Source of the DNA: a virus
Virus record (IMG/VR): IMGVR_UViG_3300043418_000072
Coordinates: 167,362-231,361 of that record
DNA: 64,000 nucleotides
Reading direction: 5' to 3' (one strand)
A program made the translations under genes and the position numbers. This document shows, piece after piece, positions 1 through 64,000 of the stretch. The notes beneath the pieces are model-generated. The model worked only from the letters and a program-made list of their open reading frames with translations. It did no database searches and had not been told where the DNA came from. Within the stretch, counting starts at the first letter, position 1. Every line of letters starts with the position of its first letter.

Positions 1-218
1 TAGTACTTTGTACTCTGGTCTGTCCACTCATAACTAACCATGTAAGCAATTCCTACTGGAATCAACAAGATTAAAAGTACATTAAACAATTTGTATTCTT
101 CTTCACCAGTGATATTAGAGTAAGCTGCCATCAAAAATACAACTAACATGAATACACAAACGATAACGAAACCTTTGTGGTCAGTTACAATTGGTGCTAG
201 TGGTTGCATTGTGTACAT
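1..218 (-). CDS. Small membrane protein, 3' end cut by window edge
   Basis: An open frame starts at ATG 218 and runs off the left edge without a stop, giving at least 72 residues. Two hydrophobic stretches (about residues 15-33 and 48-64), separated by the charged segment GEEEYK, suggest two membrane helices. AGGA lies upstream of the ATG, and a strong promoter lies at 247-275. I do not recognise the family. A holin or other small inner-membrane phage protein is possible but not shown. Confidence 0.6.
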   Translation of the reverse strand, partial: MYTMQPLAPIVTDHKGFVIVCVFMLVVFLMAAYSNITGEEEYKLFNVLLILLIPVGIAYMVSYEWTDQSTKY

Positions 219-246
219 GATAGTCCTGTTTGCTTGCTATGTGTAT

Positions 247-275
247 ATTATACAACCAAAACCATTATTGGACAA
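247..275 (-). promoter_or_regulatory. Sigma70-like promoter
   Basis: On the minus strand: TTGTCC, a 17-base spacer containing AATGG, then TATAAT. It points at the partial gene that starts at 218. A short hairpin-prone stretch (AATACTTTTGTAGTACT) between it and the gene ending at 299 may terminate the upstream operon. Confidence 0.8.
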
Positions 276-298
276 CCAAAATTAGTACTACAAAAGTA

Positions 299-628
299 TT
301 AGTTTTGTAATGCCGCCCACATGTGTTTCTTTTCTAGGCGCTCAATGAATAGTGTGCGCACACGGTCTTGATCATTTAGCCAGTCTTGTACTACTGCTGG
401 ATTGCCCCAACACATGTTAGGTGCCACATTAGACATCCATTTAGCAATCGGGACTAGGTGATCCTTGTTAACCGAGTCACAACGGCATGCTGCCGCAGTA
501 AAATTGTTTTCCAATACTGCCTTTAAAAACCCGCCTGGCATGTATCCGCGGATAATATAATCCTCAAACGCATCTTGCGTGTGACTTGGTACATTGTAGT
601 GTTCCCACTCTAGCCATCGTTTTGTCAT
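299..628 (-). CDS. Hypothetical protein, last gene of the small-protein operon
   Basis: A 109-residue protein rich in Trp and charged residues, with a Cys pair (ACRC) near residue 49. It begins one base after the stop of the gene at 630-809, and a GGAG inside that gene's last codons serves as ribosome binding site. Unlike its neighbours it lacks the F-x-L-R-W C terminus and ends in WAALQN. It is the last gene read from the promoter at 4598-4626. No function recognised. Confidence 0.7.
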   Translation of the reverse strand: MTKRWLEWEHYNVPSHTQDAFEDYIIRGYMPGGFLKAVLENNFTAAACRCDSVNKDHLVPIAKWMSNVAPNMCWGNPAVVQDWLNDQDRVRTLFIERLEKKHMWAALQN

Positions 629-629
629 T

Positions 630-809
630 CTAACTCCATTTTAAAACAAACATCATTTCATCCTCGGGCGTGTCAAACTCAACCATAAAGTACAAGTAAT
701 CGTCTTTACGGTAGCTGTCATGAAAATGCCCATTGGGAATATCACTGAGCCCGCTTTCAATCATGCGTTGCTGAATGTTGACCCAGTCAATCATACGGTA
801 CGTTAACAT
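630..809 (-). CDS. Small protein with F-x-L-K-W-S C terminus
   Basis: A 59-residue frame beginning MLTYRMIDWVN and ending FDTPEDEMMFVLKWS, with stop TAG. The C terminus matches the motif of the 15 genes upstream, so I place it in that family despite its short length. The start at 809 lies one base past the stop of the preceding gene. The last codons TGG-AGT give a GGAG ribosome binding site for the next gene. Function unknown. Confidence 0.7.
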   Translation of the reverse strand: MLTYRMIDWVNIQQRMIESGLSDIPNGHFHDSYRKDDYLYFMVEFDTPEDEMMFVLKWS

Positions 810-810
810 G

Positions 811-1101
811 TCATGCCCACTTTAGTAAGAACCAAGCATACTTTTGCTCGTCGAGCACTGTGGTGATAACCCTCTGTCCACTATTGTGATAGCGATACTC
901 AAACCCATGCACATGTTTACACCATTCCCCAAAACCAAAGTCTGTGACTGTATCTTTAATCTCAGGCCACTGGCTCCATGCGTTTTGAATTGCAGTTAGT
1001 GCTTGATCCTTTGGTGCCATTATTTCCTTACAGAGGTTTGTGCCGTAGACGCTGTTTAGTTGCATCTTGCGATGCAATTTTGCCCATTCTTCTTTAGTCA
1101 T
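811..1101 (-). CDS. Small-protein family member (WFLLKWA end)
   Basis: A 96-residue protein starting MTKEEWAKLHRKMQLNSVYG and ending VLDEQKYAWFLLKWA, the family motif with K for R. The start overlaps the upstream stop by four bases (ATGA at 1098-1101). The middle has the pattern FGEWCKHVHGFEYRYHN, an amphipathic Trp/Cys-rich stretch seen in several members. Function unknown. Confidence 0.75.
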   Translation of the reverse strand: MTKEEWAKLHRKMQLNSVYGTNLCKEIMAPKDQALTAIQNAWSQWPEIKDTVTDFGFGEWCKHVHGFEYRYHNSGQRVITTVLDEQKYAWFLLKWA

Positions 1102-1304
1102 GCAAACCTCAATGCAAACATGGTAGCATATTTTTCATCAGAAAAATACCAGTCAGACCATTCACCTTCACCGGTTTCCCACACATAAAACCACTCACCT
1201 CCATACTCGCCAATATTTTTTTCGCACCACTTAACTCTAGCCTCAGTGCGTTCATGGTGCCATCCATAGAGTCTGACTTCGGTCATTGGTTCACTTAATG
1301 TCAT
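1098..1304 (-). CDS. Small-protein family member (MFALRFA end)
   Basis: A 68-residue protein starting MTLSEPMTEVRLYGW. It ends WYFSDEKYATMFALRFA, a clear copy of the family C terminus. The start at 1304 is chosen because it forms an ATG-TAG overlap with the upstream gene and follows GAGGTGG. The WCEKN and WFYVWE segments resemble the WCxxN stretch in the neighbouring gene at 1301-1495. Function unknown. Confidence 0.75.
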   Translation of the reverse strand: MTLSEPMTEVRLYGWHHERTEARVKWCEKNIGEYGGEWFYVWETGEGEWSDWYFSDEKYATMFALRFA

Positions 1305-1495
1305 AGCCACCTCAATGCAAACAGTGTAGCATCTTCTTCTTTATGAAACCAAAATGTTCGGATAGTGTCCCATGCCCGACGCTTGCCATTAGGTTCCGGT
1401 GGTCCAAAGTTATCCAAGCACCACTTCCACGCGACCTGTGTACCACTTTCCCCGTATACATCACGAAGTTTCTTGCTGATTTTAATTTCAATCAT
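1301..1495 (-). CDS. Small-protein family member (LFALRWL end)
   Basis: A 64-residue protein starting MIEIKISKKLRDVYG, with WKWCLDNFG near residue 27 and ending FWFHKEEDATLFALRWL. The start at 1495 gives an ATGA overlap with the upstream gene, whose final codons supply GAGGTGG as ribosome binding site. It shares the WCxxN/WC-containing middle with other members. Function unknown. Confidence 0.75.
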   Translation of the reverse strand: MIEIKISKKLRDVYGESGTQVAWKWCLDNFGPPEPNGKRRAWDTIRTFWFHKEEDATLFALRWL

Positions 1496-1740
1496 GACCA
1501 CCTCAACATAAACCAAGAGTACAATTCTTCGTCTTCAAACTCGATCCAGTGCAGAACACTACTTTCAAATAAGTTGCCCACCTCTTCCATGTAGTACACT
1601 GCACGGTACTCAACCAGTGCTGCATTAACATAAGCGTCGGTTACTGCCTGTGGTCCCACTTGTTCTTGCAGGTGTGCAACAAATTTGTTCCACACAGGGA
1701 TAGGTGCATAGTCTTTAACAAGATCCAATCGTATCATCAA
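1492..1740 (-). CDS. Small-protein family member (WFMLRWS end)
   Basis: An 82-residue protein starting MMIRLDLVKDYAPIPVWNKFV and ending WIEFEDEELYSWFMLRWS. It overlaps the upstream gene by ATGA at 1737-1740. Its last codons TTG-AGG-TGG-TCA contain the GAGGTGG ribosome binding site of the next gene. The N-terminal two thirds look alpha-helical. Function unknown. Confidence 0.75.
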   Translation of the reverse strand: MMIRLDLVKDYAPIPVWNKFVAHLQEQVGPQAVTDAYVNAALVEYRAVYYMEEVGNLFESSVLHWIEFEDEELYSWFMLRWS

Positions 1741-1904
1741 AACCTCAGCGCAAACTCTGTGGCTTTTAACGGGTCACGAAAACGAAAGTCCCAGCCACAG
1801 CCATCAGAACTGCACACCCAATCATTATAGTCGAGATTGGCATGGCACCATTCTGCCCCGCTGGTGTAATCATCAATTGTTACTATTGCCCATTTCGCCA
1901 TCAT
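1737..1904 (-). CDS. Small-protein family member (EFALRF end)
   Basis: A 55-residue protein starting MMAKWAIVTIDDYTSGAEWC, with a second Cys pair VCSSDGCGW and the end FRFRDPLKATEFALRF. This is the shortest member and stops one residue early relative to the others. The start at 1904 forms the usual ATGA overlap with the preceding gene at 1901. Function unknown. Confidence 0.7.
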   Translation of the reverse strand: MMAKWAIVTIDDYTSGAEWCHANLDYNDWVCSSDGCGWDFRFRDPLKATEFALRF

Positions 1905-2182
1905 AAGTGCCTTAATGTAAACATAATTAGATTTTCTTCTTCGAAGAAGTCTGCATAACGCTTGCTGTATTCTGTATAAATGCGGCCACCACATGACCAA
2001 ACATAATGATCAAACGCTTGACCAGCACCATAACGTAAGTTAAGTCGATCAAAGTGGTCAATCCAATGTCCCGAGGTCTTATACCCATTGTTTGCAGCCC
2101 ACTTCTGGAAGATAGTGTTTAGCTGGTCGGATTCAATACGTGCCTTTTTCATAAGGGAGTCTCTTGTATATTGCTTTTTCAT
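1901..2182 (-). CDS. Small-protein family member (MFTLRHL end)
   Basis: A 93-residue protein starting MKKQYTRDSLMKKARIESDQ and ending ADFFEEENLIMFTLRHL, where His replaces the usual Trp. The start at 2182 overlaps the upstream stop by ATGA. The N terminus is basic and helical; the middle holds WIDHFDRLNLRYG. Function unknown. Confidence 0.75.
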   Translation of the reverse strand: MKKQYTRDSLMKKARIESDQLNTIFQKWAANNGYKTSGHWIDHFDRLNLRYGAGQAFDHYVWSCGGRIYTEYSKRYADFFEEENLIMFTLRHL

Positions 2183-2379
2183 TTATGGATCAATGCAAAC
2201 ATTATAGCATCTTTTTCATTTTCGAAGTAAACGCCATGTCCTCCCATGCTAAAATGTCCGATTCCATCAAACTCTTCGCACCAAAGCAATGCCTCTATCC
2301 AACCAATGGTTTTTTGGTTTTCAGATAATGGAATGTATGTGTAGTCGCAATCCATTAGCATAGTTAGCTCTTGCTTCAT
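2179..2379 (-). CDS. Small-protein family member (MFALIHK end)
   Basis: A 66-residue protein starting MKQELTMLMDCDYTYIPLSE, with LLWCEEFDG near residue 35 and ending VYFENEKDAIMFALIHK. The motif is present but its final LRW has drifted to LIH, and the gene junction lacks the GAGGTGG sequence. The ATGA overlap at 2376-2379 fixes the start. Function unknown. Confidence 0.72.
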   Translation of the reverse strand: MKQELTMLMDCDYTYIPLSENQKTIGWIEALLWCEEFDGIGHFSMGGHGVYFENEKDAIMFALIHK

Positions 2380-2606
2380 GACCACCTCAACATAAACATT
2401 GTCATGTGTTGTTCGTCAGGAAACGATACCCACAACTCGGGTTTGCGACCAACTGGTCCAACCTTAACAACATTGTAGTCTTGCTTGAGCCAATCCCAAA
2501 TAGTTATGTGATGCCCGTCGTTGTTGTGTATGTCACGACCAATGTTGTCCCAGTAGTAATTGGCAATCTTCTGAAAGTATGGGCGAATGTCTTTGCGTAG
2601 TTTCAT
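2376..2606 (-). CDS. Small-protein family member (MFMLRWS end)
   Basis: A 76-residue protein starting MKLRKDIRPYFQKIANYYWDNIG and ending LWVSFPDEQHMTMFMLRWS. It is plainly paralogous to the gene at 3072-3284: both carry PYFxKxANxYWD and VSFPDE. The start at 2606 gives an ATGA overlap after GAGGTGG. Function unknown. Confidence 0.78.
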   Translation of the reverse strand: MKLRKDIRPYFQKIANYYWDNIGRDIHNNDGHHITIWDWLKQDYNVVKVGPVGRKPELWVSFPDEQHMTMFMLRWS

Positions 2607-2854
2607 GACCACCTCAACACAAACATGGTATAGTCGTGCTCGTCTTTGAAGGTCACTACAAATCTATACCCACTGTCTTTACCTTCAATACAAGCACCGA
2701 CTTGAGCAATTTCTTCTTCAAGGATATGGTCCACCAATGCCGGAGGTGCGGACTTTTTAGTAATACGGCGTGCCCATACATCTGCATACCAACGCTCGAA
2801 GTAATTCCTGGGTTGTTTACAGTTGATGTTTTGGTAATACTCTTTTACAATCAT
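2603..2854 (-). CDS. Small-protein family member (MFVLRWS end)
   Basis: An 83-residue protein starting MIVKEYYQNINCKQPRNYFE and ending FVVTFKDEHDYTMFVLRWS. It joins its neighbours through ATGA overlaps on both sides. The region before the motif (VGACIEGKDSGYRFVVTF) looks like beta strand followed by the conserved C-terminal helix. Function unknown. Confidence 0.75.
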   Translation of the reverse strand: MIVKEYYQNINCKQPRNYFERWYADVWARRITKKSAPPALVDHILEEEIAQVGACIEGKDSGYRFVVTFKDEHDYTMFVLRWS

Positions 2855-3075
2855 GACCACCTCAACACAAAGTAAGTTAAATCTTGTTCAGTGCTAAACA
2901 CAATGCACTTGGTTTCGTTATTCCAGTGTGCATTGTAGTCTCTGAGAAACTCTTCTCCCGAGAGGGGAGCACGGCGGGTCTTCATCATCTCAGGTTCTAT
3001 CACTGCTCTATAGAAGTTTTTGTATGCCATTGGGCTTTGGTCGTAATCGTCGGATATGTAAAGAGTTGTACTCAT
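2851..3075 (-). CDS. Small-protein family member (YFVLRWS end)
   Basis: A 74-residue protein starting MSTTLYISDDYDQSPMAYKN and ending KCIVFSTEQDLTYFVLRWS. The start at 3075 gives an ATGA overlap with the gene ending at 3072 and follows GAGGTGGTC. The EEFLRDYNAHW segment before the motif parallels WLxxxYN in the members at 2376 and 3072. Function unknown. Confidence 0.75.
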   Translation of the reverse strand: MSTTLYISDDYDQSPMAYKNFYRAVIEPEMMKTRRAPLSGEEFLRDYNAHWNNETKCIVFSTEQDLTYFVLRWS

Positions 3076-3284
3076 GACCACCTCAGTATAAACCAATTGA
3101 GTGTTTTCTCATCGGGAAATGACACCACTATCTGCTGGCTGGCTGCACTGCCAAAAGTGTGGCTAATACCGTACTCACGGCCAAGCCAATCCCAGACACT
3201 AATATTAGACTTGTATAGATCATCCCAATAGTGGTTAGCAACCTTCTTGAAGTAGGGATAGATGTCTGCATAGATTTTAGTCAT
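3072..3284 (-). CDS. Small-protein family member (WFILRWS end)
   Basis: A 70-residue protein starting MTKIYADIYPYFKKVANHYW and ending IVVSFPDEKTLNWFILRWS. It is the closest visible relative of the gene at 2376-2606 (shared PYF-x-K-x-AN-x-YWD, ISVWDWL/ITIWDWL and VSFPDE), which points to recent duplication within the array. The start is fixed by the ATG overlap at 3281-3284. Function unknown. Confidence 0.78.
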   Translation of the reverse strand: MTKIYADIYPYFKKVANHYWDDLYKSNISVWDWLGREYGISHTFGSAASQQIVVSFPDEKTLNWFILRWS

Positions 3285-3565
3285 GCCCACCTCAACAAGA
3301 ATACTGCACGATCACGCTCGTACTTGAAGAAGATTGTTTCAAATCTCCAGATCCAGTCACGCCCAAAATGTTCTTCACACCACAGCATAACTTCTTCAAA
3401 CGGTGCGGCACCATTAAACTGCCAGCAGGAGAAACAGTGACACACAATATTAACGGCATCTGCGTCATTGGTGTACAGGCAAGGAGTCTCTGCAACAAAC
3501 TCACGCAGGCGCAGGCGAAGAGTGCCGTAGATTGAATCAATTTGCAGTGTGTCTTTTACTATCAT
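3281..3565 (-). CDS. Small-protein family member (VFLLRWA end)
   Basis: A 94-residue protein starting MIVKDTLQIDSIYGTLRLRL and ending ETIFFKYERDRAVFLLRWA. It contains VCHCFSCWQ and MLWCEEHFG, so it is more Cys-rich than its neighbours; metal binding is possible but not shown. The LWCEE segment recurs in the gene at 2179-2379. ATGA overlap at 3562-3565. Function unknown. Confidence 0.75.
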   Translation of the reverse strand: MIVKDTLQIDSIYGTLRLRLREFVAETPCLYTNDADAVNIVCHCFSCWQFNGAAPFEEVMLWCEEHFGRDWIWRFETIFFKYERDRAVFLLRWA

Positions 3566-3783
3566 GAAAATCTCAACATAAACAACAAATAGTCGTGCTC
3601 ATTCTCAAAGTAGAACTTGGTAGTCTCTGGATCTTTATCAATGGCGTTCCATTCGGATAGTGCCTGCGTGATAGAGTCGGCCTCATTGAAATCGTACCCT
3701 TGTGTTTCGGCATAGTCGCGAAAGTTTTCCCACCAATGCTTGCGTCCAGTGCCAGTTTCAGAGTCGATGTCTAGCTCAATCAT
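3562..3783 (-). CDS. Small-protein family member (LFMLRFS end)
   Basis: A 73-residue acidic protein starting MIELDIDSETGTGRKHWWEN and ending KFYFENEHDYLLFMLRFS. The N-terminal half has HWWENFRDYAETQGYDFNEAD, a likely helix. It is joined by ATGA overlaps on both sides. Function unknown. Confidence 0.75.
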   Translation of the reverse strand: MIELDIDSETGTGRKHWWENFRDYAETQGYDFNEADSITQALSEWNAIDKDPETTKFYFENEHDYLLFMLRFS

Positions 3784-4010
3784 GACATTCTCAGTAAAAA
3801 CATTACATAATCTCGTTCGTTGTTGAACACTAGAAAATTCTCTCTAGTACGCCAACTCCACTCACGCTCGGCATTAAACTCTTGTTTGACAAAGTCGAAA
3901 AACTGCATTTGAATTTTTCCAGTAGCAGTCATGTGCTTTACAATTTTAACATTGTAATCATTTTCTGTCACAGCCACTCGATATTGCTTACGCCAGAACC
4001 GCCAGTTCAT
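3780..4010 (-). CDS. Small-protein family member (MFLLRMS end)
   Basis: A 76-residue protein starting MNWRFWRKQYRVAVTENDYN and ending FLVFNNERDYVMFLLRMS. The motif is clear although Met stands in the Trp position. ATGA overlap at 4007-4010. Function unknown. Confidence 0.75.
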   Translation of the reverse strand: MNWRFWRKQYRVAVTENDYNVKIVKHMTATGKIQMQFFDFVKQEFNAEREWSWRTRENFLVFNNERDYVMFLLRMS

Positions 4011-4216
4011 GAGTACTTGATCCTAAAAAATATGTATAACTGCTCGTCGTGAAACTTGACATTATAAGTGTACTTGGCTTTGCTTTTGGCAACAGTTGCC
4101 TTCCACTTAGTTAGTTCTGTACGAATGTGTTCTTGCCCACCAGCTGCATCAACAAAGTTGCAGAAGTAGGCATCACCGTTGCGGCCACCATAGTAATGAT
4201 ACTGACGTTTAATCAT
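4007..4216 (-). CDS. Small-protein family member (FFRIKYS end), first of the array
   Basis: A 69-residue protein starting MIKRQYHYYGGRNGDAYFCN and ending VKFHDEQLYIFFRIKYS. This is the most diverged copy, with IKY for LRW, and the first array member after the SWIM protein. The start at 4216 overlaps that gene's stop. Function unknown. Confidence 0.72.
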   Translation of the reverse strand: MIKRQYHYYGGRNGDAYFCNFVDAAGGQEHIRTELTKWKATVAKSKAKYTYNVKFHDEQLYIFFRIKYS

Positions 4217-4569
4217 GCGCCTTTGATCTCCGTGACGTGCTTGCAGCTACCGCGGAATTTGAATCCACTGCATGTGCATGAATACATCAAGCCATCTTTA
4301 CGAACAATGTACTCATCGCCCTTGCTGCCCTTAACAATCCACTGTGGGACCGTTGGTGCAACTTCTGCAGGGATCACATAGTTAAAGGTGTTGGTAACTG
4401 GCTTGAAGCTGCGACCGCGAGTGTCGATACGAATTGGGCGTTTGAATTCTTTTGCAGTGCTGTTACCCGGGGCAACATAGGCAAACATACGAGTCTTGTC
4501 ATCTGACAGCAAGTAGATGCCGTTTGAAATCTTGTCTTTGTAGTCAGTAGTTTCTTGAAAGAATTTCAT
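4213..4569 (-). CDS. SWIM-type zinc finger protein
   Basis: A 118-residue protein, first gene of the operon. The C terminus has C-T-C, eight residues, then C-K-H (SCTCSGFKFRGSCKHVTEI). This fits the SWIM finger pattern CxC-xn-CxH, a zinc module that binds DNA or protein. The rest, with RTRSF-like basic strands, has no recognised domain. The start at 4569 is chosen because AAGGG precedes it and the promoter -10 lies 29 bases upstream. A regulatory role for the following array is only a guess. Confidence 0.72.
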   Translation of the reverse strand: MKFFQETTDYKDKISNGIYLLSDDKTRMFAYVAPGNSTAKEFKRPIRIDTRGRSFKPVTNTFNYVIPAEVAPTVPQWIVKGSKGDEYIVRKDGLMYSCTCSGFKFRGSCKHVTEIKGA

Positions 4570-4597
4570 GGTTGACCCTTTTGTTTGCGATATATGT

Positions 4598-4626
4598 ATT
4601 ATACATGAACGCTCATTATGGGTCAA
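4598..4626 (-). promoter_or_regulatory. Sigma70-like promoter of the small-protein array
   Basis: Minus strand TTGACC, 17-base spacer with AATGA, TATAAT. It drives the SWIM protein and the 17 coupled genes down to position 299. Just upstream, the stretch TACTTGAGTA followed by seven T (4628-4642) may act as a weak terminator for the preceding gene. Confidence 0.85.
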
Positions 4627-4642
4627 CCAAAAAAAGTAGTAC

Positions 4643-4819
4643 TCAAGTATTAGTAAACTTTAGCGCAAAAAACGTGCTCATAGGACCATCTTCGATAGTA
4701 ACTACATATCCCGGCCATTCCCGTTTAAACGGCCAGTGCTTTACTTTGGACTCTTTGAGAGCTTGCCTGACTGAGTTTATATCTTTATACGGAACTTTTA
4801 GTTCAATCGTCTTCTTCAT
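4643..4819 (-). CDS. Small protein with FFALKF C terminus
   Basis: A 58-residue protein starting MKKTIELKVPYKDINSVRQA and ending MSTFFALKFTNT, a relative of the array motif but with a four-residue tail. The start at 4819 overlaps the end of the upstream gene by 17 bases, and GATGAAGAAG there may bind the ribosome. The predicted order is strand, helix, strand, helix. Function unknown. Confidence 0.65.
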   Translation of the reverse strand: MKKTIELKVPYKDINSVRQALKESKVKHWPFKREWPGYVVTIEDGPMSTFFALKFTNT

Positions 4820-5378
4820 CGTCAAATCCTTCATTGCCGCGCATCTCGATATGAATGTATTGGTTATCATAATCCTTATGGTATGCTTCGTTTGCATTTA
4901 GCACACGATACTGGTTGGGATACTTGAGTGCTAACATTAGCATATCATCTCTATTTGTGATCTCGGTAATGATGTACTCAGTGCCACATGCACCGTCTAC
5001 GTGTTTGATCATGCCATGTTTAAACTCATTGTCGATAATAGCAGTGGTTAAATTACTGTGCATAGGCACAATGATGCGATCAAATGGCAAGTGCGGTGTA
5101 GGTAAGTTACGATCTAGTATTCCTAATTTGGATAACGTTGCACAGTTATCTTGGTCAATGGTTAGCTTACATCGCTTGAACTTGATGCTGCCTTTGGTAC
5201 TGGGATTATCGGGTGTTTCCTTGGTGCTCCAAGGGATTTCTGCTGTTACGTGATGCACGTAAAAAGTGACTCCGTGTGATTTAATGACCCACATGGGAAT
5301 GGTCGGATCTGTAAGATGTCCCTTATTGAAGTGGAACACTAATTCCTTACATTGGTAGTTGATCTAGGCTTGTGACAT
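4803..5378 (-). CDS. Phage protein with an in-frame TAG at codon 5
   Basis: The best start is ATG 5378: it follows AAAGGAG, 14 bases after the stop of the previous gene. Its frame reads M-S-Q-A-TAG-I-N-Y-Q-C-K-E-L and then continues open for 178 codons (from GTG 5339) to a TGA. The downstream protein contains TDPTIPMWV, HHVTAEIPWSTKETPDNP and an acidic tail GFDDEEDD. Either the TAG is read through, for instance by the CUA-anticodon tRNA at 7030-7104, or a four-codon leader ends there and ribosomes restart at GTG 5339, which has TAAGGA before it. Function unknown. Confidence 0.7.
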
Positions 5379-5392
5379 GAGTTTCTCCTTTG

Positions 5393-5686
5393 TTATGTCG
5401 TTGTAATATTATATATGCCTTTAAGGCCGTCTGTCAATTCATTTAGACGATCTCGATAGCGAAGTTGTAGATATGTGTACTGCGCTGGGGTAACATTTCT
5501 AAACACCACACGATCAAGGTGATGAACAACTCGTTGTTCGGTTGCCATATCGCGCCACCCACTGTCAAACATACTGGACTCGGGTTTGAGACCATGTGTG
5601 TTAACTAGGTCAAAGTCCATATCGGTTTCGTTAAGAAACTCTACATCATCTGAATTAAGGGCGTTGCGTAATAAGTAATCAGTCAT
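5393..5686 (-). CDS. Hypothetical protein
   Basis: A 97-residue acidic protein starting MTDYLLRNALNSDDVEFLNE. The start at 5686 overlaps the previous gene by 8 bases. Near the C terminus TPAQYTYLQLRYRDRL faintly recalls the F-x-L-R-W motif of the array (Y-x-L-x-L-R-Y), but it is not terminal. Function unknown. Confidence 0.65.
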   Translation of the reverse strand: MTDYLLRNALNSDDVEFLNETDMDFDLVNTHGLKPESSMFDSGWRDMATEQRVVHHLDRVVFRNVTPAQYTYLQLRYRDRLNELTDGLKGIYNITTT

Positions 5687-6605
5687 TGAACTCTTCGTAC
5701 TCGCGTTTTTCAGCGTCAAGTACTTTCTTCATTGCATCAATCAGCAGCAAGTAACCTTCAGGTTCTTGTTGTTGGCTACCAGCACCCGATTGTGGGCTCC
5801 AGAACTTGCGGGTCTCTAACATAAATCCATCGATCCACACGGCTTTGAGGTACTCAGTTAACATCCCTCTAAGACCTTCGCGATCGTTGGCTTCGACATA
5901 GTCACAAACCATAAGACTGGGGCGAACCAAACTGCTGTAACGATACTCGTCATGTGCTAGCCACTGTGCCGCAGTATTTAATTGAGCTCTTTCTTTGCCT
6001 TCGTTGAGAATACGTAGGCCACGCAATGGATCAAATCGGAATAGATCTTTCTTGCACGATTCAAACAAGTGATCCACACATGCAGCAACGTCTTTAACTA
6101 CATCAGCAAAGGTGATGTTGATGTAAGCGTCATCCCATCCACTGGTGCCGTTGTTGGCACCCACATAGCGTTCAACAACACGGTTCTCGATCACGTGATC
6201 AAAAACGTCCTTGTGGATCATTACAAATCCCACGTGCTGGCGCTGGCGCTCGTAGCGACCTTTGATGAACAAGCGACTCTCGTGTACTGCTTCAAAGAAC
6301 ACATCTGCATCAAAGCCTTCGCGTTTGACCGGAATGTCGTGAAATGTATTCTCTCCCTGTGGCAACTCAACCAGTTCTTCTTTGATAGCATTTATAACCA
6401 AGTCAACCCCGAGACCTGTGCAGTCCTCTGCGCCACCGTAGTCGTTATACTTGGCATAGAACGGCATCATTACTGGTGCGTAAAATGGGGTAGTGTAACA
6501 AAGACTGTCCACACCGTTGTTTTTAACAAGTGCAAACACAACCACGTCTTGATTGGCGCGAATGTGTAGCTGAGACAGTCCACAAGTTTGATTCCAACAT
6601 CCCAT
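5679..6605 (-). CDS. Conserved-looking phage protein of unknown function
   Basis: A 308-residue soluble protein starting MGCWNQTCGLSQLHIRANQD, with AAGGAA five bases before ATG. It has no signal peptide or nucleotide-binding loop. Segments such as YGGAEDCTGLGVD and KGRYERQRQHVGFVMIHKDVFDHVIE look structured. It follows groES in the same operon. I do not recognise a catalytic motif. Confidence 0.7.
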   Translation of the reverse strand: MGCWNQTCGLSQLHIRANQDVVVFALVKNNGVDSLCYTTPFYAPVMMPFYAKYNDYGGAEDCTGLGVDLVINAIKEELVELPQGENTFHDIPVKREGFDADVFFEAVHESRLFIKGRYERQRQHVGFVMIHKDVFDHVIENRVVERYVGANNGTSGWDDAYINITFADVVKDVAACVDHLFESCKKDLFRFDPLRGLRILNEGKERAQLNTAAQWLAHDEYRYSSLVRPSLMVCDYVEANDREGLRGMLTEYLKAVWIDGFMLETRKFWSPQSGAGSQQQEPEGYLLLIDAMKKVLDAEKREYEEFND

Positions 6606-6619
6606 TTGAGTTCCTTAAT

Positions 6620-6904
6620 TTACTCGTTGTCCAAAATAGCGAAGATTTCTTCTTCCTTGATTACCAGCAGAGTTTCGCCCTTAACTGTTACAGTAATTGT
6701 GGCAGATGGATTGTACATCACGCGATCACCGACTTGCACTGTAAGTGGGATGGGTGCGCCATCTTTAACGGGCTTGCCTGTGCCTACTGCTACAACTTCG
6801 GCTTCGTAAACCGGAGTTACTGAAGTAGTTAGCATAATGCCACCTGCGGATTTTGTTTCGGGTTCAAGTTTCTTGATTAGAACTCTGTCGTGCATTACTT
6901 GCAT
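6620..6904 (-). CDS. groES: GroES-like co-chaperonin
   Basis: A 94-residue protein of normal GroES length. It starts MQVMHDRVLIKKLEPETKSAGGIML, matching the GroES opening strand and mobile loop (residues about 15-30). It continues YEAEVVAVGTGK and VGDRVMYNP and ends LLVIKEEEIFAILDNE. GroES caps the GroEL cavity during protein folding; T4-like phages use such proteins (gp31) to fold the capsid protein with host GroEL. No groEL is in this window. AAGGA lies seven bases before the ATG. The gene follows the tRNA and the structured element 6920-7033 in one transcript. Confidence 0.92.
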   Translation of the reverse strand: MQVMHDRVLIKKLEPETKSAGGIMLTTSVTPVYEAEVVAVGTGKPVKDGAPIPLTVQVGDRVMYNPSATITVTVKGETLLVIKEEEIFAILDNE

Positions 6905-6919
6905 GTTATTTCCTTATTA

Positions 6920-7033
6920 ACCATAGTTAAGTACACTGCCGGAGTAGCAAGAACCAACTTGCCCACTTTGTTCCGTCCTGGATAGATTACTCTACTGGTT
7001 CCCAGGCAAACCGCTAATGTACTTAACTATGGT
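6920..7033 (-). ncRNA. Structured RNA element closed by a perfect 16-bp inverted repeat
   Basis: Positions 6920-6935 and 7018-7033 are exact reverse complements over 16 bases. The 82 bases between can form further helices, such as CCTGG with CCAGG enclosing TAGA-GTAA-TCTA, and TTGCC with GGCAA. The 5' arm begins at the discriminator base and CCA of the tRNA; the 3' arm ends just before the groES ribosome binding site. It could be a groES leader, a processing signal, or a stand-alone small RNA. I do not recognise the family. Confidence 0.6.
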
Positions 7034-7104
7034 GCGCTAGGCGGGAATCGAACCCGCGATTCAGAGGTTTAGAAACTCCTGCTATACCATTTAGCTACTA
7101 GCGC
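7030..7104 (-). tRNA. tRNA with anticodon CUA (amber suppressor candidate)
   Basis: A 72-nt cloverleaf plus encoded CCA. The acceptor GCGCTAG pairs with CTAGCGC, the D stem GCTA with TAGC, and the T stem GCGGG with CCCGC around TTCGATT. The variable loop is five bases, GAATC. With these lengths fixed, the anticodon loop is TTCTAAA and the anticodon CTA, which reads UAG. The anticodon stem has four of five pairs; position 31-39 is T-C. Shifting the loop by one to read TCT (Arg) destroys the stem. The amino acid charged cannot be told from sequence; the discriminator base is A. Confidence 0.75.
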
Positions 7105-7112
7105 ATTTTGTA

Positions 7113-7141
7113 ATTATAACAAGAGCACTGATGTTAGTCAA
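7113..7141 (-). promoter_or_regulatory. Sigma70-like promoter of the tRNA-groES operon
   Basis: Minus strand TTGACT, 17-base spacer, TATAAT, ending eight bases before the first base of the tRNA. It should drive tRNA, the structured element, groES and the genes down to 4643. Confidence 0.85.
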
Positions 7142-7156
7142 TGCCCTTGTTGTTCA

Positions 7157-8560
7157 TTATTTCATGCTGTTAGCACGAACTTGTTCGAAAGTGATTTCGT
7201 TAAACAATGCACCGTTCTGGAAAACAGTTTGCAATGCTTCAGTCCAACCACCAATGCCTTTGTCGCTCCAACCAGTAGGGGCTTGCACACTTGTTGAAAA
7301 CTCGCCACCACTGTTGGTCCACAACTTAACACGGCCTTTGAGTGATGCTTTGCCACTGTCAGTGATGGGGTCTTTGTAAACATCAACCCATTCACCGTTG
7401 ACACATGCACTGGAACATTTCATAGCCCACTTCTGTGTATCACGATCAATAGCTTGCAGCAAAGCACCACCCATACCAAATGCAAAGTTATCTGCTGACC
7501 AACCTTGGAAATCAACCATAGTGCGCAAGATGCTTTGGATGCTAACAGTGTTGATACCATCGCCCCAGATCATGCGTACATTGTTGAGTACCTTGTAGCC
7601 CTTGTCATTGGTAGTGTATCCAAAGCCTTCTGCAAGAATTGCAATCATCTTTGGCATGACTTCAACAGGATCACCTGAGTCAGGACGGATAACAACTGTG
7701 GCACCTGAATCAATCACTTGCTGTTTCAAGTCACCAGTACTCCACATTTTACATGCTTCGTAGATGTTGTAGCTGTCACTAACAACTGCAACAATACCGC
7801 CTGGCTTACCAAACTGTGTGACCATGTTGCTGTAGGCGTTCAGTTCACCTGCACGACCCCAACTAGTGATAGTACTGTGCTCGGCAGCTGGAATTGAAAA
7901 ACCTGCGATGCCAGCATTGTAATATTCGCGAGCGTACAGTACACCAGTAATAGTGTCGGTACCCATGAAGTTGACCAAGTGGGCCGCACCCCCAATACCA
8001 GCACTCTCCATTGAAGATACACCACGAGCACCAAAATCGTGCAGTTTAAAACCGATAGTAGTAGGATCACCAGATTTCTCCAAGTATTCTTGCAAGATGT
8101 TTTTAATGTACTTGCTTTGTGTTGAGACTGTAGTTGGGTACCAGACTGCACGAAGCAATGGAGTTTCCAACCATGTGGTTAAACCGTGGCACTTGGGGTC
8201 AGTGTTTTCGATTGTGACCAGTGCGTTTCCAACTGGGACAACAGTGCCTTCTGGTACGGCTTTAATGACCACGGGCAAGTAGCCGTTGTGTGCTTCGACG
8301 ATGTAGTCCCACATGGTGCGGTCGAATGGTTCGCCGTGTGCTGTGAGGATTTCTTCTGCGATGTCAACGTCGGCTTTTGTAATTGGGTCAAGTAAATACT
8401 CCTTGAAGAAAATTTGCAGTCCAACAACTTGTGTGAATGTGAATTTGCCGCCGCGGGCTGCAATGTAGCTGAATACATTAGTAGTGCCAGCTGGGTATTG
8501 AGGCGCCATACTAACTTTGTAGCTGTCAGTATTGAGAATGATGTTTTTAGAGAGTTTCAT
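7157..8560 (-). CDS. nadV: Nicotinamide phosphoribosyltransferase
   Basis: A 467-residue protein of normal length. The enzyme joins nicotinamide to PRPP to make NMN. Visible family motifs are NTDSYK (residues 10-15), YIAARGGKF (32-40), KLHDFGARGVSSMES, IPAAEHSTITSWG holding the catalytic His, VIRPDSGDP, MIWGDGIN and FGMGGALLQ. It has its own promoter at 8614-8642 and lies near the NMN adenylyltransferase at 9311. The two steps together rebuild NAD from nicotinamide, a pair known from other large phages and reported to offset NAD-depleting defences. Confidence 0.95.
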   Translation of the reverse strand: MKLSKNIILNTDSYKVSMAPQYPAGTTNVFSYIAARGGKFTFTQVVGLQIFFKEYLLDPITKADVDIAEEILTAHGEPFDRTMWDYIVEAHNGYLPVVIKAVPEGTVVPVGNALVTIENTDPKCHGLTTWLETPLLRAVWYPTTVSTQSKYIKNILQEYLEKSGDPTTIGFKLHDFGARGVSSMESAGIGGAAHLVNFMGTDTITGVLYAREYYNAGIAGFSIPAAEHSTITSWGRAGELNAYSNMVTQFGKPGGIVAVVSDSYNIYEACKMWSTGDLKQQVIDSGATVVIRPDSGDPVEVMPKMIAILAEGFGYTTNDKGYKVLNNVRMIWGDGINTVSIQSILRTMVDFQGWSADNFAFGMGGALLQAIDRDTQKWAMKCSSACVNGEWVDVYKDPITDSGKASLKGRVKLWTNSGGEFSTSVQAPTGWSDKGIGGWTEALQTVFQNGALFNEITFEQVRANSMK

Positions 8561-8613
8561 AATAAAGTTCCTTTATTTAAATTGCCTTAGGTCTATCCTT
8601 AGGACTTGCTTAC

Positions 8614-8642
8614 AGTATAACAGTGAACCATTTCATTGTCAA
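8614..8642 (-). promoter_or_regulatory. Sigma70-like promoter of nadV
   Basis: Minus strand TTGACA, 17-base spacer with AATGG, TATACT. The leader of about 50 bases carries two CCTAAGG repeats before AAAGGAA and the ATG at 8560. The -35 overlaps the stop of the upstream gene. Confidence 0.85.
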
Positions 8643-8843
8643 CTATTCTGTTCCGCCAATTTTCTTGGCACGTTGGATACGTTCGTAATCTTCGCGGCAT
8701 TCCTTTGAGCAAAAAATGCCTTCAGTTGGCTCATCACAAGACAAGCAGAACCCATTTGATTCTGGAACCGTTTGGCGATTGCGGAGGTTGTTTTGCAACC
8801 AAATGTCTGATGCGTTTGCTGCGTCTTCTAACATATCACTCAT
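8643..8843 (-). CDS. Small four-cysteine zinc finger protein (TraR/DksA-like)
   Basis: A 66-residue protein: an acidic helical N terminus, then C-x2-C, nine residues, C-x3-C (FCLSCDEPTEGIFCSKECREDYERI). The layout resembles the short phage proteins of the TraR/DksA zinc-finger group, which can bind RNA polymerase. The spacing differs from canonical DksA, so the call is tentative. It overlaps the upstream gene by ATGA (8840-8843). Confidence 0.65.
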   Translation of the reverse strand: MSDMLEDAANASDIWLQNNLRNRQTVPESNGFCLSCDEPTEGIFCSKECREDYERIQRAKKIGGTE

Positions 8844-9100
8844 TTTTGTACCTTAATTTCTTGGATTTCCGTTGTTGCTTTAAGCGAAGTCAGATACGAC
8901 ATTGGGTATGTACGCTTCCTGCCATTGACGCTGATTTGATATCCTGGTTCGACTTTGGTTCCATAAAAGAATCCACCTTTATGGAATGCCATTGGTCGAA
9001 GTTCGCCGGTGACTTTAACAGAGTACAGTTTCTCTTCTGCCACGTTCCAGAAGTAACCTGGGAAGCGTGTTGCTACAAAATCTACAGGTAGTGTAACCAT
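8840..9100 (-). CDS. Hypothetical protein
   Basis: An 86-residue, mostly beta-strand protein starting MVTLPVDFVATRFPGYFWNV, with EEKLYSVKVTGELRPM and VNGRKRTYPMSYL. This pattern recalls short DNA-binding repeats found next to homing endonuclease domains, but no HNH residues are present. It overlaps the upstream gene by one base. Function unknown. Confidence 0.65.
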   Translation of the reverse strand: MVTLPVDFVATRFPGYFWNVAEEKLYSVKVTGELRPMAFHKGGFFYGTKVEPGYQISVNGRKRTYPMSYLTSLKATTEIQEIKVQK

Positions 9101-9309
9101 TATAACTCCACTCTTTCAAAGTAAATCTTGGCAAAGCCCATGGGGCTTGTTGCACGGCGTTCAATTTGTAGATACAAACGTGTCGGAGTATCCTCTAACA
9201 CATGGTGCACCACAATCTGATCCATGGTATCGTTAAACACTTGAGTCCTAACTTGTTCAGCTAAGAACAGTTGTTGACTACGCCGGGGTTGATAGTTGCT
9301 CTTGTGCAT
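9100..9309 (-). CDS. Hypothetical protein
   Basis: A 69-residue basic protein starting MHKSNYQPRRSQQLFLAEQV and ending with a strand pair YLQIERRATSPMGFAKIYFERVEL. The ATG at 9309 lies one base after the nadM stop, with TAGGTG upstream. It is translated between nadM and the gene at 8840. Function unknown. Confidence 0.65.
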   Translation of the reverse strand: MHKSNYQPRRSQQLFLAEQVRTQVFNDTMDQIVVHHVLEDTPTRLYLQIERRATSPMGFAKIYFERVEL

Positions 9310-9310
9310 C

Positions 9311-10330
9311 TTAAACACCTACCGCCCATTGGACCATATCGTAGTGGTCTTCAAAACACTCGTCGCTACGCACTTCTGCAATAGGAACCCAACGTGCTTT
9401 CTCTGCATCGTCACTGCCTTTTACTTTAGGCAATGCACCATCAGGCAATTCAATCTTGTAGCAATGAGTAATGATACGACCACGTGGTGAACGATCAACA
9501 GCATCAAACACACGGTTGCCCGTAATGCTACCACGCAACACTGGCTCAGGTACTTTGATACCAGTTTCTTCACGGAGTTCGCGAATAGCTGCATCAAGTA
9601 CGGTCTTGTCGGTGCTGGCGTTAACGTAACCACCAGGCAGTGCCCACAAGCCACGACCTGGCTCAGCACGGCGTTTGATCATAAGCACATGGCCTGAGCA
9701 AATTACTGCGGCATCTGCTGTGCTAAAGATTGGAGGGTACTTCAAGCTGGCATATTGCTTGTTGTGTTCAATCAAGAATTCACGCTCACGGATAATCTGT
9801 GCAAATTCCTCAGTCTTACGAAAATTCATCAAGAAGTCATAAGTTGATTGAGGTACAACATTCTTAATAAAGTTGCTGTTGAAGGTCCAGTTAAAGAACA
9901 GGTCACGAATGTTCACTGCACTAAGTGGTTCAATTTCCTCTACATCAACATAGCCCCATTGGGGGAACATGTCCAAGTAGAAACTTGATTCGTCTTTCTT
10001 GTGACCAATGATGGCAGTTTTAGTACCCAGGATTCGATACTTGCTGACAATACCTTGCACACGAACTGCCCACGCTTGGTCGTTGTACATTGTATCAATG
10101 TTTTCTTCAATGTGAATACTCATTGCAAGACCACTTGTTGCAGCCTTAATCATTTGAGCACGTTCGGCACTGGTGAAGGGGTTTTTGTAAGTGCGGGGTT
10201 GAGCAGCTGAGCCTGTGATAATTACCAGATTGTCGGTCAATGCTGTGGCTCGCTTGATAATCTCTAAGTGAGCATTGTGGAAGGGTTGAAAACGTCCGAT
10301 GAGGACTAGTGTTCCGTATTCTTTAGACAT
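9311..10330 (-). CDS. nadM: Bifunctional NMN adenylyltransferase / Nudix hydrolase
   Basis: A 339-residue two-domain protein. The N-terminal part has the nucleotidylyltransferase signature GRFQPFHNAHLEII (residues 12-25) and later SAAQPRTYKNPFTSAERAQMI; it makes NAD from NMN and ATP. The C-terminal half is a Nudix domain with GGYVN and RELREETGI; the first Glu of the classic box appears replaced by Thr. Its partner nadV lies at 7157. It is translated right after the gene at 10332 with one base between. Confidence 0.93.
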   Translation of the reverse strand: MSKEYGTLVLIGRFQPFHNAHLEIIKRATALTDNLVIITGSAAQPRTYKNPFTSAERAQMIKAATSGLAMSIHIEENIDTMYNDQAWAVRVQGIVSKYRILGTKTAIIGHKKDESSFYLDMFPQWGYVDVEEIEPLSAVNIRDLFFNWTFNSNFIKNVVPQSTYDFLMNFRKTEEFAQIIREREFLIEHNKQYASLKYPPIFSTADAAVICSGHVLMIKRRAEPGRGLWALPGGYVNASTDKTVLDAAIRELREETGIKVPEPVLRGSITGNRVFDAVDRSPRGRIITHCYKIELPDGALPKVKGSDDAEKARWVPIAEVRSDECFEDHYDMVQWAVGV

Positions 10331-10331
10331 A

Positions 10332-10799
10332 TTAACCTCGCAATGCTTTGATGTCGGCTTCGGTTAAGCCCAGGGATTTTGCTCGAGCAATGGCTGCTTC
10401 TTTGGCTGTTTTTGCTTGCTGTTCAGCCTCAAGCTGTTGTTCAACTCGCAAGTCTTCCTGAGTGGGCTCAATGACACGAACTGGACCATACCATCCCCGA
10501 CCGGCGTTGAACAATACTTCTTCTGTCACACGGCTATCAGTGCCCATGACATAGTTCTTCTTGGCTCGTCGCAATGCGGTGGACTTCTTCTCGCAAAGGT
10601 ATTGAACATACTCACGTCCGCGACCTTCGGTCAAATCTGTGTTGGTCCATACTGCATAGACAGTCTGTTGTTTGGGGGTTTCTACATTGAGCTTTTCAGT
10701 CAATGCTTTTACGATAGCTTCGACTGCTGGGCGATTTGCAAGGGGCAATGCCTCACATACTGCGGCAATCATCTCGGGTGATGTGAAATCTACTGGCAT
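10332..10799 (-). CDS. Hypothetical protein with C-terminal coiled coil
   Basis: A 155-residue protein starting MPVDFTSPEMIAAVCEALPL. Residues 1-40 are helical, the centre (YAVWTNTDLTEGRGREYVQYLC) looks like strands, and residues 110-150 form a Glu/Ala/Gln coiled coil. It is the first gene after the promoter at 10866-10894 and precedes nadM. No function recognised. Confidence 0.7.
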   Translation of the reverse strand: MPVDFTSPEMIAAVCEALPLANRPAVEAIVKALTEKLNVETPKQQTVYAVWTNTDLTEGRGREYVQYLCEKKSTALRRAKKNYVMGTDSRVTEEVLFNAGRGWYGPVRVIEPTQEDLRVEQQLEAEQQAKTAKEAAIARAKSLGLTEADIKALRG

Positions 10800-10865
10800 A
10801 CAAAAATCCTTTGTATAATGTTGAGTACAGAAAGTCTATCTCTCTGTATTTTTATTTATGTGTTT

Positions 10866-10894
10866 ATTATAACACCTGATTCTTTATTTGTCAA
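10866..10894 (-). promoter_or_regulatory. Consensus sigma70 promoter of the nadM operon
   Basis: Minus strand TTGACA, 17-base spacer, TATAAT: both hexamers are exact consensus. It reads into the gene at 10799, nadM and the small genes to 8643. The -35 overlaps the end of the gene at 10891. Confidence 0.9.
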
Positions 10895-11082
10895 ACTTTT
10901 CTGTAGTCTGCGCGATAGTAGCAGTCAGGATCACCGGGGTCTTTGTTGTATGCTGCAACAAAATCCTTGGCTTCTTGTTCGTTATCAAACAACTTTTCTC
11001 CCATTGGGCGCTGACCATAACCACGCTCATATTCAGTCATTGTGACTTTGTACAAGGGACCATTTAGTTTAACTTCTGCCAT
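10891..11082 (-). CDS. Hypothetical protein
   Basis: A 63-residue protein starting MAEVKLNGPLYKVTMTEYER, with FDNEQEAKDFVAAYNKDP followed by DPDCYYRADYRKV. Strand-helix order and the aromatic end suggest a small folded domain. It sits alone between its own promoter (11120-11148) and the next. AGGAG lies upstream of the ATG. Function unknown. Confidence 0.7.
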   Translation of the reverse strand: MAEVKLNGPLYKVTMTEYERGYGQRPMGEKLFDNEQEAKDFVAAYNKDPGDPDCYYRADYRKV

Positions 11083-11119
11083 TTTCTGCTCCTTTGGGTT
11101 AACTACTTTCTACAGTTTT

Positions 11120-11148
11120 AGTATAACACTAGAGTCATTAAAATGCAA
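11120..11148 (-). promoter_or_regulatory. Sigma70-like promoter
   Basis: Minus strand TTGCAT, 17-base spacer with AATGA, TATACT. It reads the single gene at 10891-11082. The -35 runs directly into the T-rich tail of the terminator at 11148-11176. Confidence 0.7.
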
Positions 11149-11176
11149 CCAAAAGAAAACCCGCCGAAGCGGGTTT
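11148..11176 (-). terminator. Intrinsic terminator
   Basis: Minus strand AAACCCGC, loop TTCG, GCGGGTTT, then TTCTTTTG. It would end transcription of the radical SAM gene at 11258-12226. Confidence 0.75.
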
Positions 11177-11257
11177 CTAATTAACTCTATAAATCTACGA
11201 TTTTCCATTAACTTTTCCTATGTCGACAATAGGCCTAAGGCAAACGGCATATTTGAG

Positions 11258-12226
11258 TTATTGTTTGCTTTTGATTAGTGATTGATGTGCAACCAACTGC
11301 TCTCTGAGTTGTGCAAATTGCGGATGCACTAGAATGTCCAATGCAGATTCAATGCTACGTAACGCGGTGTTGAATAATGCAGGCGCTAGATTGTAAATGG
11401 CTAGATATTTTGGACTGTTGGCAGTATGTGCAACAAAAGTACAGCGGGGATTGTTTTCAACTATCTCAACAAAGTACTTGGCCAACGAGTGTATGTCAAC
11501 GATTGAGATATTTGTGAGAGTGATATGAAATTTTATTTGAACTGGCAAATCCACAAACTTAGTAATGTTATCTTGTACTATGGACCAGACTGTGCCCGTA
11601 CGTTGCAGTTCTGCTGTTCGTCCTACTCCATCAATGCTGAGATTTAATGTTGTATTAAATTTCAGCAGCTTCTCAACAAATATTTGATTGTACACGCTTG
11701 CATTGGTGTAGACTCGCAAGTTAATGTCTGTTCTGTCTTTAGCTATCAAGTGATCTAGCAACTGATAGTAGTGCTTAATTATCATTGGCTCGCCACCAGT
11801 TAATGTAAGGAACTTTAGATTCTCTGACATGGTAAGTATCTCGGCCCAGTCAGAATCTGAAACGGTATTAACTGAGCCATTGATGAGAGAGCTGTTTTCG
11901 CTATTGCACATCTTGCACTGAAAATTACAAAGATTGCTTGCTCTCAGCTCCATATAATCGAGTTGGTCAACGGTAGTTTCACCATATAGTGCAAGTAGGT
12001 GCTGTCTTATACTTTGCAGCCCTGCGTCTTCTAGTGACTTGCATCCTCCGCAAGTTTCGTCAAACTCGTTATTTAAAAACTTGGTTTTTAAATCTTTAAG
12101 GTAATCACTATTTCTAAACTCTACTGGACTCATGCTAAACTTCTTAGAACTAATGCAGCACACAGCCGATTGATCGACATGGTAGAACAAAGATCGCCAC
12201 GGTGCAGGACAAAAGAATTTTTTCAT
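11258..12226 (-). CDS. Radical SAM protein
   Basis: A 322-residue protein with C-x3-C-x2-C (CNFQCKMC, Cys100, 104 and 107), which holds the SAM-bound 4Fe-4S cluster. TLTGGEPM (142-148) provides SAM contacts. The region before the core has Cys6, Cys23, Cys24 and CGGC (59-62), which could hold an extra cluster. Such proteins cut SAM to make a radical and modify peptides or nucleotides; the substrate cannot be told here. It lies just downstream of the tmRNA and ends at its own terminator. Confidence 0.88.
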   Translation of the reverse strand: MKKFFCPAPWRSLFYHVDQSAVCCISSKKFSMSPVEFRNSDYLKDLKTKFLNNEFDETCGGCKSLEDAGLQSIRQHLLALYGETTVDQLDYMELRASNLCNFQCKMCNSENSSLINGSVNTVSDSDWAEILTMSENLKFLTLTGGEPMIIKHYYQLLDHLIAKDRTDINLRVYTNASVYNQIFVEKLLKFNTTLNLSIDGVGRTAELQRTGTVWSIVQDNITKFVDLPVQIKFHITLTNISIVDIHSLAKYFVEIVENNPRCTFVAHTANSPKYLAIYNLAPALFNTALRSIESALDILVHPQFAQLREQLVAHQSLIKSKQ

Positions 12227-12242
12227 AGAATAGAGTGTGTAA

Positions 12243-12270
12243 TTAGAAAATAGGGGCCGAAGCCCCTATT
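12243..12270 (-). terminator. Intrinsic terminator after the tmRNA
   Basis: Minus strand AATAGGGGC, loop TTCG, GCCCCTATT, then TTCTAATT. It lies right after the coding piece of the tmRNA and before the radical SAM gene. Confidence 0.85.
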
Positions 12271-12271
12271 A

Positions 12272-12592
12272 CTATTTCCTGTTGCAAGGCATAGCTGCCC
12301 CGGAAGCCTTTATCAGGCAACCATTAGAAACTGTGAGTCGTTTGCATTTACTTTTTTTGCTTCTACGGCCGGGAAACCCCAACCCTACGGCTTCTGCTTT
12401 GCCGAGCTGTCCACTTGTTTACTTGTTGCCCTGTCGAAACCATGGCAGGCCCATCAAAAACATACTAAGCACTTTACACCGATATCGTTTCTTAAGTTCG
12501 CCCACGATGTATCGAATAGTACGCTTTTGGTGGACCTGGCGGGAGTCGAACCCGCGTCCAGAACACTTTTCTCTTTGCTTCATACAGCAATA
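12272..12592 (-). ncRNA. ssrA: Circularly permuted two-piece tmRNA
   Basis: Read on the minus strand, the acceptor half comes first. The T arm GCGGGTTCGACTCCCGC (12539-12555) and the 3' end CAGGTCCACCA end at 12528. After a 75-base intervening segment, the coding half begins at 12452 with GGGCCTG, which pairs with CAGGTCC in a seven-pair acceptor stem. GGTTTCGACAGGG follows, conserved in tmRNA. The tag frame at 12345-12313 reads ANDSQFLMVA then TGA-TAA. tmRNA frees stalled ribosomes and tags the product for proteases. The 5' limit and the 3' limit of the coding piece are estimates. Confidence 0.9.
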
Positions 12593-12598
12593 ACTTAT

Positions 12599-12607
12599 AT
12601 TATAGCA
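12599..12607 (-). promoter_or_regulatory. Extended -10 promoter of the tmRNA
   Basis: Minus strand TG-C-TATAAT with no good -35. Transcription would begin near 12592, matching the expected 5' end of the acceptor half of the tmRNA. Confidence 0.65.
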
Positions 12608-12619
12608 CAAGACTATAAT

Positions 12620-13003
12620 TTAACGACCTGTAGTTGTCCAATCCAGCACAACTTCATCGGTGGTAGCATCTCGTAATTGGTAACGGCGTTCAATTCCTGA
12701 TGCTTGCTGAAAAGAAGCAACAGTAGTGGACTCGCCATCGACATGTGCTTGAGCTTGATTTTCTAACGCCAGTTCGTCGAAACATTTGTTAAACTGCTCA
12801 ACTGATTCAAACATCATAGTTACTGTAGTGACTACAGATCCATCAGGCATGTCAGCTCGTGTAGTGACATTTAACTCAGATCCGGGTGCGCTATACTTTG
12901 CAATTATTGCATCACGTGCATCATACACATGCTTGAATTCCGGGCGGTGTAGTGGTCTAACTGCCCCAGCTGGTGTAGTAATTTCTTTAATATACTTGAT
13001 CAT
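12620..13003 (-). CDS. Hypothetical protein
   Basis: A 127-residue protein starting MIKYIKEITTPAGAVRPLHR; ATG 13003 has AGGAG seven bases upstream. The fold looks like alternating strands and helices, with an alternating Val/Thr strand in the middle. No recognisable catalytic motif. It is transcribed by read-through from upstream or an unseen promoter, since a terminator precedes it at 13030-13066. Confidence 0.65.
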   Translation of the reverse strand: MIKYIKEITTPAGAVRPLHRPEFKHVYDARDAIIAKYSAPGSELNVTTRADMPDGSVVTTVTMMFESVEQFNKCFDELALENQAQAHVDGESTTVASFQQASGIERRYQLRDATTDEVVLDWTTTGR

Positions 13004-13029
13004 CAAATTCTCCTATATGCTATATTTAG

Positions 13030-13066
13030 CCAAGAGAAAGGGCGAAGCCAAGTTCGCCCTGTTTTT
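13030..13066 (-). terminator. Intrinsic terminator, possibly bidirectional
   Basis: AGGGCGAA and TTCGCCCT form an eight-pair stem around six bases. The minus-strand tail is TTTCTCTT and the plus-strand tail GTTTTTG. It ends the transcript of the gene at 13080-13418. Confidence 0.7.
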
Positions 13067-13079
13067 GCACACTCGCTGA

Positions 13080-13418
13080 TTAAGCTGCGTCTGCTTCAGT
13101 TTTAGCTGCGGCCTTGGCCTTGAGCTTTTCCATGCTTGGCTTTTCTGCTTTGGTCTTTGTGACCTTAACAGTTGCCACGGCGTTGTACTTTGCATCAGCA
13201 TTGTCAATTGCCTCTTTGTATGCAGCGTTAGCATACAAGTCTGTTGTCTTAAGGAAAGTAACCAATTCAGGCTTGGTCATCTCATTGGGCAAATCCATTA
13301 GCTGGATATCCGTATCTGTCTTTGCCAGAATCTTAACACGGGTCATGTCAGTTGCGAAACGCACCTTGTAACCAGATTTGCACTTAGAAACACCACCAAC
13401 TTTGAACAATTTAGTCAT
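13080..13418 (-). CDS. Conserved-looking small phage protein with Ala/Lys-rich tail
   Basis: A 112-residue protein. The N-terminal half (KLFKVGGVSKCKSGYKVRFATDMTRVKILAKTDTD) is beta-rich; residues 85-112 are a Lys/Ala-rich tail ending EADAA. Its promoter lies at 13486-13514 and its terminator at 13030. I have seen this N-terminal pattern in other phage proteins of unknown role, but cannot name a function. Confidence 0.7.
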   Translation of the reverse strand: MTKLFKVGGVSKCKSGYKVRFATDMTRVKILAKTDTDIQLMDLPNEMTKPELVTFLKTTDLYANAAYKEAIDNADAKYNAVATVKVTKTKAEKPSMEKLKAKAAAKTEADAA

Positions 13419-13485
13419 TTGTAAACTCCATTTACGTTAATTGAAAAACACACTCTCAATGTAGCCTCATTGCTACAGTATTTAA

Positions 13486-13514
13486 ATTATAGTTGATTTC
13501 GAATTATGAGTCAA
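13486..13514 (-). promoter_or_regulatory. Sigma70-like promoter
   Basis: Minus strand TTGACT, 17-base spacer, TATAAT. The leader of about 60 bases before the gene at 13418 can form the hairpin TGTAGC-AATGAG-GCTACA (13460-13477). Confidence 0.85.
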
Positions 13515-13541
13515 CCACAATTTAAATTCTTTTTGCCCATT

Positions 13542-13670
13542 TTACTGAGCCAATTCCTTGCTGTGGGTCTTGACAGAGTCAATGCTCTTGTCCAGAATCC
13601 TTGCAACACCGCTGAAGCCAACTGTGGCCACAACCAAACCAAGAACAAACCCAATTGCTAAATTACGCAT
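13542..13670 (-). CDS. Small single-helix membrane protein
   Basis: A 42-residue protein: MRNLAIGFVLGLVVATVGFSGVARILDKSIDSVKTHSKELAQ. Residues 4-24 form one membrane helix with a Gly-rich face, followed by a charged helix. AGGAG lies upstream of ATG 13670. It is below usual gene-finder length but the start, composition and operon position look genuine. Function unknown. Confidence 0.75.
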   Translation of the reverse strand: MRNLAIGFVLGLVVATVGFSGVARILDKSIDSVKTHSKELAQ

Positions 13671-13672
13671 GA

Positions 13673-13888
13673 TTACTCCTCTACAACTTCACGAATGTCG
13701 GACCACGCAGACCATTGCATGTTGCGATGACCTCGGGCGATAAAGTCTTGCGACAAGGCATTTGCCTGCGCATAAACTGTCTTGTCTTCCATTTGTCGGT
13801 ATTGCAGCACACGTTCGTAGACGGTAACAATTTTTGTACCGCTGAGTTTGCTACCAATTGGGCGTTTAAGCCAGCGCATTTCCATCAT
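13673..13888 (-). CDS. Hypothetical protein
   Basis: A 71-residue protein starting MMEMRWLKRPIGSKLSGTKI and ending WSDIREVVEE, basic at the front and acidic at the end. The start at 13888 overlaps the stop of the 25-residue peptide gene by ATGA. Its last codons (GTAGAGGAGTAA) contain the ribosome binding site for the next gene. Function unknown. Confidence 0.7.
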   Translation of the reverse strand: MMEMRWLKRPIGSKLSGTKIVTVYERVLQYRQMEDKTVYAQANALSQDFIARGHRNMQWSAWSDIREVVEE

Positions 13889-13962
13889 ACCATGAATCCC
13901 CAAACAATAATGTTCATACCAATAAACACACCAAGCAAGAACACACTTACCTTTTCAAGCAT
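13885..13962 (-). CDS. 25-residue membrane peptide
   Basis: MLEKVSVFLLGVFIGMNIIVWGFMV: one hydrophobic helix over nearly its whole length. The stop overlaps the next ATG (ATGA). The start overlaps TAA of the old 3' end of the gene at 14602 (TAATG), so before the HNH element inserted it was coupled to that gene. Function unknown. Confidence 0.6.
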   Translation of the reverse strand: MLEKVSVFLLGVFIGMNIIVWGFMV

Positions 13963-13991
13963 TATGCTGCCTCCAACATGTTAGCTGGGAA
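13962..13991 (-). repeat. Duplicated 3' end of the gene at 14602, left by the HNH insertion
   Basis: The minus-strand bases CCAGCTAACATG followed by TTGGAGGCAGCATAA would encode PANMLEAA-stop. The live gene at 14602 reads PANMLSAVE with the same CCAGCTAACATG. The HNH gene therefore sits between two copies of this gene's end: the old end is here and a substitute end is supplied next to the element. Confidence 0.65.
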
Positions 13992-14007
13992 CAAGATAAA
14001 TAAATAC

Positions 14008-14616
14008 ATGTTTAACTCCAGTAAATACACAAAAATTTATTATAACATAATCAAACGAGCTTTTTCAAGATCGATAATTGGTTATACCGAAAAACACCAC
14101 ATCATCCCACGAAGCATTGGTGGCAACAACAAACGATCTAACATTGTAGCCCTGACTGCAAAAGAACATCGTCTTTGTCATTTGCTGTTGACTAAAATGG
14201 TTATTGATCCAGCGCATAGAAGTTCTATGTATCGTGCAGCTTGGTTCATGAGTAACCGAGTTTTGTTAGGTGTAAGCAAAGGATCATGCTATCAACAATT
14301 AAAGGAAGAGTTTGACAAACTTAACCGATCTCGTGTAGTTACTAACGAAACAAAACAAAAAATACGAGACAAGCGAGCACTACAAACAAACATATCTAAC
14401 CAATACCTTTCAGGTAAATTAACTGAGTCGCCTCGCAAAGGAATACCAAATAAAAAGACTTCAGACGCACTTGCTGGACGAGTTATAACTTGGGGAGAAA
14501 AACTGTCTGAAACTGCTCTTACCCGTACTAAATGTTCGTGCATAAAATGCAAAAAAGTAGTTACAGTTGGATACAATGGAGACCGTCACTTTCTTACTTG
14601 TTTACTCAACCGCTGA
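14008..14616 (+). CDS. HNH homing endonuclease
   Basis: A 202-residue protein on the opposite strand to its neighbours. HHIIPRSIGGNNKRSNIVALTAKEHRLCHLLL carries the HNH nuclease core. The C terminus has a Cys motif (KCSCIKCKKVVTV). ATG 14008 is preceded by ATAAATAAATAC, like a late promoter box; an earlier ATG at 13978 lies in duplicated target sequence. It overlaps the end of the gene at 14602 by 15 bases, tail to tail. It cuts intronless alleles to spread itself. Confidence 0.88.
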   Translation: MFNSSKYTKIYYNIIKRAFSRSIIGYTEKHHIIPRSIGGNNKRSNIVALTAKEHRLCHLLLTKMVIDPAHRSSMYRAAWFMSNRVLLGVSKGSCYQQLKEEFDKLNRSRVVTNETKQKIRDKRALQTNISNQYLSGKLTESPRKGIPNKKTSDALAGRVITWGEKLSETALTRTKCSCIKCKKVVTVGYNGDRHFLTCLLNR

Positions 14617-14880
14617 AAGCATGTTAGCTGGAACGTTCCAGTTCAGCGTACCGTTTTCCAGAACAGTCACGTTCTTGATCTTAACTTTCTTAACCACACC
14701 GTAATGCACCGCACGGGTTTTAGGATGTGTAAACTTAACCTTGGTACCAATGACCAAGCTGCCTGTATTCTTGTGAATCATTTGAGCACGTACAAAACGG
14801 ATCGCATCACTGATGTTATTCAGTTCGTCGTTAGTGTAGTTGCTAGCGATAATTGCACGGGCGATTTCAACAGCTTGCAT
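14602..14880 (-). CDS. Hypothetical protein with replaced C terminus
   Basis: A 92-residue protein starting MQAVEIARAIIASNYTNDEL, with a helical first half and a beta-rich second half (LVIGTKVKFTHPKTRAVHYGVVKKV) like a small SH3 or KOW barrel. AAGGA precedes the ATG. The last residues NVPANMLSAVE come from sequence next to the HNH element, while the original end lies at 13962-13991. Function unknown. Confidence 0.75.
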   Translation of the reverse strand: MQAVEIARAIIASNYTNDELNNISDAIRFVRAQMIHKNTGSLVIGTKVKFTHPKTRAVHYGVVKKVKIKNVTVLENGTLNWNVPANMLSAVE

Positions 14881-14910
14881 TTCAGTTCCTTTGTTTCTTA
14901 CTATGTGTAT

Positions 14911-14939
14911 ATTATACAACCAAAACCATTTCGAGTCAA
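14911..14939 (-). promoter_or_regulatory. Sigma70-like promoter
   Basis: Minus strand TTGACT, 17-base spacer with AAATGG, TATAAT. It reads into the gene at 14880. The downstream leader ACACATAG recurs at other promoters of this class. Confidence 0.85.
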
Positions 14940-14945
14940 CCGAAA

Positions 14946-15272
14946 TTAGCGTGGCACGTGATATTGAAAGCCTTGGGCAGACACTTTCTTAAAGATGCCT
15001 TCCTTTGACCAGTCTTCTTCGAGCAATCGCAGTGTTTTGCGATCTGCAATTAAGGCACCATCTTGCACTTTAACGCTGGCACTCTTCTTACCATACGATG
15101 GCTCATAAACAGTACCGTGGAGCACCATCTCAAGTGCGAGCTTGATGCGGTCCAAACGGATTTGCTGGGCTGTGGTGTACAGGGTTTTGTTTGCATGGTT
15201 GCGCATACGGCGATCTTGCAATGCGAAAAACTTGTTATTTGATTCTTTAGTTTCAAGTGACATCGTTAACAT
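14946..15272 (-). CDS. Hypothetical protein
   Basis: A 108-residue basic protein starting MLTMSLETKESNNKFFALQD. It has a helical N-terminal half and strands around YGKKSASVKVQDGALIADRKTLRLLEE. AGGAG lies six bases before ATG 15272. It forms a one-gene unit under the promoter at 15303-15331. Function unknown. Confidence 0.72.
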   Translation of the reverse strand: MLTMSLETKESNNKFFALQDRRMRNHANKTLYTTAQQIRLDRIKLALEMVLHGTVYEPSYGKKSASVKVQDGALIADRKTLRLLEEDWSKEGIFKKVSAQGFQYHVPR

Positions 15273-15302
15273 GCTAACTCCTGTTTTGTTTGCTATGTAG
15301 CT

Positions 15303-15331
15303 ATTATACCCGAAAATTCATTTCGGGTCAA
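15303..15331 (-). promoter_or_regulatory. Sigma70-like promoter
   Basis: Minus strand TTGACC, 17-base spacer with AAATGA, TATAAT. The leader reads ACATAGCAAACAAAACAGGAG, as at several other genes in this window. Confidence 0.85.
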
Positions 15332-15335
15332 CCAT

Positions 15336-15761
15336 TTATTCTGCGCCGAAGTTTGCACTCAAGTACGCACGGCACTGAGCTTCGGTACGCTTGGTTACTA
15401 CAACACGCCCGCCCCAGAATCCCACATAGAGATCACGGTGATCCAGGAACTTGATTTCACCGTCTGCACCAGTGTGCTTTTGACGGGTAGCAGCTTTTTG
15501 TACTACTTTTGTAGCAGTTTTCTTAGCAGGAGTTTTAGCTGGCACTTTTGCTGCGGGCTTGGTTTCTGCTGTCTTTTTAGCAGGAGCCTTTTCTACTACT
15601 TTCTTAGTAGCTGGTTCTGCTTTAGGTGCAGTTGCATACCCGTGCTTGACATCGTAGTTAGCAATTTGACGCTCAGTCATGCCCCAAGTATCAAGCAAAC
15701 GCTTGACTTCGGTACCAGAGAGTTGATGCCAGTTAATGCACGAATCGGTCCAGTTTTTCAT
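15336..15761 (-). CDS. Protein with histone-H1-like Ala/Lys/Pro-rich middle
   Basis: A 141-residue protein starting MKNWTDSCINWHQLSGTEVK. Residues 1-45 form a small helical domain. Residues 46-95 repeat KAPAKK-like units, typical of DNA-coating tails. The end (EIKFLDHRDLYVGFWGGRVVVTK) is a small strand-rich domain. AAGGAG precedes ATG 15761. A nucleic-acid-binding role is likely from the basic repeats only. Confidence 0.7.
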   Translation of the reverse strand: MKNWTDSCINWHQLSGTEVKRLLDTWGMTERQIANYDVKHGYATAPKAEPATKKVVEKAPAKKTAETKPAAKVPAKTPAKKTATKVVQKAATRQKHTGADGEIKFLDHRDLYVGFWGGRVVVTKRTEAQCRAYLSANFGAE

Positions 15762-15791
15762 TGCTAACTCCTTTTTACTTACTATGCCATT

Positions 15792-15820
15792 ATTATAGCA
15801 AGAAATCCATTTCGGGTCAA
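15792..15820 (-). promoter_or_regulatory. Sigma70-like promoter
   Basis: Minus strand TTGACC, 17-base spacer with AAATGG, TATAAT. It is identical over all 29 bases to the promoter at 49184-49212. Confidence 0.88.
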
Positions 15821-16047
15821 CCAAAAGCCTTAATTAGGCCAACTAGGCACACAATGATGCCCACTGCGTTAACAACCATCTGTGGCCGATTTGCAACACG
15901 TAGGCACCAGATTAAGTAGCAAGTACTACCACTGAGTCCTGCTACAATGTTCCATGGATAGATGTTCATTGACATCAAAGTGTACATGGCCATAAAGCAG
16001 AGTGTGCCAGTCCACTGCAAGATATCGTTGACGTTTAATTTTTTCAT
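15817..16047 (-). CDS. Small membrane protein, leaderless
   Basis: A 76-residue protein with hydrophobic segments at about 12-30, 33-48 and 55-74 (NAVGIIVCLVGLIKAFG), so two or three membrane helices. The pattern resembles short PnuC or PQ-loop-type fragments but is too short to assign. The -10 box ends six bases before ATG and there is no ribosome binding site, so the mRNA should begin at the start codon. Confidence 0.7.
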   Translation of the reverse strand: MKKLNVNDILQWTGTLCFMAMYTLMSMNIYPWNIVAGLSGSTCYLIWCLRVANRPQMVVNAVGIIVCLVGLIKAFG

Positions 16048-16053
16048 ATAGAC

Positions 16054-16082
16054 ATTATACGCCCGAAATCGTTTTTGGTCAA
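16054..16082 (-). promoter_or_regulatory. Sigma70-like promoter, leaderless type
   Basis: Minus strand TTGACC, 17-base spacer, TATAAT, then GTCTAT and ATG. The -35 overlaps the T-rich tail of the terminator at 16079-16105. Confidence 0.85.
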
Positions 16083-16105
16083 GAGAAACCCGCCGAAGCG
16101 GGTTT
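16079..16105 (-). terminator. Intrinsic terminator
   Basis: Minus strand AAACCCGC, loop TTCG, GCGGGTTT, then CTCTTG. It ends the transcript of the 815-residue protein, and its stem-loop matches the one at 11157-11176. Confidence 0.75.
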
Positions 16106-16125
16106 GTGATCTCTGTACATTGAGT

Positions 16126-18573
16126 TTAGGCAGCTACTGCTCTAACACTATATTCAGCTGGGTCATAAGCAGCATATCGCGTTCTAAACATCTCTTGCGC
16201 TTCGGCCCATGCACTTTGTTGATCTGTACTAGATAACTCCACTGCACTTTGTCCAGTGCTGCGTTTGTAGATTTCAAATCGCTGCGTCTGTGCTTGACTT
16301 TGTTGTCTAGCATTGTGTGCTGCGGTTGGCACAACCTCAACTTCTTGTCCTATCATGTTGGGATGGTGCATACCTAGGAACCCTGCGGCACGTTGATTGG
16401 CCTCACCTTGTGTAGCAGCTTGCACTCTGCCCATTACTGCGCCTTGACCATTTAAAATAGTCCACTCTTGCATGTTTGCTGCCTGGTGAGCATTGTGCGA
16501 TTGTTGTGCAACTTGTGCATTACTAGGTTGCTCGATTGCTTGCAAGGTGAAATCATCACTGTGCAGTCCTCTGCTGGTTAAGTAATCGTGCTGTATACCA
16601 ATGGCATTGTCTTGTCCGTCTGCATGGAATTGGTGGACAACTTGACTAGTGCGGTTGTTTACTGTCTCCCAATTTGGCCTTTGTGCTGATGCTTGTTGTG
16701 CAGCACCCTGCTGAGTTCTTACTCGATAATTTGATATATCGCCTAGTGTTGAACTGTATAGATTATAGTATGTAACCGCTTCAGTTTCTGCGCCGTTACG
16801 GTTAGTCTGCTCTAATCGTCGGTAAACTACACCGTTTGATGTGTTGTAAAGTTCCCATGGCCCCGGTCCGGTTGGAGTCAACGGGTTCGCGGTACGTTCG
16901 GTAGGAACGTAGTCTGCTGGGATTTCTAAAACATCAAATCTTTCCGGCTTTAGACCATGGCTGGTCATCCATGCTTCGCCGTCCTCTTTTGATTTAAATC
17001 TACGTACTGGGCTGTCTTTGTCTGTGGTTAATGCTGCAAATCTATTAGGAACTTTTGCCCACAGACCCCAGTTGCCTTCATTGCGTTGTGACTTCTTGCC
17101 TGCATTGCTTTGTTGCAGTTTAGACAATGCTGCACGCCTAAAGTCTTTAACAACTTGTTCGGGTGCGCCGCCAACACCACTTACATAGTCACTAAAGTCT
17201 TTAACCATAGCGCCATACTCGTCCATAGTTGGCTCTAAGAGTTTATACAACTTCTTTTGATATTCTTGTTTGTACTTGTCTTCGTGTACTGCTGCATCCA
17301 GTGCAACCACAAAGCGTAACAGTGTAGGTTCAATTTTGTCTTCAAATTCGTTTAACCAATCGCCACCTGGGCTACGGAATTCTACATATCCGTCTTTGGT
17401 GTTAATACTAGTAAACTTGTTAGTGACACCACTGTGAATCAACTTGCTAGCCGCAGTGGTCATGTGATTCTTCATCTTCTCTAGCAGCTCCTTGGCACTC
17501 AGTGGATTCTGCTTGATGGCATTTTTAACAAGTCCCATCGCACTCTTGCAATAGGTATTGCTTTGACGTTCAAATTGCTTTAATACATACTCATCGCCAA
17601 GCAAGATTGCCAACTTGACGTAGTCTAGATTTTCAAGACCTTTCCATCCGTCAACTGAAACGTTAATGTGCAAGCCTGTGCCATAATCGCTGCCTGTGTA
17701 GCAGCCTCTACGCTTGGCCCAGCGTTTAACTTTCTGCAAATCACTTAGCAATTCTGCAATAGGCAATGGTGGGCTAACAAATTCCAAACCGCCGTCGTCG
17801 CTGTCATCACCTTCTAAGCTGCCATCTGGTTCAACAACGTAGGTGCCTTCTTCTCGACGTGCGCCGTGATAATCTGTACTGTGATTAACTGGGCGACCAA
17901 TGGCGTTACCGAAATCGTCAGCAACATTCTCTACGTCCATATTATCACTGTCACCTTGATATTCTGTCCAGTAAGGCCAGTTAATATCAAAGTTGCGGGA
18001 AATGTTGGTCATGTGGTCATAATCAACAGCATTCAACCAATCGCCGCTATCCCAATCGTCTTCGTGGTCAGAAACAAATTCATTGTAGGCTTCTGTATAA
18101 GCACGGTCTTGTGATTCCCATTCGCGATCTATATAATTGGAAAACGCTTCATTCTCGTCTTCATCTTCTTCACCGGTTAACCATTCGTCGTCACTGACAT
18201 TCTCTCTAACCCAATGGGCAAAGAATTCGTGACCATCGCTGTCCCATTCTTCGTCAACTTTCGTTTGGCGCCACTCGTAGAATTCTTGCTCTAATTCTTC
18301 TACTAGATTGTCAACGTCACGTCGACTATTGTGGTCACCATCGTGGAAAAAATCACGAATATCGCTAATGCTACGTGTGCGCGGGTCGTGTTCGTAATCG
18401 GGTTCTGACTCAAAATCTTCTTGACCATCGACTTTGACGTTGGGAACAATCATTTCAAATTCCATACCAGCCTTGGCATTGATCTGACTTGCGAGTTTAC
18501 GCAAGCTGCCCGGGCTCATATTGACTTCGAATAATGTTTGTTCTGTTAATGTTTTGATTTGTTTATAGCGCAT
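16126..18573 (-). CDS. Large amidoligase-like protein with capsid-targeting-like N terminus
   Basis: An 815-residue protein. Residues 35-43 (AGMEFEMIV), then GLEFVSPPLPIAELL, GTGLHINVSV and GYVEFRSPGGDWL, match the amidoligase/glutamate-cysteine-ligase fold, which joins amines to carboxylates using ATP. A very acidic insert (about 45-220) and a Gln/Ala-rich C-terminal half flank it. The N terminus MRYKQIKTLTE is basic and ends in L-x-E like the T4 head-targeting peptides. A late promoter TATAAATA stands at 18592. It is probably a virion protein; its substrate is unknown. Confidence 0.75.
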   Translation of the reverse strand: MRYKQIKTLTEQTLFEVNMSPGSLRKLASQINAKAGMEFEMIVPNVKVDGQEDFESEPDYEHDPRTRSISDIRDFFHDGDHNSRRDVDNLVEELEQEFYEWRQTKVDEEWDSDGHEFFAHWVRENVSDDEWLTGEEDEDENEAFSNYIDREWESQDRAYTEAYNEFVSDHEDDWDSGDWLNAVDYDHMTNISRNFDINWPYWTEYQGDSDNMDVENVADDFGNAIGRPVNHSTDYHGARREEGTYVVEPDGSLEGDDSDDGGLEFVSPPLPIAELLSDLQKVKRWAKRRGCYTGSDYGTGLHINVSVDGWKGLENLDYVKLAILLGDEYVLKQFERQSNTYCKSAMGLVKNAIKQNPLSAKELLEKMKNHMTTAASKLIHSGVTNKFTSINTKDGYVEFRSPGGDWLNEFEDKIEPTLLRFVVALDAAVHEDKYKQEYQKKLYKLLEPTMDEYGAMVKDFSDYVSGVGGAPEQVVKDFRRAALSKLQQSNAGKKSQRNEGNWGLWAKVPNRFAALTTDKDSPVRRFKSKEDGEAWMTSHGLKPERFDVLEIPADYVPTERTANPLTPTGPGPWELYNTSNGVVYRRLEQTNRNGAETEAVTYYNLYSSTLGDISNYRVRTQQGAAQQASAQRPNWETVNNRTSQVVHQFHADGQDNAIGIQHDYLTSRGLHSDDFTLQAIEQPSNAQVAQQSHNAHQAANMQEWTILNGQGAVMGRVQAATQGEANQRAAGFLGMHHPNMIGQEVEVVPTAAHNARQQSQAQTQRFEIYKRSTGQSAVELSSTDQQSAWAEAQEMFRTRYAAYDPAEYSVRAVAA

Positions 18574-18591
18574 AAAAATACCTGTATTAGG

Positions 18592-18599
18592 TATTTATA
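18592..18599 (-). promoter_or_regulatory. T4-type late promoter
   Basis: TATAAATA on the minus strand, 18 bases before ATG 18573. This octamer is the T4 late consensus recognised with the phage sigma factor gp55. Confidence 0.8.
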
Positions 18600-18606
18600 C
18601 GCACTA

Positions 18607-19524
18607 TTAATCTTGGTACGGAACTAATGCTCGTATGCTTTGCAAGCCCTTGGCTCTAGCGGCTGTGACCCTATGGTTGCCGTCTAGTAGCCATCCGTTG
18701 CTGTCTGCAACTACGGGCTTCTTTAAAATATCACGTGTTGTGACATTGTTGATGTGGTCCCAGTCTAAGTCGATTACTCTGCGGTAAGGATCGTCTTGAT
18801 CGTAGAACTCCGGAGTCTGCAACTCACTTAGTGGAACTTCTTTAAGCACCCATACCTTGTGTCGCAGAATTGGCTTTTCTAAATGATATTCATTATGTAT
18901 GCCTTTAACATACTTGAGCACCTGTTGATTGGTGTAAAGTTTGTTTTCTACGCTTAGGTCAACATCTTCGTCTTCTACTTCGCTAGCAGGAATCAAGCCT
19001 TCTAGTGCATAGTGCAGTTTCTTTAAGGCCCGTTCACACTCGCCATCTTTGTACAAGATACCAATTCCGCCATTTGCTTCCCATAGCTTGATATTGCTAT
19101 CCCAATCGTCGATCAAGATATTAGGAGTGCCATCTGCTTGTCTAGCAAACTTTTCCTTTTGGTGATCAAAGATAATGCTTTCGGGAGGGATTCTGGATAG
19201 TTTGCGATCAATCCAGTCGGCCTTTTCTCTGCTGCTTTGCTCTACATCGCTCATTAGCGGAGCAGATAAGATACTGTATTCGCCTGCTAGTTTTAGCACA
19301 CCGTGTAGCAGTTTACCTGCTTGTGGTAATGCTGGCAATTCAGCGAAGAATCCAGGTTCTTGTGCGACTTGATCAATGCAGTCTTTTTCTTTACGTGCTC
19401 TACGCCAATGCGTTGCACCTTCGCGTTTTGCGATCTCGCCAAACATGTCCGCGAGAACACCGTCGAGGTCAACGTATACCACCGGAGTGGACTCATAACT
19501 ATTTTCTAATTCAAAACTTTTCAT
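18607..19524 (-). CDS. HAD-like phosphatase fused to a ParB-like domain
   Basis: A 305-residue protein. The N-terminal part begins [16 protein letters not shown] (residues 15-30), the HAD DxDGV motif of 5'-nucleotidase-like phosphatases, with [18 protein letters not shown] near 160. The C-terminal part ([31 protein letters not shown]) matches the ParB/Srx nucleotide-binding fold. The pair is unusual. The region upstream has a weak late-like box (CGTAAATA). Function unknown; a nucleotide or sugar phosphatase is the safest guess for the first half. Confidence 0.78.
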
Positions 19525-19545
19525 ATCAGTATTTACGTGGGTTTA

Positions 19546-19553
19546 TATAAATA
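19546..19553 (+). promoter_or_regulatory. T4-type late promoter
   Basis: TATAAATA on the plus strand, 62 bases before the GIY-YIG gene at 19616. It is the only visible promoter for that gene. Confidence 0.65.
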
Positions 19554-19615
19554 TTAGTGTAGTTCGCGGACATCCCCTTCCCAACTACTCTAATGCTACA
19601 AGGAGCAATCAGCAC

Positions 19616-20209
19616 ATGTATTTACACTATTACGTCTATGCCTATCTAAGAAAAGATAGCACACCTTACTACATTGGCAAGGGAAAAGGTAACCGTGCAT
19701 TTCAGAATCATATTTCTCACAGGCCACCAGCTGATAGAACTAGGATAGTGTTTATTGAGAAAAATTTATCCAATGTAGGAGCCCTTGCAATCGAACGTAA
19801 GATGATACTCTGGTATGGCCGTAAGGATAATGGAACTGGTATCTTGCGTAACAAAACAGATGGGGGAGATGGATTAACTAATTACAATCCGTCAGCGGCA
19901 GTGAGGCAAAAATGTTCACAACCCGGTGAGTTAAATGGAATGTATGGTAAATCACATTCTGATGATGTACGAAAAGCGTCGAGTATGCGAAGATCCCGCA
20001 CTAATAGCTTGCGGCGGTGGTATAATAATGGCGTAGAGACTGCTTTCTTATTAGAATGTCCCACTGGATGGCGCGAAGGCAGAATAAATCAAAAGCCCAC
20101 TACTGCTGGTAACAAATGGTACAATAACGGTATTATTGCAGTTAGTAGAAAAGAGAAACCACCCGGGGACGAGTGGATTTGTGGTATGCTTGACCGTAAT
20201 AATTTATAA
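19616..20209 (+). CDS. GIY-YIG homing endonuclease
   Basis: A 197-residue protein on the opposite strand. It opens [26 protein letters not shown], a GIY-YIG nuclease start, followed by [10 protein letters not shown] with a catalytic-type Glu. [14 protein letters not shown] is a NUMOD3-like DNA-binding element, and two WYNNG repeats follow. AAGGAG precedes ATG. It lies tail to tail with the GNAT gene, overlapping by six bases. A selfish element. Confidence 0.85.
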
Positions 20210-20767
20210 CGCTAGCGCTCGACGAAAACTTTGAATTGTGTGGTTAAGAGTTGTGTTAACTGCGTTCTGTTGGCGCAGGGCAATTTCGTGTCCGATACTA
20301 AAGATGTTAGTAGGAGGCATAGTAACACGGGCATCGCTTTCGATTCCGTCCCTACTAATAGCAAGTCCGTGCTTGGTAACAAGGTGCTTAATGGGTGCAT
20401 TATAGCTCAAACAGTGCATGTAAAGGTCTCTAAAACCTCTGTTTTGTGCCCATGTCATGGCATAATCCATCATACCACTGGCAATGCCCTTGCTGCGATA
20501 TGCTTCTGCTACCATTACACCAAACTCTACTTCGTGGTCGCTCATACGTGCAATATGCACGGTGCCCACAATTTCTTGATCAATATCTTCTGCTACCACA
20601 ATATTGTGCAAGAGTGCATCTGCAATCATTCCATCCATTAAATGATCAATCATTTCATGACGCATAGCGTGTCCAAAATAAAGATTAAGAGAATCGGAAT
20701 TACGCTGTTTTAGAAACATAGCGTATTTTGGTAACTCAGGCGCAGATAGAATTCGGTAAGTGATCAT
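20204..20767 (-). CDS. GNAT family acetyltransferase
   Basis: A 187-residue protein. [70 protein letters not shown] shows GNAT motifs A and B, with the acetyl-CoA loop RSKGIASG at about 108. These enzymes acetylate amines on proteins or small molecules. The target is unknown. Confidence 0.88.
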
Positions 20768-20768
20768 G

Positions 20769-20864
20769 TTAGTACCAGTAACGACCGTTCTTGGTTATGG
20801 CGCGGGCTCTAAATTCCTGAAAGCGAATTATGCCTTCCCATAAGGTCTTTAAGTATTTACTCAT
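20769..20864 (-). CDS. 31-residue basic peptide
   Basis: MSKYLKTLWEGIIRFQEFRA then RAITKNGRYWY. An amphipathic helix and an aromatic tail resemble short DUF1127-like proteins. It overlaps the upstream gene by ATGA (20861-20864) and ends just before the GNAT gene. Too short for ordinary gene finders, but coupling and composition support it. Function unknown. Confidence 0.6.
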   Translation of the reverse strand: MSKYLKTLWEGIIRFQEFRARAITKNGRYWY

Positions 20865-21013
20865 CGTGACCACCCCTTGCGTGAGTCGTACTGGCGAATC
20901 CAGTGTTCAACTTCTGTTGTGGTAGTTGGGCGCTTGCTGGTAATATAGCTGTCTAGTTCATCTTGGTAAGATGGTGCAGCAAATAGACTTTTGATCCATT
21001 GTAATAATTGCAT
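20861..21013 (-). CDS. 50-residue hypothetical protein
   Basis: It starts MQLLQWIKSLFAAPSYQDEL, followed by SYITSKRPTTTTEVEHWIRQYDSRKGW. A membrane-like helix front is followed by an E-H-W-I-R-Q-Y helix, as in short DUF3563-like proteins. AAGGAA precedes ATG 21013, and a late promoter lies at 21042. Function unknown. Confidence 0.65.
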   Translation of the reverse strand: MQLLQWIKSLFAAPSYQDELDSYITSKRPTTTTEVEHWIRQYDSRKGWSR

Positions 21014-21041
21014 TTCAGTTTCCTTCTAGTGATTGAACTAG

Positions 21042-21049
21042 TATTTATA
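21042..21049 (-). promoter_or_regulatory. T4-type late promoter
   Basis: TATAAATA on the minus strand, 28 bases before ATG 21013. It would drive the 50- and 31-residue genes and the GNAT gene. Confidence 0.75.
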
Positions 21050-21084
21050 CTGGGATGCAACATTATCTCATGGTTTCTACTGAG

Positions 21085-21396
21085 TCACTCTGTCCATCTT
21101 AGTGCAAACAACACTGACTTCTGCTCGTCAGTGATATCAACGTGCCAGGTGACTTCGGCATCCATGCGATCCGGGCGAGTAGGTTTTCCATTGTACAAGG
21201 AGAATACTTCCCATCCGAGTCCAATGGAAACCACATTGTCGCTAAAGCCATCATTGCCGGGCCCACAGTACTCACCAACATTTTCCTCTAGCCAGTCTTC
21301 AATTTGAGACAATGCACTACTGATAGTGCCACGGGCATAAGGATCATACTCGCGAGCATGATTGAGTATGTTGGGAGTAATGTTGAATATGGCCAT
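21085..21396 (-). CDS. Small protein with LFALRW C terminus, outside the array
   Basis: A 103-residue protein starting MAIFNITPNILNHAREYDPY and ending WHVDITDEQKSVLFALRWTE. This is the array motif with two added residues, 17 kb from the array. Its start shares one base with the clpP stop (TAATG), so it is co-translated with the protease. Function unknown. Confidence 0.72.
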   Translation of the reverse strand: MAIFNITPNILNHAREYDPYARGTISSALSQIEDWLEENVGEYCGPGNDGFSDNVVSIGLGWEVFSLYNGKPTRPDRMDAEVTWHVDITDEQKSVLFALRWTE

Positions 21397-22019
21397 TAAG
21401 GACGCTTAGAGATCACCTCATCGGCAAGACCCATTTCTACTGCTTCTTGTGCAGAAAGGAATGTGTCAAACTTCATAGTGGCAAACATTTCGTCGTATGT
21501 TTTGCCCGCAGTGTTGTGCTTGATGTACAGCTCAGTAAGGCGTTGGTTCAAGCGTTGGCTTTCTTCAAAGCTGCGTTTAGCATCTTCAAATTGCAGTTCT
21601 TGAACGTGTACGCTACCACGTGTGCTAGGAGTGCCCGAGCTAACACGGTGAATCATTGTGCGTGATTCTGGCAGTACTAGTCGTTTGCCTGGGGCTCCTG
21701 CGTTGGCAAGGAAACTGCCCATAGAGCAGGCTTGGCCAAGTACAATGGTAGAAACATCAGGCTTAATGAACTGCATAGTATCATAGATTGCCAAGCCAGC
21801 AGTGACGAGGCCACCGGGTGAGTTGATGTAAAAGAGGATGTCTGCATTTGGATCTTCACTTTCTAAAAAGAGCATTTGTGCAATAACGAGACTAGCGGAA
21901 TGCTCGCTAACATCCGTGTCCAACATGACAATACGATCTTTGAGCAAACGACTGTAGATGTCGTAAGCACGTTCGCCGTTGGCAGTTTTTTCGAGTACGG
22001 TAGGTACAAAGTTAGGCAT
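21396..22019 (-). CDS. clpP: ATP-dependent Clp protease proteolytic subunit
   Basis: A 207-residue protein of normal ClpP length. The catalytic triad is visible: Ser99 in GQACSMGSFL, His124 in SRTMIHRV and Asp185 in KFDTFLSAQEAVEMGLADEV. The oxyanion region NSPGG is at 66-70. ClpP forms a two-ring barrel that degrades proteins unfolded by ClpX or ClpA. A phage clpX lies at 44528, clpS at 43109, and a tmRNA at 12272. There is no propeptide-like extension. Confidence 0.95.
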   Translation of the reverse strand: MPNFVPTVLEKTANGERAYDIYSRLLKDRIVMLDTDVSEHSASLVIAQMLFLESEDPNADILFYINSPGGLVTAGLAIYDTMQFIKPDVSTIVLGQACSMGSFLANAGAPGKRLVLPESRTMIHRVSSGTPSTRGSVHVQELQFEDAKRSFEESQRLNQRLTELYIKHNTAGKTYDEMFATMKFDTFLSAQEAVEMGLADEVISKRP

Positions 22020-22050
22020 TAGATTCCTGTTAGTTAGTTGTTGAGCAACT

Positions 22051-22059
22051 ATTATAACA
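22051..22059 (-). promoter_or_regulatory. Extended -10 promoter of clpP
   Basis: Minus strand TG-T-TATAAT, 31 bases before ATG 22019, without a clear -35. A small GTTG-CAAC hairpin lies in the leader. Confidence 0.6.
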
Positions 22060-22067
22060 GGATTACC

Positions 22068-22562
22068 TTAACATTTACTAAAATTTTGGTGTTTAAACCA
22101 ACGCTTTTGTCCAAAAGAGATTTTTAAGTTTAAGCCGTAATGCTCAAAACGATCACGGAACATATAGAAGCTAGGACCATGTGCGCCACTGTTCATGTAA
22201 ATTTGGCGACCGTCTTCTGCTAGTTCCCAGCGGTACACATCCCATTGATACTGATGTACCATTTCGTGTGCAATAGTGTTCATGAACCATTGTTGACAAA
22301 ACCAGTTTGGGACTAGTCTAATATCGCACCAGCTGCCGTTGTGCTGCTCTTTAGTTAGCCAACTGCATAGTCCCCAACATTTACGAATTCCGCTAAGTGT
22401 GATTTGGGGTCGGGTTAGTACTCCGTCAAACACATAACGATTGATAATGTTGTATGCGTATACAACGTCCATTTCGTTTGGACGAAACTGCTTTCTACGT
22501 TGGTACGTTATGCTGGGCAGTGGTACTGCCATAATGCTGCGTATCGGGTTCGGTCTTGCCAT
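22068..22562 (-). CDS. SprT-like zinc metalloprotease
   Basis: A 164-residue protein with HExxH in NTIAHEMVHQYQWD (His about 99 and 103), the zinc-binding and catalytic motif of the SprT/Spartan family. The start MARPNPIRSIMAVPLPSITYQ is basic. Members cut DNA-bound or cross-linked proteins; the phage role is unknown. It follows the terminator at 22561-22605 and precedes the clpP promoter. Confidence 0.85.
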   Translation of the reverse strand: MARPNPIRSIMAVPLPSITYQRRKQFRPNEMDVVYAYNIINRYVFDGVLTRPQITLSGIRKCWGLCSWLTKEQHNGSWCDIRLVPNWFCQQWFMNTIAHEMVHQYQWDVYRWELAEDGRQIYMNSGAHGPSFYMFRDRFEHYGLNLKISFGQKRWFKHQNFSKC

Positions 22563-22605
22563 AGAAAAGCCCCTGGTTACGGTATTTAACTACCGCCCAG
22601 GGGCT
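22561..22605 (-). terminator. Intrinsic terminator of the lipoprotein operon
   Basis: Minus strand AGCCCCTGG and CCAGGGGCT enclose an inner GGTA/TACC stem and are followed by TTTTCTAT. It overlaps the first codon of the SprT gene. Confidence 0.85.
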
Positions 22606-22620
22606 CGTAATCTACAGCGT

Positions 22621-23202
22621 TTATTCTTTCTTTACTGTAGATACTGTTGCATCAAGCTCTTTGAACTCTCGCTCTGCTCGGGACATTGCACCTCGTGCTG
22701 CACGATCTCGTTCCTTAGTGCGGGCAATTACGTTAGCTTCGCCCATTGGGAGCGCAACCAACACATAAGCTCGGAAACGGCCTTGGCTTTCAATCACCTT
22801 AATCTCCCGGATTTCAGTACCAGTTACGTCAACGTCCGGGCACATGCTTTTAATGGCTGTGGTGTTGATTGCGTTGCTGGTGCTTTCAGTGTCTACCCGG
22901 AACACCTTTGTTTGGCTGCGCACTGTACCACCTGCTGCCATACAAATTTGTCGGAATGCGTTGGTTTCCGCAATGTCCTTGGCCATGTTAAAGTCACCTG
23001 AAATTGCAGTACCCGACGCATATACTGCATCAGTGCTCTTAGGTAACTTAGTCATCCACTCAGGAGCTTCGTTAATGGTTTGCTTTACCACACGTTCTTG
23101 ACGCTCACGCACTTCTTCTGCGCGGCGCTCGTACGGGTCACGGGTTGAGCTACAGCCTGTCATGATCAGGGCGATTGCGGCAATTGATAAAATACGTTTC
23201 AT
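22621..23202 (-). CDS. Lipoprotein, about 193 residues
   Basis: The start at 23202 gives a lipoprotein signal, MKRILSIAAIALIMTGCSST: basic, hydrophobic, then lipobox MTGC with Cys17. GAGGTG precedes the ATG. The mature part has charged helices and the segment ASGTAISGDFNMAKDIAETNAFRQICMAAGGTV, resembling LPP20-type domains. It likely sits in the host envelope. The role is unknown; superinfection exclusion is a known job for phage lipoproteins. Confidence 0.78.
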   Translation of the reverse strand: MKRILSIAAIALIMTGCSSTRDPYERRAEEVRERQERVVKQTINEAPEWMTKLPKSTDAVYASGTAISGDFNMAKDIAETNAFRQICMAAGGTVRSQTKVFRVDTESTSNAINTTAIKSMCPDVDVTGTEIREIKVIESQGRFRAYVLVALPMGEANVIARTKERDRAARGAMSRAEREFKELDATVSTVKKE

Positions 23203-23231
23203 TTCACACCTCTTGTTTGTTTCAATAACAC

Positions 23232-23260
23232 AGTTTAACATAGATCCCATTACCGGTCAA
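23232..23260 (-). promoter_or_regulatory. Sigma70-like promoter
   Basis: Minus strand TTGACC, 17-base spacer with TAATGG, TAAACT. It overlaps the end of the upstream lipoprotein gene and reads into the gene at 23202. Confidence 0.7.
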
Positions 23261-23699
23261 CAATGGCTTCCCAACGGTTGACAACTGGCTTGGGGTTATT
23301 TCCACGATAGCATTTTGTACCTTGGCCGTTACCCGAAGGCAACTGCTCAGTTACTGTCACGCACCCTTGTGGACGGGCTACTGGAGCAGGACACCAATCA
23401 TGGATCGTCCTGATCAAATTCTTAGCAATGTGTTCCTGTCTGCGATCAAACATGGCACGTTCTTCGTAGTACGTACCATCTGCTATTGACACCGCAGAAG
23501 CCACAGGGCTGGTTATTCTTAGTGCGTTTCTCCAACGGTCATTTACAGTGGGTATCTGACCTTGCAGAAATGCAATTTGTTCGTCTCGGTACTTGCAATC
23601 AATTTGAAAGCGATTCAAATCAACCACATCCATCTTGCTGGTAGTAGTTGTGCTACAACCAGCGAGGGCGAGTAAACTGATTGCAAGTACGAGTCTCAT
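23250..23699 (-). CDS. Lipoprotein, 149 residues
   Basis: Signal MRLVLAISLLALAGCSTTTT has lipobox LAGC (Cys15). The mature part has four further Cys (IDCKYRDEQ, DWCPAP, GCVTV, KCYRG), so disulfides in the periplasm are likely. It overlaps the upstream lipoprotein gene by ATGA. No domain recognised. Confidence 0.78.
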   Translation of the reverse strand: MRLVLAISLLALAGCSTTTTSKMDVVDLNRFQIDCKYRDEQIAFLQGQIPTVNDRWRNALRITSPVASAVSIADGTYYEERAMFDRRQEHIAKNLIRTIHDWCPAPVARPQGCVTVTEQLPSGNGQGTKCYRGNNPKPVVNRWEAIVDR

Positions 23700-23932
23700 T
23701 GGCAGTAGTGTTTTAAGCGTTCAATTTGAACATCAATAGTTTGATCATACTCAGACTGCGAAACAGTGCTGCCCGGGCCAAGAGGAAAACGTTTCCATTT
23801 AGTCAGCATCCTGATCCTGGCATCCCTGTTTGCACAATCTGGGTTAAAGTTAGTCACTGCACTATATGGAGGGCGATGCTGGCTAGCACAACCTGCTAAT
23901 GCAGCGACTAAGATCAAAGCTAAGAGTTTCAA
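23696..23932 (-). CDS. Lipoprotein, 78 residues
   Basis: It starts with TTG at 23932, overlapping the previous stop (TTGA). Signal MKLLALILVAALAGCASQ has lipobox LAGC (Cys15). Two more Cys (PDCANRD, HYCQ) parallel the pattern C-x-Y/N-R-D in the 149-residue lipoprotein, so the two may be distant duplicates. Function unknown. Confidence 0.72.
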   Translation of the reverse strand: MKLLALILVAALAGCASQHRPPYSAVTNFNPDCANRDARIRMLTKWKRFPLGPGSTVSQSEYDQTIDVQIERLKHYCQ

Positions 23933-24087
23933 TGCTTGTGGAAAGTTACTGCTGCCTTTAGCGCGGTTTGCGCTGTTTTCTCATCAACCTGTGCGTTGCG
24001 CTGGATATAGCGCACAGCATCACGGCTGTTGAATTGAAGTTGAAACACTGCCTCATTGGCAAAACGCTCGGCTTGGTTAGACATCAT
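23929..24087 (-). CDS. 52-residue hypothetical protein
   Basis: Starts MMSNQAERFANEAVFQLQFN and continues SRDAVRYIQRNAQVDEKTAQTALKAAVTFHKH; all helical. AAGGAG lies four bases before ATG 24087. Its stop overlaps the start of the next gene. Function unknown. Confidence 0.65.
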   Translation of the reverse strand: MMSNQAERFANEAVFQLQFNSRDAVRYIQRNAQVDEKTAQTALKAAVTFHKH

Positions 24088-24113
24088 TTTCTCCTTGGTT
24101 ACGATGTTTGGGT

Positions 24114-24440
24114 TTACGCTGAAACTTTTTCTTGGACTCGACTACTTTTTGTCGAAATGGACTGTCCTGATGAAACAGTACCAGATGTGCTCTTGGATCT
24201 GGGTTTCGTGTTTTTCTTTGTCGCTGCTTTGTCATTTTTAAACTCTTGCTCGATGTACCAAGCTAACATTGTAGCATTGATATAAGCCAATAAATCCGTG
24301 TTCAAACTTTCTACCATAAAACGCACAGGGCAATGGCCCCACGATTGCGTTTCAATGAACTTTCTGTAATAGCGTCGATGCTCTGCATTAGTTGCATCAA
24401 AAGCCACAATAGGTCTTGCGCGGAGATACAGTAGGCTCAT
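24114..24440 (-). CDS. Hypothetical protein with basic tail
   Basis: A 108-residue protein starting MSLLYLRARPIVAFDATNAE. Residues 1-70 look folded (HRRYYRKFIETQSWGHCPVRF); the tail is Lys/Ser/Thr-rich (KKNTKPRSKSTSGTVSSG). The start at 24440 follows the upstream stop by one base. Function unknown. Confidence 0.68.
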   Translation of the reverse strand: MSLLYLRARPIVAFDATNAEHRRYYRKFIETQSWGHCPVRFMVESLNTDLLAYINATMLAWYIEQEFKNDKAATKKNTKPRSKSTSGTVSSGQSISTKSSRVQEKVSA

Positions 24441-24441
24441 A

Positions 24442-24864
24442 TTATTCCAGTTCTGCTTCGATAGCGTCTGCCAACACTTGCAAAGGACCGCCACCCAAGC
24501 TAACGTACCACACACCATCTTTCATGATGTAAGTGTAGTGAGCTTGTGTGCTAGCCAACAACTCTTCCATGCTAAATGCAACTTGAAAGTCAACGCCAGA
24601 CTCATCGCGATCACGCTTGTAGAAGCGACATTGCTTGGCAATATGGTACTCGTCGTACTCTAGACGATCGCTAAAATCAATCTTCTCGCCAATCTCTTTG
24701 CCGAGCATAGAGCAGTCACCTTGGGCAACTAGGAATTGAGCTTTAGTGCTGTCATAGTTTGCCAGCAATACTTTACCAGCGTAGTCCAGATAACCATCGC
24801 TATGCAGGTAAATGTGTTTGCATTTGTCACCGTGCATAATTCCGATTGTTGCGTTTGTGCTCAT
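24442..24864 (-). CDS. Hypothetical protein
   Basis: A 140-residue acidic protein starting MSTNATIGIMHGDKCKHIYL, with HSDGYLDYAGKVLL and YIMKDGVWYVSLGGGPLQVLADAIEAELE. The opening pattern (N-A-T-I-G, Y-x-H-x-D-G-Y) is familiar from small phage proteins of unknown role. AGGAG precedes the ATG, and its promoter is at 24896-24924. Function unknown. Confidence 0.72.
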   Translation of the reverse strand: MSTNATIGIMHGDKCKHIYLHSDGYLDYAGKVLLANYDSTKAQFLVAQGDCSMLGKEIGEKIDFSDRLEYDEYHIAKQCRFYKRDRDESGVDFQVAFSMEELLASTQAHYTYIMKDGVWYVSLGGGPLQVLADAIEAELE

Positions 24865-24895
24865 CTCAACTCCTGTTTTTGCTTGCTATGTATCT

Positions 24896-24924
24896 ATTAT
24901 ACAACCAAAATCATTAATGGACAA
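24896..24924 (-). promoter_or_regulatory. Sigma70-like promoter
   Basis: Minus strand TTGTCC, 17-base spacer with TAATGA, TATAAT. The leader ACATAGCAAGCAAAAACAGGAG matches the shared leader type. Confidence 0.85.
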
Positions 24925-24927
24925 CCA

Positions 24928-25245
24928 TTATTTGCAGTTTTTGTCTTTTGTTTTGTCGCAATCTTTGCTGCTATTGCTGCGCTGATGCCAGATGTTCCAT
25001 GGCATATAGAAGTACGAAGGACTAGTTACAGTGCTAGGACTTTCGGTAGTACTTTTGCTTGGAGAAGTAGTACTTTTTGCTGGTGCAGGAGCAGAACCTT
25101 TTGCTGGCGCTGCTGCATGACTTGAGCTTGCATGTCCACCGGAACTAGCATGACCGCCGCCTCCATGTCCGCCTCCGCCACCACCTTTAGCTTGGGCAGT
25201 GCCGGTAATTGCAAGGACGATACAGAGTGCAATAATTTGTTTCAT
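24928..25245 (-). CDS. Secreted Gly/His/Ser-rich protein, leaderless
   Basis: A 105-residue protein with a signal peptide (MKQIIALCIVLAITGTAQA, cut after A-Q-A). A low-complexity GGGGGGHGGGGH, then Ala/Ser/Lys/Pro repeats and the end DCDKTKDKNCK, follow. The -10 box ends six bases before ATG with no ribosome binding site. The His/Gly stretch could bind metal; no function known. Confidence 0.72.
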   Translation of the reverse strand: MKQIIALCIVLAITGTAQAKGGGGGGHGGGGHASSGGHASSSHAAAPAKGSAPAPAKSTTSPSKSTTESPSTVTSPSYFYMPWNIWHQRSNSSKDCDKTKDKNCK

Positions 25246-25251
25246 GTGTGT

Positions 25252-25280
25252 ATTATATAACCAAAATCATTTATGGACAA
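25252..25280 (-). promoter_or_regulatory. Sigma70-like promoter, leaderless type
   Basis: Minus strand TTGTCC, 17-base spacer with AAATGA, TATAAT, then ACACAC and ATG. Confidence 0.85.
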
Positions 25281-25282
25281 CC

Positions 25283-25307
25283 ATAAAAAAGCCCCAATTA
25301 AGGGGCT
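25283..25307 (-). terminator. Intrinsic terminator of the phasin-like gene
   Basis: Minus strand AGCCCC, loop TTAATT, GGGGCT, then TTTTTATGG. It lies between the gene at 25329 and the promoter at 25252. Confidence 0.85.
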
Positions 25308-25328
25308 AGTGAATAGTAGTACTTTGTA

Positions 25329-25598
25329 TTACTTTTTAAAGCTGAACTTCTCGCTGAAGTCTTTTGTGGCTTTGGCGAAGTCAAACTTGCTGGCTTCGGT
25401 AGCTGCTTTAACTGCTTCGCTAGTCAATTGAGCCACTGTGTCGGAACCGGCCTTAGCTGCCTTCTTTGTGTACTCAGCTTGTGCGTCAACAAAACCGTTT
25501 AGTGCCTTGGCGACTGCTTGGTTGTTTGCGAATACTGTGTTAACGAATTGTTTTTTACCGTTAGATACGGTGTCGATGAATGTGTCTGTAATAAACAT
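25329..25598 (-). CDS. Phasin-like protein
   Basis: An 89-residue all-helical protein starting MFITDTFIDTVSNGKKQFVN. Phasin-type features include NNQAVAKALNGFVDAQAEYTKKAAKAG, TSEAVKAATEASKFDFAKATKDFSEKF and regular Ala/Lys/Phe spacing. Phasins coat polyhydroxyalkanoate granules, common storage bodies in Burkholderiales. AGGAG precedes the ATG. The assignment rests on composition and pattern, so another helical protein is possible. Confidence 0.6.
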   Translation of the reverse strand: MFITDTFIDTVSNGKKQFVNTVFANNQAVAKALNGFVDAQAEYTKKAAKAGSDTVAQLTSEAVKAATEASKFDFAKATKDFSEKFSFKK

Positions 25599-25670
25599 GT
25601 TGTTTCTCCTAAATAGACGAATACTTCTTTTACGGCCCGCCCTATGCAGCACCGTACAAAGTATTTAGTT

Positions 25671-25700
25671 ATTATAATGCTGCGCCGCAGCAAAAGTCAA
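25671..25700 (-). promoter_or_regulatory. Sigma70-like promoter with palindromic spacer
   Basis: Minus strand TTGACT, 18-base spacer, TATAAT. The spacer holds TGCTGC-GGC-GCAGCA, a palindrome that could be an operator. The roughly 70-base leader holds a 19-base complement of the plus-strand gene at 25767. Confidence 0.75.
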
Positions 25701-25766
25701 CAAATTTTCCTAGTGAGCTGTCACTAATTAAATACATATACATTGAAACATGTTTAAGGAGATCCA

Positions 25767-26066
25767 ATGTTTAAAGCAATCAAAGAATTCTTTTTTGGCA
25801 AGCCAACTCCGGCACCAAAAATTGAGTCACACGTAGAGGCAGTAAATGCAGCACCGTACAAAGTTGAACCACCAGTTCTAACTGAAGTAGTTACACCTGC
25901 AAAAAAGCCTGCTGCTAAAGTAAAGCCAGTTGCACCTAAGAAACCAGTTGCTAAAGCGCCTGCAAAAAAGCCTGCTGCAATCAAAGCACCTGCTAAGAAA
26001 GCATTGGCTAAAGCTGGCGATCCAAAGCCTGCTAAGAAACCAGCCAAGAAACCTGCTAGCAAGTAA
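25767..26066 (+). CDS. Histone-H1-like Lys/Ala/Pro-rich protein
   Basis: A 99-residue protein starting MFKAIKEFFFGKPTPAPKIE. Residues 45-99 are repeats of AKKPA/KAPAKK, strongly basic. AAGGAG precedes the ATG. It overlaps the start of the next plus-strand gene by one base. Likely binds DNA through its basic tail; the front helix may anchor it elsewhere. Confidence 0.7.
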   Translation: MFKAIKEFFFGKPTPAPKIESHVEAVNAAPYKVEPPVLTEVVTPAKKPAAKVKPVAPKKPVAKAPAKKPAAIKAPAKKALAKAGDPKPAKKPAKKPASK

Positions 26067-27157
26067 TGTTTCTCAACGTCGGAGTTTTCCGCGATAATTC
26101 CGACACGGTTAGGTACCACCTAGATCATTTTGAAAAGCTCACTCCAAACGAATGGGCAGTTTACGATGATCTAGGTCACTACTTAAACAGTGGGCATCCA
26201 CTGAACATCGCGTTTATTCACCTACCCTATCCATTCAAATCTGACACCCAAGCTAAACTAGATGCAGTCTACGAGATCAGCGATTTTGTTTTTGTTATAG
26301 GCTCTGAGCTACATGCTAGCACACTAGAGTTTATACTAAAGAACGATCGTCCCAACATTGCCTACTATCTTTGCGGGTTTGTTGAGCAACCACTGGAACA
26401 TGCAACTGTTCATCAATACTTTGATTGGTTTGAAACCAGTCGCTATTTTTATCGTGATTACTTGCCCGAGCTGTTGGGAAGAATCAATTATGTTCACAGT
26501 AAGGAATCGCACTTTGATATCCTACTAGGTCGAAAGAAGCCTCACCGTGATGCTGTTTACCAATTTGTAAAAGCGAACCTAAGGCAAGAAAATCGTGTGC
26601 TCACTTACTTTAACGAGCACCAAGTAGATTTTGCCACGGGTAGTGAACAATGGATATGGGAGGATCGCGGTATGCAGTTTATCAATGATCCTAAATGGAC
26701 TGTGGACTTTGTTAAGTACTACGGTCACGCGATGAGTATTAGCCAAGTTATACCCATTGATATCTACAATCGCACTGCCTACACTGTAGTAGCAGAAACC
26801 AACTATGATAATAGATACAGTTTTTACACTGAGAAAACTGCCAAGCCTATTATTGCTAGGCGCTTGTTTATTATGTTTGGCGGCCAGCATTACCTACGCA
26901 ATTTACGCAAGTTGGGATTTCAAACGTTTGGTTCTGTTATAGATGAAAGCTACGACTCTATTGCCGATGACCAACAACGTTGGGCCGCAGCATGTGATCA
27001 GATGAGTTGGTTATGCAATCAAGACCAAAATGCCATACTTCAAAAGGCAAGGCCAATCGTTGAACATAACTTTAACATTATGATGTCAACTGATTGGCAC
27101 TTGTCTCTTGTGCGCGGTCTAGAATCTAAGATTGAAGAGCTACTGTCGCGAACTTAA
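26066..27157 (+). CDS. Glycosyltransferase-like protein (copy 1)
   Basis: A 363-residue protein. The C-terminal third has YTEKTAKPIIARRLFIMFGGQHYLRNLRKLGFQTFGSVIDESYDSI. This is shared with the gene at 32777 and resembles the E-K-x-x-x-P-I nucleotide-sugar site of GT-B/fucosyltransferase-like enzymes. It may decorate phage or host glycans. It converges with the UvsE gene, overlapping by 32 bases. Confidence 0.65.
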   Translation: MFLNVGVFRDNSDTVRYHLDHFEKLTPNEWAVYDDLGHYLNSGHPLNIAFIHLPYPFKSDTQAKLDAVYEISDFVFVIGSELHASTLEFILKNDRPNIAYYLCGFVEQPLEHATVHQYFDWFETSRYFYRDYLPELLGRINYVHSKESHFDILLGRKKPHRDAVYQFVKANLRQENRVLTYFNEHQVDFATGSEQWIWEDRGMQFINDPKWTVDFVKYYGHAMSISQVIPIDIYNRTAYTVVAETNYDNRYSFYTEKTAKPIIARRLFIMFGGQHYLRNLRKLGFQTFGSVIDESYDSIADDQQRWAAACDQMSWLCNQDQNAILQKARPIVEHNFNIMMSTDWHLSLVRGLESKIEELLSRT

Positions 27158-28133
27158 TGCTAGCAAGGTTCTTGGCTTTGGATTCGCACATGATGTCAAA
27201 GTCTTTGCTAAACGTAGCAGCCCAGTCGTTAACTGCATTGTTCCAGTAGTAGTCACTGTGAGCACGAAGTTTTTGCTTTTTGTGACCGCTTACAAGCAAC
27301 GCTGGGTGATCGGGCAAGGTGTTCGCACAGTGTCCAACGAGGACATCTTCGCGTGAAACACTGTAGTGACAAGTAGGGCGCACACCGCGCCAGCTATCAA
27401 TAACTGCTTTAACACGATCGCTGCTCGCATCAATGTACTCGCCTTCTCGGATCCAGTTATGATGAATATCGAGCACAGTAGGTACAAGATCGTGTAGAGA
27501 CAAACAATCGTCCAAACCATGTGTGTATTCCTCGTTCTCTAGTGTTAGACAGTTACGTGCCTCAGGCGATAAACGGCCATATACATCTCTAATGCCCTGC
27601 GGACCCTTGCGTCCACTAATGTGTACGTTGATTTTGAAGTCTTGAAATTTTTGTCCATAGCCCATCCAGCGGGTCATATCAGCATGGTATTCGAACTCAA
27701 GGATTGAGCGTTCAACAACATCTCCAGTATCACTTGCGAGAACGCAGAATTGACCTGGGTGAAAACTAAGACGCACGTTGCAGCAACGAGCAACAGCGCC
27801 AACCTGCGCAAAGTGTTTTTCGCAATAAGCCCTAACGTCAGGCTGGCGCCAAAAATAACTCCAAGAAGGCTCGGTATATACAGGAAGAAGGTCGCTGCTA
27901 AGGCGCACCATTCTGAGATGTTGTTCAAGGGTTCCTACTTTTTCTACCAGCTGCTTTGCTGATTCGATGTTGTGCTTCATGATATCCCAGAGACGTTCCT
28001 CTGCAATATGCTTGCTCTGTCTATTTAGCCACGACACTGTAGTGCCGCGTGTATTTAATTCCGGAACACTTTCAATGCCTTTAGGGGTAAGCTCACTGAA
28101 CTTACAGGCAAACCCAATTCGTGGTGTAGTCAT
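27126..28133 (-). CDS. uvsE: UV damage endonuclease
   Basis: A 335-residue protein starting TPRIGFACKFSELTPKGIES. RMVRLSSDLLPVYTEP, CNVRLSFHPGQFCVLAS, VHISGRKGPQG, LTLENEEYTHGLDDCL, VPTVLDIHHNW and THCYSVSRE-like HYSVSRE supply the metal-binding His, Glu and Asp residues of the UVDE TIM barrel. It nicks DNA 5' of UV photoproducts. The -10 box lies five bases before ATG, so a leaderless mRNA is predicted. Confidence 0.93.
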   Translation of the reverse strand: MTTPRIGFACKFSELTPKGIESVPELNTRGTTVSWLNRQSKHIAEERLWDIMKHNIESAKQLVEKVGTLEQHLRMVRLSSDLLPVYTEPSWSYFWRQPDVRAYCEKHFAQVGAVARCCNVRLSFHPGQFCVLASDTGDVVERSILEFEYHADMTRWMGYGQKFQDFKINVHISGRKGPQGIRDVYGRLSPEARNCLTLENEEYTHGLDDCLSLHDLVPTVLDIHHNWIREGEYIDASSDRVKAVIDSWRGVRPTCHYSVSREDVLVGHCANTLPDHPALLVSGHKKQKLRAHSDYYWNNAVNDWAATFSKDFDIMCESKAKNLASIKFATVALQS

Positions 28134-28138
28134 GCTGT

Positions 28139-28167
28139 ATTATAGCATGTGACCCATTATCAGTCAA
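28139..28167 (-). promoter_or_regulatory. Sigma70-like promoter, leaderless type
   Basis: Minus strand TTGACT, 17-base spacer with TAATGG, TATAAT, then ACAGC and the ATG of uvsE. It overlaps the 3' end of the gene at 28160. Confidence 0.85.
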
Positions 28168-29377
28168 CTATACCAAAATTTGCCCAATTTGCAGCACCTA
28201 AGCAAACCCAGCCCAATGGACCGCCTGCGCTAGGATTGGCATTAAACACAATATGCCCTTTGGTGCTAGAGAAGTTGGGAGGGGTGTCGCTTGCAGACAT
28301 TTTTACGTTGCCCATACGCAGGTCATTGATTTGTGCTGATCCATCTGTGTTAAGCACGATATTGCTGTGCTGGTTGCTGCCTAAAACAAGTGATTGATTT
28401 CTGGGTGTGCCAATGCGGCCCTGACCGTTGCGTTCTTTGCTAACAGTAATTTCAATATCTTCGTCCCATACTGCCAATGCTGCACTAGGTTCTAGAGTGT
28501 TAATACCGGTACGTTTGTTGCCAACATATAACGTGTCTGCAAGTTGAGTTTCGCCCGATACTTGCAATTCCTTTAGCATACCCAGCTTCTGTAAGTTACT
28601 TTCGGTAATGGTGTATCCAATGCGATTACCTTCGATTACTACATTTTCATTTACAGTAATCTTGGATAAGTCTAGCCCGTCTGTTTTGATCTTGCTAAAA
28701 ATAGTGTCGCTGAAACCTGCAAATAATTCACTATCCAGGCCTTGCTGCACTGCATTGGTAACTGAGCTAGCTAATTGTTTGTAGAACGCACTGTCCTCGT
28801 CTACCTTGCCTTTTACGTTGAGGTCGCCCTCAACAGTTAAATCCATTGTTACTAGATTGTTTTCAACAACTACCGCAGCATCAAGAATAGTAACAACACA
28901 ATTAGTCGATTGGTCATCAATGCCGGTGGATGCAAAGTTTCTAATAATACCACCTGCAACTTGGTTACCCGAAATAGCCAAGTCTGACTGCTTGATACTT
29001 GCTGCACTAACACTGCCTTCTGGGAAGTCGAGGTTAAAGATCTTGTCCTTAACTGCGGTTGCTAATGTTTGGTTAAATTGTCGGTTAACATCAAGGTCCT
29101 TGAGTTTCTTGTAAACAAGGTCTGCAATCTCTGCTTCAAGCTGCGCTTGGATGTTATTTACAACCGCGTTCACAGCCGAGTTAATACGTTTCTGCAACGC
29201 CTCGGTGTCAGTGGGGTCGAGTACTTGGTTTAATTTGTGTACAGCTAGATCGTAGTTGTACGTGTCTAGTCGAGCTCTAAGCTCATCTTTAACGAGGTCA
29301 GTAATTTGATTACCAACCTTTGTTTGTACGTCTTCTAATATGTTAGCTACTAACGAGTCGAATTTTGATAGTTCCAT
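28160..29377 (-). CDS. Phage virion fibre-type protein
   Basis: A 405-residue protein. Residues 1-110 are heptad-rich helices. A strand-rich region follows (ASIKQSDLAISGNQVAGGIIRNF, LTVEGDLNVKGKV, ITVNENVVIEGNRIGYTITESN). The end NFSSTKGHIVFNANPSAGGPLGWVCLGAANWANFGIVD is typical of fibre tips. A tail or head fibre is likely. It overlaps the gene at 29350 by 28 bases. Confidence 0.7.
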   Translation of the reverse strand: MELSKFDSLVANILEDVQTKVGNQITDLVKDELRARLDTYNYDLAVHKLNQVLDPTDTEALQKRINSAVNAVVNNIQAQLEAEIADLVYKKLKDLDVNRQFNQTLATAVKDKIFNLDFPEGSVSAASIKQSDLAISGNQVAGGIIRNFASTGIDDQSTNCVVTILDAAVVVENNLVTMDLTVEGDLNVKGKVDEDSAFYKQLASSVTNAVQQGLDSELFAGFSDTIFSKIKTDGLDLSKITVNENVVIEGNRIGYTITESNLQKLGMLKELQVSGETQLADTLYVGNKRTGINTLEPSAALAVWDEDIEITVSKERNGQGRIGTPRNQSLVLGSNQHSNIVLNTDGSAQINDLRMGNVKMSASDTPPNFSSTKGHIVFNANPSAGGPLGWVCLGAANWANFGIVD

Positions 29378-30111
29378 TGATCTTCAAATCTTATGCTGAT
29401 AACGTGTTCATAATTTTTCTTAATCAATGACTTATACATGAGATTTTTATGCACAATGAAATCACCTGCACCTGCATCCATACTAAACTTAGCCAACTGT
29501 TTGAAGTACATAGTACGTCGATTAAACGGTCCGTAAGTGGTTAGTTCATGTGCTGGGTTCGAGATTTCATATACAGTAGTAGTCCATGCACTACGGTTTG
29601 CAAAGTCCCAGTCATGGAACTCATTGTAAATGCAGTTAGTCTTACCATTTCGAATCACAGCCGGGATACTGAACTCACGATCTTTAAAGTCTTGATTCTT
29701 ATAATCACGTAAAGTACTTACCACAAATTCACTGGCTAGGTTACAAATCTGTTTAACAACATTTTGCTGATCCAACTCGTTGTCAGCAAACGTAAAGAAT
29801 TCTTCCATTGCAACCACAACGTCAAACTTCTTACCAACAGTCTCAGATTCTGATATGTATGTGTATTCGATATTCTTGCTGTCCAGGTAATCCCTTGCAG
29901 CTTGGCTAATGCAAGTGACAGAAACGTCACCATTCTTGGCGGATAGCAATGCTGGATTGAACCCGACGAATAAAGTTGTAGATGGTACAAAGTTATGAAA
30001 TCCATAGATGCCATCTAAGATCTCTTGCTTCTTAGTTACAATCTCTTGCTCTTTGCTTGAGTGTTTAAGTGCTGAAAGTAGTGCATCTGAATATCTAGAA
30101 AAATCGGTCAT
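29350..30111 (-). CDS. Methyltransferase-like phage protein
   Basis: A 253-residue protein. TLFVGFNPALLSAKNGDVSVTCIS, then VVVAMEEFFTFADNE and FVVSTLRDYKNQDF, follow the strand order of a class I SAM-binding fold. The Gly-rich loop is weak, so it may have lost activity. The C-terminal half is conserved-looking (RTMYFKQLAKFSMDAGAGDFIVHKNLMYKSLIKKNYEHV). A late promoter stands at 30131. Possibly virion-associated. Confidence 0.55.
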   Translation of the reverse strand: MTDFSRYSDALLSALKHSSKEQEIVTKKQEILDGIYGFHNFVPSTTLFVGFNPALLSAKNGDVSVTCISQAARDYLDSKNIEYTYISESETVGKKFDVVVAMEEFFTFADNELDQQNVVKQICNLASEFVVSTLRDYKNQDFKDREFSIPAVIRNGKTNCIYNEFHDWDFANRSAWTTTVYEISNPAHELTTYGPFNRRTMYFKQLAKFSMDAGAGDFIVHKNLMYKSLIKKNYEHVISIRFEDQWNYQNSTR

Positions 30112-30130
30112 AGTTGTTCTTATTATTAAG

Positions 30131-30138
30131 TATTTATA
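30131..30138 (-). promoter_or_regulatory. T4-type late promoter
   Basis: TATAAATA on the minus strand, 19 bases before ATG 30111, inside the last codons of the amidinotransferase gene. It drives the methyltransferase-like and fibre-type genes. Confidence 0.78.
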
Positions 30139-31051
30139 TCGAACGAACTAAATCGAGCGTTACACAGTGGAAGCCTCCGCCAAGAGTGCGGCTGTGTCGT
30201 AAAGTCAATGGGATGACTGTGAACTTTAATGCCTCCAAGGTTTTAATTAGCAGGTCTTGTGCAGCATCAACAATGACAGTAGTGGGATTGATACTCAGCA
30301 TGTTTAGTGCAATCCACTTACTAGCATATGGATACTCGTGAAACTCTTGAGCTACTACATCGTTAACAAATATCAGTTCTTTGTCTTTTAACATCTTAGG
30401 CAGCGTGTCATTGGTTACTCTGCTACCGTTAACAATAAAGGTATTTTCATTTAATGCAACAATAGTTGAATCAATATGCACCCCGGCATAGAAGTTACAT
30501 AGCTCAATTTCCACGTCAGGTACTTGCTTGCATAGCCAATCATATGCGGCACGATTTCCGCTAGCAGACTCGAGAAATAACCATTTGTCTTTTGCGACAC
30601 GCAATATATTGGCAGCATCTAGTACCATGCCCTTATCGCGTGGCATGTGGATAATGTGTTCTGCTTCGTCCAAGAAATCCATGTAGCATTGATATTCCAT
30701 GTCCCTACATGGGTACATCATGGCTGTGTCAATTATAATTCCGCCATGCACAATAAAACGGTCACGCGGGCAATAGTTGTAAAGGCCGTCATGCACTTGA
30801 AAGTTCATAGTATCCGGGCGCTCTACTTCTACGCCGTGTACAGTAAGAATGGTACAAAGACGTTGCAGGTCGCGATTAGTTTCATCGATGATCCACTGCG
30901 GTACCGGTCCTGCTGGCAGAGGAGTCTCTTTCCACAAGGTGTTTTGTTCTTCTGCACGAAAGACTGGATCGTGTACTGGCCAGTTTGCATGTGTTGCATC
31001 GCCGACAATGATCCGCTTTAACGGATCATATTCATTCCAACTTGATATCAT
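30134..31051 (-). CDS. Amidinotransferase-family protein
   Basis: A 305-residue protein starting MISSWNEYDPLKRIIVGDA. The fold of glycine amidinotransferase and arginine deiminase is shown by RDRFIVHGGIIIDTAM, MVLDAANILRVAKDKWLFLESASGN, FYAGVHIDSTIVAL and the end GGGFHCVTLDL, with the likely active-site Cys. Members move amidino groups from arginine. It overlaps the hydroxylase-like gene by ATGA. Substrate unknown. Confidence 0.85.
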   Translation of the reverse strand: MISSWNEYDPLKRIIVGDATHANWPVHDPVFRAEEQNTLWKETPLPAGPVPQWIIDETNRDLQRLCTILTVHGVEVERPDTMNFQVHDGLYNYCPRDRFIVHGGIIIDTAMMYPCRDMEYQCYMDFLDEAEHIIHMPRDKGMVLDAANILRVAKDKWLFLESASGNRAAYDWLCKQVPDVEIELCNFYAGVHIDSTIVALNENTFIVNGSRVTNDTLPKMLKDKELIFVNDVVAQEFHEYPYASKWIALNMLSINPTTVIVDAAQDLLIKTLEALKFTVIPLTLRHSRTLGGGFHCVTLDLVRSI

Positions 31052-31560
31052 ACCCAACCTGTTATTTGTAAAGTGTATCTGGCTTCAATGCCAATGTTTG
31101 CTGCGGCATGTGGGGTATCATAATCCCATTCTAGCACTGTTCCTGCATCCCAATGCACTAACCCCATGCCGTTAATCTCACTGTAGTGGCCGGGCTTCCA
31201 GTCCTCTAAGAACACTACTGCTCTACGGATACGTTGCTCCTGACCTTGCAAGCTGTGTAGTTTAACATACTTTGCATACAAGTCAGAGTGAGTTGGTAAG
31301 ACTGTTCCGGTATCCATGCGGTAGTAGCTGGTACCAATGTCCTTCCATCCCATCTCTCGATATATCTCGATGAACTTATCATTCCAACTAGGCTGAGGAC
31401 TGCGCATGTCGCACATAGCGCCAGTGAATGGTCCGGGGTATCCTTGGTGTTGCCAGATACGCAAGCTCTCGGGATCATTGAACTCTTCAGTTACATAATC
31501 CAACAGCTTGTATTCAATGCCCCAAAACTTAGGGATCTTATACTTTGCGTGTATTGCCAT
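31048..31560 (-). CDS. Aspartyl/2-oxoglutarate-dependent hydroxylase-like protein
   Basis: A 170-residue protein starting MAIHAKYKIPKFWGIEYKLL. YYRMDTGTVLPTHSDLYAKYVKLH and RRAVVFLEDWKPGHYSEINGMGLVHWDAGTVLEWDYDTPHAAANIG give an H-x-D and a later His in a jelly-roll arrangement, fitting an Fe(II) site. It overlaps the dehydrogenase gene by 23 bases. It may modify an amino acid or sugar in step with the adjacent enzymes. Confidence 0.65.
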   Translation of the reverse strand: MAIHAKYKIPKFWGIEYKLLDYVTEEFNDPESLRIWQHQGYPGPFTGAMCDMRSPQPSWNDKFIEIYREMGWKDIGTSYYRMDTGTVLPTHSDLYAKYVKLHSLQGQEQRIRRAVVFLEDWKPGHYSEINGMGLVHWDAGTVLEWDYDTPHAAANIGIEARYTLQITGWV

Positions 31561-32776
31561 AGTGGATGACCTTAATGTCAGTGCGAGCAGTAGCGTATTG
31601 ACGCCATGGATCAACTACAATACTACCTTCGTTAAGTTTGCAGTAGAGTTCCTGCTCATTCTTTTCGCCGGCATACCCGTATGTGATCTTTCTATTATGT
31701 GCAAGAAGCACCACACCCTTAACGGATTTAGGATTGAGTTCTTCTGTTAGCGGATCAACATATTGTGGGGTGATACCAAAATCTTGTTTTAGAAAATGCC
31801 CAACTAGCAAACTGTAGCTACCTTCTAAATATGCCACGTCCGGCTTATATGCCTTACCGTGAATGTAAACGGGCAGCAACGCATTATTAGCTTCATCGGC
31901 AATAAATTTAGCCAAGTTACGTGCTTGAATTTCTCGCGCATTCATGATAGCGTCGAACAAGTCGTAACCTAGATCCAACTTCTCTGCCATGTATCGCAAT
32001 GCAATGTTGTCACGTGGGTGGCAAGGTCCGGCATCACCCATACCTGCTGTCATATATTTTGGCCCCATGATTCGCATACTAGATCTTGCTAGTGCATCAG
32101 TCACGACATCCACATTAATATTGCCTTGCTTGATAGCAACGTCTTGGATCATGTTAGCCAATCCAATTTTAGCACTAATGAATGTGTTGTAAAACACCTT
32201 AATACATTCCGCTTCGTCCCATGTGCCAACTTCATAACGTGGATTGTTTTGCATCAACCCTTTGTAAAACTCAATTAGCTCTGCTGCATCGGTTGTAACA
32301 TCACCGTCTTCGGTACCAATAATAACCATCTCGGGATTGACCATATCCCACTCTACACTGCCCATAGCAATTAAGTAAGGGTTGTAAACAAAACGTGGAT
32401 TGGTAATGTGTTGGCGTAATCGTCCGCGCACTGTCCCTGGTAGTACGGTGCTAATTAGCACAACCATTTGATTAGGTCTTGCCCAACAGTTAATCTGTTT
32501 AAGCACATGCTCAACTACATCGTAGTTAAAGTCTACGTTGGGCAAATGTGCAATTGGGCTAGCACCGCCATACTTGGCATCATGCGGTGTTTGTACTGCA
32601 ACAAAAATAATGTCTTGACCAAGCACTGCATCTTTAAGTTGGTCCACAATTTTGATCTTGTCACTGGTTTTGGGGTAAATATCATAGCCGGTAACAGAAT
32701 GCTTTTCGGCCATCACTTCGGCACACGCCATTCCTAACTTGCCAATTCCAATAAATCCAATTTTCTTGCCTAACAT
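31538..32776 (-). CDS. UDP-glucose/GDP-mannose dehydrogenase family protein
   Basis: A 412-residue protein starting MLGKKIGFIGIGKLGMACAE, an NAD-binding Rossmann start (GxGxxG at 8-13). IIFVAVQTPHD, ISTVLPGTVR, KVFYNTFISAKIGLANM and GDAGPCHPRDNIAL (active-site Cys region) fit the family, which oxidises nucleotide sugars to uronic acids. AGGAA precedes the ATG, which abuts the ATG of the divergent gene at 32777. Confidence 0.85.
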   Translation of the reverse strand: MLGKKIGFIGIGKLGMACAEVMAEKHSVTGYDIYPKTSDKIKIVDQLKDAVLGQDIIFVAVQTPHDAKYGGASPIAHLPNVDFNYDVVEHVLKQINCWARPNQMVVLISTVLPGTVRGRLRQHITNPRFVYNPYLIAMGSVEWDMVNPEMVIIGTEDGDVTTDAAELIEFYKGLMQNNPRYEVGTWDEAECIKVFYNTFISAKIGLANMIQDVAIKQGNINVDVVTDALARSSMRIMGPKYMTAGMGDAGPCHPRDNIALRYMAEKLDLGYDLFDAIMNAREIQARNLAKFIADEANNALLPVYIHGKAYKPDVAYLEGSYSLLVGHFLKQDFGITPQYVDPLTEELNPKSVKGVVLLAHNRKITYGYAGEKNEQELYCKLNEGSIVVDPWRQYATARTDIKVIHYGNTRKV

Positions 32777-33892
32777 ATGATTCCTTTTGATTTTTTCTAT
32801 AATGTAATGAAAGATCACTTCTTTGATAAAACAGGGATCATGTTAATTTATCCTCAATTTAATCAAGAGCGTATAACCTTTGTTTCTAAATTGCTAAACG
32901 ATAATGCAAAGCCTGTTGTTATTTTTTATGACCAAGAACCAATCGATGTTACTAAATTTTACGCCGAGGTATATAGACCTTATTCTCAATCTTTTAAGTC
33001 CCGTCAGGTCTTAGTAACTAGTGAGTATAGCACAGAGAGTGACAAATTGTGTAAGGATTATGAGTTGAAAGATGTCCAGTACTTCTATCACGCATTACTG
33101 TGCCATGAATGGTATCGATTGCATTGGTACGAAAACATAAATGTTAATACCGATTTTGACCGCGCATATATTACTTATAACAATTTAACATTAGACAAAC
33201 GTTTGTATAGAGCAAACTTGATCATTGAGTTGCAAAAGAGAAATCTAACGTCCAATGGATACGTAAGTTACAACAATAGCAATTTTAGTGGGATAACTGC
33301 ATCCACTAACACGTATGCAATGTTGCCAGTACAGCATAAACTAAACATCCAATTGCACATGGATCTATTAGAAACCCAAATGATACTGGATACTCCTGCC
33401 CCAAGAGGAGAGTTGAGTGCCGCAGTTAATATAGGTGATATGCAAAAGGCATTTGTAAATCTAGTAACCGAAACAATCTTTTACGAGAACAAACAACATT
33501 TAACAGAAAAGATTTTCAAGCCCATTGTTGCAAAGATGCCATTCTTGTTGTTAGCAGGCGCCGGCTGCTTGTCGTACTTACGTAGCTACGGATTTAAAAC
33601 CTTTGGAGAGTTTTGGGACGAAAGCTACGATGATATTACAAACAGTGCTGATAGATTTAGTGCAGTGCTAGCCATACTCGAAGATCTATGCAATAAACCC
33701 CATGAAGAACTAGTGCAAATGAAGTTGGCAATGAGTGAAATCCTAGAATACAATTTCAATCACTTTTACACAAACATGCGTCCCATTGTTGTTGACGAGT
33801 TTATAACCAAGCTAGGTGCGGCACTAACTGCAAATGGGGTAGATTATGATCCAGCTGACTTAGAGAACTTGAACTGTAGATTAACCTACTAA
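32777..33892 (+). CDS. Glycosyltransferase-like protein (copy 2)
   Basis: A 371-residue protein sharing the C-terminal block with the gene at 26066: LTEKIFKPIVAKMPFLLLAGAGCLSYLRSYGFKTFGEFWDESYDDI. The start is uncertain: ATG 32777 abuts the divergent gene's ATG (CATATG) and lacks a ribosome binding site; ATG 32807 (MKDHFFDKTG) is the alternative. Likely acts on sugars made with the adjacent dehydrogenase. Confidence 0.65.
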   Translation: MIPFDFFYNVMKDHFFDKTGIMLIYPQFNQERITFVSKLLNDNAKPVVIFYDQEPIDVTKFYAEVYRPYSQSFKSRQVLVTSEYSTESDKLCKDYELKDVQYFYHALLCHEWYRLHWYENINVNTDFDRAYITYNNLTLDKRLYRANLIIELQKRNLTSNGYVSYNNSNFSGITASTNTYAMLPVQHKLNIQLHMDLLETQMILDTPAPRGELSAAVNIGDMQKAFVNLVTETIFYENKQHLTEKIFKPIVAKMPFLLLAGAGCLSYLRSYGFKTFGEFWDESYDDITNSADRFSAVLAILEDLCNKPHEELVQMKLAMSEILEYNFNHFYTNMRPIVVDEFITKLGAALTANGVDYDPADLENLNCRLTY

Positions 33893-33899
33893 ATACAGT

Positions 33900-35057
33900 A
33901 TGAAAATTACAGACGTATTAGACGAAGCGGGTGCTGCCCCGATATATTATTTTGCCTACGGCATGTTAACAGATCCAGAATTGATGCCGGGTGCAGAATT
34001 TGTTGGACGTGCAGAGCTAAAGAATTTTGTCTTTGAGATGTTTACCTATGCCAACGTATTCCCGTATCCTGGTGCCAGGGTAATCGGCAGCTTGTGGGCA
34101 ATCGATAGACAGCTACTTGCTCAATTAGACCAAACTGAGGGATACCCAACCCTATACGATCGTAAAACGGTTCCGGTATTTGCCAATGGAGAGCGCCACG
34201 AAGCAGCGATTTACACAATGACTCCCGAGACTCGCGAGTACATGCAAGGCACTGAACCAAACGATGCGTACATCGCTCGCATAGAGCGTGGGTATAACAA
34301 TGCAGGAATTCCGTTACGTCAACTTGATGATGCACTAGATGCCATTTACTCTGCACAGGATCTTGACGAGGGGTGGAAAGACTGGGCTGCTACAGGCGCC
34401 CTTGCTGCTGGAATGGCATTAGGTGGCGGAGCTGCTGATGCTAAAGTTGCACCACATGCACAACCTAAAGCAACAGCCCAACACGTGGCTAAAGCTGCAC
34501 ACCCAGTTGCAGCTCAGTCCAAAACAGCACAACCAGAAACCTACGGTGTTAGTATGAACACTGGTCCCGAACATACTCTACAACGTACTGCTCTTAGAGC
34601 CGGCATCAAAGGAGCAGAACTAGCACAATTCATGGCACAAACTCGCCACGAAAGTGCAGATTTTACACGTATGAAGGAGATTGGTGGAGCCAAGTACTTC
34701 CACAAGCGTTACGACCCCAAAGCCGCACCAGCTATGGCTAAGACCTTGGGCAATACACATGCAGGTGACGGAGTTAGGTATCACGGGCGCGGCTTTATTC
34801 AAATCACTGGACGAGACAACTATCGTATGGCCGGAAAAGCGTTGGGGTTGCCGTTAGAGCAAAAACCGGAGCTTGCTGCTAACCCAGAAATTGCTGCCAA
34901 GATTGCAGTGTGGTATTGGCAAACTCGCGTTAGACCTAATGTACACAACTTCAATGACACTGCTACAGTCACTAAATATATTAACCCTGCGCTCAGAGGA
35001 CTGCAAGATCGCTTGCACAACTTTAAAGAGTACACTGTAGCGATGAACATGCGATGA
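33900..35057 (+). CDS. Gamma-glutamylcyclotransferase-like domain fused to a GH19 lysozyme
   Basis: A 385-residue protein. Residues 1-9, MKITDVLDE, look like a T4 capsid-targeting peptide (cleavage after L-D-E before A). Residues 14-150 (YYFAYGMLTDPELMPGAEFVG, GSLWAID, LDQTEGYPTLYDR) are a cyclotransferase/AIG2-like fold. An Ala/His/Lys/Pro linker spans about 160-215. Residues 225-383 (MAQTRHESADFTRMKEIGG, YHGRGFIQITGRDNY, KIAVWYWQTRVRP) are a GH19 chitinase/lysozyme that cleaves peptidoglycan. CTAAATA before ATG resembles a late box. Probably a virion protein. Confidence 0.85.
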   Translation: MKITDVLDEAGAAPIYYFAYGMLTDPELMPGAEFVGRAELKNFVFEMFTYANVFPYPGARVIGSLWAIDRQLLAQLDQTEGYPTLYDRKTVPVFANGERHEAAIYTMTPETREYMQGTEPNDAYIARIERGYNNAGIPLRQLDDALDAIYSAQDLDEGWKDWAATGALAAGMALGGGAADAKVAPHAQPKATAQHVAKAAHPVAAQSKTAQPETYGVSMNTGPEHTLQRTALRAGIKGAELAQFMAQTRHESADFTRMKEIGGAKYFHKRYDPKAAPAMAKTLGNTHAGDGVRYHGRGFIQITGRDNYRMAGKALGLPLEQKPELAANPEIAAKIAVWYWQTRVRPNVHNFNDTATVTKYINPALRGLQDRLHNFKEYTVAMNMR

Positions 35058-36076
35058 AAATAAACGAAATTTTAACAGAAGCCCTAGTAGGCGAACTCAA
35101 CTTCGGTCCACTAAAGATTATGGTGGACCAACATACCATTGACAGATCTATTCAACGCTATGTTTCACCGTTTGGTGTAGACCGTGTGCTAAAACAACTG
35201 CCTATTGTAATCGACGAATTGCGCGGGGTTGAACCCGGGCAACAAGTTTGGGTTTACGATCAGGCACAAAACATTGCGTTAGGTATGCGTAGACTGGGCA
35301 CAGAGCAAAACCTGCGCTTCTTATTTAAAACTGTAGTTGGTGATCGCCCATACGACAGCGACATGCCTGTTATCTTATTGGGCGAGCCCCACGAAGAGCT
35401 AGACGAGCAAGTATTAGACGAATTAATCACTAGCGATCACCGTGCTAAAATCCAGCAAACAATGAAGTCAGCGGGCTACACTGAGCTAGGTGCTGGCGCA
35501 GACGCTGCGGTATACGCAAAAGATGCTCATACAGTAATTAAAATCCTTATGCCAGACAGTGGGCAGTTAAGCACAGGCGAAAAGACATTCCTAGACTTCT
35601 ATCAATATGTAACAACTAGCAAGCCAAATCCATTCTTGCCAAGATTTGTTAAGATTCAGGGGCAACATCATAATCGTTTTGAAATTGACGGCGAACCATT
35701 TAGGCAAATCGCTATGGAACGCTTGCAACCTATTCCGGCTGGTACCGCATTGCAGGGCATTGTTTGGATCATGAGTGAGTGTGCAGCCCGCCAACTTAGA
35801 TGGGAGCAAGTGCTTGATGACTTTATGACCGAAAGTGATCTATGGCGTTACTGGGGCGGTGACCCTGATGTCCCGGAACTAGTGCATAACGAGTTCATGG
35901 ATCACCGTAAGCAAAGCTACTACGAAGCATTGTACATCACTATGCTTATTCTAGCTAGACTGGGCGCACACAAAGGTTGGGGATGGGACTTGCATACAGA
36001 GAATGTTATGCAACGTGCAGATGGTACACCAGTTATCATCGATCCGTGGTACCACGATGTACTAGGAACCGTTTAA
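35054..36076 (+). CDS. Protein-kinase-like fold protein with capsid-targeting-like N terminus
   Basis: A 340-residue protein starting MKINEILTE-A, the clearest head-targeting look-alike (L-T-E then Ala). The C-terminal half has a Gly-rich loop LGAGADAAVY (145-154), Lys163 in VIKIL, then WDLHTENVMQRADGTPVIIDPW (about 309-332) with D-x-H-x-x-N and a metal-binding-type D-P. These match kinase or phosphotransferase signatures. It overlaps the lysozyme fusion by ATGA. Target unknown. Confidence 0.72.
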   Translation: MKINEILTEALVGELNFGPLKIMVDQHTIDRSIQRYVSPFGVDRVLKQLPIVIDELRGVEPGQQVWVYDQAQNIALGMRRLGTEQNLRFLFKTVVGDRPYDSDMPVILLGEPHEELDEQVLDELITSDHRAKIQQTMKSAGYTELGAGADAAVYAKDAHTVIKILMPDSGQLSTGEKTFLDFYQYVTTSKPNPFLPRFVKIQGQHHNRFEIDGEPFRQIAMERLQPIPAGTALQGIVWIMSECAARQLRWEQVLDDFMTESDLWRYWGGDPDVPELVHNEFMDHRKQSYYEALYITMLILARLGAHKGWGWDLHTENVMQRADGTPVIIDPWYHDVLGTV

Positions 36077-36828
36077 TCCACTTGCTTGTAGATAAACTCG
36101 GCCTCGGGTATACGGGTTCTACCGTTTTTACTACCCAATACAACAACGCGGCGCAGGCCGCGTTCTGTTTCAACTGTTAAAATAATACATCCACCTGCTG
36201 CATTAGTGGTGCCAGTCTTGCTAACAATGAACTTGTGCTTGTGACCAATTAAGGGATTGGTTTGTTTAAAGATCAACCACCGCTTTTTGTTCTTAATCTC
36301 TACTCGAGTCTTGGCAGCAGAGTCCACAATAAGATAGTTCTTCTCTGCTACATTCAATAACAATAACAAATCTTCTGCGGTACTGGTGTTGTCTGGTAAT
36401 AGTCCTGTCGCATCAACATAGTTAGTATGTCGCATACCATACTTCATAGCGTTGGCATTCATGTCGCTGATGCAATTACCGTACCCGCCTATATAATTCC
36501 TGCATAGCAAATCTGCGGCATGGTTGTCGCTTTTGACCATTGCAAGATTAATAAGCTCTTGCCTAGTTAGACGTAGAGTTTGGTTGTAGGCTATGGATTG
36601 ATTTAGATCCTGTTTTGCTTCCATAACTGTTAGCACAGTCATTACCTTGGTAATGCTAGCCATTGGACGTATGGTGCCAGTGTCTTTACTGGCTAGGATT
36701 TGGTTTTGTTCGTCTGCGACAAGCCAGGACTTTGCAGTAAGGTCGCTAGTGTCGTCGATAGTTGTGGCAGGTTTCGCCCAGCTAATGCTGCTGGCAAGTA
36801 ATGCCAAAATAAGTATAGTGCTACGCAT
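36073..36828 (-). CDS. D-alanyl-D-alanine carboxypeptidase/endopeptidase (S11 family)
   Basis: A 251-residue protein with a signal peptide (MRSTILILALLASSISWA). Active-site motifs: S58-I-T-K61, S100-D-N102 and K-T-G in SKTGTTNAAGG near 206. The size and GYGMRHTNYVDATGL block resemble PBP7/PbpG endopeptidase. It works in the periplasm on peptidoglycan cross-links, perhaps aiding lysis. It converges with the kinase-like gene. Confidence 0.92.
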   Translation of the reverse strand: MRSTILILALLASSISWAKPATTIDDTSDLTAKSWLVADEQNQILASKDTGTIRPMASITKVMTVLTVMEAKQDLNQSIAYNQTLRLTRQELINLAMVKSDNHAADLLCRNYIGGYGNCISDMNANAMKYGMRHTNYVDATGLLPDNTSTAEDLLLLLNVAEKNYLIVDSAAKTRVEIKNKKRWLIFKQTNPLIGHKHKFIVSKTGTTNAAGGCIILTVETERGLRRVVVLGSKNGRTRIPEAEFIYKQVD

Positions 36829-36871
36829 TTGTCAAAGTAGTTTAGCATAGATGCTAGTGATATCAAAGTGT

Positions 36872-37411
36872 TTAGGTTATTCGGGGATTTCCGAATACAG
36901 TTTCAATTGCCATTCCGCTGTGCAGCTTGCGTTGGTAGGTTCCGTGGTCAACCATCTTTAAATGCGGATCATTGAATAAGAACTTCAGCAAGTGCTCGCT
37001 GTCTACCATTGGTACTGGTAAACGCTTTAGGGTTGTCCGCATAGCATCACTACTTTCAATCCAGAAACCTGGCTTGTTAAGCAACTGAGTCACTTTGTTT
37101 ATCACACGGTCTTTGCTTTGTTTTTGTCCATCGTGTCCAATACCTTGGATCTTATATCCAACCCATTGCTCGTTTGCTCTAGGACCACGATAAAATACAC
37201 ACGCATCAACTTCGGGGTCGGCGTCCCAGTCAATGACATTCCAATCGCTTGGGATAACGTCTCTGATGCTGGTAACAAAACTGCCGTGTGCAGTAGAACT
37301 GTATGCGTTGTTAACTAGATCAATTAAATTGTCACCGAGCTCTTGCTTATCGGCATTGGATACAACTAATTCCCATAGATTTTTAGGCAGGCTAACTTCT
37401 GTAATACGCAT
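36872..37411 (-). CDS. Late virion-type protein, acetyltransferase-like region
   Basis: A 179-residue protein starting MRITEVSLPKNLWE, again basic with L-W-E. It contains DNLIDLVNNAYSSTAHGSFVTSIRDVIPSDWNVIDWDADPEVDACVFYRGP and KIQGIGHDGQKQSKDRVINKVTQLLN. The second block recalls the acetyl-CoA region of GNAT proteins. A late promoter lies at 37416. Possibly packaged in the head; function unknown. Confidence 0.62.
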   Translation of the reverse strand: MRITEVSLPKNLWELVVSNADKQELGDNLIDLVNNAYSSTAHGSFVTSIRDVIPSDWNVIDWDADPEVDACVFYRGPRANEQWVGYKIQGIGHDGQKQSKDRVINKVTQLLNKPGFWIESSDAMRTTLKRLPVPMVDSEHLLKFLFNDPHLKMVDHGTYQRKLHSGMAIETVFGNPRIT

Positions 37412-37415
37412 CTAG

Positions 37416-37423
37416 TATTTATA
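37416..37423 (-). promoter_or_regulatory. T4-type late promoter
   Basis: TATAAATA on the minus strand, four bases before ATG 37411. With a usual start about seven bases after the box, the message would have almost no leader. Confidence 0.78.
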
Positions 37424-37733
37424 GCATCGTTCCGGTCTTGGGAAAACGGTAACGCACATCCTTGCCTATGCTAATAACACAAGCTGCTTCTCTGTCAAAC
37501 TCAATAATAGTATATGAGCCAGTTTCCTTATTAAGGTACAGAGCCATTGCAACGTCGCTCATATTTGAAGTTGTGCCCATTACCATTGGCTCTTCTCCGT
37601 ACTTGTCTTTAAGATCCTTCATTAGGACTTTAACAGGAAAACACACAATCTTCTTGTTTGTTTCTACTGGTTTTTGTGCATAGGATGCAGCACATGTTAG
37701 GGCAAGACAGAGAGCAATAAGGTATTTAGACAT
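37419..37733 (-). CDS. Secreted hypothetical protein
   Basis: A 104-residue protein starting MSKYLIALCLALTCAASYAQ, a signal peptide cut after Y-A. The mature part is strand-rich, with VCFPVKVLMKDLKDKYGEEPMVMG and two Cys that could form a disulfide. Function unknown. Confidence 0.7.
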   Translation of the reverse strand: MSKYLIALCLALTCAASYAQKPVETNKKIVCFPVKVLMKDLKDKYGEEPMVMGTTSNMSDVAMALYLNKETGSYTIIEFDREAACVISIGKDVRYRFPKTGTML

Positions 37734-37741
37734 GCAAATAC

Positions 37742-37894
37742 TTATCGTACTCGCTCCCACCACGCAATGAAAAACAGAATCCCGATTATAGCCCACTTAG
37801 TTAGTCCAATTGATAGCGCAAGTAGGACAGTATACGCTGACCCTACTCCTTGTTCTAGCAACCATGCTAGAATACTTTGTTTTTTCTTTTTCAC
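37742..37894 (-). CDS. 50-residue membrane protein
   Basis: GTG start at 37894, two bases after the upstream stop. It begins MKKKKQSILAWLLEQGVGSA; helices at about 20-30 and 33-45 span the membrane. It resembles short DUF7220-type phage proteins. It lies between two genes of the same strand. Function unknown. Confidence 0.62.
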   Translation of the reverse strand: MKKKKQSILAWLLEQGVGSAYTVLLALSIGLTKWAIIGILFFIAWWERVR

Positions 37895-37896
37895 AA

Positions 37897-38679
37897 TTAT
37901 CGTCCGATGTACTTTTTAGGTGACATTTCTAATCGACGTTGTTCTTCCGTTTTTGGTACCCATCCGGTACCGTACTGTGGATATTTTTGAATCCTGTCTT
38001 CTACAACATACATCATTAGCACAATGCTAAATCCTATGCCGAGAATCATACCAATGGCGCCAACTCCTTCAATGAAGTATTTGTCCATTAGTTGTTTTTT
38101 ACGTTTTGCTGCAATCTCTTCGTTGCGCATCTTGCGAGCAATAAGCACACGCTGGGTTTGACCCATGTGCTTCATCATTTGTTCGACTTCAGTGTAAAGA
38201 GCACCTAATTCAGGCGGACTCTGATAAACCATGAGCTCACGTAGATCCACACTCATTTGTTCTAGCTGCTTACGCATTAGAACACGTTGCAGAGCACGTT
38301 TACCTAGAGAGGCATCACCGGTGTATACTTCGTTTTCGGCACGGCGCTCCTCTTCTTCCATAATAGCCAAACACTTATAGAAGTTGTCGTAGTACTCTCC
38401 TAGCTTTTCCCCAATTTCAGTATAGACACCAGTATGCTGGCCTTCGTTGGCTTTCTTGTTTAGCTCAACGACTTTGTTCTTTTCTTGTATGAACTGGTTA
38501 CGCTGCTCTACTGTGGCTGGCTTTTCTGGAGGGTGAAGTTTCTTAAATTGATCGTCGAGATCTTTAAGTACGTCTTTAACTTCGCCTGCGGCACCCTTAA
38601 TATCCCTGTATAATTTGCAGCCAGCCTTAACTGCGGAGACAGCTCCGTTAGCAAGTGCAAAGAGGGTTAATGGATCCAA
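37897..38679 (-). CDS. Coiled-coil protein with C-terminal membrane helix
   Basis: A 260-residue protein. It starts with TTG at 38679, with AGGAG seven bases upstream; an ATG inside that spacer opens only a 12-codon frame. Residues 15-200 are Glu/Lys-rich helices; FIEGVGAIGMILGIGFSIVLMMYVV is a membrane helix near residue 215. Function unknown; a virion or membrane-linked role is possible. Confidence 0.68.
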   Translation of the reverse strand: MDPLTLFALANGAVSAVKAGCKLYRDIKGAAGEVKDVLKDLDDQFKKLHPPEKPATVEQRNQFIQEKNKVVELNKKANEGQHTGVYTEIGEKLGEYYDNFYKCLAIMEEEERRAENEVYTGDASLGKRALQRVLMRKQLEQMSVDLRELMVYQSPPELGALYTEVEQMMKHMGQTQRVLIARKMRNEEIAAKRKKQLMDKYFIEGVGAIGMILGIGFSIVLMMYVVEDRIQKYPQYGTGWVPKTEEQRRLEMSPKKYIGR

Positions 38680-38747
38680 AGCGCATCTCCTGTTATTATT
38701 ATTGTTAGAGGGCTACCCTAACTTATTTACAGGAGGTTTGCTCTAGA

Positions 38748-39056
38748 TTAAATGCTGCTAATACGTTTTAGGATTTCTTCGTAAAAACTGTCAACTTCGC
38801 CGCCAAAGCGCCCAATAAGGTGTACGCTTAGGTCATGGCATATCTTGTAGTCCTTACGGTTAAGTGCTTCCACAAAGTCACAATGCAGCTTAGTTGAGTG
38901 CTCGATTGTGGTAATTTCTGTTAACGCGATTTTCTCTGCAGGGATTACACAGAATACTTCAAGGGGCTTGCCCTCAACCTCAAGAGTTTCTAGTTCTAGT
39001 ATAGTGTAACGTTCCCGTAGCTGTTCCGCCACATCTTTTCCAAAGATAAGTTGCAT
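38748..39056 (-). CDS. Hypothetical protein
   Basis: A 102-residue protein starting MQLIFGKDVAEQLRERYTIL. It has a beta strand with VFCVIPAEKIALTEITTIEH, then a helical end (FVEALNRKDYKICHDLSVHLIGRFGGEVDSFYEEIL). The pattern is familiar from phage proteins of unknown role. It starts one base after the stop of the gene at 39058. Confidence 0.7.
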   Translation of the reverse strand: MQLIFGKDVAEQLRERYTILELETLEVEGKPLEVFCVIPAEKIALTEITTIEHSTKLHCDFVEALNRKDYKICHDLSVHLIGRFGGEVDSFYEEILKRISSI

Positions 39057-39057
39057 T

Positions 39058-39618
39058 TTAATTTCCTAACACGTTTGATGGTGTAAACATGCTATCCCAC
39101 AAATCTACTTTAATAAAGGATTTGTGCTGAAATCGAGCCATAGTTGTAGTATCATTGACGTTACCAATTGGCTTATTCCCGACTAGAGCAGCATATTGAC
39201 TAATTAGTAGTTGCTCTGCGTAATAAACTTCGTAATCAGGCGTGATTGACTCAAACTTATAATTAGTAAAGTCAAATACCTGCACAGTTACAAATTGATG
39301 ATCGATATCGTGGTTGTACGAAGTTTTAAAATCTTCTTCAATATAAACCCAGTCAGCGCCGCTTGATCCACGGATACGTAGCGGTCCCCAGCTTTTGATA
39401 TGTGCAATTTGTCGATAGAGCCTGTCGCCGGGATCCGCAGATCTAGCCTTAGGTGCGCTCATACCGAACTTAATCACAATATCCTTATACTTAATTTTGT
39501 AAACATACTTTTCGATCTTGTGTTTATCAAAATAATGTTGAATTTCGATTGGTGCATTCATCTTAGATACATCAAGAAAATGCTGAGGAACCTGATTCCA
39601 GTTGATATTAAATTTCAT
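39058..39618 (-). CDS. Hypothetical protein, GIY-YIG-like region
   Basis: A 186-residue protein starting MKFNINWNQVPQHFLDVSKM. YVYKIKYKDIVIKFGMSAPKARSADPGDRLYRQIAHIKSWG resembles a GIY-YIG strand pair followed by an R-x-x-x-H helix, and EQLLISQYAALVGNKPIGN could hold the Glu. The call is tentative. It overlaps the nuclease gene by ATGA. Confidence 0.5.
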   Translation of the reverse strand: MKFNINWNQVPQHFLDVSKMNAPIEIQHYFDKHKIEKYVYKIKYKDIVIKFGMSAPKARSADPGDRLYRQIAHIKSWGPLRIRGSSGADWVYIEEDFKTSYNHDIDHQFVTVQVFDFTNYKFESITPDYEVYYAEQLLISQYAALVGNKPIGNVNDTTTMARFQHKSFIKVDLWDSMFTPSNVLGN

Positions 39619-40145
39619 CGTTTTTCTAATCCTAATTTGCAGAACACTTGCTGCACTGCGTTTGCTTGACTCACGCAATCTTCTAGCGCATTGTGCAAAC
39701 CAACTTTGCCCTTAACACGTGGGTCACCGTGTACTTTAAACAAGGTGCGTGAGTCTGCGATCTGCCAGAACTGCCAAGGTGTAGGCCATCCGTATTGCTC
39801 GTACAAGTTTTCAAGAATCGCAATGTCAAACACAGGACCTTGGCACCAAATGTTATTTACGCCCACTAAGAACTTGTTGAGCTGGCGATACATATCCTCT
39901 ACCGGTATACGTCCTTCAGTACCCAGTGCTTCTTCACGCACATCCTCGGCTTGCTGCATCCACCATTGCAGTGTATCTTCTTGGACCGTTCTACCACGGG
40001 CAATTTGTTCGTCTGCATCTGGACGGATATACAAACCCGGGCCCGGATCCTCCATTGTGTAGGGATTGAATTTAACTGCACCGAGAGTGAGAATTACACA
40101 CCCCGGGCGAGTACCTAAAGTTTCTAAATCGAGCATTACATCCAT
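39615..40145 (-). CDS. DnaQ-like 3'-5' exonuclease
   Basis: A 176-residue protein. MDVMLDLETLGTRPGCVILTLGAV holds the first D-x-E; FDIAILENLYEQYG the second acid; HNALEDCVSQANAVQQVF the final H-x-A-x-x-D. This is the DEDDh order, closest to the short exoribonuclease group (Rv2179c-like). Its -10 lies five bases before ATG with no ribosome binding site, so a leaderless mRNA is likely. Confidence 0.88.
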   Translation of the reverse strand: MDVMLDLETLGTRPGCVILTLGAVKFNPYTMEDPGPGLYIRPDADEQIARGRTVQEDTLQWWMQQAEDVREEALGTEGRIPVEDMYRQLNKFLVGVNNIWCQGPVFDIAILENLYEQYGWPTPWQFWQIADSRTLFKVHGDPRVKGKVGLHNALEDCVSQANAVQQVFCKLGLEKR

Positions 40146-40150
40146 GCTAT

Positions 40151-40179
40151 ATTATATGCTGCTAGTTATAGATTGTCAA
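40151..40179 (-). promoter_or_regulatory. Sigma70-like promoter, leaderless type
   Basis: Minus strand TTGACA, 17-base spacer, TATAAT, then ATAGC and ATG. It lies in the last codons of the PP-loop gene. Confidence 0.82.
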
Positions 40180-41317
40180 TTGACTTGCCAACCAAATAGA
40201 ATTTACTGTAGCAACCGATTAGTCCCTTAGTGAAGTCACCGCCGTTGCACCAACTGGTTGGAACTTGTTTTGACAAGTCGCTCAGACCATTAAGCCATTT
40301 TGAGTACGCAGGGATAGCATCGCTTCTAAACCAATACTCATTTTCTTGGAACATGGGATTGTATGGTTTCTTTACTTTAAACAAGATATCACTGTTGTGG
40401 GGATAAATTAGATCGTTGACAATGGAGTAGTATTGTTCTGGTACCAATGCGCCATACTTACTGTGATCAAGTTTATCCCTTAGGTCAGGGTGTAAATCAA
40501 ACCATGCACAAATGACCTGTGCTTGCTTTGCTAGCATTTCGGGTAAGTCGGGAGTCCAATAAAACAACTCGTCGTTTTCCCAATAATGGTCGTTGGTTTG
40601 ATTAAAGTCCCCCACGCTGATACTTAACTGTATGTCTAAGAAATACAAGTAGTAGGCATTGTCTTTGTAACAGATTCGTGGCTTGTCAATGCCGTGAATA
40701 AACCCGACTCTACGACCTGCATCGTATTGCTGTAGGTAATTCTTTGTGGCATTGTGCAGCAAGATGTTCTTGGGCATAGACGAGTTATAACGCACACCTG
40801 GGTTGAAATCATCAATCCAATTTGGGTTATTGTAATAGTCTAAGAGATCATCAGTGTAGTCGTATAGAGTTACTTTTGTTCTAGTATCTATGTCTAGTTT
40901 CTTAAGCATTGGTAACGCTTGAAAATCAATTTCACTGCGCAAATTCCATGCTTCGTCGCTGGCACTCTTAGTGGACTCAGTGCCCTTAAACGGACCGAAG
41001 ATCAATATCTCATCAATGAAGATGTTGTTGTCGTGAAATGCACGTAGGATAGTGTAGCTATCAATGCCGCCGCTGAAGCAAAGCACAAGGTAATCATACT
41101 TGTCCCTAAGTTGCTGCGCCCTAATGCGATACAACTCACTTAGTGAAATATCAACAGGTTTGGTCCAGTTGTAGTTTGAAAACGCCGACTCGTTGAAATT
41201 CCAGTGAGGATGGATGCCGGACTTTGAGTGTTCAGTGATAGCATCAATTTTTCTGTAGAACTTCTCGGGTCCTACCTGATAAAATCCACGTTTATCGTAT
41301 TCAATCGAATTTGACAC
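40166..41317 (-). CDS. PP-loop ATP pyrophosphatase-type protein
   Basis: A 383-residue protein. YDYLVLCFSGGIDSYTILRAF (about 74-94) is the SGGxDS loop that binds ATP in asparagine synthase, QueC and thiouridylase families; the acceptor activates a carboxyl or base by adenylation. No glutaminase domain is present. The end of the upstream gene overlaps its start by 17 bases. Substrate unknown. Confidence 0.8.
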   Translation of the reverse strand: MSNSIEYDKRGFYQVGPEKFYRKIDAITEHSKSGIHPHWNFNESAFSNYNWTKPVDISLSELYRIRAQQLRDKYDYLVLCFSGGIDSYTILRAFHDNNIFIDEILIFGPFKGTESTKSASDEAWNLRSEIDFQALPMLKKLDIDTRTKVTLYDYTDDLLDYYNNPNWIDDFNPGVRYNSSMPKNILLHNATKNYLQQYDAGRRVGFIHGIDKPRICYKDNAYYLYFLDIQLSISVGDFNQTNDHYWENDELFYWTPDLPEMLAKQAQVICAWFDLHPDLRDKLDHSKYGALVPEQYYSIVNDLIYPHNSDILFKVKKPYNPMFQENEYWFRSDAIPAYSKWLNGLSDLSKQVPTSWCNGGDFTKGLIGCYSKFYLVGKSIDNL

Positions 41318-42188
41318 GTTGCTTTATTTTCCGAAAGTTTGATGCTAATTCTTCTAGCTGATTGGGAACTGTTTTTACTGGGCGATGGTCTAGTTCTAGC
41401 AAGCGTTCTGCAACTACCGGTTGAGATACAATTTTTCGAATCTTTTCTATCATTACAGGATCAGCAGTCTTGTTAGCAATTAGGATGGACCAGCGGGTAT
41501 ACCCATAATCATTAATGCCAAGTTCGCGCAATGTTGGTACGTTAGGATTGGCTGGCAACCGATGTGCAGACATTACTGCCAGTGCCCTGATTTTTCCAGA
41601 TTTGATATAAGGATCCATAATTGACTCAGCTTCCATCATGTAATCGATCTGGCCGCCCAGCACATCTACTAGAGCTTGTGCTTGTCCTTTATAGGGTACG
41701 CTAGTAAACGTACCTTGCCCGTTGCCAACAATGGCTCCTGCAATGTGCGTCCCCGACCCAATGCCACTTGTGCCGTAAGTAACAGGCCTAGAGCGTGAAA
41801 TTTCAATCAGTTGCTTGAGAGTCTTTGCAGGATGGTTATTGCTCACTACCAACATAGAAGCTGAATTTCCTAGATGCTTAATGACCACAAAGTCACTAAA
41901 CTCGTATTCAACATTAGCTTCTCCGATGTTATCAGTGAGTCCATTACTGGCAATCATAATAACTGTCTCATTGGTTCGCACTTTAGATAGGTAGTTGTAC
42001 GCAATAAATCCACCGCCACCTAGTTTGTATTCCAAGTTGGTGGCAACACCGTTTTCTTCTAGTGCAGTTTGCACAGTCCTAGCTACACGATCACTAACGC
42101 CGCCGGGCTGATACTGAACAATTATTTTAACTGGTTGAGCAAACGCAGAGCTTGCAACTAATACCAATGCGGCTAGAATTAATTTCAT
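41301..42188 (-). CDS. TctC/Bug-type periplasmic solute-binding protein
   Basis: A 295-residue protein with a signal peptide (MKLILAALVLVASSAFAQ). Family features: IIVQYQPGGVSDRVAR near residue 25, NLEYKLGGGGFIAYNYL, YGTSGIGSGTHIAGA, VPYKGQAQALVDVLGGQIDYM, GKIRALAVMSAHRLPANPNVPTLRELGI. These proteins capture carboxylates for tripartite transporters and are greatly expanded in Burkholderiales. No transporter membrane genes lie near, so it would use host TctAB or act alone. A likely acquired host gene. Confidence 0.92.
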   Translation of the reverse strand: MKLILAALVLVASSAFAQPVKIIVQYQPGGVSDRVARTVQTALEENGVATNLEYKLGGGGFIAYNYLSKVRTNETVIMIASNGLTDNIGEANVEYEFSDFVVIKHLGNSASMLVVSNNHPAKTLKQLIEISRSRPVTYGTSGIGSGTHIAGAIVGNGQGTFTSVPYKGQAQALVDVLGGQIDYMMEAESIMDPYIKSGKIRALAVMSAHRLPANPNVPTLRELGINDYGYTRWSILIANKTADPVMIEKIRKIVSQPVVAERLLELDHRPVKTVPNQLEELASNFRKIKQRVKFD

Positions 42189-42656
42189 TTATTTTGTCTT
42201 TTTGGTTTCAGCTGCTGCAACTCGTTTACGCAGGCTGCTACTAGAGAAACTGTGATCTCTACTGTTAAAGATATGCTTGACACCAATGTGCGAACCTTCT
42301 GCTCGACCTGTAAAGTCTTGGCTCTCGTATTCCACACCTAAGATGCGCACATCAATGGGCAAGATGAGAATCAAGTCACGCAGGTCTTGTTCAGTTTGGT
42401 ACACAACAATTTCGTCAACAAAGCGACATGCACTTAGTTGGATTTGTCGTTCTACTACACTTTGAATAGGCTTGTTTTTGGTATCAGGGCGATCGATTGT
42501 GGCATCTGTTTGCAATCCTGCAATCAAGTAATCACAATGGTTCTTGGCTTCTGCCAACATGGCAATGTGTCCTGCATGTAGCAAGTCAAATTGACTGAAG
42601 GTAATGCCAATGACTTTACCTTCATCTTTGAGCTGTTTGATCTTATTGAAAATCAT
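42189..42656 (-). CDS. Cytidylyltransferase-like protein
   Basis: A 155-residue protein. IGITFSQFDLLHAGHIAMLAEAKNHCDYLIAGLQTD contains the H-x-G-H (HAGH) nucleotidylyltransferase motif, with GlnTDATIDRPDTKNKPIQSVVERQIQL and the late block FSSSSLRKRV. It is of the glycerol-3-phosphate cytidylyltransferase or RfaE C-terminal type, and activates a sugar or alcohol phosphate with CTP. It overlaps the upstream gene by ATGA. Confidence 0.85.
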   Translation of the reverse strand: MIFNKIKQLKDEGKVIGITFSQFDLLHAGHIAMLAEAKNHCDYLIAGLQTDATIDRPDTKNKPIQSVVERQIQLSACRFVDEIVVYQTEQDLRDLILILPIDVRILGVEYESQDFTGRAEGSHIGVKHIFNSRDHSFSSSSLRKRVAAAETKKTK

Positions 42657-42859
42657 GCTATTAAATGTTTCTTTCTCTCTTTGAAGTCTGCGCAATGGGC
42701 ACACTTCTTAACCTGCACAATATAGTTGCCTTTATATGTGCGAACCTCTTTGGTATTGTCCCACTTGGTCCATTTATGAAACCCAAAGCTGCACCAGCAA
42801 CTAGTTACCAATGGATCGTCGCCCTTTAGTACTCGGAATGTGTTTTCTTCTTCATTCAT
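42653..42859 (-). CDS. Small Cys/Trp-rich protein
   Basis: A 68-residue protein starting MNEEENTFRVLKGDDPLVTS. CWCSFGFHKWTKW and VKKCAHCADFKERKKH give four Cys and two His, a possible zinc ribbon. The HKWTKW stretch is seen in phage proteins of unknown role. It overlaps the upstream gene by 8 bases. Confidence 0.65.
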   Translation of the reverse strand: MNEEENTFRVLKGDDPLVTSCWCSFGFHKWTKWDNTKEVRTYKGNYIVQVKKCAHCADFKERKKHLIA

Positions 42860-43112
42860 CGTCGTCGGTGGTTTCTGATAATTCATCCATACCTTCACCG
42901 GTAGTGTGTTGGTATGTTTTGTCGCCTACTATCCATTCGTCAGTCCAGAAGCGTTGGCTGTTACTGGACTCGGGTGGCGGAAGTAGCGCAAGCATAGTGA
43001 ATACTTGCTCACGCTCTTCGCCTTCTAGAATTCGAGTAGTTTTGAGCAAGCCGCAACGTTTTAGAAACGCACGAGCTTCCTCTTTGGTCTTGAACTCTTT
43101 GGGTTTGATCAT
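42852..43112 (-). CDS. Hypothetical protein
   Basis: An 86-residue protein starting MIKPKEFKTKEEARAFLKRC. A basic helical front and an acidic end (GMDELSETTDDDE). It overlaps clpS by ATGA, so the two are co-translated. Function unknown. Confidence 0.68.
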   Translation of the reverse strand: MIKPKEFKTKEEARAFLKRCGLLKTTRILEGEEREQVFTMLALLPPPESSNSQRFWTDEWIVGDKTYQHTTGEGMDELSETTDDDE

Positions 43113-43420
43113 TGATCAGCTTCAAGTTTGACCTGAAGTGGGAATCCGTTGTTACGTGCAAGCAGTGTGACTTCAACACCTTTTTGCTCTGCAATTTCGT
43201 AAGGGAGAGTTGCAACCACTGCCGAACCTTCTTCGTGGATTCGCATAGTCAATTGCTCAGAACTGTCATTGTCGTGATTGAAAACAGCCTTCAGCGTCTC
43301 GACAACAAATTCCATAGTAGTGGTATTGTCGTTAACGTAAATCACCTTGTACAAACTTGGTGGCTTAACATCGAAACGTGGTTGGATTTTAATTTGTTGA
43401 CGAGTTTTGGTATTTGCCAT
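43109..43420 (-). CDS. clpS: ClpS adaptor protein
   Basis: A 103-residue protein. SLYKVIYVNDNTTTMEFVVETLKAVF matches the ClpS core: Asn30 and Asp31 bind the N terminus of the substrate, Met36 forms the gate, and His62 in RIHEEGSAVV completes the pocket. Asn32 replaces the second Asp of the usual N-D-D. ClpS hands N-degron substrates to ClpAP and lowers ClpA use of tagged proteins. No ClpA is in this window. Confidence 0.9.
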   Translation of the reverse strand: MANTKTRQQIKIQPRFDVKPPSLYKVIYVNDNTTTMEFVVETLKAVFNHDNDSSEQLTMRIHEEGSAVVATLPYEIAEQKGVEVTLLARNNGFPLQVKLEADQ

Positions 43421-43436
43421 AATTGAATTAAGTTAA

Positions 43437-43460
43437 ACGTAGGGCGTCATTGCCCTACGT
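43437..43460 (-). terminator. Strong hairpin between hsp20 and clpS
   Basis: ACGTAGGGC and GCCCTACGT form nine pairs around six bases, followed by TTAACTT on the minus strand. It could end hsp20 transcripts or act in the clpS leader, since the clpS promoter lies just upstream. Confidence 0.6.
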
Positions 43461-43467
43461 ATATCAC

Positions 43468-43496
43468 ATTATATTACTTTTTGAAAGTAATTGCAA
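43468..43496 (-). promoter_or_regulatory. Sigma70-like promoter of clpS inside hsp20
   Basis: Minus strand TTGCAA, 17-base spacer, TATAAT. The spacer is the palindrome TTACTTT-CAA-AAAGTAA. It lies over the last hsp20 codons. Confidence 0.6.
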
Positions 43497-43920
43497 TGGA
43501 TTTTGGTTTCTTTTCTTCCGGAACAACTAGTTCCAGTTGAACAGAAAGGATACCGTTTTCCACAGTAGCGCCACGAACCTCTACGTTGTCTGCCAACGTA
43601 AAATCGCGAACGAAGTTGCGGTTACTGATTCCTTGGTGCAAGTATGTTGGAGCAGCCGAATCGGCATCCTTGACCTTTTCACCAGTTACAGTAAGAACAT
43701 TGTCTGCTAGCTCTACGTTGATTTCGCTTTCTGAGAATCCAGCAACTGCAACTTCGACCACAAAATGGGTTTCGTTAACTTGAACGATATTGTGTGGAGG
43801 GTAGTTGCCGCTTTTGCTGTTTGCAAAGGTGCGATTCAATTCCTCAAACATGCGGTCAAAGCCAATGGCTGAACGATGTAGGGAAGGTAGGTCTAGAGTA
43901 CGGATGTTGAATTGTGTCAT
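43474..43920 (-). CDS. hsp20: Small heat-shock protein (alpha-crystallin family)
   Basis: A 148-residue protein. The alpha-crystallin domain spans about 42-140: YPPHNIVQVNETHFVVEVAVAGFSESEINVELADNVLTVTGEK, FTLADNVEVRGATVENGILSVQLEL, and the C-terminal I-x-I-like SIAITFKK. It holds unfolding proteins. AGGAG precedes the ATG. Hsp20 proteins occur in many T4-like phages and may aid head assembly. Confidence 0.93.
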   Translation of the reverse strand: MTQFNIRTLDLPSLHRSAIGFDRMFEELNRTFANSKSGNYPPHNIVQVNETHFVVEVAVAGFSESEINVELADNVLTVTGEKVKDADSAAPTYLHQGISNRNFVRDFTLADNVEVRGATVENGILSVQLELVVPEEKKPKSIAITFKK

Positions 43921-43989
43921 GTTATTCTCCTATTAAGCAAGTTATGACGTTTAAAATGTAGCCCGATTATCGGCACTACATGTTTATTT

Positions 43990-44017
43990 ATTATACAGAC
44001 AAAAAGTCAGTGATCAA
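43990..44017 (-). promoter_or_regulatory. Sigma70-like promoter of hsp20
   Basis: Minus strand TTGATC, 16-base spacer, TATAAT. The 70-base leader contains TGTAG..CCGAT-A-ATCGG..CTACA, a long hairpin that could act as a thermosensor or stabiliser. Confidence 0.65.
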
Positions 44018-44287
44018 ATTATTTTGGGCATCTACAACTTCAATACGTTTCCTGCTGCTGCTATGGTATTGTGGTTTGTAGGTTAGTAAGAAAAAGCTGA
44101 TACTTGCTGGATCCTCGAGAGTGAGATACAAGTATCTGCCGTCGTTTTTAAGCGTGTACGGCTGCTGATAACGACTGCCCCATCGCTGCATATCCGTTTG
44201 AATAAAGGATATTGCAGTTTGGTTAACGCCAACAGGATTTCCTGGAAAAATGGTTTCGTCAGCAGGTAATCGAAACCTAACTTGCAT
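43991..44287 (-). CDS. Hypothetical protein
   Basis: A 98-residue protein starting MQVRFRLPADETIFPGNPVG, strand-rich with NDGRYLYLTLEDPASISFFLLTYKP. The start at 44287 shares one base with the bS21 stop (TGATG). Function unknown. Confidence 0.68.
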   Translation of the reverse strand: MQVRFRLPADETIFPGNPVGVNQTAISFIQTDMQRWGSRYQQPYTLKNDGRYLYLTLEDPASISFFLLTYKPQYHSSSRKRIEVVDAQNNLITDFLSV

Positions 44288-44520
44288 CAGTACAGTTTCT
44301 TTGGCAAGCTCTCTGCTTGCAGTTTCTTTTGCCAACGGCGCTTGGCTTGTGCTGCTGCCTTCTTGCGCTTGGTAGTTGGCTTTTCGTAAAACTCACGTTC
44401 GCGAAGTTCTTGCAACTTGCCACTCTCCATGATTTTCTTTTTAAATTTGCGCAAGGCTTTTTCAACGTTGTCGTTTTGCACAACTACGCTGCTGCCATAA
44501 AGTTTCATTCTTTCGTTCAT
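44287..44520 (-). CDS. rpsU: Ribosomal protein bS21
   Basis: A 77-residue protein. DNVEKALRKFKKKIMESGKLQELREREFYEKPTTKRKKAAAQAKRRWQKKL matches bS21 closely (FDVALRRFKR..REFYEKPTxxRKR). bS21 sits on the small subunit next to the anti-Shine-Dalgarno end of 16S rRNA. Phage copies are known in freshwater phages and may replace the host protein to favour phage messages. It lies between clpX and the gene at 43991. Confidence 0.93.
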   Translation of the reverse strand: MNERMKLYGSSVVVQNDNVEKALRKFKKKIMESGKLQELREREFYEKPTTKRKKAAAQAKRRWQKKLQAESLPKKLY

Positions 44521-44527
44521 TTTTATC

Positions 44528-45730
44528 CTATTCTATAAAATTAGGTGGGTCGTTATATTTAACCACTTTGTCAGTAATCTCTATCTTTTTAAAACCCTGC
44601 TTTTTAATTTCAGTTAGGGTGTACATATATGGTGTAAGAGTACGCTCTAAAATACTCTTTAGTCCACGGGCACCAACTTTTTGCTGCACTGCTAAGTCGG
44701 CTACTGCTTCAATGGCTTCCGGTGTAAACAGTAATTCCACTTCGTCTGACGAGAAGTAAAACTTCATCTGTGCAAGCAAGTTGTTCTTAGGTTCAGTTAG
44801 AATCTTAACAAAGTCATCCTTGCTTAGTTCGTCAATTTGCACAGAGATTGGGAAACGTCCAGTAAACTCCGGTATCATCCCAAACTTTTGGAAATCGTCC
44901 GGGGTCACTTCTGTAACATCAATTTGGTCTTCATTGGCTGAGTTGAATCCAATACTGGTTCCTCGCTGCCTACGGTCGACAATCTTAGGTAGTCCAGCAA
45001 AGGCACCGCCGGCAATAAACAAGATCTTGCTGGTATCAATTTCCACTTGATCCATTGCTGGATGCTTCTTGCCACCATTTACACTAACCTTGCACTTGGT
45101 ACCTTCTACTAGCTTGAGTAGAGCTTGTTGTACTCCTTCGCCGCTTACGTCACGAGTTAGGCTAGCTGATTCACTTTTACGTGCAATTTTGTCTACTTCA
45201 TCAAGGAAGATAATACCTTGCTCACAACGGGCAACATCGTATTCTGCTGCTGCTAGCAAGCCCGAGATGATGCTTTCAACATCATCCCCTACATATCCTG
45301 CTTCGGTTAGTGTAGTTGCATCTGCTACAACAAAGGGCACGTTTAGATAACGTGCGATTGTTTTGGCTAGTAGTGTTTTACCTGAGCCAGTTGGGCCGTG
45401 AATTAGAATGTTTGACTTTTCTAGTTCAACTGAACTTTCGAAGAAGATGCGTTTGTAGTGATTAACCACTCCCACACTAATTGCAATTTTGGCAGCGTCT
45501 TGGCCGATAATGTATTCGTCTAAGTGCTGTTTGATTTTGATTGGATCAAGTGCCTTGCCAATTTTCTTATCCTTGCGAATATGATCGTTAGCTTCTTTGT
45601 TAATGATGTTGCTACAAAGCGTGATACATTCATTACAAATGCCCGCGTCGTTGGCTACAATTAACTTCTCAACTTCATTACGGCTTTTACCACAGAAGTT
45701 ACAGTGGATCGGTTGAATGGTTTCGCTCAT
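44528..45730 (-). CDS. clpX: ClpX unfoldase
   Basis: A 400-residue protein of near-normal length. The zinc domain has Cys10, 13, 32 and 35. Walker A is GPTGSGKT (112-119), pore loop GYVG (145-148), Walker B IIFLDEVD (173-180), KKH loop 221-223, the ClpP-docking IGF loop 260-262, and sensor-2 GARGLKS. It unfolds tagged proteins and feeds them to ClpP. The stop is TAG; the next gene starts seven bases later. It overlaps the upstream gene by 32 bases. Confidence 0.96.
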
Positions 45731-46079
45731 GGGCTCTTTTGATAAAATATTCTAATACGTTAGTGTATTTACGATCATTGTTGATAAAGTTCTTTGGCCC
45801 GTAATGGTATGTTTTTTCTGACCCAACAAATAGGTCTTTGATTGGACTTAGCTCGGTAGCAGCGGTGTTTACTACGATTGCATCTACTTGCCCTGCTGCC
45901 TTGGTAAGCCAATTAACGTCATCTAACTCTGCACTGTACAGATACACATTAAATGCTTCGTTATGTCCTGCGCATAAAAATGCCAATGTTTCAACGTCAA
46001 CTGGATCGACGTCAATTAGCAATACTGAATGATTTGGATCTTCTACAAAATCCGGCGGGGTAATAAAGTTAGTTGTCAT
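45699..46079 (-). CDS. Hypothetical protein
   Basis: A 126-residue protein with alternating strands and helices: SVLLIDVDPVDVETLAFLCAGHNEAFNVYLYSAE, VDAIVVNTAATELSPIKDLFVGSEKTYHYGP. The order resembles a Rossmann-like receiver fold, but no catalytic residues stand out. It overlaps the start of clpX by 32 bases. Function unknown. Confidence 0.7.
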   Translation of the reverse strand: MTTNFITPPDFVEDPNHSVLLIDVDPVDVETLAFLCAGHNEAFNVYLYSAELDDVNWLTKAAGQVDAIVVNTAATELSPIKDLFVGSEKTYHYGPKNFINNDRKYTNVLEYFIKRAHERNHSTDPL

Positions 46080-47719
46080 TTGCTCTTTAGATATTCGCGA
46101 ATCTGCTCTTGTTCGCTTTCGCTTAGTGTTTCAACATCGTATTCGCCGCTATTGATTTTGTCAATTAGGTACTTGATGTATTCTTCATTGTAAGTGTAGC
46201 TATCAGTTGCTGCTTTGTCAACTTCAATCCACTTAACGCCATTAAACTTAAACAGCCTAGCTGGCAAGAAGTCTACACGCAGATACATGTCACCTTTGTT
46301 TGCAGATTCTGGAAACTTAGTTCCAAAGTCTGCGTTAGCTGCTTTAGCACGATCAATATTGTCTGCATGGGCATCTAGGTCAGGTACCCACGAGTGACTG
46401 AGAGTTTTGATACGAGTATTTGGATCAATGTGCTCTTCAACTACTTCTTTCATTGGGCCGGTGTACTCAGGGGGAGTAATGTAGTCACCCGGACGCTCGA
46501 TTTCGTCAATGCCCATTGTTAGGATCTCTGGAGAAGATTGCTGGATGCCTAATCCAGACTCAATGGCTATGTCATCTTCGGATTCTTTGGTATCAACTGC
46601 GGCCTTAAATGCTTCCACAGACTTGATAAGTTGCGCCACTTGTTCATCTGTTAACGGCCCATCATCTTCATCATACTCTGGTGCCATCACCTCATCTGCA
46701 ACCACTTCACGCTTATGTACCATCGGTGGCAGGTTTGAAAAATGAACAAAGGGTTTCTTTAGGTACGCAAACAAATCCACTTCCTCTGTAGTGGTAGACT
46801 CAGCAGGGACACTCTGAACTATGGGCTCAGCGTCCAACACCGTGTAATCGTCTACTGCAATATGTTCCTCTACATCGGGAGTGGGCTCGTGGGGTTCTTC
46901 GACTGCAACATGACTGTTAGCGGTCTCCGTATATTTGTTCACCTCGTCAGGTGTGTGTTCCTCCCCACGTGACCATTTTAGGCTTTGTTGCGCTGCTAAA
47001 ATTAGCACAAGAGCAAGCGGATCAAACACCGCGACAATCATCATGATGACTAACCGTACTGCTTTTTCAAGGATGTTAGCATCTGGGTTGTCCCCGTAGA
47101 TCAACGCCGCGATGTATTTAATTGGACCGACTTCACTTTCAACTTTGCGGAATTCAGCCCGCAAAGGCGCTGCCTCTTCGCCAAGGGCGGTAATAGTTTT
47201 CTGTTCGGCTTGGATCTCGGATTGAAGTCTTGTGCGTTCTTTTTGTTGACTACGTCTAATTGCAACAGCTTTGTCGGCACCTTTTTCATCACTGCTTCGA
47301 GCCAACACCTGGTCCAAAGCTTCATCCATTTGTTTAATCGCCTTCCGGTTCGCATCAATATTATCCTTTGAGATTTTGATTTTTTCATCATAGATAGCAA
47401 CTTTAGCCATGCTATCACCGGATATCATGCTTTGGTCCGAGTGCGCTTTACTTAGGAAACCAAAGATGCCCATACTAGTTAGTACCATTAGGAATGCCAC
47501 GGCCGGCACAAGGTATAACTTGTAGGTCCAGCTAGCACGTTCCCAATTGAGTTTTAGCCAAACTGCGGCAGTGATTTTGCCTACTCCGAGCACTGCACCC
47601 ATAATAACAATGGGCCAAAAAGCCGCAGAGAAGATAGCAGTAAGACCTACAATGCTGTAGTATTCTGCAACGGCACTAATAATTAGTGCTACAAGAAGTG
47701 TGAAATATCCGAATATCAT
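46076..47719 (-). CDS. Large membrane protein with long acidic C-terminal domain
   Basis: A 547-residue protein. Membrane helices lie at about 4-22, 27-48, 68-90 and 217-243 (VIMMIVAVFDPLALVLILAAQ), with a coiled coil between the third and fourth. Residues 250-480 are acidic and low in complexity. The end (GTKFPESANKGDMYLRVDFLPARLFKFNGVKWIEV) looks like a small virion domain. A late-like ATAAATAC lies before ATG. Function unknown. Confidence 0.7.
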   Translation of the reverse strand: MIFGYFTLLVALIISAVAEYYSIVGLTAIFSAAFWPIVIMGAVLGVGKITAAVWLKLNWERASWTYKLYLVPAVAFLMVLTSMGIFGFLSKAHSDQSMISGDSMAKVAIYDEKIKISKDNIDANRKAIKQMDEALDQVLARSSDEKGADKAVAIRRSQQKERTRLQSEIQAEQKTITALGEEAAPLRAEFRKVESEVGPIKYIAALIYGDNPDANILEKAVRLVIMMIVAVFDPLALVLILAAQQSLKWSRGEEHTPDEVNKYTETANSHVAVEEPHEPTPDVEEHIAVDDYTVLDAEPIVQSVPAESTTTEEVDLFAYLKKPFVHFSNLPPMVHKREVVADEVMAPEYDEDDGPLTDEQVAQLIKSVEAFKAAVDTKESEDDIAIESGLGIQQSSPEILTMGIDEIERPGDYITPPEYTGPMKEVVEEHIDPNTRIKTLSHSWVPDLDAHADNIDRAKAANADFGTKFPESANKGDMYLRVDFLPARLFKFNGVKWIEVDKAATDSYTYNEEYIKYLIDKINSGEYDVETLSESEQEQIREYLKSK

Positions 47720-47746
47720 AGTGTGTATTTATTGGGGTTAACCAAC

Positions 47747-47775
47747 AGTTTACATTATGATATCTGTAAAGTCAA
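47747..47775 (-). promoter_or_regulatory. Sigma70-like promoter
   Basis: Minus strand TTGACT, 17-base spacer with TAATG, TAAACT. It reads into the membrane-protein gene at 47719. Confidence 0.6.
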
Positions 47776-47790
47776 AAGTTTTGATTAAAT

Positions 47791-47997
47791 TTAGGTGGTC
47801 CAGGGTCGGCCTTGCACTAGGCCTCCGACGTTTGGATTGTCTACAACATCGTCGCCGCTGTACTGTGTTGGCAATTGGGTGATATCATATACATCACGCG
47901 GGTTACCTACTGCTGCGCGGTCAGTTGCTGCAAGGTCAAGTTTAGCCTTTTGCTTTGCTTCTTTTGTGGATAGGGTTGAGATTCCGTTTTGTGACAT
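47791..47997 (-). CDS. Hypothetical protein
   Basis: A 68-residue protein starting MSQNGISTLSTKEAKQKAKL and ending GGLVQGRPWTT. It contains VGNPRDVYDITQLPTQYSGDDVVDNPNVGG, a loop-like low-structure stretch seen in small virion-linked proteins. CTAAATAC precedes the ATG, like a late box. Function unknown. Confidence 0.65.
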   Translation of the reverse strand: MSQNGISTLSTKEAKQKAKLDLAATDRAAVGNPRDVYDITQLPTQYSGDDVVDNPNVGGLVQGRPWTT

Positions 47998-48009
47998 ACA
48001 GTATTTAGC

Positions 48010-48192
48010 CTACTGCAACGTAGATTGAGTATACCCAGCACCGCCCATTTTAATCATTGCGGTGTGCATAACAATGCGTTCAAACTCTTTTATTTCATCA
48101 AAAGTTGCTGCGGTTTCTGGTAGCAGCCCGTGACATACGTTCCAAAGTCGTTGAATGTCTTCTTCCTCTAGCCAACTATCGAATGTGCTCAC
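48010..48192 (-). CDS. Hypothetical protein
   Basis: A 60-residue helical protein starting MSTFDSWLEEEDIQRLWNVC, joined to the upstream gene by ATGA. Function unknown. Confidence 0.65.
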   Translation of the reverse strand: MSTFDSWLEEEDIQRLWNVCHGLLPETAATFDEIKEFERIVMHTAMIKMGGAGYTQSTLQ

Positions 48193-48371
48193 AGTTTAGC
48201 CTTAATGTTTGCAATAACTTCTTTGGCGTCTGCGTAGTCCATCATTTCCATGAAGTTGTCTTGTGCTTGCCCTTGAAACTCGCCAAATTGGCGCTGGAAG
48301 TTTTCCAGATCACGCTTGGTCAGCTCGATGCTAAATGTATAACCGTTAATAGAAAGTGGCTTGTTGTTCAT
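48189..48371 (-). CDS. Hypothetical protein
   Basis: A 60-residue protein starting MNNKPLSINGYTFSIELTKR; one strand pair then helices (FQRQFGEFQGQAQDNFMEMMDYADAKEVIANIKAKL). ATGA overlaps on both sides. Function unknown. Confidence 0.65.
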   Translation of the reverse strand: MNNKPLSINGYTFSIELTKRDLENFQRQFGEFQGQAQDNFMEMMDYADAKEVIANIKAKL

Positions 48372-48745
48372 GATATTTTCCTTGGTGAAGAACGACGATC
48401 GCTATAGAGTTGGTCTCCGCGATCTCTGATTAAGTCTGCTGCTGCTTGAGGGTCTTCCTCGAACATGCGAATCATGCTGTCTTTATCAATGCTGGGTGTA
48501 GTATTGATTTTGTAGATTTCGTAATTGCGCTGTGGATTGTAACGAGCCCGCAACTGCATCATGTGGATCATTTTTGTGATTTTATTCAATGCTTCATTGT
48601 GCGGCTCAATGTTGGGGTTTTTAATGCGCTCAAAAATACTTTCACGCTCAAAGTCATCACAGCGTACGAGATCATCTGTAATGTCCACGCAGGCTTCAAG
48701 GCCTTCGCAGTCCCAGCTGAGGATGAAAGTATTTGTCTTGCTCAT
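48368..48745 (-). CDS. Hypothetical protein
   Basis: A 125-residue acidic protein starting MSKTNTFILSWDCEGLEACV. The opening strand (FILSWDCEGLEACVDITDD) and the middle helices (HNEALNKITKMIHMMQLRARYNPQRNYEIY) look folded. Function unknown. Confidence 0.68.
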   Translation of the reverse strand: MSKTNTFILSWDCEGLEACVDITDDLVRCDDFERESIFERIKNPNIEPHNEALNKITKMIHMMQLRARYNPQRNYEIYKINTTPSIDKDSMIRMFEEDPQAAADLIRDRGDQLYSDRRSSPRKIS

Positions 48746-48746
48746 A

Positions 48747-49151
48747 TTACTTAACCAATGCGTAGGGCTTGTCCCAACGGCCCACGTTTACATCCACATA
48801 CCAACCAACGTTGAAGTAGTCGGTCTGGATGTCGCTTTTGTCCCAATTGCCGTCATTCATGACTGCAAAGATTTTACGCAAAAACACAAGAGCAACACCA
48901 TCAAAGTGTTCCTGAAACCAGTAAGGATTCACGTCCAGTGAGCCTTCTGCTTTGCGCCAATCGCGCCCGTGTGCTTTAGATTCGCTAACTCGGTTCGCGT
49001 TACCAATGAAGTCAATTTCACCTTGGCTAATGTTAAGCACAAGGGTAGAGTGATGACGTACTGCAATGCTGGCCTTGACCTTGTACTCTTTGCAAATTGC
49101 ACGAAGTTGTGGGGCCAATTTTGCTTTAAGTTCTTGACTAACGTATGCCAT
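48747..49151 (-). CDS. Phage protein of unknown function
   Basis: A 134-residue protein starting MAYVSQELKAKLAPQLRAIC. ASIAVRHHSTLVLNISQGEIDFIG, DIQTDYFNVGWYVDVNVGRWDKPYAL and an aromatic-rich middle match a pattern I associate with small phage proteins of unknown role. AGGAG lies before the ATG; its promoter is at 49184-49212. Confidence 0.72.
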   Translation of the reverse strand: MAYVSQELKAKLAPQLRAICKEYKVKASIAVRHHSTLVLNISQGEIDFIGNANRVSESKAHGRDWRKAEGSLDVNPYWFQEHFDGVALVFLRKIFAVMNDGNWDKSDIQTDYFNVGWYVDVNVGRWDKPYALVK

Positions 49152-49183
49152 CTTCTACTCCTGTTTTGCTTTGCTATGTAGTT

Positions 49184-49212
49184 ATTATAGCAAGAAATCC
49201 ATTTCGGGTCAA
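49184..49212 (-). promoter_or_regulatory. Sigma70-like promoter
   Basis: Minus strand TTGACC, 17-base spacer with AAATGG, TATAAT; identical to the promoter at 15792-15820. Before it, AGTAGTACTTTTTAGTGCTA followed by GATTTT may terminate the gene at 49241. Confidence 0.88.
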
Positions 49213-49240
49213 CCAAAATCTAGCACTAAAAAGTACTACT

Positions 49241-49516
49241 TTAGTTAGTTAACTGCAATAGCACCAAAGTGGCATCTGCTTCGTTAGTAAAGCTGATCCA
49301 ATATGGGCGATAGCCATTGTTGCCACGCACAGGGGAACCAAAGTTGGATTTCCAAACTTGGCTATGGTTGTAGGCATATTGACTGCCATGGATGTCGTGC
49401 ATGATGCGTTCAATCTTGGGGCACAGTTTACTATCGTAGCTGCTAAAACGAAACGCCCAATGGTGATGGTGTTCCTTGTATGCCTTATGCGTTTTGTTTA
49501 ATTTTACCAATCTCAT
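49241..49516 (-). CDS. Small protein with array-like C terminus (LVLLQLTN)
   Basis: A 91-residue protein starting MRLVKLNKTHKAYKEHHHHW and ending YWISFTNEADATLVLLQLTN. The F-x-N-E-A-D-A-T-x-x-x-L-x-L spacing fits the array motif even though the final LRW is lost. It begins one base after the stop of the gene at 49518. Function unknown. Confidence 0.68.
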   Translation of the reverse strand: MRLVKLNKTHKAYKEHHHHWAFRFSSYDSKLCPKIERIMHDIHGSQYAYNHSQVWKSNFGSPVRGNNGYRPYWISFTNEADATLVLLQLTN

Positions 49517-49517
49517 T

Positions 49518-49805
49518 CTAATGCCCCAATGTCAACATCACCATGGTGATGTAATGTTCTTCCCTCATGTAAATGCGTCTGCGCTTGGCGGTTGCATTCA
49601 TCTCGAGGCGGTAGTTCTCATTGTACTTGCGAATATTAAATCCGTTTGCAGTGGGCACCGATTCGTGTGACGGCCCGTACATGTCTACAAATGCTGGGAT
49701 TAACTTTTTGAATAACTCCCGCTCACCGTGCCACATAAACTCGCAGATGTAAATTAACCCTTGGTTGTGGTATTTGTACCTACCATCACTTTTGAACACT
49801 CTCAT
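49518..49805 (-). CDS. Small protein with array-like C terminus (MVMLTLGH)
   Basis: A 95-residue protein starting MRVFKSDGRYKYHNQGLIYI and ending RRRIYMREEHYITMVMLTLGH. The Y-M-R-E-E-H-Y-I-T-M-V-M-L order matches the array motif (F-x-D-E-x-D-Y-x-x-F-x-L). Adjacent to another such copy. Function unknown. Confidence 0.68.
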   Translation of the reverse strand: MRVFKSDGRYKYHNQGLIYICEFMWHGERELFKKLIPAFVDMYGPSHESVPTANGFNIRKYNENYRLEMNATAKRRRIYMREEHYITMVMLTLGH

Positions 49806-49971
49806 ATCTTGTCACCAAATCTTTTGCGTTTGCGTCTAACTGTTTCATGTGCTTATCCAGCTTGTCCTGAAACTTATTACGATCACTTTTTGCTTTTTGC
49901 CAATCTTCCCACATCTCCAGGGCTTGTGAGCCTTTTGCCAGGATGCTGCCTTTATACACCACTTGTTTCAT
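49786..49971 (-). CDS. Hypothetical protein
   Basis: A 61-residue protein starting MKQVVYKGSILAKGSQALEM, then a Lys/Asp-rich helix (WQKAKSDRNKFQDKLDKHMKQLDANAKDLVTRYE). It overlaps both neighbours by about 20 bases. Function unknown. Confidence 0.62.
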   Translation of the reverse strand: MKQVVYKGSILAKGSQALEMWEDWQKAKSDRNKFQDKLDKHMKQLDANAKDLVTRYESVQK

Positions 49972-50215
49972 TTGCTGCCTTGTTTGCTAGGTTGGCCAAT
50001 CGACGTGCTTCGTTGCTGGCACGTTGCTCGGCTTTTTTCTGGGTGCGACGTTCGTGCTCTCGCCAAGACACTTCTGCATTAATATCCTTGGCTACTTCTT
50101 CCTGCGTTTTGCCATATGCTTCTGCTAAAAGAATGTATGCACACCAAGCATTGTAGCGCAACCGGTCACTCATTTGATCCACAGTGAAATGGATCATTTC
50201 TTCGTAAGTTTTCAT
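49952..50215 (-). CDS. Hypothetical helical protein
   Basis: An 87-residue protein starting MKTYEEMIHFTVDQMSDRLR, followed by EAYGKTQEEVAKDINAEVSWREHERRTQKKAEQRASNEARRLANLANKAANE; a helical domain and a long basic helix. The start at 50215 overlaps the 35-residue gene by ATGA. Function unknown. Confidence 0.68.
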   Translation of the reverse strand: MKTYEEMIHFTVDQMSDRLRYNAWCAYILLAEAYGKTQEEVAKDINAEVSWREHERRTQKKAEQRASNEARRLANLANKAANETSGV

Positions 50216-50319
50216 TTTCCAAAGACCCATCTAAGCAAGTTTAACACAACGGCAATTGGCAACAACAAGATTGAGCCAACCCAATACTTGATGTGATACC
50301 AAATGCCAAACTCTTTCAT
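50212..50319 (-). CDS. 35-residue membrane peptide
   Basis: MKEFGIWYHIKYWVGSILLL, then PIAVVLNLLRWVFGK. One membrane helix at about 12-27. Both ends overlap neighbours by ATGA, which supports it as a translated gene. Function unknown. Confidence 0.65.
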   Translation of the reverse strand: MKEFGIWYHIKYWVGSILLLPIAVVLNLLRWVFGK

Positions 50320-50606
50320 TTCCAACCTCTGTTGGGATCAAGTTCTTCTGCCGTCCATCCGCCACCGCCCATGCGGTCCGGGTTAGTGATCCAGCTGTCG
50401 TCGGCAGCTTGCTTGCAACACACTTCCACATCCTGCAAGATACGCTTGAGTTCGTCAATGTTGATTGTCAGAAAGCGAATAATTGCCTGGTGGGCGGAGT
50501 CACTATAGCAATCACCATCTTCTAGTTCTTGGCGTCTTTTAACCAGCAATTCTTCCTTGCCGGCGATTGTGTTACGCAGATTTTCTGCTACGGTTTGGAT
50601 GTTCAT
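50316..50606 (-). CDS. Hypothetical coiled-coil protein
   Basis: A 96-residue protein starting MNIQTVAENLRNTIAGKEEL; a long helix (KRRQELEDGDCYSDSAHQAIIRFLTINIDELKRILQDVE) and the tail GGGGWTAEELDPNRGWK. ATGA overlaps at both ends. Function unknown. Confidence 0.68.
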   Translation of the reverse strand: MNIQTVAENLRNTIAGKEELLVKRRQELEDGDCYSDSAHQAIIRFLTINIDELKRILQDVEVCCKQAADDSWITNPDRMGGGGWTAEELDPNRGWK

Positions 50607-50830
50607 TTTGCTCTCCATTCTGTTACACCATGTTCTTGACCGAAACCCATGTATTCAGCAACATAGTCGCCAGCATATTCGCAACCTGCGTCCTGTGCCA
50701 TGTCAGCGGCATCAGCACATTCCTTCACAATCAACTCGGCGAAGATTTTTTGCCATTCTGTAGATCCTGTTGGAGCTCCGGTCCGTAGTAATGTTTCATA
50801 TGCAATTTTTGCTATTAGCTGTTCGTTCAT
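50603..50830 (-). CDS. Hypothetical protein
   Basis: A 75-residue acidic helical protein starting MNEQLIAKIAYETLLRTGAP, with ECADAADMAQDAGCEYAGDYVAEYMG. It is coupled by ATGA overlaps to both neighbours. Function unknown. Confidence 0.68.
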   Translation of the reverse strand: MNEQLIAKIAYETLLRTGAPTGSTEWQKIFAELIVKECADAADMAQDAGCEYAGDYVAEYMGFGQEHGVTEWRAK

Positions 50831-51045
50831 TTTTCAACCCCGAAATGTTTCTTTGCTACTGATACCCCTTCATCAACATCAGTGTAATGTAACACAATGT
50901 TGGTACATTTGCGCACAACCATTTCGGTGTACTGTTGCAGTTCATAAGTGGTCATAGTAAACATGGGGTTACCACAAACATTCTTAACTATCTGGCAACC
51001 TGTGAGTTTAGCAAGGTTGTGTATTTGTTCACGGTCAGTAATCAT
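50827..51045 (-). CDS. Hypothetical protein
   Basis: A 72-residue protein starting MITDREQIHNLAKLTGCQIV, with four strands or helices and three Cys. AAGGTG precedes ATG 51045. Function unknown. Confidence 0.65.
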   Translation of the reverse strand: MITDREQIHNLAKLTGCQIVKNVCGNPMFTMTTYELQQYTEMVVRKCTNIVLHYTDVDEGVSVAKKHFGVEK

Positions 51046-51052
51046 ACGCACC

Positions 51053-51253
51053 TTAGTCTTTCATTACACGAGAACCAACATACTTGTCACCTGTGCAAGT
51101 TGGACGGAGTTCTGCAACCATGCCTTTGGCTTCGTCTTCAGTTAAGCCTGCTTTGATCACACGCTCAGAACTGTAACCACGTCCACCTGCAGGAGGAGCA
51201 AAAAATCGCTCAACGTATACTTCGTAAAACTTTGGATAGTAATCTTTTGGCAT
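51053..51253 (-). CDS. Hypothetical protein
   Basis: A 66-residue protein starting MPKDYYPKFYEVYVERFFAP, with GLTEDEAKGMVAELRPTCTGDKYVGSRVMKD. A strand, a D-E-A helix and a strand suggest a compact fold. AAGGAG precedes the ATG; its promoter is at 51283. Function unknown. Confidence 0.68.
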   Translation of the reverse strand: MPKDYYPKFYEVYVERFFAPPAGGRGYSSERVIKAGLTEDEAKGMVAELRPTCTGDKYVGSRVMKD

Positions 51254-51282
51254 ATCTGACTCCTTTTTGCTGCTATGTGTAT

Positions 51283-51311
51283 ATTATAGCAAAGAAATCA
51301 TTTTCGGACAA
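51283..51311 (-). promoter_or_regulatory. Sigma70-like promoter
   Basis: Minus strand TTGTCC, 17-base spacer with AAATGA, TATAAT. The leader ATACACATAGCAGCAAAAAGGAG has the shared form. Confidence 0.85.
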
Positions 51312-51312
51312 A

Positions 51313-51579
51313 TCAAACATCACCTTTGAGGGTGTGCCAAACTTTGGGATCCATGCCCAAATACACACTGTATACTTTATAGTTACGCCAGCGGCTGTAC
51401 CTTTCTGTATAGCTGATCAGCTTGTCCAGGAACCACTCGCGGAACCACAGGGGATTCAAAAACCCAATGATCATAACTGCTACAACTACGGGCAGCATGG
51501 GCCAGGTAAGCAAGATGCTTAGTGACTGCGCACGCCAAAAGTGGCCACCGTCGCGGGTCATTTTAATTGTTTTAGACAC
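51313..51579 (-). CDS. Small membrane protein
   Basis: An 88-residue protein. Helix at about 17-42 (AQSLSILLTWPMLPVVVAVMIIGFL), then a Trp/Arg-rich amphipathic part (WFREWFLDKLISYTERYSRWRNY). Function unknown. Confidence 0.68.
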   Translation of the reverse strand: MSKTIKMTRDGGHFWRAQSLSILLTWPMLPVVVAVMIIGFLNPLWFREWFLDKLISYTERYSRWRNYKVYSVYLGMDPKVWHTLKGDV

Positions 51580-51588
51580 TGTTGTTCC

Positions 51589-51741
51589 TTAGATAAAAAT
51601 TACCAACATAACCAATCCCATTATAACAAACAGGCCGATGGTGTCGGCAATGTCCTCGCCCTGCCCATATTTGTAGTTGTCCAGTGGACGAATACAGTCC
51701 TGAAATTCTTTTGAATTTAAGTAAGCGATTAGTTTCTTCAT
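51589..51741 (-). CDS. 50-residue membrane protein, leaderless
   Basis: It starts MKKLIAYLNSKEFQDCIRPL and ends DTIGLFVIMGLVMLVIFI, one C-terminal membrane helix. The -10 box ends six bases before ATG 51741 and no ribosome binding site exists. Function unknown. Confidence 0.68.
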   Translation of the reverse strand: MKKLIAYLNSKEFQDCIRPLDNYKYGQGEDIADTIGLFVIMGLVMLVIFI

Positions 51742-51747
51742 GTATGT

Positions 51748-51776
51748 ATTATAACCGAGAATCCATTATCAGTCAA
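51748..51776 (-). promoter_or_regulatory. Sigma70-like promoter, leaderless type
   Basis: Minus strand TTGACT, 17-base spacer with TAATGG, TATAAT, then ACATAC and ATG. Confidence 0.85.
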
Positions 51777-51778
51777 CC

Positions 51779-51804
51779 AAAAAAAAGTAGTACTTAGTAC
51801 TACT
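51779..51804 (-). terminator. Intrinsic terminator made of AGTAGTAC repeats
   Basis: Minus strand AGTAGTAC, loop TAA, GTACTACT, then eight T. The stop TAG of the gene at 51800 lies in the stem. Similar AGTAC-rich ends occur before other promoters (near 280, 4635, 25320, 49230 and 55670). Confidence 0.8.
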
Positions 51805-52015
51805 CTTTTAAAACGTCAAAGATGTTGCCATATTCATAACGTTTCCAATCATCCATGTCAACGTAGGTATTAACACATCGGCGGAGTACAGTTTTAAGCC
51901 ATACCCGTTCGCCGTGTATCTTTACTGGCCGCCATGCAAACCACTCTTGCCAAGGGCCTGTTTCAATTTTTCTAGCAACGTACCCGCCACTACTAGATCC
52001 ACCAAACCACTCATC
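51800..52015 (-). CDS. Hypothetical protein without a normal start
   Basis: The frame reads DEWFGGSSSGGYVARKIETG, then PWQEWFAWRPVKIHGERVWLKTVLRR and WKRYEYGNIFDVLKE, clearly protein-like and about 70 residues, ending TAG. No ATG, GTG or TTG lies in frame at its beginning. ATG 52014, well placed after GGAGGTGG, is in another frame and stops after 30 codons. Upstream in frame, ATG 52064 is followed by TAG five codons later. A one-base indel, a frameshift or amber read-through could explain this. Confidence 0.55.
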   Translation of the reverse strand, partial: DEWFGGSSSGGYVARKIETGPWQEWFAWRPVKIHGERVWLKTVLRRCVNTYVDMDDWKRYEYGNIFDVLKE

Positions 52016-52016
52016 C

Positions 52017-52922
52017 TTAGGCCACCTCCAAATAGTTGCGTACCCATGCTAGACGAGCTTGCTCATCCATTGCTGTATATTCTTCAATGTTAGCACGGAT
52101 AGCGTCCACCAGTGGGTAGTACTCTTCGTCTAACTGCTTCTTAATATCAGCTTGCATGTTAACCAGCTTGTCTGTGCGTGGATTGCGAGAAACCCACTTT
52201 GAGGTCAAGTAGTACGGGCTTTTGATTTTAGCACTCACACCGGTGTCGGTATAGAACACATAACCTTCATGCTTACATTCCTTTGACATTTGCACAAGGT
52301 GTTCCATATTAGTTGTTACACTTTCTGGACAATAGCACTTGAACACTTCTGCCAATTCTTTAAGCATAGCTGGGTCATGTCCTACACGGCTACCCCATTC
52401 GTTCTCACGGTAACCCAAAATGTACATACCAGCCTTTTCAGGAATGATATGTGGGTCAGAGGGATGCACACACTCAAACATATAAGTCATGCCACGTAAG
52501 TCAGCTGAGCACATTGCCATTTGCCAGTCTGCCCAAGGCATGTGCTTCTGCATCATTTCCTTGGCGTACTCAACATAGTCGTTGGCAGTAGATCCAGTAG
52601 TGGAAACCAACACGTCGCCGTTATACCAAGTACATGCAACCATGAAGCCGTTTACTTTACGGAAAGCAGTTACCTTAGTATCTGGAGCAAGCACTGGTGC
52701 TTCCTTTTCGATACCATAGTTGTAGATCTTTGTGAATGGATATGTAACTAGGTTAAAATCCGCATCCACAATACTTCCACGGCATTCAGCAATGTATTCG
52801 TTCCACAAGTTATCGTAGAACACTTTCTTCTTGTACTTGAGCACATAAATGTCTGGGCCACACTCTTTCATGTTAACTAGTCCCGACGAGTTTACGTACT
52901 CTTTTAGCTTGTCCTTAAACAT
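52017..52922 (-). CDS. RNA ligase (Rnl1-like)
   Basis: A 301-residue protein. Motif I is K89-V-N-G (AFRKVNGFMVAC), where AMP attaches to Lys; AECRGSIVDADFNLVTYPFTKIYNYGIE precedes it as in T4 RNA ligase 1. MTYMFECVHPSDPHI and EGYVFYTDTGVSAKIKS hold the later motifs. With the kinase just upstream (8-base overlap) it can reseal tRNAs cut by host anticodon nucleases. Confidence 0.92.
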   Translation of the reverse strand: MFKDKLKEYVNSSGLVNMKECGPDIYVLKYKKKVFYDNLWNEYIAECRGSIVDADFNLVTYPFTKIYNYGIEKEAPVLAPDTKVTAFRKVNGFMVACTWYNGDVLVSTTGSTANDYVEYAKEMMQKHMPWADWQMAMCSADLRGMTYMFECVHPSDPHIIPEKAGMYILGYRENEWGSRVGHDPAMLKELAEVFKCYCPESVTTNMEHLVQMSKECKHEGYVFYTDTGVSAKIKSPYYLTSKWVSRNPRTDKLVNMQADIKKQLDEEYYPLVDAIRANIEEYTAMDEQARLAWVRNYLEVA

Positions 52923-53376
52923 ACCAAATTTCCTTAAAGCCTTCTTCTTCAGAGGGCATTTCCAAATTATCAATCATGCTGCGCATAACATGCTCGGGAA
53001 TTGTTTTACCCAGGCGGCTTTCTAAACGACGAGCATGTTCTTCGGGCTCAGGAGTTCTAAACACCACTGCAATCTTTTCGTACTTGGGCAACATGGCCAA
53101 TTTCTTTGCACGGCTTTTTGCTGAGGTGTTGGTTTGATCCCAAATCACGTCTGTGCCATTTGCTTGGCAGATCAACACTTGGTTATCCATCAAGCGCATA
53201 GCAATAGGCGCATATTCTTTGAACACTTCGTTGTAAGTCTTGCCTTCTTTTTCAGCATACTCGTCAATGAAGCGATCGCTGCTAACTACAGGCATGTCCT
53301 TAGTCCAGTCTTGCGACTTGATCCAAGTGCTCTTGCCGCTAGCGGGCACTCCGATTAACATATACAATTTGTTCAT
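52915..53376 (-). CDS. Polynucleotide 5'-kinase-like protein, leaderless
   Basis: A 153-residue protein with P-loop GVPASGKST (residues 9-17), SSDRFIDEYAEKEGKTYNEVF, and the lid RLESRLGKTIPEHVMRSM. This is the kinase half of T4 Pnkp without the phosphatase domain. It phosphorylates RNA 5' ends for the ligase next door. The -10 lies six bases before ATG and no ribosome binding site is seen. Confidence 0.88.
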   Translation of the reverse strand: MNKLYMLIGVPASGKSTWIKSQDWTKDMPVVSSDRFIDEYAEKEGKTYNEVFKEYAPIAMRLMDNQVLICQANGTDVIWDQTNTSAKSRAKKLAMLPKYEKIAVVFRTPEPEEHARRLESRLGKTIPEHVMRSMIDNLEMPSEEEGFKEIWYV

Positions 53377-53382
53377 GTGTGT

Positions 53383-53411
53383 ATTATAGCAAGAAACCCA
53401 TTTCGGGTCAA
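53383..53411 (-). promoter_or_regulatory. Sigma70-like promoter, leaderless type
   Basis: Minus strand TTGACC, 17-base spacer with AAATGG, TATAAT, then ACACAC and the ATG of the kinase. Confidence 0.87.
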
Positions 53412-53417
53412 CCAAAA

Positions 53418-53591
53418 TTACTCGTCGTAATTGCTGTTTTCAATGCGTAAGCGTTCTATCTCGTTCGCTGCTTCTTCGAGAATGTCGGCAATGCGATCCG
53501 GAGTTCCTTCCTCGACGCTTTTACGTCCTGGAATTTGTCTCCGGATCTCTGCACGTTTGCGCAAACGATAAACTAAGTCTTGTTCATCCAT
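53418..53591 (-). CDS. 57-residue hypothetical protein
   Basis: It starts MDEQDLVYRLRKRAEIRRQI and continues PGRKSVEEGTPDRIADILEEAANEIERLRIENSNYDE. The EGTPDRIADxLEEAANEIERL block is typical of a short helical phage protein family. It lies between the HNH gene and the kinase promoter. Function unknown. Confidence 0.72.
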   Translation of the reverse strand: MDEQDLVYRLRKRAEIRRQIPGRKSVEEGTPDRIADILEEAANEIERLRIENSNYDE

Positions 53592-53631
53592 TAGTGATAT
53601 CTTTCATCCCATTCAATAATTGGGCTAGTTG

Positions 53632-53639
53632 TATAAATA
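53632..53639 (+). promoter_or_regulatory. T4-type late promoter
   Basis: TATAAATA on the plus strand, 22 bases before ATG 53662 of the HNH gene. Confidence 0.7.
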
Positions 53640-53661
53640 CATTATAACAGAAAGTATCAAT

Positions 53662-54318
53662 ATGTCAAATCTACTCAATGCTTATCCGACAGTGTTTGTT
53701 GATAACAAATACTTACACTGGTACGAAAAACTTACCTCTAATCCCTCGGTTGGTGGATATTTAGAAAAACATCACATTGTGCCAAAATCGATTGTGCCGA
53801 ATACTAGCCTAATTTCGCTCACAGCACGACAGCATTATATTGCTCACTTACTCCTAATTAAATGTGTTACACCCAAATACAAAAGGAAGATGTTGTATGC
53901 TCTTACTGCAATGAAAATGCGGACGATTAAGGGTATAAAGTTCAATTCAAGGTTATTTGAGACTTTTAAAATTGAAGCAAATAAAAATCGAAGAGAGGCA
54001 CTAACAGGAAGAAAACATTCAGCAGAAACAAAGGAAAAGATTAAGGCAAAGCGGGCATTGCAGACCATTTCTAACGAGACCAAGCTCAAAATGAGTGCCG
54101 CTCACAAAGGGAAAAAAAATTCTCCAGAAGCAATAGAAAAAACCCGTCAAGCACACATTGGATCCAAGCGAAGCGACGAGACTAAGCAACGACTAATTGA
54201 AAGTAGACAATATTATCCTCGCATCAAGTGCGAGCACTGCGGAATGGAGGTTGTTACCGTCAACTATAATAGATGGCACGGTAACAACTGCAAAAAACGA
54301 ATCAATGATGAGTTTTAA
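53662..54318 (+). CDS. HNH homing endonuclease with NUMOD3 repeats
   Basis: A 218-residue protein on the opposite strand to its neighbours. LEKHHIVPKSIVPNTSLISLTARQHYIAHLLLIK is the HNH core. Three NUMOD3-like DNA-binding repeats follow (GRKHSAETKEKI, HKGKKNSPEAIEK, HIGSKRSDETKQR), and a C-terminal C-x2-C finger CEHCGME. It converges with the phosphoesterase gene, overlapping by 17 bases. Confidence 0.9.
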   Translation: MSNLLNAYPTVFVDNKYLHWYEKLTSNPSVGGYLEKHHIVPKSIVPNTSLISLTARQHYIAHLLLIKCVTPKYKRKMLYALTAMKMRTIKGIKFNSRLFETFKIEANKNRREALTGRKHSAETKEKIKAKRALQTISNETKLKMSAAHKGKKNSPEAIEKTRQAHIGSKRSDETKQRLIESRQYYPRIKCEHCGMEVVTVNYNRWHGNNCKKRINDEF

Positions 54319-54850
54319 TTTCTCGTTTTAACGCCGATGCAATTACCTCATCCATGCTAACTGCAATTACTCCTGTGGCATCCATTCCAACATCTTGCAT
54401 ACGATACTTTTCCATGCCAGTTGTGCCGCCATGCAAGTGACCATACAAGTGGACGCTACCTCGGTGCATCTGGTCCCATTCTAAGAATGGAAAATGTGAC
54501 ATCACAACCATTGTGCCGTTGTATTGGATGGCCAAGTACTTGTGTACTTCTTCAAAAGATTCAAAGAAGTGCTTGTCCATCAATGTTTTACGGTCATGGT
54601 TGCCTTCAACCAAGATCTTTTTACCGTTCAACCGGTTCATGATCTTGCTTGCGTCGAATCCGCCCATAAATGCCACGTCACCCAAGATGTAGGTGGTGTC
54701 TTCTGGTCCAATCAACTCGTTCCATTCTTTAATCATTGCTTCAGTCATGTAAGCAATGTCGTCTTTAAATCGTGCGCGAGTCACTGGACAGAACTTTGTG
54801 ATGTTTCTGTGGCCGAAGTGTAAGTCGCTAGTTACCCAAGTTTTTGTCAT
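54302..54850 (-). CDS. Calcineurin-like metallophosphoesterase, leaderless
   Basis: A 182-residue protein. Metal site motifs in order: DLHFGH (9-14), GDVAF, GNHDRK, SHFPFLEW, GHLHGG. Small members hydrolyse phosphomonoesters or diesters, including nucleic acid ends. The -10 (TAAAAT) ends six bases before ATG, so a leaderless mRNA is predicted. Substrate unknown. Confidence 0.9.
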   Translation of the reverse strand: MTKTWVTSDLHFGHRNITKFCPVTRARFKDDIAYMTEAMIKEWNELIGPEDTTYILGDVAFMGGFDASKIMNRLNGKKILVEGNHDRKTLMDKHFFESFEEVHKYLAIQYNGTMVVMSHFPFLEWDQMHRGSVHLYGHLHGGTTGMEKYRMQDVGMDATGVIAVSMDEVIASALKREIKTHH

Positions 54851-54856
54851 ATTTGT

Positions 54857-54885
54857 ATTTTACTCGATTATTAGTTAGTTGTCAA
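54857..54885 (-). promoter_or_regulatory. Sigma70-like promoter, leaderless type
   Basis: Minus strand TTGACA, 17-base spacer with TAATAA, TAAAAT, then ACAAAT and ATG. Confidence 0.7.
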
Positions 54886-55086
54886 CTGTGCAGTTTGTTT
54901 AAGTAGGATAGCAATGTACTCGCCGGGTTGCTCAGGATTGCCATAACTGTTGTGGGACACTTTGTCATAGCATGGGCCGCAGAAGTAACCGCTGATGTTG
55001 TAGTAGCCCCGGAGACTCCAGAAGCTACGCTCACGTTCTAGAGATTTTTCCGTGTAACCACAATTGGTGCATGTTGCATAAGCCAT
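54871..55086 (-). CDS. Small zinc-finger protein
   Basis: A 71-residue protein starting MAYATCTNCGYTEKSLERER, with C-x2-C at 6-9 and C-x2-C in YFCGPCYDK, a treble-clef or ribbon layout. The start at 55086 follows the upstream stop by one base. Function unknown. Confidence 0.7.
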   Translation of the reverse strand: MAYATCTNCGYTEKSLERERSFWSLRGYYNISGYFCGPCYDKVSHNSYGNPEQPGEYIAILLKQTAQLTTN

Positions 55087-55087
55087 G

Positions 55088-55285
55088 TTATTCCCCGATG
55101 TACTCACGCACCCACTCAAAGTGAGTGTCTGCAGGGATCCACTTGATTTGTTCACGGCGACGGTTTTGCTTGTCAAAGTCAAAGCAGATACAGAACCAAC
55201 CGCGTTCGTCACTGAAGCCAACTGTGTCAGCATAGCGCACAATTTGAACAATCTTGTCCTTCATTTTTGCTACCATAACCATCAT
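55088..55285 (-). CDS. Hypothetical protein
   Basis: A 65-residue protein starting MMVMVAKMKDKIVQIVRYAD, then GWFCICFDFDKQNRRREQIKWIPADTHFEWVREYIGE; strands then a helix. AAGGAG precedes ATG 55285. Function unknown. Confidence 0.68.
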   Translation of the reverse strand: MMVMVAKMKDKIVQIVRYADTVGFSDERGWFCICFDFDKQNRRREQIKWIPADTHFEWVREYIGE

Positions 55286-55294
55286 GCTAACTCC

Positions 55295-55621
55295 TTAGTG
55301 AGTGTTCAATGCGGGCTTGTTGCCGTTAATCAATTCACGCTCAACGCTGTGTGCTGGCTTGCGACCACGCACAACATCAACCAACAACACTGCAAACGCT
55401 TCTGCACCGTGTTCGCGAATGCTTTCGCACAGGGCCCAGTCTTTGTTTTCAGTGAGTGCGCGGCGCACATGCTTTTGAAAGCGAACTTTAAGGGCTTTGC
55501 GAACTTGGTTACCACAGACAGTGATACCAATGTAGCTTTCATTTGTGTTAGTGTTCACTAACATATAGACAGCATGTTTGGTATCTTGTCTGCGTTTACG
55601 GGTAACTGTTGTTTTCTGCAT
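55295..55621 (-). CDS. GIY-YIG domain protein, leaderless
   Basis: A 108-residue protein. HAVYMLVNTNTNESYIGIT is the GIY-YIG opening, RFQKHVRRAL holds the Arg/His, and VERELINGNKPALNTH the catalytic Glu. It has no DNA-binding tail and lies on the same strand as its neighbours, unlike the homing elements here. It may be a nuclease with a phage role. The -10 lies six bases before ATG. Confidence 0.82.
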   Translation of the reverse strand: MQKTTVTRKRRQDTKHAVYMLVNTNTNESYIGITVCGNQVRKALKVRFQKHVRRALTENKDWALCESIREHGAEAFAVLLVDVVRGRKPAHSVERELINGNKPALNTH

Positions 55622-55627
55622 GTATGT

Positions 55628-55656
55628 ATTATAGCAAGAAAACCATTTCGGGTCAA
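55628..55656 (-). promoter_or_regulatory. Sigma70-like promoter, leaderless type
   Basis: Minus strand TTGACC, 17-base spacer with AAATGG, TATAAT, then ACATAC and ATG. Confidence 0.87.
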
Positions 55657-55685
55657 CCGAAATTTCTACTACTTGAGTACTAGTT

Positions 55686-55874
55686 TTACATCAACGTAGA
55701 AGCGTCATTAAGCTCAGAGTTGGCCTTTTCTAAGGCAACATCAACCGCTTGTAATACTGAAGTACTACCATTTGCCTTAACCAAATTTTCCCGGGCCTTT
55801 TCCAAGTCCCACACTGCATTTTGCAGATAATGAATTTGATCACGTTGTTTTTGTGTGTAATCTCGAGCGTTCAT
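55686..55874 (-). CDS. Hypothetical helical protein
   Basis: A 62-residue protein starting MNARDYTQKQRDQIHYLQNA; one long coiled-coil helix (WDLEKARENLVKANGSTSVLQAVDVALEKANSEL). AAAGGAA precedes ATG 55874. Function unknown. Confidence 0.68.
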   Translation of the reverse strand: MNARDYTQKQRDQIHYLQNAVWDLEKARENLVKANGSTSVLQAVDVALEKANSELNDASTLM

Positions 55875-55891
55875 TTTGCTTCCTTTGAACC

Positions 55892-55920
55892 ATTGTAACA
55901 CCGATCCCATTATGGGTCAA
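55892..55920 (-). promoter_or_regulatory. Sigma70-like promoter
   Basis: Minus strand TTGACC, 17-base spacer with TAATGG, TACAAT. It overlaps the 3' end of the upstream gene at 55917. Confidence 0.75.
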
Positions 55921-56129
55921 TGGATTGTTGGACTAACTGCTAAACTCTCAACGTCGTTGACATTGAATACTGCTAGCACTTTATTAATGTTTTCTGGCAG
56001 CTCAAACGGAACTTCGTCTGGCAAAAGTATCTGCTTTAGATTTCCGTCTGGACTGATAATAAAAACATAATCATCATCTGCTATGTCTGCATCAACTACA
56101 TCAATTTCGTCGTCTTCGATATCGCTCAT
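55917..56129 (-). CDS. Acidic hypothetical protein
   Basis: A 70-residue protein starting MSDIEDDEIDVVDADIADDD, then strands DYVFIISPDGNLKQILLPDEVPFELPENINKVLAVF. Very acidic front. It starts one base after the upstream stop. Function unknown. Confidence 0.68.
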   Translation of the reverse strand: MSDIEDDEIDVVDADIADDDYVFIISPDGNLKQILLPDEVPFELPENINKVLAVFNVNDVESLAVSPTIH

Positions 56130-56130
56130 A

Positions 56131-56448
56131 TTATTTAAAAAGAATAAATGCCATAATTACTGCTTGGGTGATAAAACCCATGCCGTTTGTGATGATGTTT
56201 AAACTGTTCTTCAGTAAAATGGCACGGAAGAACAATAACACTAGTCCGCCCCATGCAAACAATACCACATCAAGGCTAGGAGCCCGATCACTTAGTGCAG
56301 TTACCATTGCTAGCAAGGTAGGAATAGTGGCACAATGGATAATGATGATTGCTAACCACTCTAAGCTGTCTGCTGAAATCTTATGAAAGTGATTTTCAAA
56401 GTAACTCACAACGGATGCTTTAATTGCATTGATGTCGAATTTTTTCAT
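56131..56448 (-). CDS. Small membrane protein
   Basis: A 105-residue protein starting MKKFDINAIKASVVSYFENH. Membrane helices at about 32-52 and 62-100. It follows the SleB gene by one base and may work with it at the membrane, for example as a holin-like partner; this is a guess from position. Confidence 0.65.
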   Translation of the reverse strand: MKKFDINAIKASVVSYFENHFHKISADSLEWLAIIIIHCATIPTLLAMVTALSDRAPSLDVVLFAWGGLVLLFFRAILLKNSLNIITNGMGFITQAVIMAFILFK

Positions 56449-56449
56449 T

Positions 56450-57025
56450 TTAATCCTTGTAGAAAATGTGGTGGCCAATTTGTGTGATTTTTGGTTTACC
56501 CCACTTTGGGTTGACATAATCTGCATGATAATACATTGCGTCTTTCATGCCCGGCAAACGGAAGTTTTCCAATAAAACCTTTTTGGCTACTTCTTCGCTT
56601 TCTTTATACAATGCTGGGTAGACTACTTTCTTGCCTACGCCCGGAATACATGCCCAGCTAAATTGACAAATAACCTTTTCGTAAATTACATTCTTTTGAT
56701 AAACTACTCCGCATACTCCGTTACCAAATCGGCCGTTGTCAACGCGGTTCATGGTTACTTGTGCTACTGCTACTTTTCCTTCAAATGGTTCGGTTGCAGC
56801 CTCGTGATAGATATTGCGTGTTAGGCATTCTAATTGTTGAGTACGATCTGCGGTGCTGATAAAGCCCTGTCGGTATGCTTCGCTACCTTCTTTTAAGGTG
56901 TTAAATTTTGCTGTGGTTACATTCCATACCAGGAATACAACTGCAAGTAATGCTAGAAATTGGACAACATTTCTAGAAAGAGCAATCCAAGAATCTGTTT
57001 TGCTGTTTGACGTTTTAAGTGTCAT
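56450..57025 (-). CDS. SleB-type cell wall hydrolase with membrane anchor
   Basis: A 191-residue protein. A membrane helix lies at about 17-38 (NVVQFLALLAVVFLVWNVTT). Then LECLTRNIYHEAATEPFEGKVAVAQVTMNRVDNGRFGNGVCGVVYQ, with catalytic-type Glu, marks the SleB/CwlJ hydrolase family, which cuts peptidoglycan. It probably takes part in lysis. AAGGAG precedes the ATG. Confidence 0.9.
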   Translation of the reverse strand: MTLKTSNSKTDSWIALSRNVVQFLALLAVVFLVWNVTTAKFNTLKEGSEAYRQGFISTADRTQQLECLTRNIYHEAATEPFEGKVAVAQVTMNRVDNGRFGNGVCGVVYQKNVIYEKVICQFSWACIPGVGKKVVYPALYKESEEVAKKVLLENFRLPGMKDAMYYHADYVNPKWGKPKITQIGHHIFYKD

Positions 57026-57108
57026 ACTTTCTCCTTTGTTTCTGTCTGTTGTTTATATAACCCTGTAGGATCAAAGTAAACAACTGCTATAACTCAATAA
57101 CTGATACT

Positions 57109-57117
57109 ATTATAGCA
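57109..57117 (-). promoter_or_regulatory. Extended -10 promoter before the SleB gene
   Basis: Minus strand TG-C-TATAAT without a clear -35. The region also holds the inverted repeat TGCTATAA/TTATAGCA and the palindrome GTAAGTTAACTTAC (57147-57160). Confidence 0.5.
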
Positions 57118-57155
57118 ATTAGTTCGCTGAAAAGCGAGTAATATGGTAAGTTAAC

Positions 57156-58736
57156 TTACCCCTTTCGGATCTTTGCTAGCACATCCATCGGGTCAATTTT
57201 GGTTGTGTTGGCAATACCAGCGGCTGCAGATTTGGCAATGTTTTGCCCCTCTGACAGTGCTGCTTTGACTGCATCGCCGTACTGGTCGTCAGTGGCCATG
57301 CTGCTGAATAGGAAGTTGTATCCTACTTGTTGTTTATCAAGACCTAAGTCATGCAACTTGTTTGCAAGTCCTAGTAGTGCTGGCGCCGCTGGAACAGTGG
57401 CTGCGCTTGGCACAAAGCCCGCTTTGGTTTGATTTGTGGCTTCATTGGTTAATTGAGTCTGACTTGCAGTAATGGCAGCACTGCTGTCAGTAATCAATTT
57501 AGCCAATGCGGGGTTAGTTGAACTGGTTACTGCTGATTGGGCAGAGACAAAGGCACTTAACGTAGATGGGTTTGACGGATCTGCAATTAGTGCGTTGGCT
57601 GCGGACTGCAATGATTGTCCTGCACTAGTTTGTAGAATCGCAGTATGTGCGGCCACTATGTTAGTAAAGCCTTCTGTATGTTTGTATCCTGCTGCGGTGC
57701 CAATGATATCATTGATAGTGGGATTACCAAATGGTCCTCCACCTGCGCCTAGTTTGCTAGATAGTGCAGATGCGATGCTAGCCGGCATTGGGGAACTCAA
57801 TGCGTCTAGGTGTTTAAGTGATGGAATTTTAGTTGCTGCTAAACTTGCCGCCATTGCTGCTGCTGTTTTAAACTTACCGCCCATGTTAGACAAGGCGTTA
57901 CCGAGGCCATCCAAACTACCCCCTGGTAGTGCAGCCAGCTCACTGGTGCTCACAATCTTTTTAGCATCTAGTAGATCAGCTGCCGAAGATATCATAGTGT
58001 TAGCTGGCAAGATCATTTTTGTTTGACTGATGATCTTAGCTACGTCTAATCCTGTGATTGTTTCTAGCACCTGTTTAATAACTGCGGGATTTGCAGAATC
58101 TAAATTGGTTGGATCGAGACCGGCCTCTGACAGTTTGTCCTCTAGTCCGCCTATGTCACCAAGTCCTTGCTTTTGCAGGTTCTTCACAAAACCAGCTGGG
58201 TCAAACATCTTTTGCGGATCGCTAGAATCAAATGCAGATCCAAATTTAGTTATGGTACTCGACAATGCAGTGAAGTCTGCTGCTGCACCATTGGCGCCTG
58301 CCATAATGGTGCCGACGCCGCCGGATACCATCTGACTAAAATTAGAAATGCCAAGGCCGAAACTATCAAAGCTCGCAGATGCTGCACCAGTTAATGCACC
58401 AGACCAAGTAAAGCTGGTTTGTGCAAAGGTGCTAGCACTGTTAAAGTTGCTAATAAACTTTTGCGTATTTGGAGCAATCGCAGTTGCCGCAGTTCTAATG
58501 CTGTTAGTGATGCTCGTACCAGTTTCGCCACTGGACAGTCCAGTGAAGTAATTTGGCATAGTTGGTAACGCAACGTTTGCTCCGTTTAACGCAGAGATAA
58601 CATTGGTGTACAGTGTGACTACCGGGCTGGTATCAAAATTGGTTAATGCTGTTAGCATCGCACCACTTACGCCTAGACCCTGGTTGTTAGTAAAACCAGT
58701 GGCAGCGATCATCATTGTTGGACTAATTCCACTCAT
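57156..58736 (-). CDS. Ala/Ser-rich virion-type protein
   Basis: A 526-residue protein with no Trp-rich enzyme signature. It is a run of helices rich in Ala, Ser, Thr and Gly, with ends MSGISPTMMIAATGFTNNQG and DPMDVLAKIRKG. It lies just before (in transcription, after) the PAAR spike gene, so a baseplate or tail-associated role is likely. TATAATA precedes the ATG. Confidence 0.65.
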   Translation of the reverse strand: MSGISPTMMIAATGFTNNQGLGVSGAMLTALTNFDTSPVVTLYTNVISALNGANVALPTMPNYFTGLSSGETGTSITNSIRTAATAIAPNTQKFISNFNSASTFAQTSFTWSGALTGAASASFDSFGLGISNFSQMVSGGVGTIMAGANGAAADFTALSSTITKFGSAFDSSDPQKMFDPAGFVKNLQKQGLGDIGGLEDKLSEAGLDPTNLDSANPAVIKQVLETITGLDVAKIISQTKMILPANTMISSAADLLDAKKIVSTSELAALPGGSLDGLGNALSNMGGKFKTAAAMAASLAATKIPSLKHLDALSSPMPASIASALSSKLGAGGGPFGNPTINDIIGTAAGYKHTEGFTNIVAAHTAILQTSAGQSLQSAANALIADPSNPSTLSAFVSAQSAVTSSTNPALAKLITDSSAAITASQTQLTNEATNQTKAGFVPSAATVPAAPALLGLANKLHDLGLDKQQVGYNFLFSSMATDDQYGDAVKAALSEGQNIAKSAAAGIANTTKIDPMDVLAKIRKG

Positions 58737-58757
58737 AAAAGTATCCTATTATAATAC

Positions 58758-59045
58758 TTATGACCCAATTTCCACGTCGGGACTACCTGCTGCAATAGCA
58801 TGGCCGCAGCTGAGATCACTGCCCACAAAGGCAATACCTTTGCCATTGGCAATCACTGTGCTGCTAGCGGTAGCAACCGTTGCGGCTTGATGTGGGGGAT
58901 GAGGGGCTCCGTACGGAGCATGACTGCTATCTAGACTGCCCTCTAATGCAGCACCTTGCCCGTTGATAATAACATCAGTACTAACGTCGCCACAAATTTG
59001 GCCGTCGCTAGTGTCTGCATCATTTAGGCGTGCTGCTGCTGGCAT
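58758..59045 (-). CDS. PAAR-domain tail spike tip protein
   Basis: A 95-residue protein starting MPAAARLNDADTSDGQICGD, with two PAAR-type repeats (VIINGQGAALEGSLDSSHAPYG and VIANGKGIAFVGSDLSCGHAIAAGSPDVEIGS). PAAR proteins form the metal-binding sharp tip on the tail spike used to pierce the outer membrane. It shares one base with the gene at 59045. Confidence 0.9.
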   Translation of the reverse strand: MPAAARLNDADTSDGQICGDVSTDVIINGQGAALEGSLDSSHAPYGAPHPPHQAATVATASSTVIANGKGIAFVGSDLSCGHAIAAGSPDVEIGS

Positions 59046-59356
59046 TAAAGGATGATTCCAGGTTTAGCAATTACGTCAACACCAGTTGTGGTCTTAACAT
59101 AATGCACACGCATTTGGTCCAATGACTCGGCATGGAACATAACGTGTTGCTTACTGATGAAAACTTTGCAGTCTTCCTTAGCACTAAACAAACTCTGCAT
59201 TAGACCAAGGCCTTGTTGGCTTGGCATAACTGTGCAAGGACTAGCGACCTTCCAACCATCGTCGGTTGTCTCTAGTAATTTAGCAACGACTTCATCGCCG
59301 TTGACCATTTTGAAACTCACTACATCACCTGATGCGTATTGTTGACTTACTAGCAT
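59045..59356 (-). CDS. Hypothetical Sm-like protein
   Basis: A 103-residue strand-rich protein (GDVVSFKMVNGDEVVAKLLETTDDGWKVASPCTVMP). The V-x-F-K-x-x-N-G-D-E-V-x-A order recalls Sm/Hfq-like barrels found in phage proteins of unknown role. It is coupled to the PAAR gene by TAATG. Possibly a virion assembly part. Confidence 0.62.
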   Translation of the reverse strand: MLVSQQYASGDVVSFKMVNGDEVVAKLLETTDDGWKVASPCTVMPSQQGLGLMQSLFSAKEDCKVFISKQHVMFHAESLDQMRVHYVKTTTGVDVIAKPGIIL

Positions 59357-59357
59357 G

Positions 59358-59600
59358 TTATCCTTTTAATGTTGTCCAGAAGGCTTCGTCTTTACCCGCA
59401 ATGCCTTGGTAGCCACCGGGGATAATTGTTGTGCCTGTAAAAATTTGTGGGACGCTGCGTAGACCCATGTCTAGTAGGTGTTGGCGTGCGTCTTGATCTT
59501 CTTCGATGCTGATTGTTTTGTACTCAATGCCCTTGCTTTCAATTAGTGCCTTGGCACGATCGCAGAAAGGGCAGTTGCTTTTTGAATAAATTGTTAACAT
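59358..59600 (-). CDS. grx: Glutaredoxin
   Basis: An 80-residue protein starting MLTIYSKSNCPFCDRAKALI, with the redox pair CPFC (Cys10 and 13) and RSVPQIFTGTTIIPGGYQ, the conserved cis-Pro and GG-Y loop. It recycles ribonucleotide reductase, whose genes follow upstream. The start at 59600 is the first ATG in the family frame. Confidence 0.92.
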   Translation of the reverse strand: MLTIYSKSNCPFCDRAKALIESKGIEYKTISIEEDQDARQHLLDMGLRSVPQIFTGTTIIPGGYQGIAGKDEAFWTTLKG

Positions 59601-59625
59601 AGTTTCCTCTTTTATTATAATTATC

Positions 59626-60756
59626 TTAGAGACTGAAGCCGCTAAAAGTATTTGAGTCAACGTCTTGTTTTGTACCACCAACTACGTAAGATGAAATCTC
59701 AGTTTCTTGTGGCGCAACTTGTACGTCAGCACCAGCAATCCACTTGGCAGTCCAAGGCAATGGGTTAGAGCTAGGCTTTGGAATACCGCAGTCTAGGCCG
59801 ATAGCAGTCATGCGCTTGCAAGTCAACCAGTCCACGTATTGGCACAATAGTTGAGTGTTAAGACCAATCATAGATCCGTCTTTAAACAAATACTCAGCCC
59901 AAGTCTTTTCTTGTTGTGCTGCACTCAAGAACATGCGAGTACATTCTTCTCGTGTCTCTTCTTTGATCTTGATAAAGTCGGGATCATCCTGTGGCAACAA
60001 CTTCAACAAGGTCTGTGTTGAGCCAAGGTGTACGTTCTCGTCGCGGCAGATAAGTTTGATGTTCTTGGCATTGCCTTCCATCTTCTTTAGTTCTGCAAAT
60101 GCCCATGAGCAAGCAAAGCTAACGTAGAAGCGAATGCCCTCTAGTGCGTTAACACTGTTGATAGCAAGCCACAGCTTCTTCTTTAGTTCGTACAGGTTGA
60201 CTTCAAATTCGTTGCCGTTAATGGTGTGTACACCAGCGCCTAGCAAATTGTAGAACCCGCCGTACTCAATGAGATCATCGTAGTACTTGCTAATATCTTT
60301 AGCACAGTTAACAATAGGTTCAATGTCCATTAGGCCATCGAAGATCTCGCTAGGGTTGCTATAGATGTTGCGAATAATGTGAGTGTAACTACGACTGTGA
60401 ACAGTCTCGTTAAATGCCCATGTGGTAATCCAAGTTTCCAATTCAGGAATAGATACCAATGGCAAGAACGCCAGCGTTGGGCTACGTCCTTGCACACTGT
60501 CTAATAAAATTTGTCGCTTTAGGTTACTGGTAAAGATATGCTGTTCAAACTCTGTTAGTTCCTTGAAGTCTTTGCTATCGCGAACGATGTCAATTTCTTC
60601 AGGGCGCCAAAAGAATCCCAACTGCTTATCAGTTAGTTTGTCAAATTGTCTATACTTTAATGTTTCGTAACGTTGCACTGTCACTGGACCACTTGGGTCC
60701 AGGAACATGAGTGCTTCGGTATGCTTCTTTTTGTTGTTGATATTAAAAACGCTCAT
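59626..60756 (-). CDS. nrdB: Ribonucleotide reductase class Ia, small subunit
   Basis: A 376-residue protein. Iron ligands and radical-site pattern appear in WRPEEIDI, LTEFEQHIFTSNL, WITTWAFNETVHSRSYTHI, ALEGIRFYVSFACSWA and RDENVHLGSTQ. It makes the tyrosyl radical used by NrdA. The start at 60756 overlaps the upstream gene by ATGA. Confidence 0.96.
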   Translation of the reverse strand: MSVFNINNKKKHTEALMFLDPSGPVTVQRYETLKYRQFDKLTDKQLGFFWRPEEIDIVRDSKDFKELTEFEQHIFTSNLKRQILLDSVQGRSPTLAFLPLVSIPELETWITTWAFNETVHSRSYTHIIRNIYSNPSEIFDGLMDIEPIVNCAKDISKYYDDLIEYGGFYNLLGAGVHTINGNEFEVNLYELKKKLWLAINSVNALEGIRFYVSFACSWAFAELKKMEGNAKNIKLICRDENVHLGSTQTLLKLLPQDDPDFIKIKEETREECTRMFLSAAQQEKTWAEYLFKDGSMIGLNTQLLCQYVDWLTCKRMTAIGLDCGIPKPSSNPLPWTAKWIAGADVQVAPQETEISSYVVGGTKQDVDSNTFSGFSL

Positions 60757-61415
60757 TTTGTTCCCCAATTATTTTTTGCGTATTCTTCAAATAATGGATA
60801 TAACATTTTTCTTTTTATTTCCATGATATTAAATGAATGATGTGTTCCTCGTTGCGCTGCCGTGGTTTCTGTTAACACAAAAACATACCGTTGGTGATCC
60901 ATTCCTCCGATAAATTTTTCAAGTTCCGTTGCGTTACTTATGTCAGTTAATACATACTGTTGGGTATTAGTATCGTACACTGACACTTTGTTGCCACGAT
61001 TAACAATGCCGTTCCATAGTCTAATTGCCTCGTCGGACAAAATAGCATCGCTTGTAAATGTTAAATTCAAATTTGACAAATCTTGTTTTATTAACAAATA
61101 CAAATCACTAGCATAAGGAGGAGACTTGGCAGGAACCTGAGGATTTTTTGATGTTAACGTAACCTTACAAAAATTGCCGTTAATTTCTGTATCTACAATA
61201 ATTGATACCTCTGTGGTATTGATATCTCCGCCCCAATATGTGAGTTGATTCTCAGATGTAGCTTTAAAAATATTACGCGAAACTTCTTCTACGTCTGCTC
61301 CGTGTTTTAAATTTTCTTGCAACATCTCTAACTGTGCAGCAAACTCATTTCCGCCAGGCGCACGCCATGGCATTTCTGCCAGGAACGTGCGGTAAAACGA
61401 TTCGTAATTATTCAT
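60753..61415 (-). CDS. Hypothetical protein between nrdA and nrdB
   Basis: A 220-residue protein starting MNNYESFYRTFLAE, which resembles T4 internal-protein leaders (F-L-A-E). The rest is strand-rich (VSIIVDTEINGNFCKVTLTSKNP) and ends YPLFEEYAKNNWGTK. It is cotranslated between the two reductase genes. No known domain; packaging is only a guess from the first residues. Confidence 0.65.
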   Translation of the reverse strand: MNNYESFYRTFLAEMPWRAPGGNEFAAQLEMLQENLKHGADVEEVSRNIFKATSENQLTYWGGDINTTEVSIIVDTEINGNFCKVTLTSKNPQVPAKSPPYASDLYLLIKQDLSNLNLTFTSDAILSDEAIRLWNGIVNRGNKVSVYDTNTQQYVLTDISNATELEKFIGGMDHQRYVFVLTETTAAQRGTHHSFNIMEIKRKMLYPLFEEYAKNNWGTK

Positions 61416-61416
61416 A

Positions 61417-63717
61417 CTAGATTACACAGCTATCGCAGTCTTCTTGACCCGTGTCACCTTCTGGTAGTTGCGTTGTAGCGCCCAGCTTGTCGACATCAAT
61501 CTCGCCTTGTCCGTCGTTTGTGTTGAAGTAGTAAAGTTGTTTAGTTCCGTATTTGTAGCACATTAGCAAGTGCTTGAGCATCTCACTCATGGGGATCTTT
61601 TCATCTTCGTAGAACTTAGGGTTGTACGAAGTGTTGATGCTAATACCCTGGTCAATCCATTTTTGTAATACTGCACATAGTTTTAGGTAGCCGTCTGGGC
61701 TACGTTGGTCCCATAACAATTCGTATTTGTTCTTTAGTTTGCGGAATTCAGGTACAACCTGTTTTAATACTCCGTGTTTGCTTTGCTTAATAGAAACATA
61801 GTTTCTTGGTGGTTCAATGCCGTTAGTGGCATTGGAAATTTGTGCGCTAGTCTCTGCTGGCATCAATGCCATTAGTGTAGCGTTACGGATACCTGTAGTT
61901 AGAATCTGTTCACGTAGAGCACGCCAAGGCATACGCTCTTGATGTTCGACTAGTTCGTCAACTTCTTTCTTGCGTGTGTCCATTGGAAGGATACCATCGG
62001 CATACTTCAACTCGTCCCACTTCTCACATGCACCTTGCTCACGTGCCAAGTCTGCACTGGCTTTGATCAAGTAGTATGACCATGCTTCTGCATACTCGTC
62101 AACTAGTGCTAATGCACGTGGATCGCTATAGGATACATCATGCTTGGCCAAGAAGTAGGCAAAGTTAATAATACCGTTACCCAATGGGCGGAATTCTTTA
62201 GTTGCAATCTCAGCAGCCTTAACTGGATAGTTCTGGTAGCTTAACAATGCGTCGAGTCCGCGAACGCTTAGAGTACACATACGTTCAAAGTCTTGCGGCT
62301 TTCTAACGTTGCCCCAGTTCTGTGCAGAAAGAGTACACAATGCAATACGACCCATTTCGTCGTTAATGTCCATCAATGGCTTGGTTGGCAAGTTAATCTC
62401 AGTACACAAGTTACTCATCTTGACAGGGTGTAACTCTTCCTTGAATGGGCTATGAGTGTTAGCATGGTCCACGTTCATCAAATAGATACGACCAGTGTCC
62501 TTGCGCTCTTGCATGAACTTACCAAACAACTCCGCAGCAGGAATAGTCTTCTTGCGGATCTTGGTATTGCGTTCTGCCTTCTCATACAGCTCTTTAAACA
62601 ACTCTTGATTGTTAAAGAAAGCATCGTACATTTCCGGCAAGTCGTGGGGGCTAAACAAGGTGATATTGCCACCTTGAATAAGTCTTTCGTACATTAATTT
62701 GTTGAATTGGACGCCGTAATCCATCTGGCGTACTCTGTTATCCTCTGTGCCTTTGTTGTTCTTCAAAACAAGCATATCTTCGACTTCTAGGTGCCACAAT
62801 GGGTAATAGATAGTTGCTGCGCCGTTACGCACGCCACCTTGACTGCATGAGCGAGTGGCTGTTTGAAAGTGCTTTAAGAAAGGTGTGATGCCTGTATGAT
62901 ATGCGTCACCATTGCGAATAGGGCTTCCAAGCGCACGGATACGTCCAGCACCAATTCCAATACCTGCCTTTTGTGAGACATACTTAACAATGCTGCTAGA
63001 AGTAGCGTTGATACTATCGAGACTATCGCCAGACTCGATAAGAACGCACGAGCTGAACTGCTTCTGTGGAGTGCGTAAACCGGCCATAATAGGGGTAGGC
63101 AAACTAATATCAAAATTAGAGATAGCATCATAGTAGTCCTTAATCCATTGCATACGTGTGTCTTTTGGATAGGCCATAAACAATGTGGCAGCAATCAACA
63201 TGTATGCAATTTGTGGTGTTTCAAAGATTTCGCCAGTGACACGGTTTTGTACCAGGTACTTACCGCGCCATTGTTCCATAGCCACGTAGGTGAATGTTTC
63301 ATCACGTTCGTGTTTGATATACGAGTCCATTTGATTGATCTCGTCTTCGCTATAGTTTTCTAACAATTCTTTTGTGTAGTAGCCAATATCAGTGTTACGT
63401 TTAACTAACTGTAGCAATGGCCATGGCTTAAAGTCTCCATAAACTAACTTATGGATATGATATGTAAGCAAGCGTCCTGCTACATATTGGTAATTTGGTG
63501 ATTCTTCGCTAATTAAGTCTGCTGCGCTTTTGATAAGCGTTTCTTGAATGTCTGTACTCTTGATGCCGTTGTAGAATTGTACATGACTATTGATTTCTAC
63601 TTCGCTTGCACTAACTCCTGTAATTCCTTCGGTTGCCCAAAAAACAACTTTGTGTAGCTTCTCTAAATTTAGTGGCTCTTTACGGCCGTCTCTCTTCGTG
63701 ACGTTTATTTGACTCAT
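61417..63717 (-). CDS. nrdA: Ribonucleotide reductase class Ia, large subunit
   Basis: A 766-residue protein. The front is an ATP-cone-like region (VTKRDGRKEPLNLEKLHKVVFWA). The catalytic barrel has QFSSCVLIESGDSLDSI, GAGRIRALGSPIRNGDAYHTG, SNLCTEINLPT, and GNVRKPQDFERM. The C terminus GQEDCDSCVI carries the redox Cys pair. It reduces ribonucleotides to deoxyribonucleotides with NrdB and glutaredoxin. It ends TAG, followed two codons later by TAA in frame. Confidence 0.97.
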   Translation of the reverse strand: MSQINVTKRDGRKEPLNLEKLHKVVFWATEGITGVSASEVEINSHVQFYNGIKSTDIQETLIKSAADLISEESPNYQYVAGRLLTYHIHKLVYGDFKPWPLLQLVKRNTDIGYYTKELLENYSEDEINQMDSYIKHERDETFTYVAMEQWRGKYLVQNRVTGEIFETPQIAYMLIAATLFMAYPKDTRMQWIKDYYDAISNFDISLPTPIMAGLRTPQKQFSSCVLIESGDSLDSINATSSSIVKYVSQKAGIGIGAGRIRALGSPIRNGDAYHTGITPFLKHFQTATRSCSQGGVRNGAATIYYPLWHLEVEDMLVLKNNKGTEDNRVRQMDYGVQFNKLMYERLIQGGNITLFSPHDLPEMYDAFFNNQELFKELYEKAERNTKIRKKTIPAAELFGKFMQERKDTGRIYLMNVDHANTHSPFKEELHPVKMSNLCTEINLPTKPLMDINDEMGRIALCTLSAQNWGNVRKPQDFERMCTLSVRGLDALLSYQNYPVKAAEIATKEFRPLGNGIINFAYFLAKHDVSYSDPRALALVDEYAEAWSYYLIKASADLAREQGACEKWDELKYADGILPMDTRKKEVDELVEHQERMPWRALREQILTTGIRNATLMALMPAETSAQISNATNGIEPPRNYVSIKQSKHGVLKQVVPEFRKLKNKYELLWDQRSPDGYLKLCAVLQKWIDQGISINTSYNPKFYEDEKIPMSEMLKHLLMCYKYGTKQLYYFNTNDGQGEIDVDKLGATTQLPEGDTGQEDCDSCVI

Positions 63718-63729
63718 TGATTCCTCTTA

Positions 63730-63990
63730 TTATCTATTCAAATGCAGTTGATCGCTAAACGTAGCTTTCAACTTTAATGTATTTTCAACCTGTTCTTTAT
63801 TTACGATCTCATCAGTGACCAAATTAATAACATATTTCCCCTGCTCAATCCAGACTAAATTATAACCGTACTTTGTTTCTGGATCGACATACATGCGTAG
63901 CTCAACGTCGGGGTTGTGCGCGGTGTACTTAATAGTATACAACATACCCAATGCTTTTGCAATATCGCAATAGTAGTTTTCGGTGATCAT
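63730..63990 (-). CDS. Hypothetical protein
   Basis: An 86-residue protein starting MITENYYCDIAKALGMLYTI, with alternating strands (VELRMYVDPETKYGYNLVWIEQGKYVINLVTDEIVN) and the end KATFSDQLHLNR. It lies just before nrdA in transcription. Function unknown. Confidence 0.68.
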   Translation of the reverse strand: MITENYYCDIAKALGMLYTIKYTAHNPDVELRMYVDPETKYGYNLVWIEQGKYVINLVTDEIVNKEQVENTLKLKATFSDQLHLNR

Positions 63991-64000
63991 TGTCCACGGA

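Follow-up and report, generated by a model that had tools for sequence, protein, structure and literature searches.

The window, by which is meant the whole stretch of 64,000 nucleotides that was analysed, covers positions 167362-231361 of a 354,098-bp virus record and carries on its minus strand a gene for a permuted tmRNA, in which the acceptor half precedes the coding half. ARAGORN places the gene at 12222-12620 and reads from it the tag ANDSQFLMVA followed by two stops. The earlier note, which had claimed such a molecule here and proposed a covariance search as the check, is borne out by that search: the Rfam model RF04321 (tmRNA_permuted) gives 110.9 bits against a cut-off of 47, passing the curated threshold, and RF01850 (beta_tmRNA) gives 110.2 bits against a cut-off of 84 (E 1.2e-32) with the whole model covered. 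The call is thus made by two independent detectors, and ARAGORN returned one tmRNA call when run on 40 dinucleotide-shuffled windows. The tag frame has its resume codon and stops, and G3:U70, the T arm and CCA are all present. The positions that had been proposed for the T arm, the acceptor strands, ACCA, the removed segment and the tag are exact to the single base, as is the pairing of GGGCCTG with CAGGTCC in a seven-pair acceptor stem across a 75-nt segment, and ARAGORN confirms the ending in -MVA instead of the usual LAA. The span originally given, 12272-12592, locates the gene correctly and leaves the terminator and the -10 box outside it. The features are collected in Table 1.

Table 1. 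Coordinates and basis of the tmRNA elements and of the Clp proteins encoded by the phage (window positions unless stated).
Feature	Position	Strand	Basis
Promoter, extended -10 box TGCTATAAT; -35 not evident	12599..12607	-	Sequence; box in relatives and RF01850 consensus
Acceptor piece of two-piece tmRNA, CCA-terminated	12528..12592	-	RF04321/RF01850 alignment, ARAGORN; 5' end predicted from promoter
T arm GCGGG-TTCGACT-CCCGC	12539..12555	-	Sequence, Rfam alignment
Acceptor stem 3' strand CAGGTCC, contains U70	12532..12538	-	11 different stems, G3:U70 in 66/66
ACCA, after acceptor 3' strand	12528-12531	-	Sequence
Intervening segment, 75 nt, removal predicted	12453..12527	-	24-284 nt in relatives
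Acceptor stem 5' strand GGGCCTG, contains G3; predicted 5' end of coding piece	12446..12452	-	Rfam alignment, comparison
D-loop-like segment ATGGTTTCGACAGGG	12429..12443	-	Rfam alignment
Tag frame GCA AAC GAC TCA CAG TTT CTA ATG GTT GCC TGA TAA = ANDSQFLMVA	12310..12345	-	ARAGORN, codon comparison
Tag codons proper	12345-12316	-	Followed by stops TGA TAA, 12315-12310
Intrinsic terminator AATAGGGGC-TTCG-GCCCCTATT + T run	12249..12270	-	Stem in sequence; retained in relatives
ClpP-family protease, 207 aa	21396..22019	-	Pfam CLP_protease, alignment to solved ClpP
ClpX, 400 aa	44528..45730	-	NCBIfam equivalog, zf-C4_ClpX and AAA_2, alignment to solved ClpX
ClpA-like protein, 763 aa	record 115917-118208, outside window		TIGR02639 best match

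The terminator that had been claimed is indeed found, as an intrinsic terminator stem whose pairing is retained despite base changes in four other records (L008, L019, L072 and L079). For the promoter, a consensus scan found one where 0.9 were expected, which is chance level, and a promoter call by that scan alone was rejected; the box is supported instead by a TATAAT-like box that stands at the same place in L014, L019, L072 and L079 and in the RF01850 consensus.

The wider family was examined in a set of 66 permuted tmRNAs obtained from pattern scans of viral contigs and of 300 genomes of one bacterial order. All seven acceptor pairs are present in 66 of 66, the pairs having been the criterion for extraction; stem variety and G3:U70 were not demanded. 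Since a complementary stem is found at the right place in 11 different sequences, with G3:U70 in every one of the 66, the variation of the acceptor stem represents compensatory change across the removed segment. G3:U70 is the alanine identity pair. The intervening segment ranges from 24 to 284 nt across the permuted tmRNAs and from 24 to 42 nt in the bacterial genes sampled. In a tree, the window gene and its counterparts from three other large phages form a group (support 96/96) on a branch apart from the sampled bacterial tmRNA genes; one record (L030) is identical to the window in tmRNA and flank, and the next relatives are L014 and L019 (96/96). The LMVA ending requires five changes on this tree, and its origin in a single clade is not rejected (AU p 0.31). 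Some permuted tmRNAs have T loops that are unusual for tmRNA, being GGCAGTA and not TTCGANT, with the T stem intact, in L052, L061, L077 and L081 (tag ANDSRFLMVA), and GTGCGAA in L049 and L076.

By its sequence the source virus is a T4-like jumbo phage, with a terminase nearest that of Pseudomonas phage PA5oct (53%) and then those of the jumbo phages Phosso, Atu_ph07 and GAP32. It encodes its own Clp proteins; the earlier note is silent on the genes for ClpX and ClpP, which lie within the window. ClpX passes the NCBIfam equivalog cut-off (524.2 against 359) and that of TIGR00382 (490.6 against 370.75), and has the C4 zinc finger, the GYVG pore loop, KKH replacing RKH and the IGF loop. The residues of ClpX that contact the tag, Y153, V154, V202 and R228-K229-H230 (PMC7112951), are all retained in the alignments save for the change of R228 to K. 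The protease matches Pfam CLP_protease (207.5 against 20.2) and aligns to solved ClpP with an E of 4e-60, with an intact catalytic triad by alignment (the GQACSMG serine, the MIH histidine and Asp); it is named ClpP-family and not ClpP proper because it falls below the NCBIfam ClpP equivalog cut-offs (TIGR00493, 225.1 against 308.6; PRK00277, 238.7 against 249). The 763-aa protein has TIGR02639 as its best match at 814.5, below the cut-off of 993, and is hence only ClpA-like. SmpB and SspB were not found in this phage record or in the other LMVA records. A gene for an Hsp20-type chaperone lies near that for ClpX (window 43474-43920, minus strand).

Each of the four LMVA records that measure 240-355 kb has both ClpX and ClpP, and the two recur in the three closest relatives of the window phage. 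Because both are also present in the records of L117, with a tag ending in ALAA, and L013, the tag of which was not called, the association between tmRNA and phage ClpXP is wider than the LMVA ending. A strict coupling of LMVA with phage ClpX was considered and rejected: jumbo phages with ClpX have tags ending in ALAA (G682, which is L117, and G692, which is L021) or RLAA (G008, which is L015), and two shorter records with the LMVA end (G680 and G681; 142 and 162 kb), possibly fragments, showed no ClpX over the cut-off.

The end of the tag was followed with the pattern AAATGCNAAYGAN{6,24}ATGGTNGCNTRA, which covers only tags within an AAATGC context. In viral contigs it matched 37 stretches: ARAGORN or Rfam identifies 29 as permuted tmRNAs, six are tag RNAs of enterobacterial phages, and the remaining two resemble chance. 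Across the genomes of 84,980 bacterial and archaeal species the same pattern gave 13 matches, most of them out of frame and none a tmRNA by ARAGORN. Several hundred bacterial tags are estimated to be within its reach, since the AAATGC context with an -AA end occurs in 14 of 399 Pseudomonadota genomes, 11 of these being tag-like. Thus the -MVA ending was found in this analysis only in viruses. All 12 sampled bacterial permuted tags end in -AA; the window tag, ending in LMVA, is without the usual -LAA, which is not a defining feature. Among nine distinct MVA-type frames the [L/R]MVA end is invariant (FLMVA in eight) and the codons vary silently, F as TTT/TTC, L as CTA/TTG, V as GTA/GTG/GTT and A as GCG/GCC/GCT. 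As the end of the peptide is fixed while third codon positions vary, the tag is conserved as a peptide and the frame is very likely translated. The MVA and ALAA tags have in common the AND start and an aromatic residue at position 6, and differ at position 7, which is Ala in 26 of 26 ten-residue -AA tags and Leu or Arg in all nine MVA tags, and at position 9, where the Ala of ALAA tags becomes Val.

A second, unannotated RNA scaffold with related endings is found in enterobacterial phages. The search pattern TTTTCGTN{25,55}AAATGCAAAYGA matched more than 120 contigs, many of which belong to phages or prophages of enterobacteria; members of the family include L142, L145, L204 and L100 as well as Serratia phage phiMAM1 (L109), Escherichia phage PhAPEC5 (L112) and Erwinia phages Faunus (L106) and phiEa21-4 (L126). 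The layout consists of a TTTTCGT motif, then a ten-residue frame starting AND or ANE and ending in LMVA, LAVA, MVAA or LMAA (for instance ANEEAYLMVA, ANDEQFLAVA, ANDDLMMVAA, ANDDLMLMAA and ANDNAYLMVA), and then pseudoknots; all 21 frames compared have L, M or R at position 7. Two apparent H-type pseudoknots were seen by eye downstream of the frame, with compensatory changes such as CCAG/CTGG, CCGA/TCGG and CCAA/TTGG, and many members are flanked by hairpins with hypervariable and partly tRNA-like loops. None of those tried was recognised by ARAGORN or Rfam, and a tRNA-like domain was not found in them. Among complete E. coli genomes, 689 of 5,426 contain similar DNA, which in the matches listed mostly carries no annotation apart from tRNAs.

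How much of this is new may be judged against what has been described. Phage-borne tmRNA, permuted forms included, is already known, and the earlier note overstated the unusualness of finding one in a phage: tmRNA has been reported in 402 phages, comprising 133 distinct genes, 53 of them two-piece and 50 of those aquatic (PMC9004378, which describes Melnitz), 79 phage tmRNAs are given in PMC11915505, and limited scans here gave about 50 phage contigs with a permuted tmRNA. Phage tmRNAs, including that of Bacillus phage G, are covered in PMC4131195, tmRNA and SmpB are mentioned in huge phages (PMC7162821), ClpP, ClpA and ClpX are noted in jumbo phages (PMC7824862), and one Sinorhizobium phage is described as having both tmRNA and Clp proteins (PMC11242549). 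In these papers, as far as searched, there is no link between tmRNA and Clp and no MVA ending. No report of an MVA tag was found either in openly readable main texts on phage-encoded tmRNA tags, prophage tmRNA-like RNAs and phage ClpX. The -MVA ending, on which the earlier note made just a brief remark, is more unusual than the carriage of a permuted tmRNA by a phage; new, as far as searched, are this ending, the phage ClpX/ClpP/ClpA-like set beside it and the pseudoknotted tag RNAs of enterobacterial phages.

The closest known molecule is the permuted tmRNA of betaproteobacteria (RF01850, RF04321), which shares with the window gene its order, the two pieces, the acceptor stem, G3:U70, the D-loop and the placing of promoter box and terminator. 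The window gene differs in being carried by a phage, in ending its tag in LMVA and not ALAA, and in a segment of 75 nt as against the 24-42 nt of the bacterial sample. Melnitz and other aquatic phages (PMC9004378) likewise have a permuted tmRNA in a tailed phage; that of Melnitz, however, is of the alphaproteobacterial type with a glutamine riboswitch, whereas the window gene is of the beta type with its own promoter. A phage tmRNA beside a phage ClpX is also seen in Bacillus phage G and in the Sinorhizobium phages AP-J-162 (PMC11242549) and Phosso, although all three are without the LMVA end and phage G has no match to the permuted models. In Phosso (L319) the permuted tmRNA, which ARAGORN misses, has the tag ANDNVSTKVALAA and a long intervening segment, and ClpX is present too. 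Xanthomonas phage X1 (L320), a cultured phage like Phosso, has a permuted tmRNA with the tag (VA)ANDADYSVARYA by ARAGORN at a site without annotation.

Taken together, there is a good probability that the window RNA is a working two-piece tmRNA, encoded by the phage and of the type known from betaproteobacteria. The gene would be transcribed from its own promoter, and tRNA-processing enzymes of the host would split the transcript into an acceptor piece of about 12592-12528 and a coding piece from 12452 to about 12271, the two being joined by the acceptor stem and a helix of 12588-12584 with 12410-12406. Following charging with alanine by the host alanyl-tRNA synthetase, the tmRNA would act with SmpB, presumably that of the host since none is encoded in the phage record, to rescue stalled ribosomes during infection, and the stalled protein would gain (A)ANDSQFLMVA. 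Such proteins would stem from broken messages, of which many may be expected while the phage takes over its host. The E. coli tag binds SspB through its AANDENY part and ClpX through ALAA (PMC8512704); in the window tag the AND..F start is kept and the part read by the unfoldase is altered from ALAA to LMVA. From the type of tag, degradation by Clp proteases would be expected. That the phage's own ClpX, ClpA-like protein and ClpP take a share in degrading LMVA-tagged proteins is suggested tentatively, from their co-occurrence. The Mollicutes offer a precedent for a tag end changing along with the protease, as tags usually end in LAA and those of Mollicutes, which are without active ClpXP, end in NYAFA and are read by Lon (PMC9382460). 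The near-unchanged tag-contacting residues of phage ClpX (pore-1 GYVG, pore-2 and RKH, with only R to K) argue against a wholly new specificity. The phage ClpP could have a role in head maturation.

Other explanations bear on what the tag, or the RNA itself, is for. Ribosomes might be rescued with LMVA serving as a weak or neutral degradation signal, so that unfinished proteins are spared or lost more slowly. Positions 7 (Ala to Leu/Arg) and 9 (Ala to Val) do lie in the ALAA segment bound by ClpX (PMC8512704), yet the LMVA end is still hydrophobic and Ala-terminated, the related LVA variant is widely used to mark proteins for degradation in E. coli (PMC9382460), and the phage has Clp proteins of its own. 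This explanation is considered unlikely. Very little weight is given to a decoy that sequesters SmpB or tmRNA functions of the host, a role proposed for the tRNA-like domain that mycobacteriophage DS6A encodes. The DS6A molecule extends barely beyond that domain, and a molecule of this kind inhibits tmRNA (PMC4131195); the absence of SmpB from the phage would fit as well. However, a decoy has no need of a tag, and here the tag is conserved as protein across divergent phages and is accompanied by two stops, a promoter and a terminator. It is scarcely credible, and already disfavoured, that the gene is a functionless passenger from a host or the remnant of an integration site: tmRNA genes are often integration sites (PMC11915505), but this gene is complete, is kept in several large phages on a branch apart from the sampled bacterial genes, and displays compensatory changes in its acceptor stem.

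With a working phage tmRNA as the preferred reading, a broader and distinctly doubtful proposal is that the -MVA and LAVA-like ends form a virus-specific class of rescue tag, present on two RNA scaffolds, the permuted tmRNA of large aquatic-type phages and the pseudoknotted tag RNA of enterobacterial phages, which in jumbo phages would steer tagged proteins to the phage ClpX/ClpA/ClpP and not to those of the host. If this is true, the virus would run its own pathway of quality control and recycling. Descriptions of trans-translation tags nearly always have them ending in LAA and belonging to the host. The combination of a conserved tag end found only in phages with a phage ClpX, ClpA-like protein and ClpP makes a viral takeover of protein quality control testable, and it supplies alternative degradation signals from nature.

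Several other genes of the phage deserve mention. A radical SAM gene lies downstream of the tmRNA (window 11258-12226). The record has about 49 tRNA genes, about 48 of them in a cluster at record positions 280000-302700 (L045, L046), and apart from this cluster stands a lone tRNA gene with the anticodon CTA, of the amber suppressor type (window 7030-7104, minus strand). Few ORFs of the phage end in TAG (19 of 335); recoding of TAG through the suppressor tRNA is unsupported, as reading TAG as sense lifts coverage just from 79 to 83%. Finally, a nicotinamide phosphoribosyltransferase gene (window 7157-8560, minus strand) adjoins that for a nucleotidyltransferase/Nudix protein (9311-10330, minus strand), which together look like a pair for rebuilding NAD+, perhaps with a role in counter-defence.
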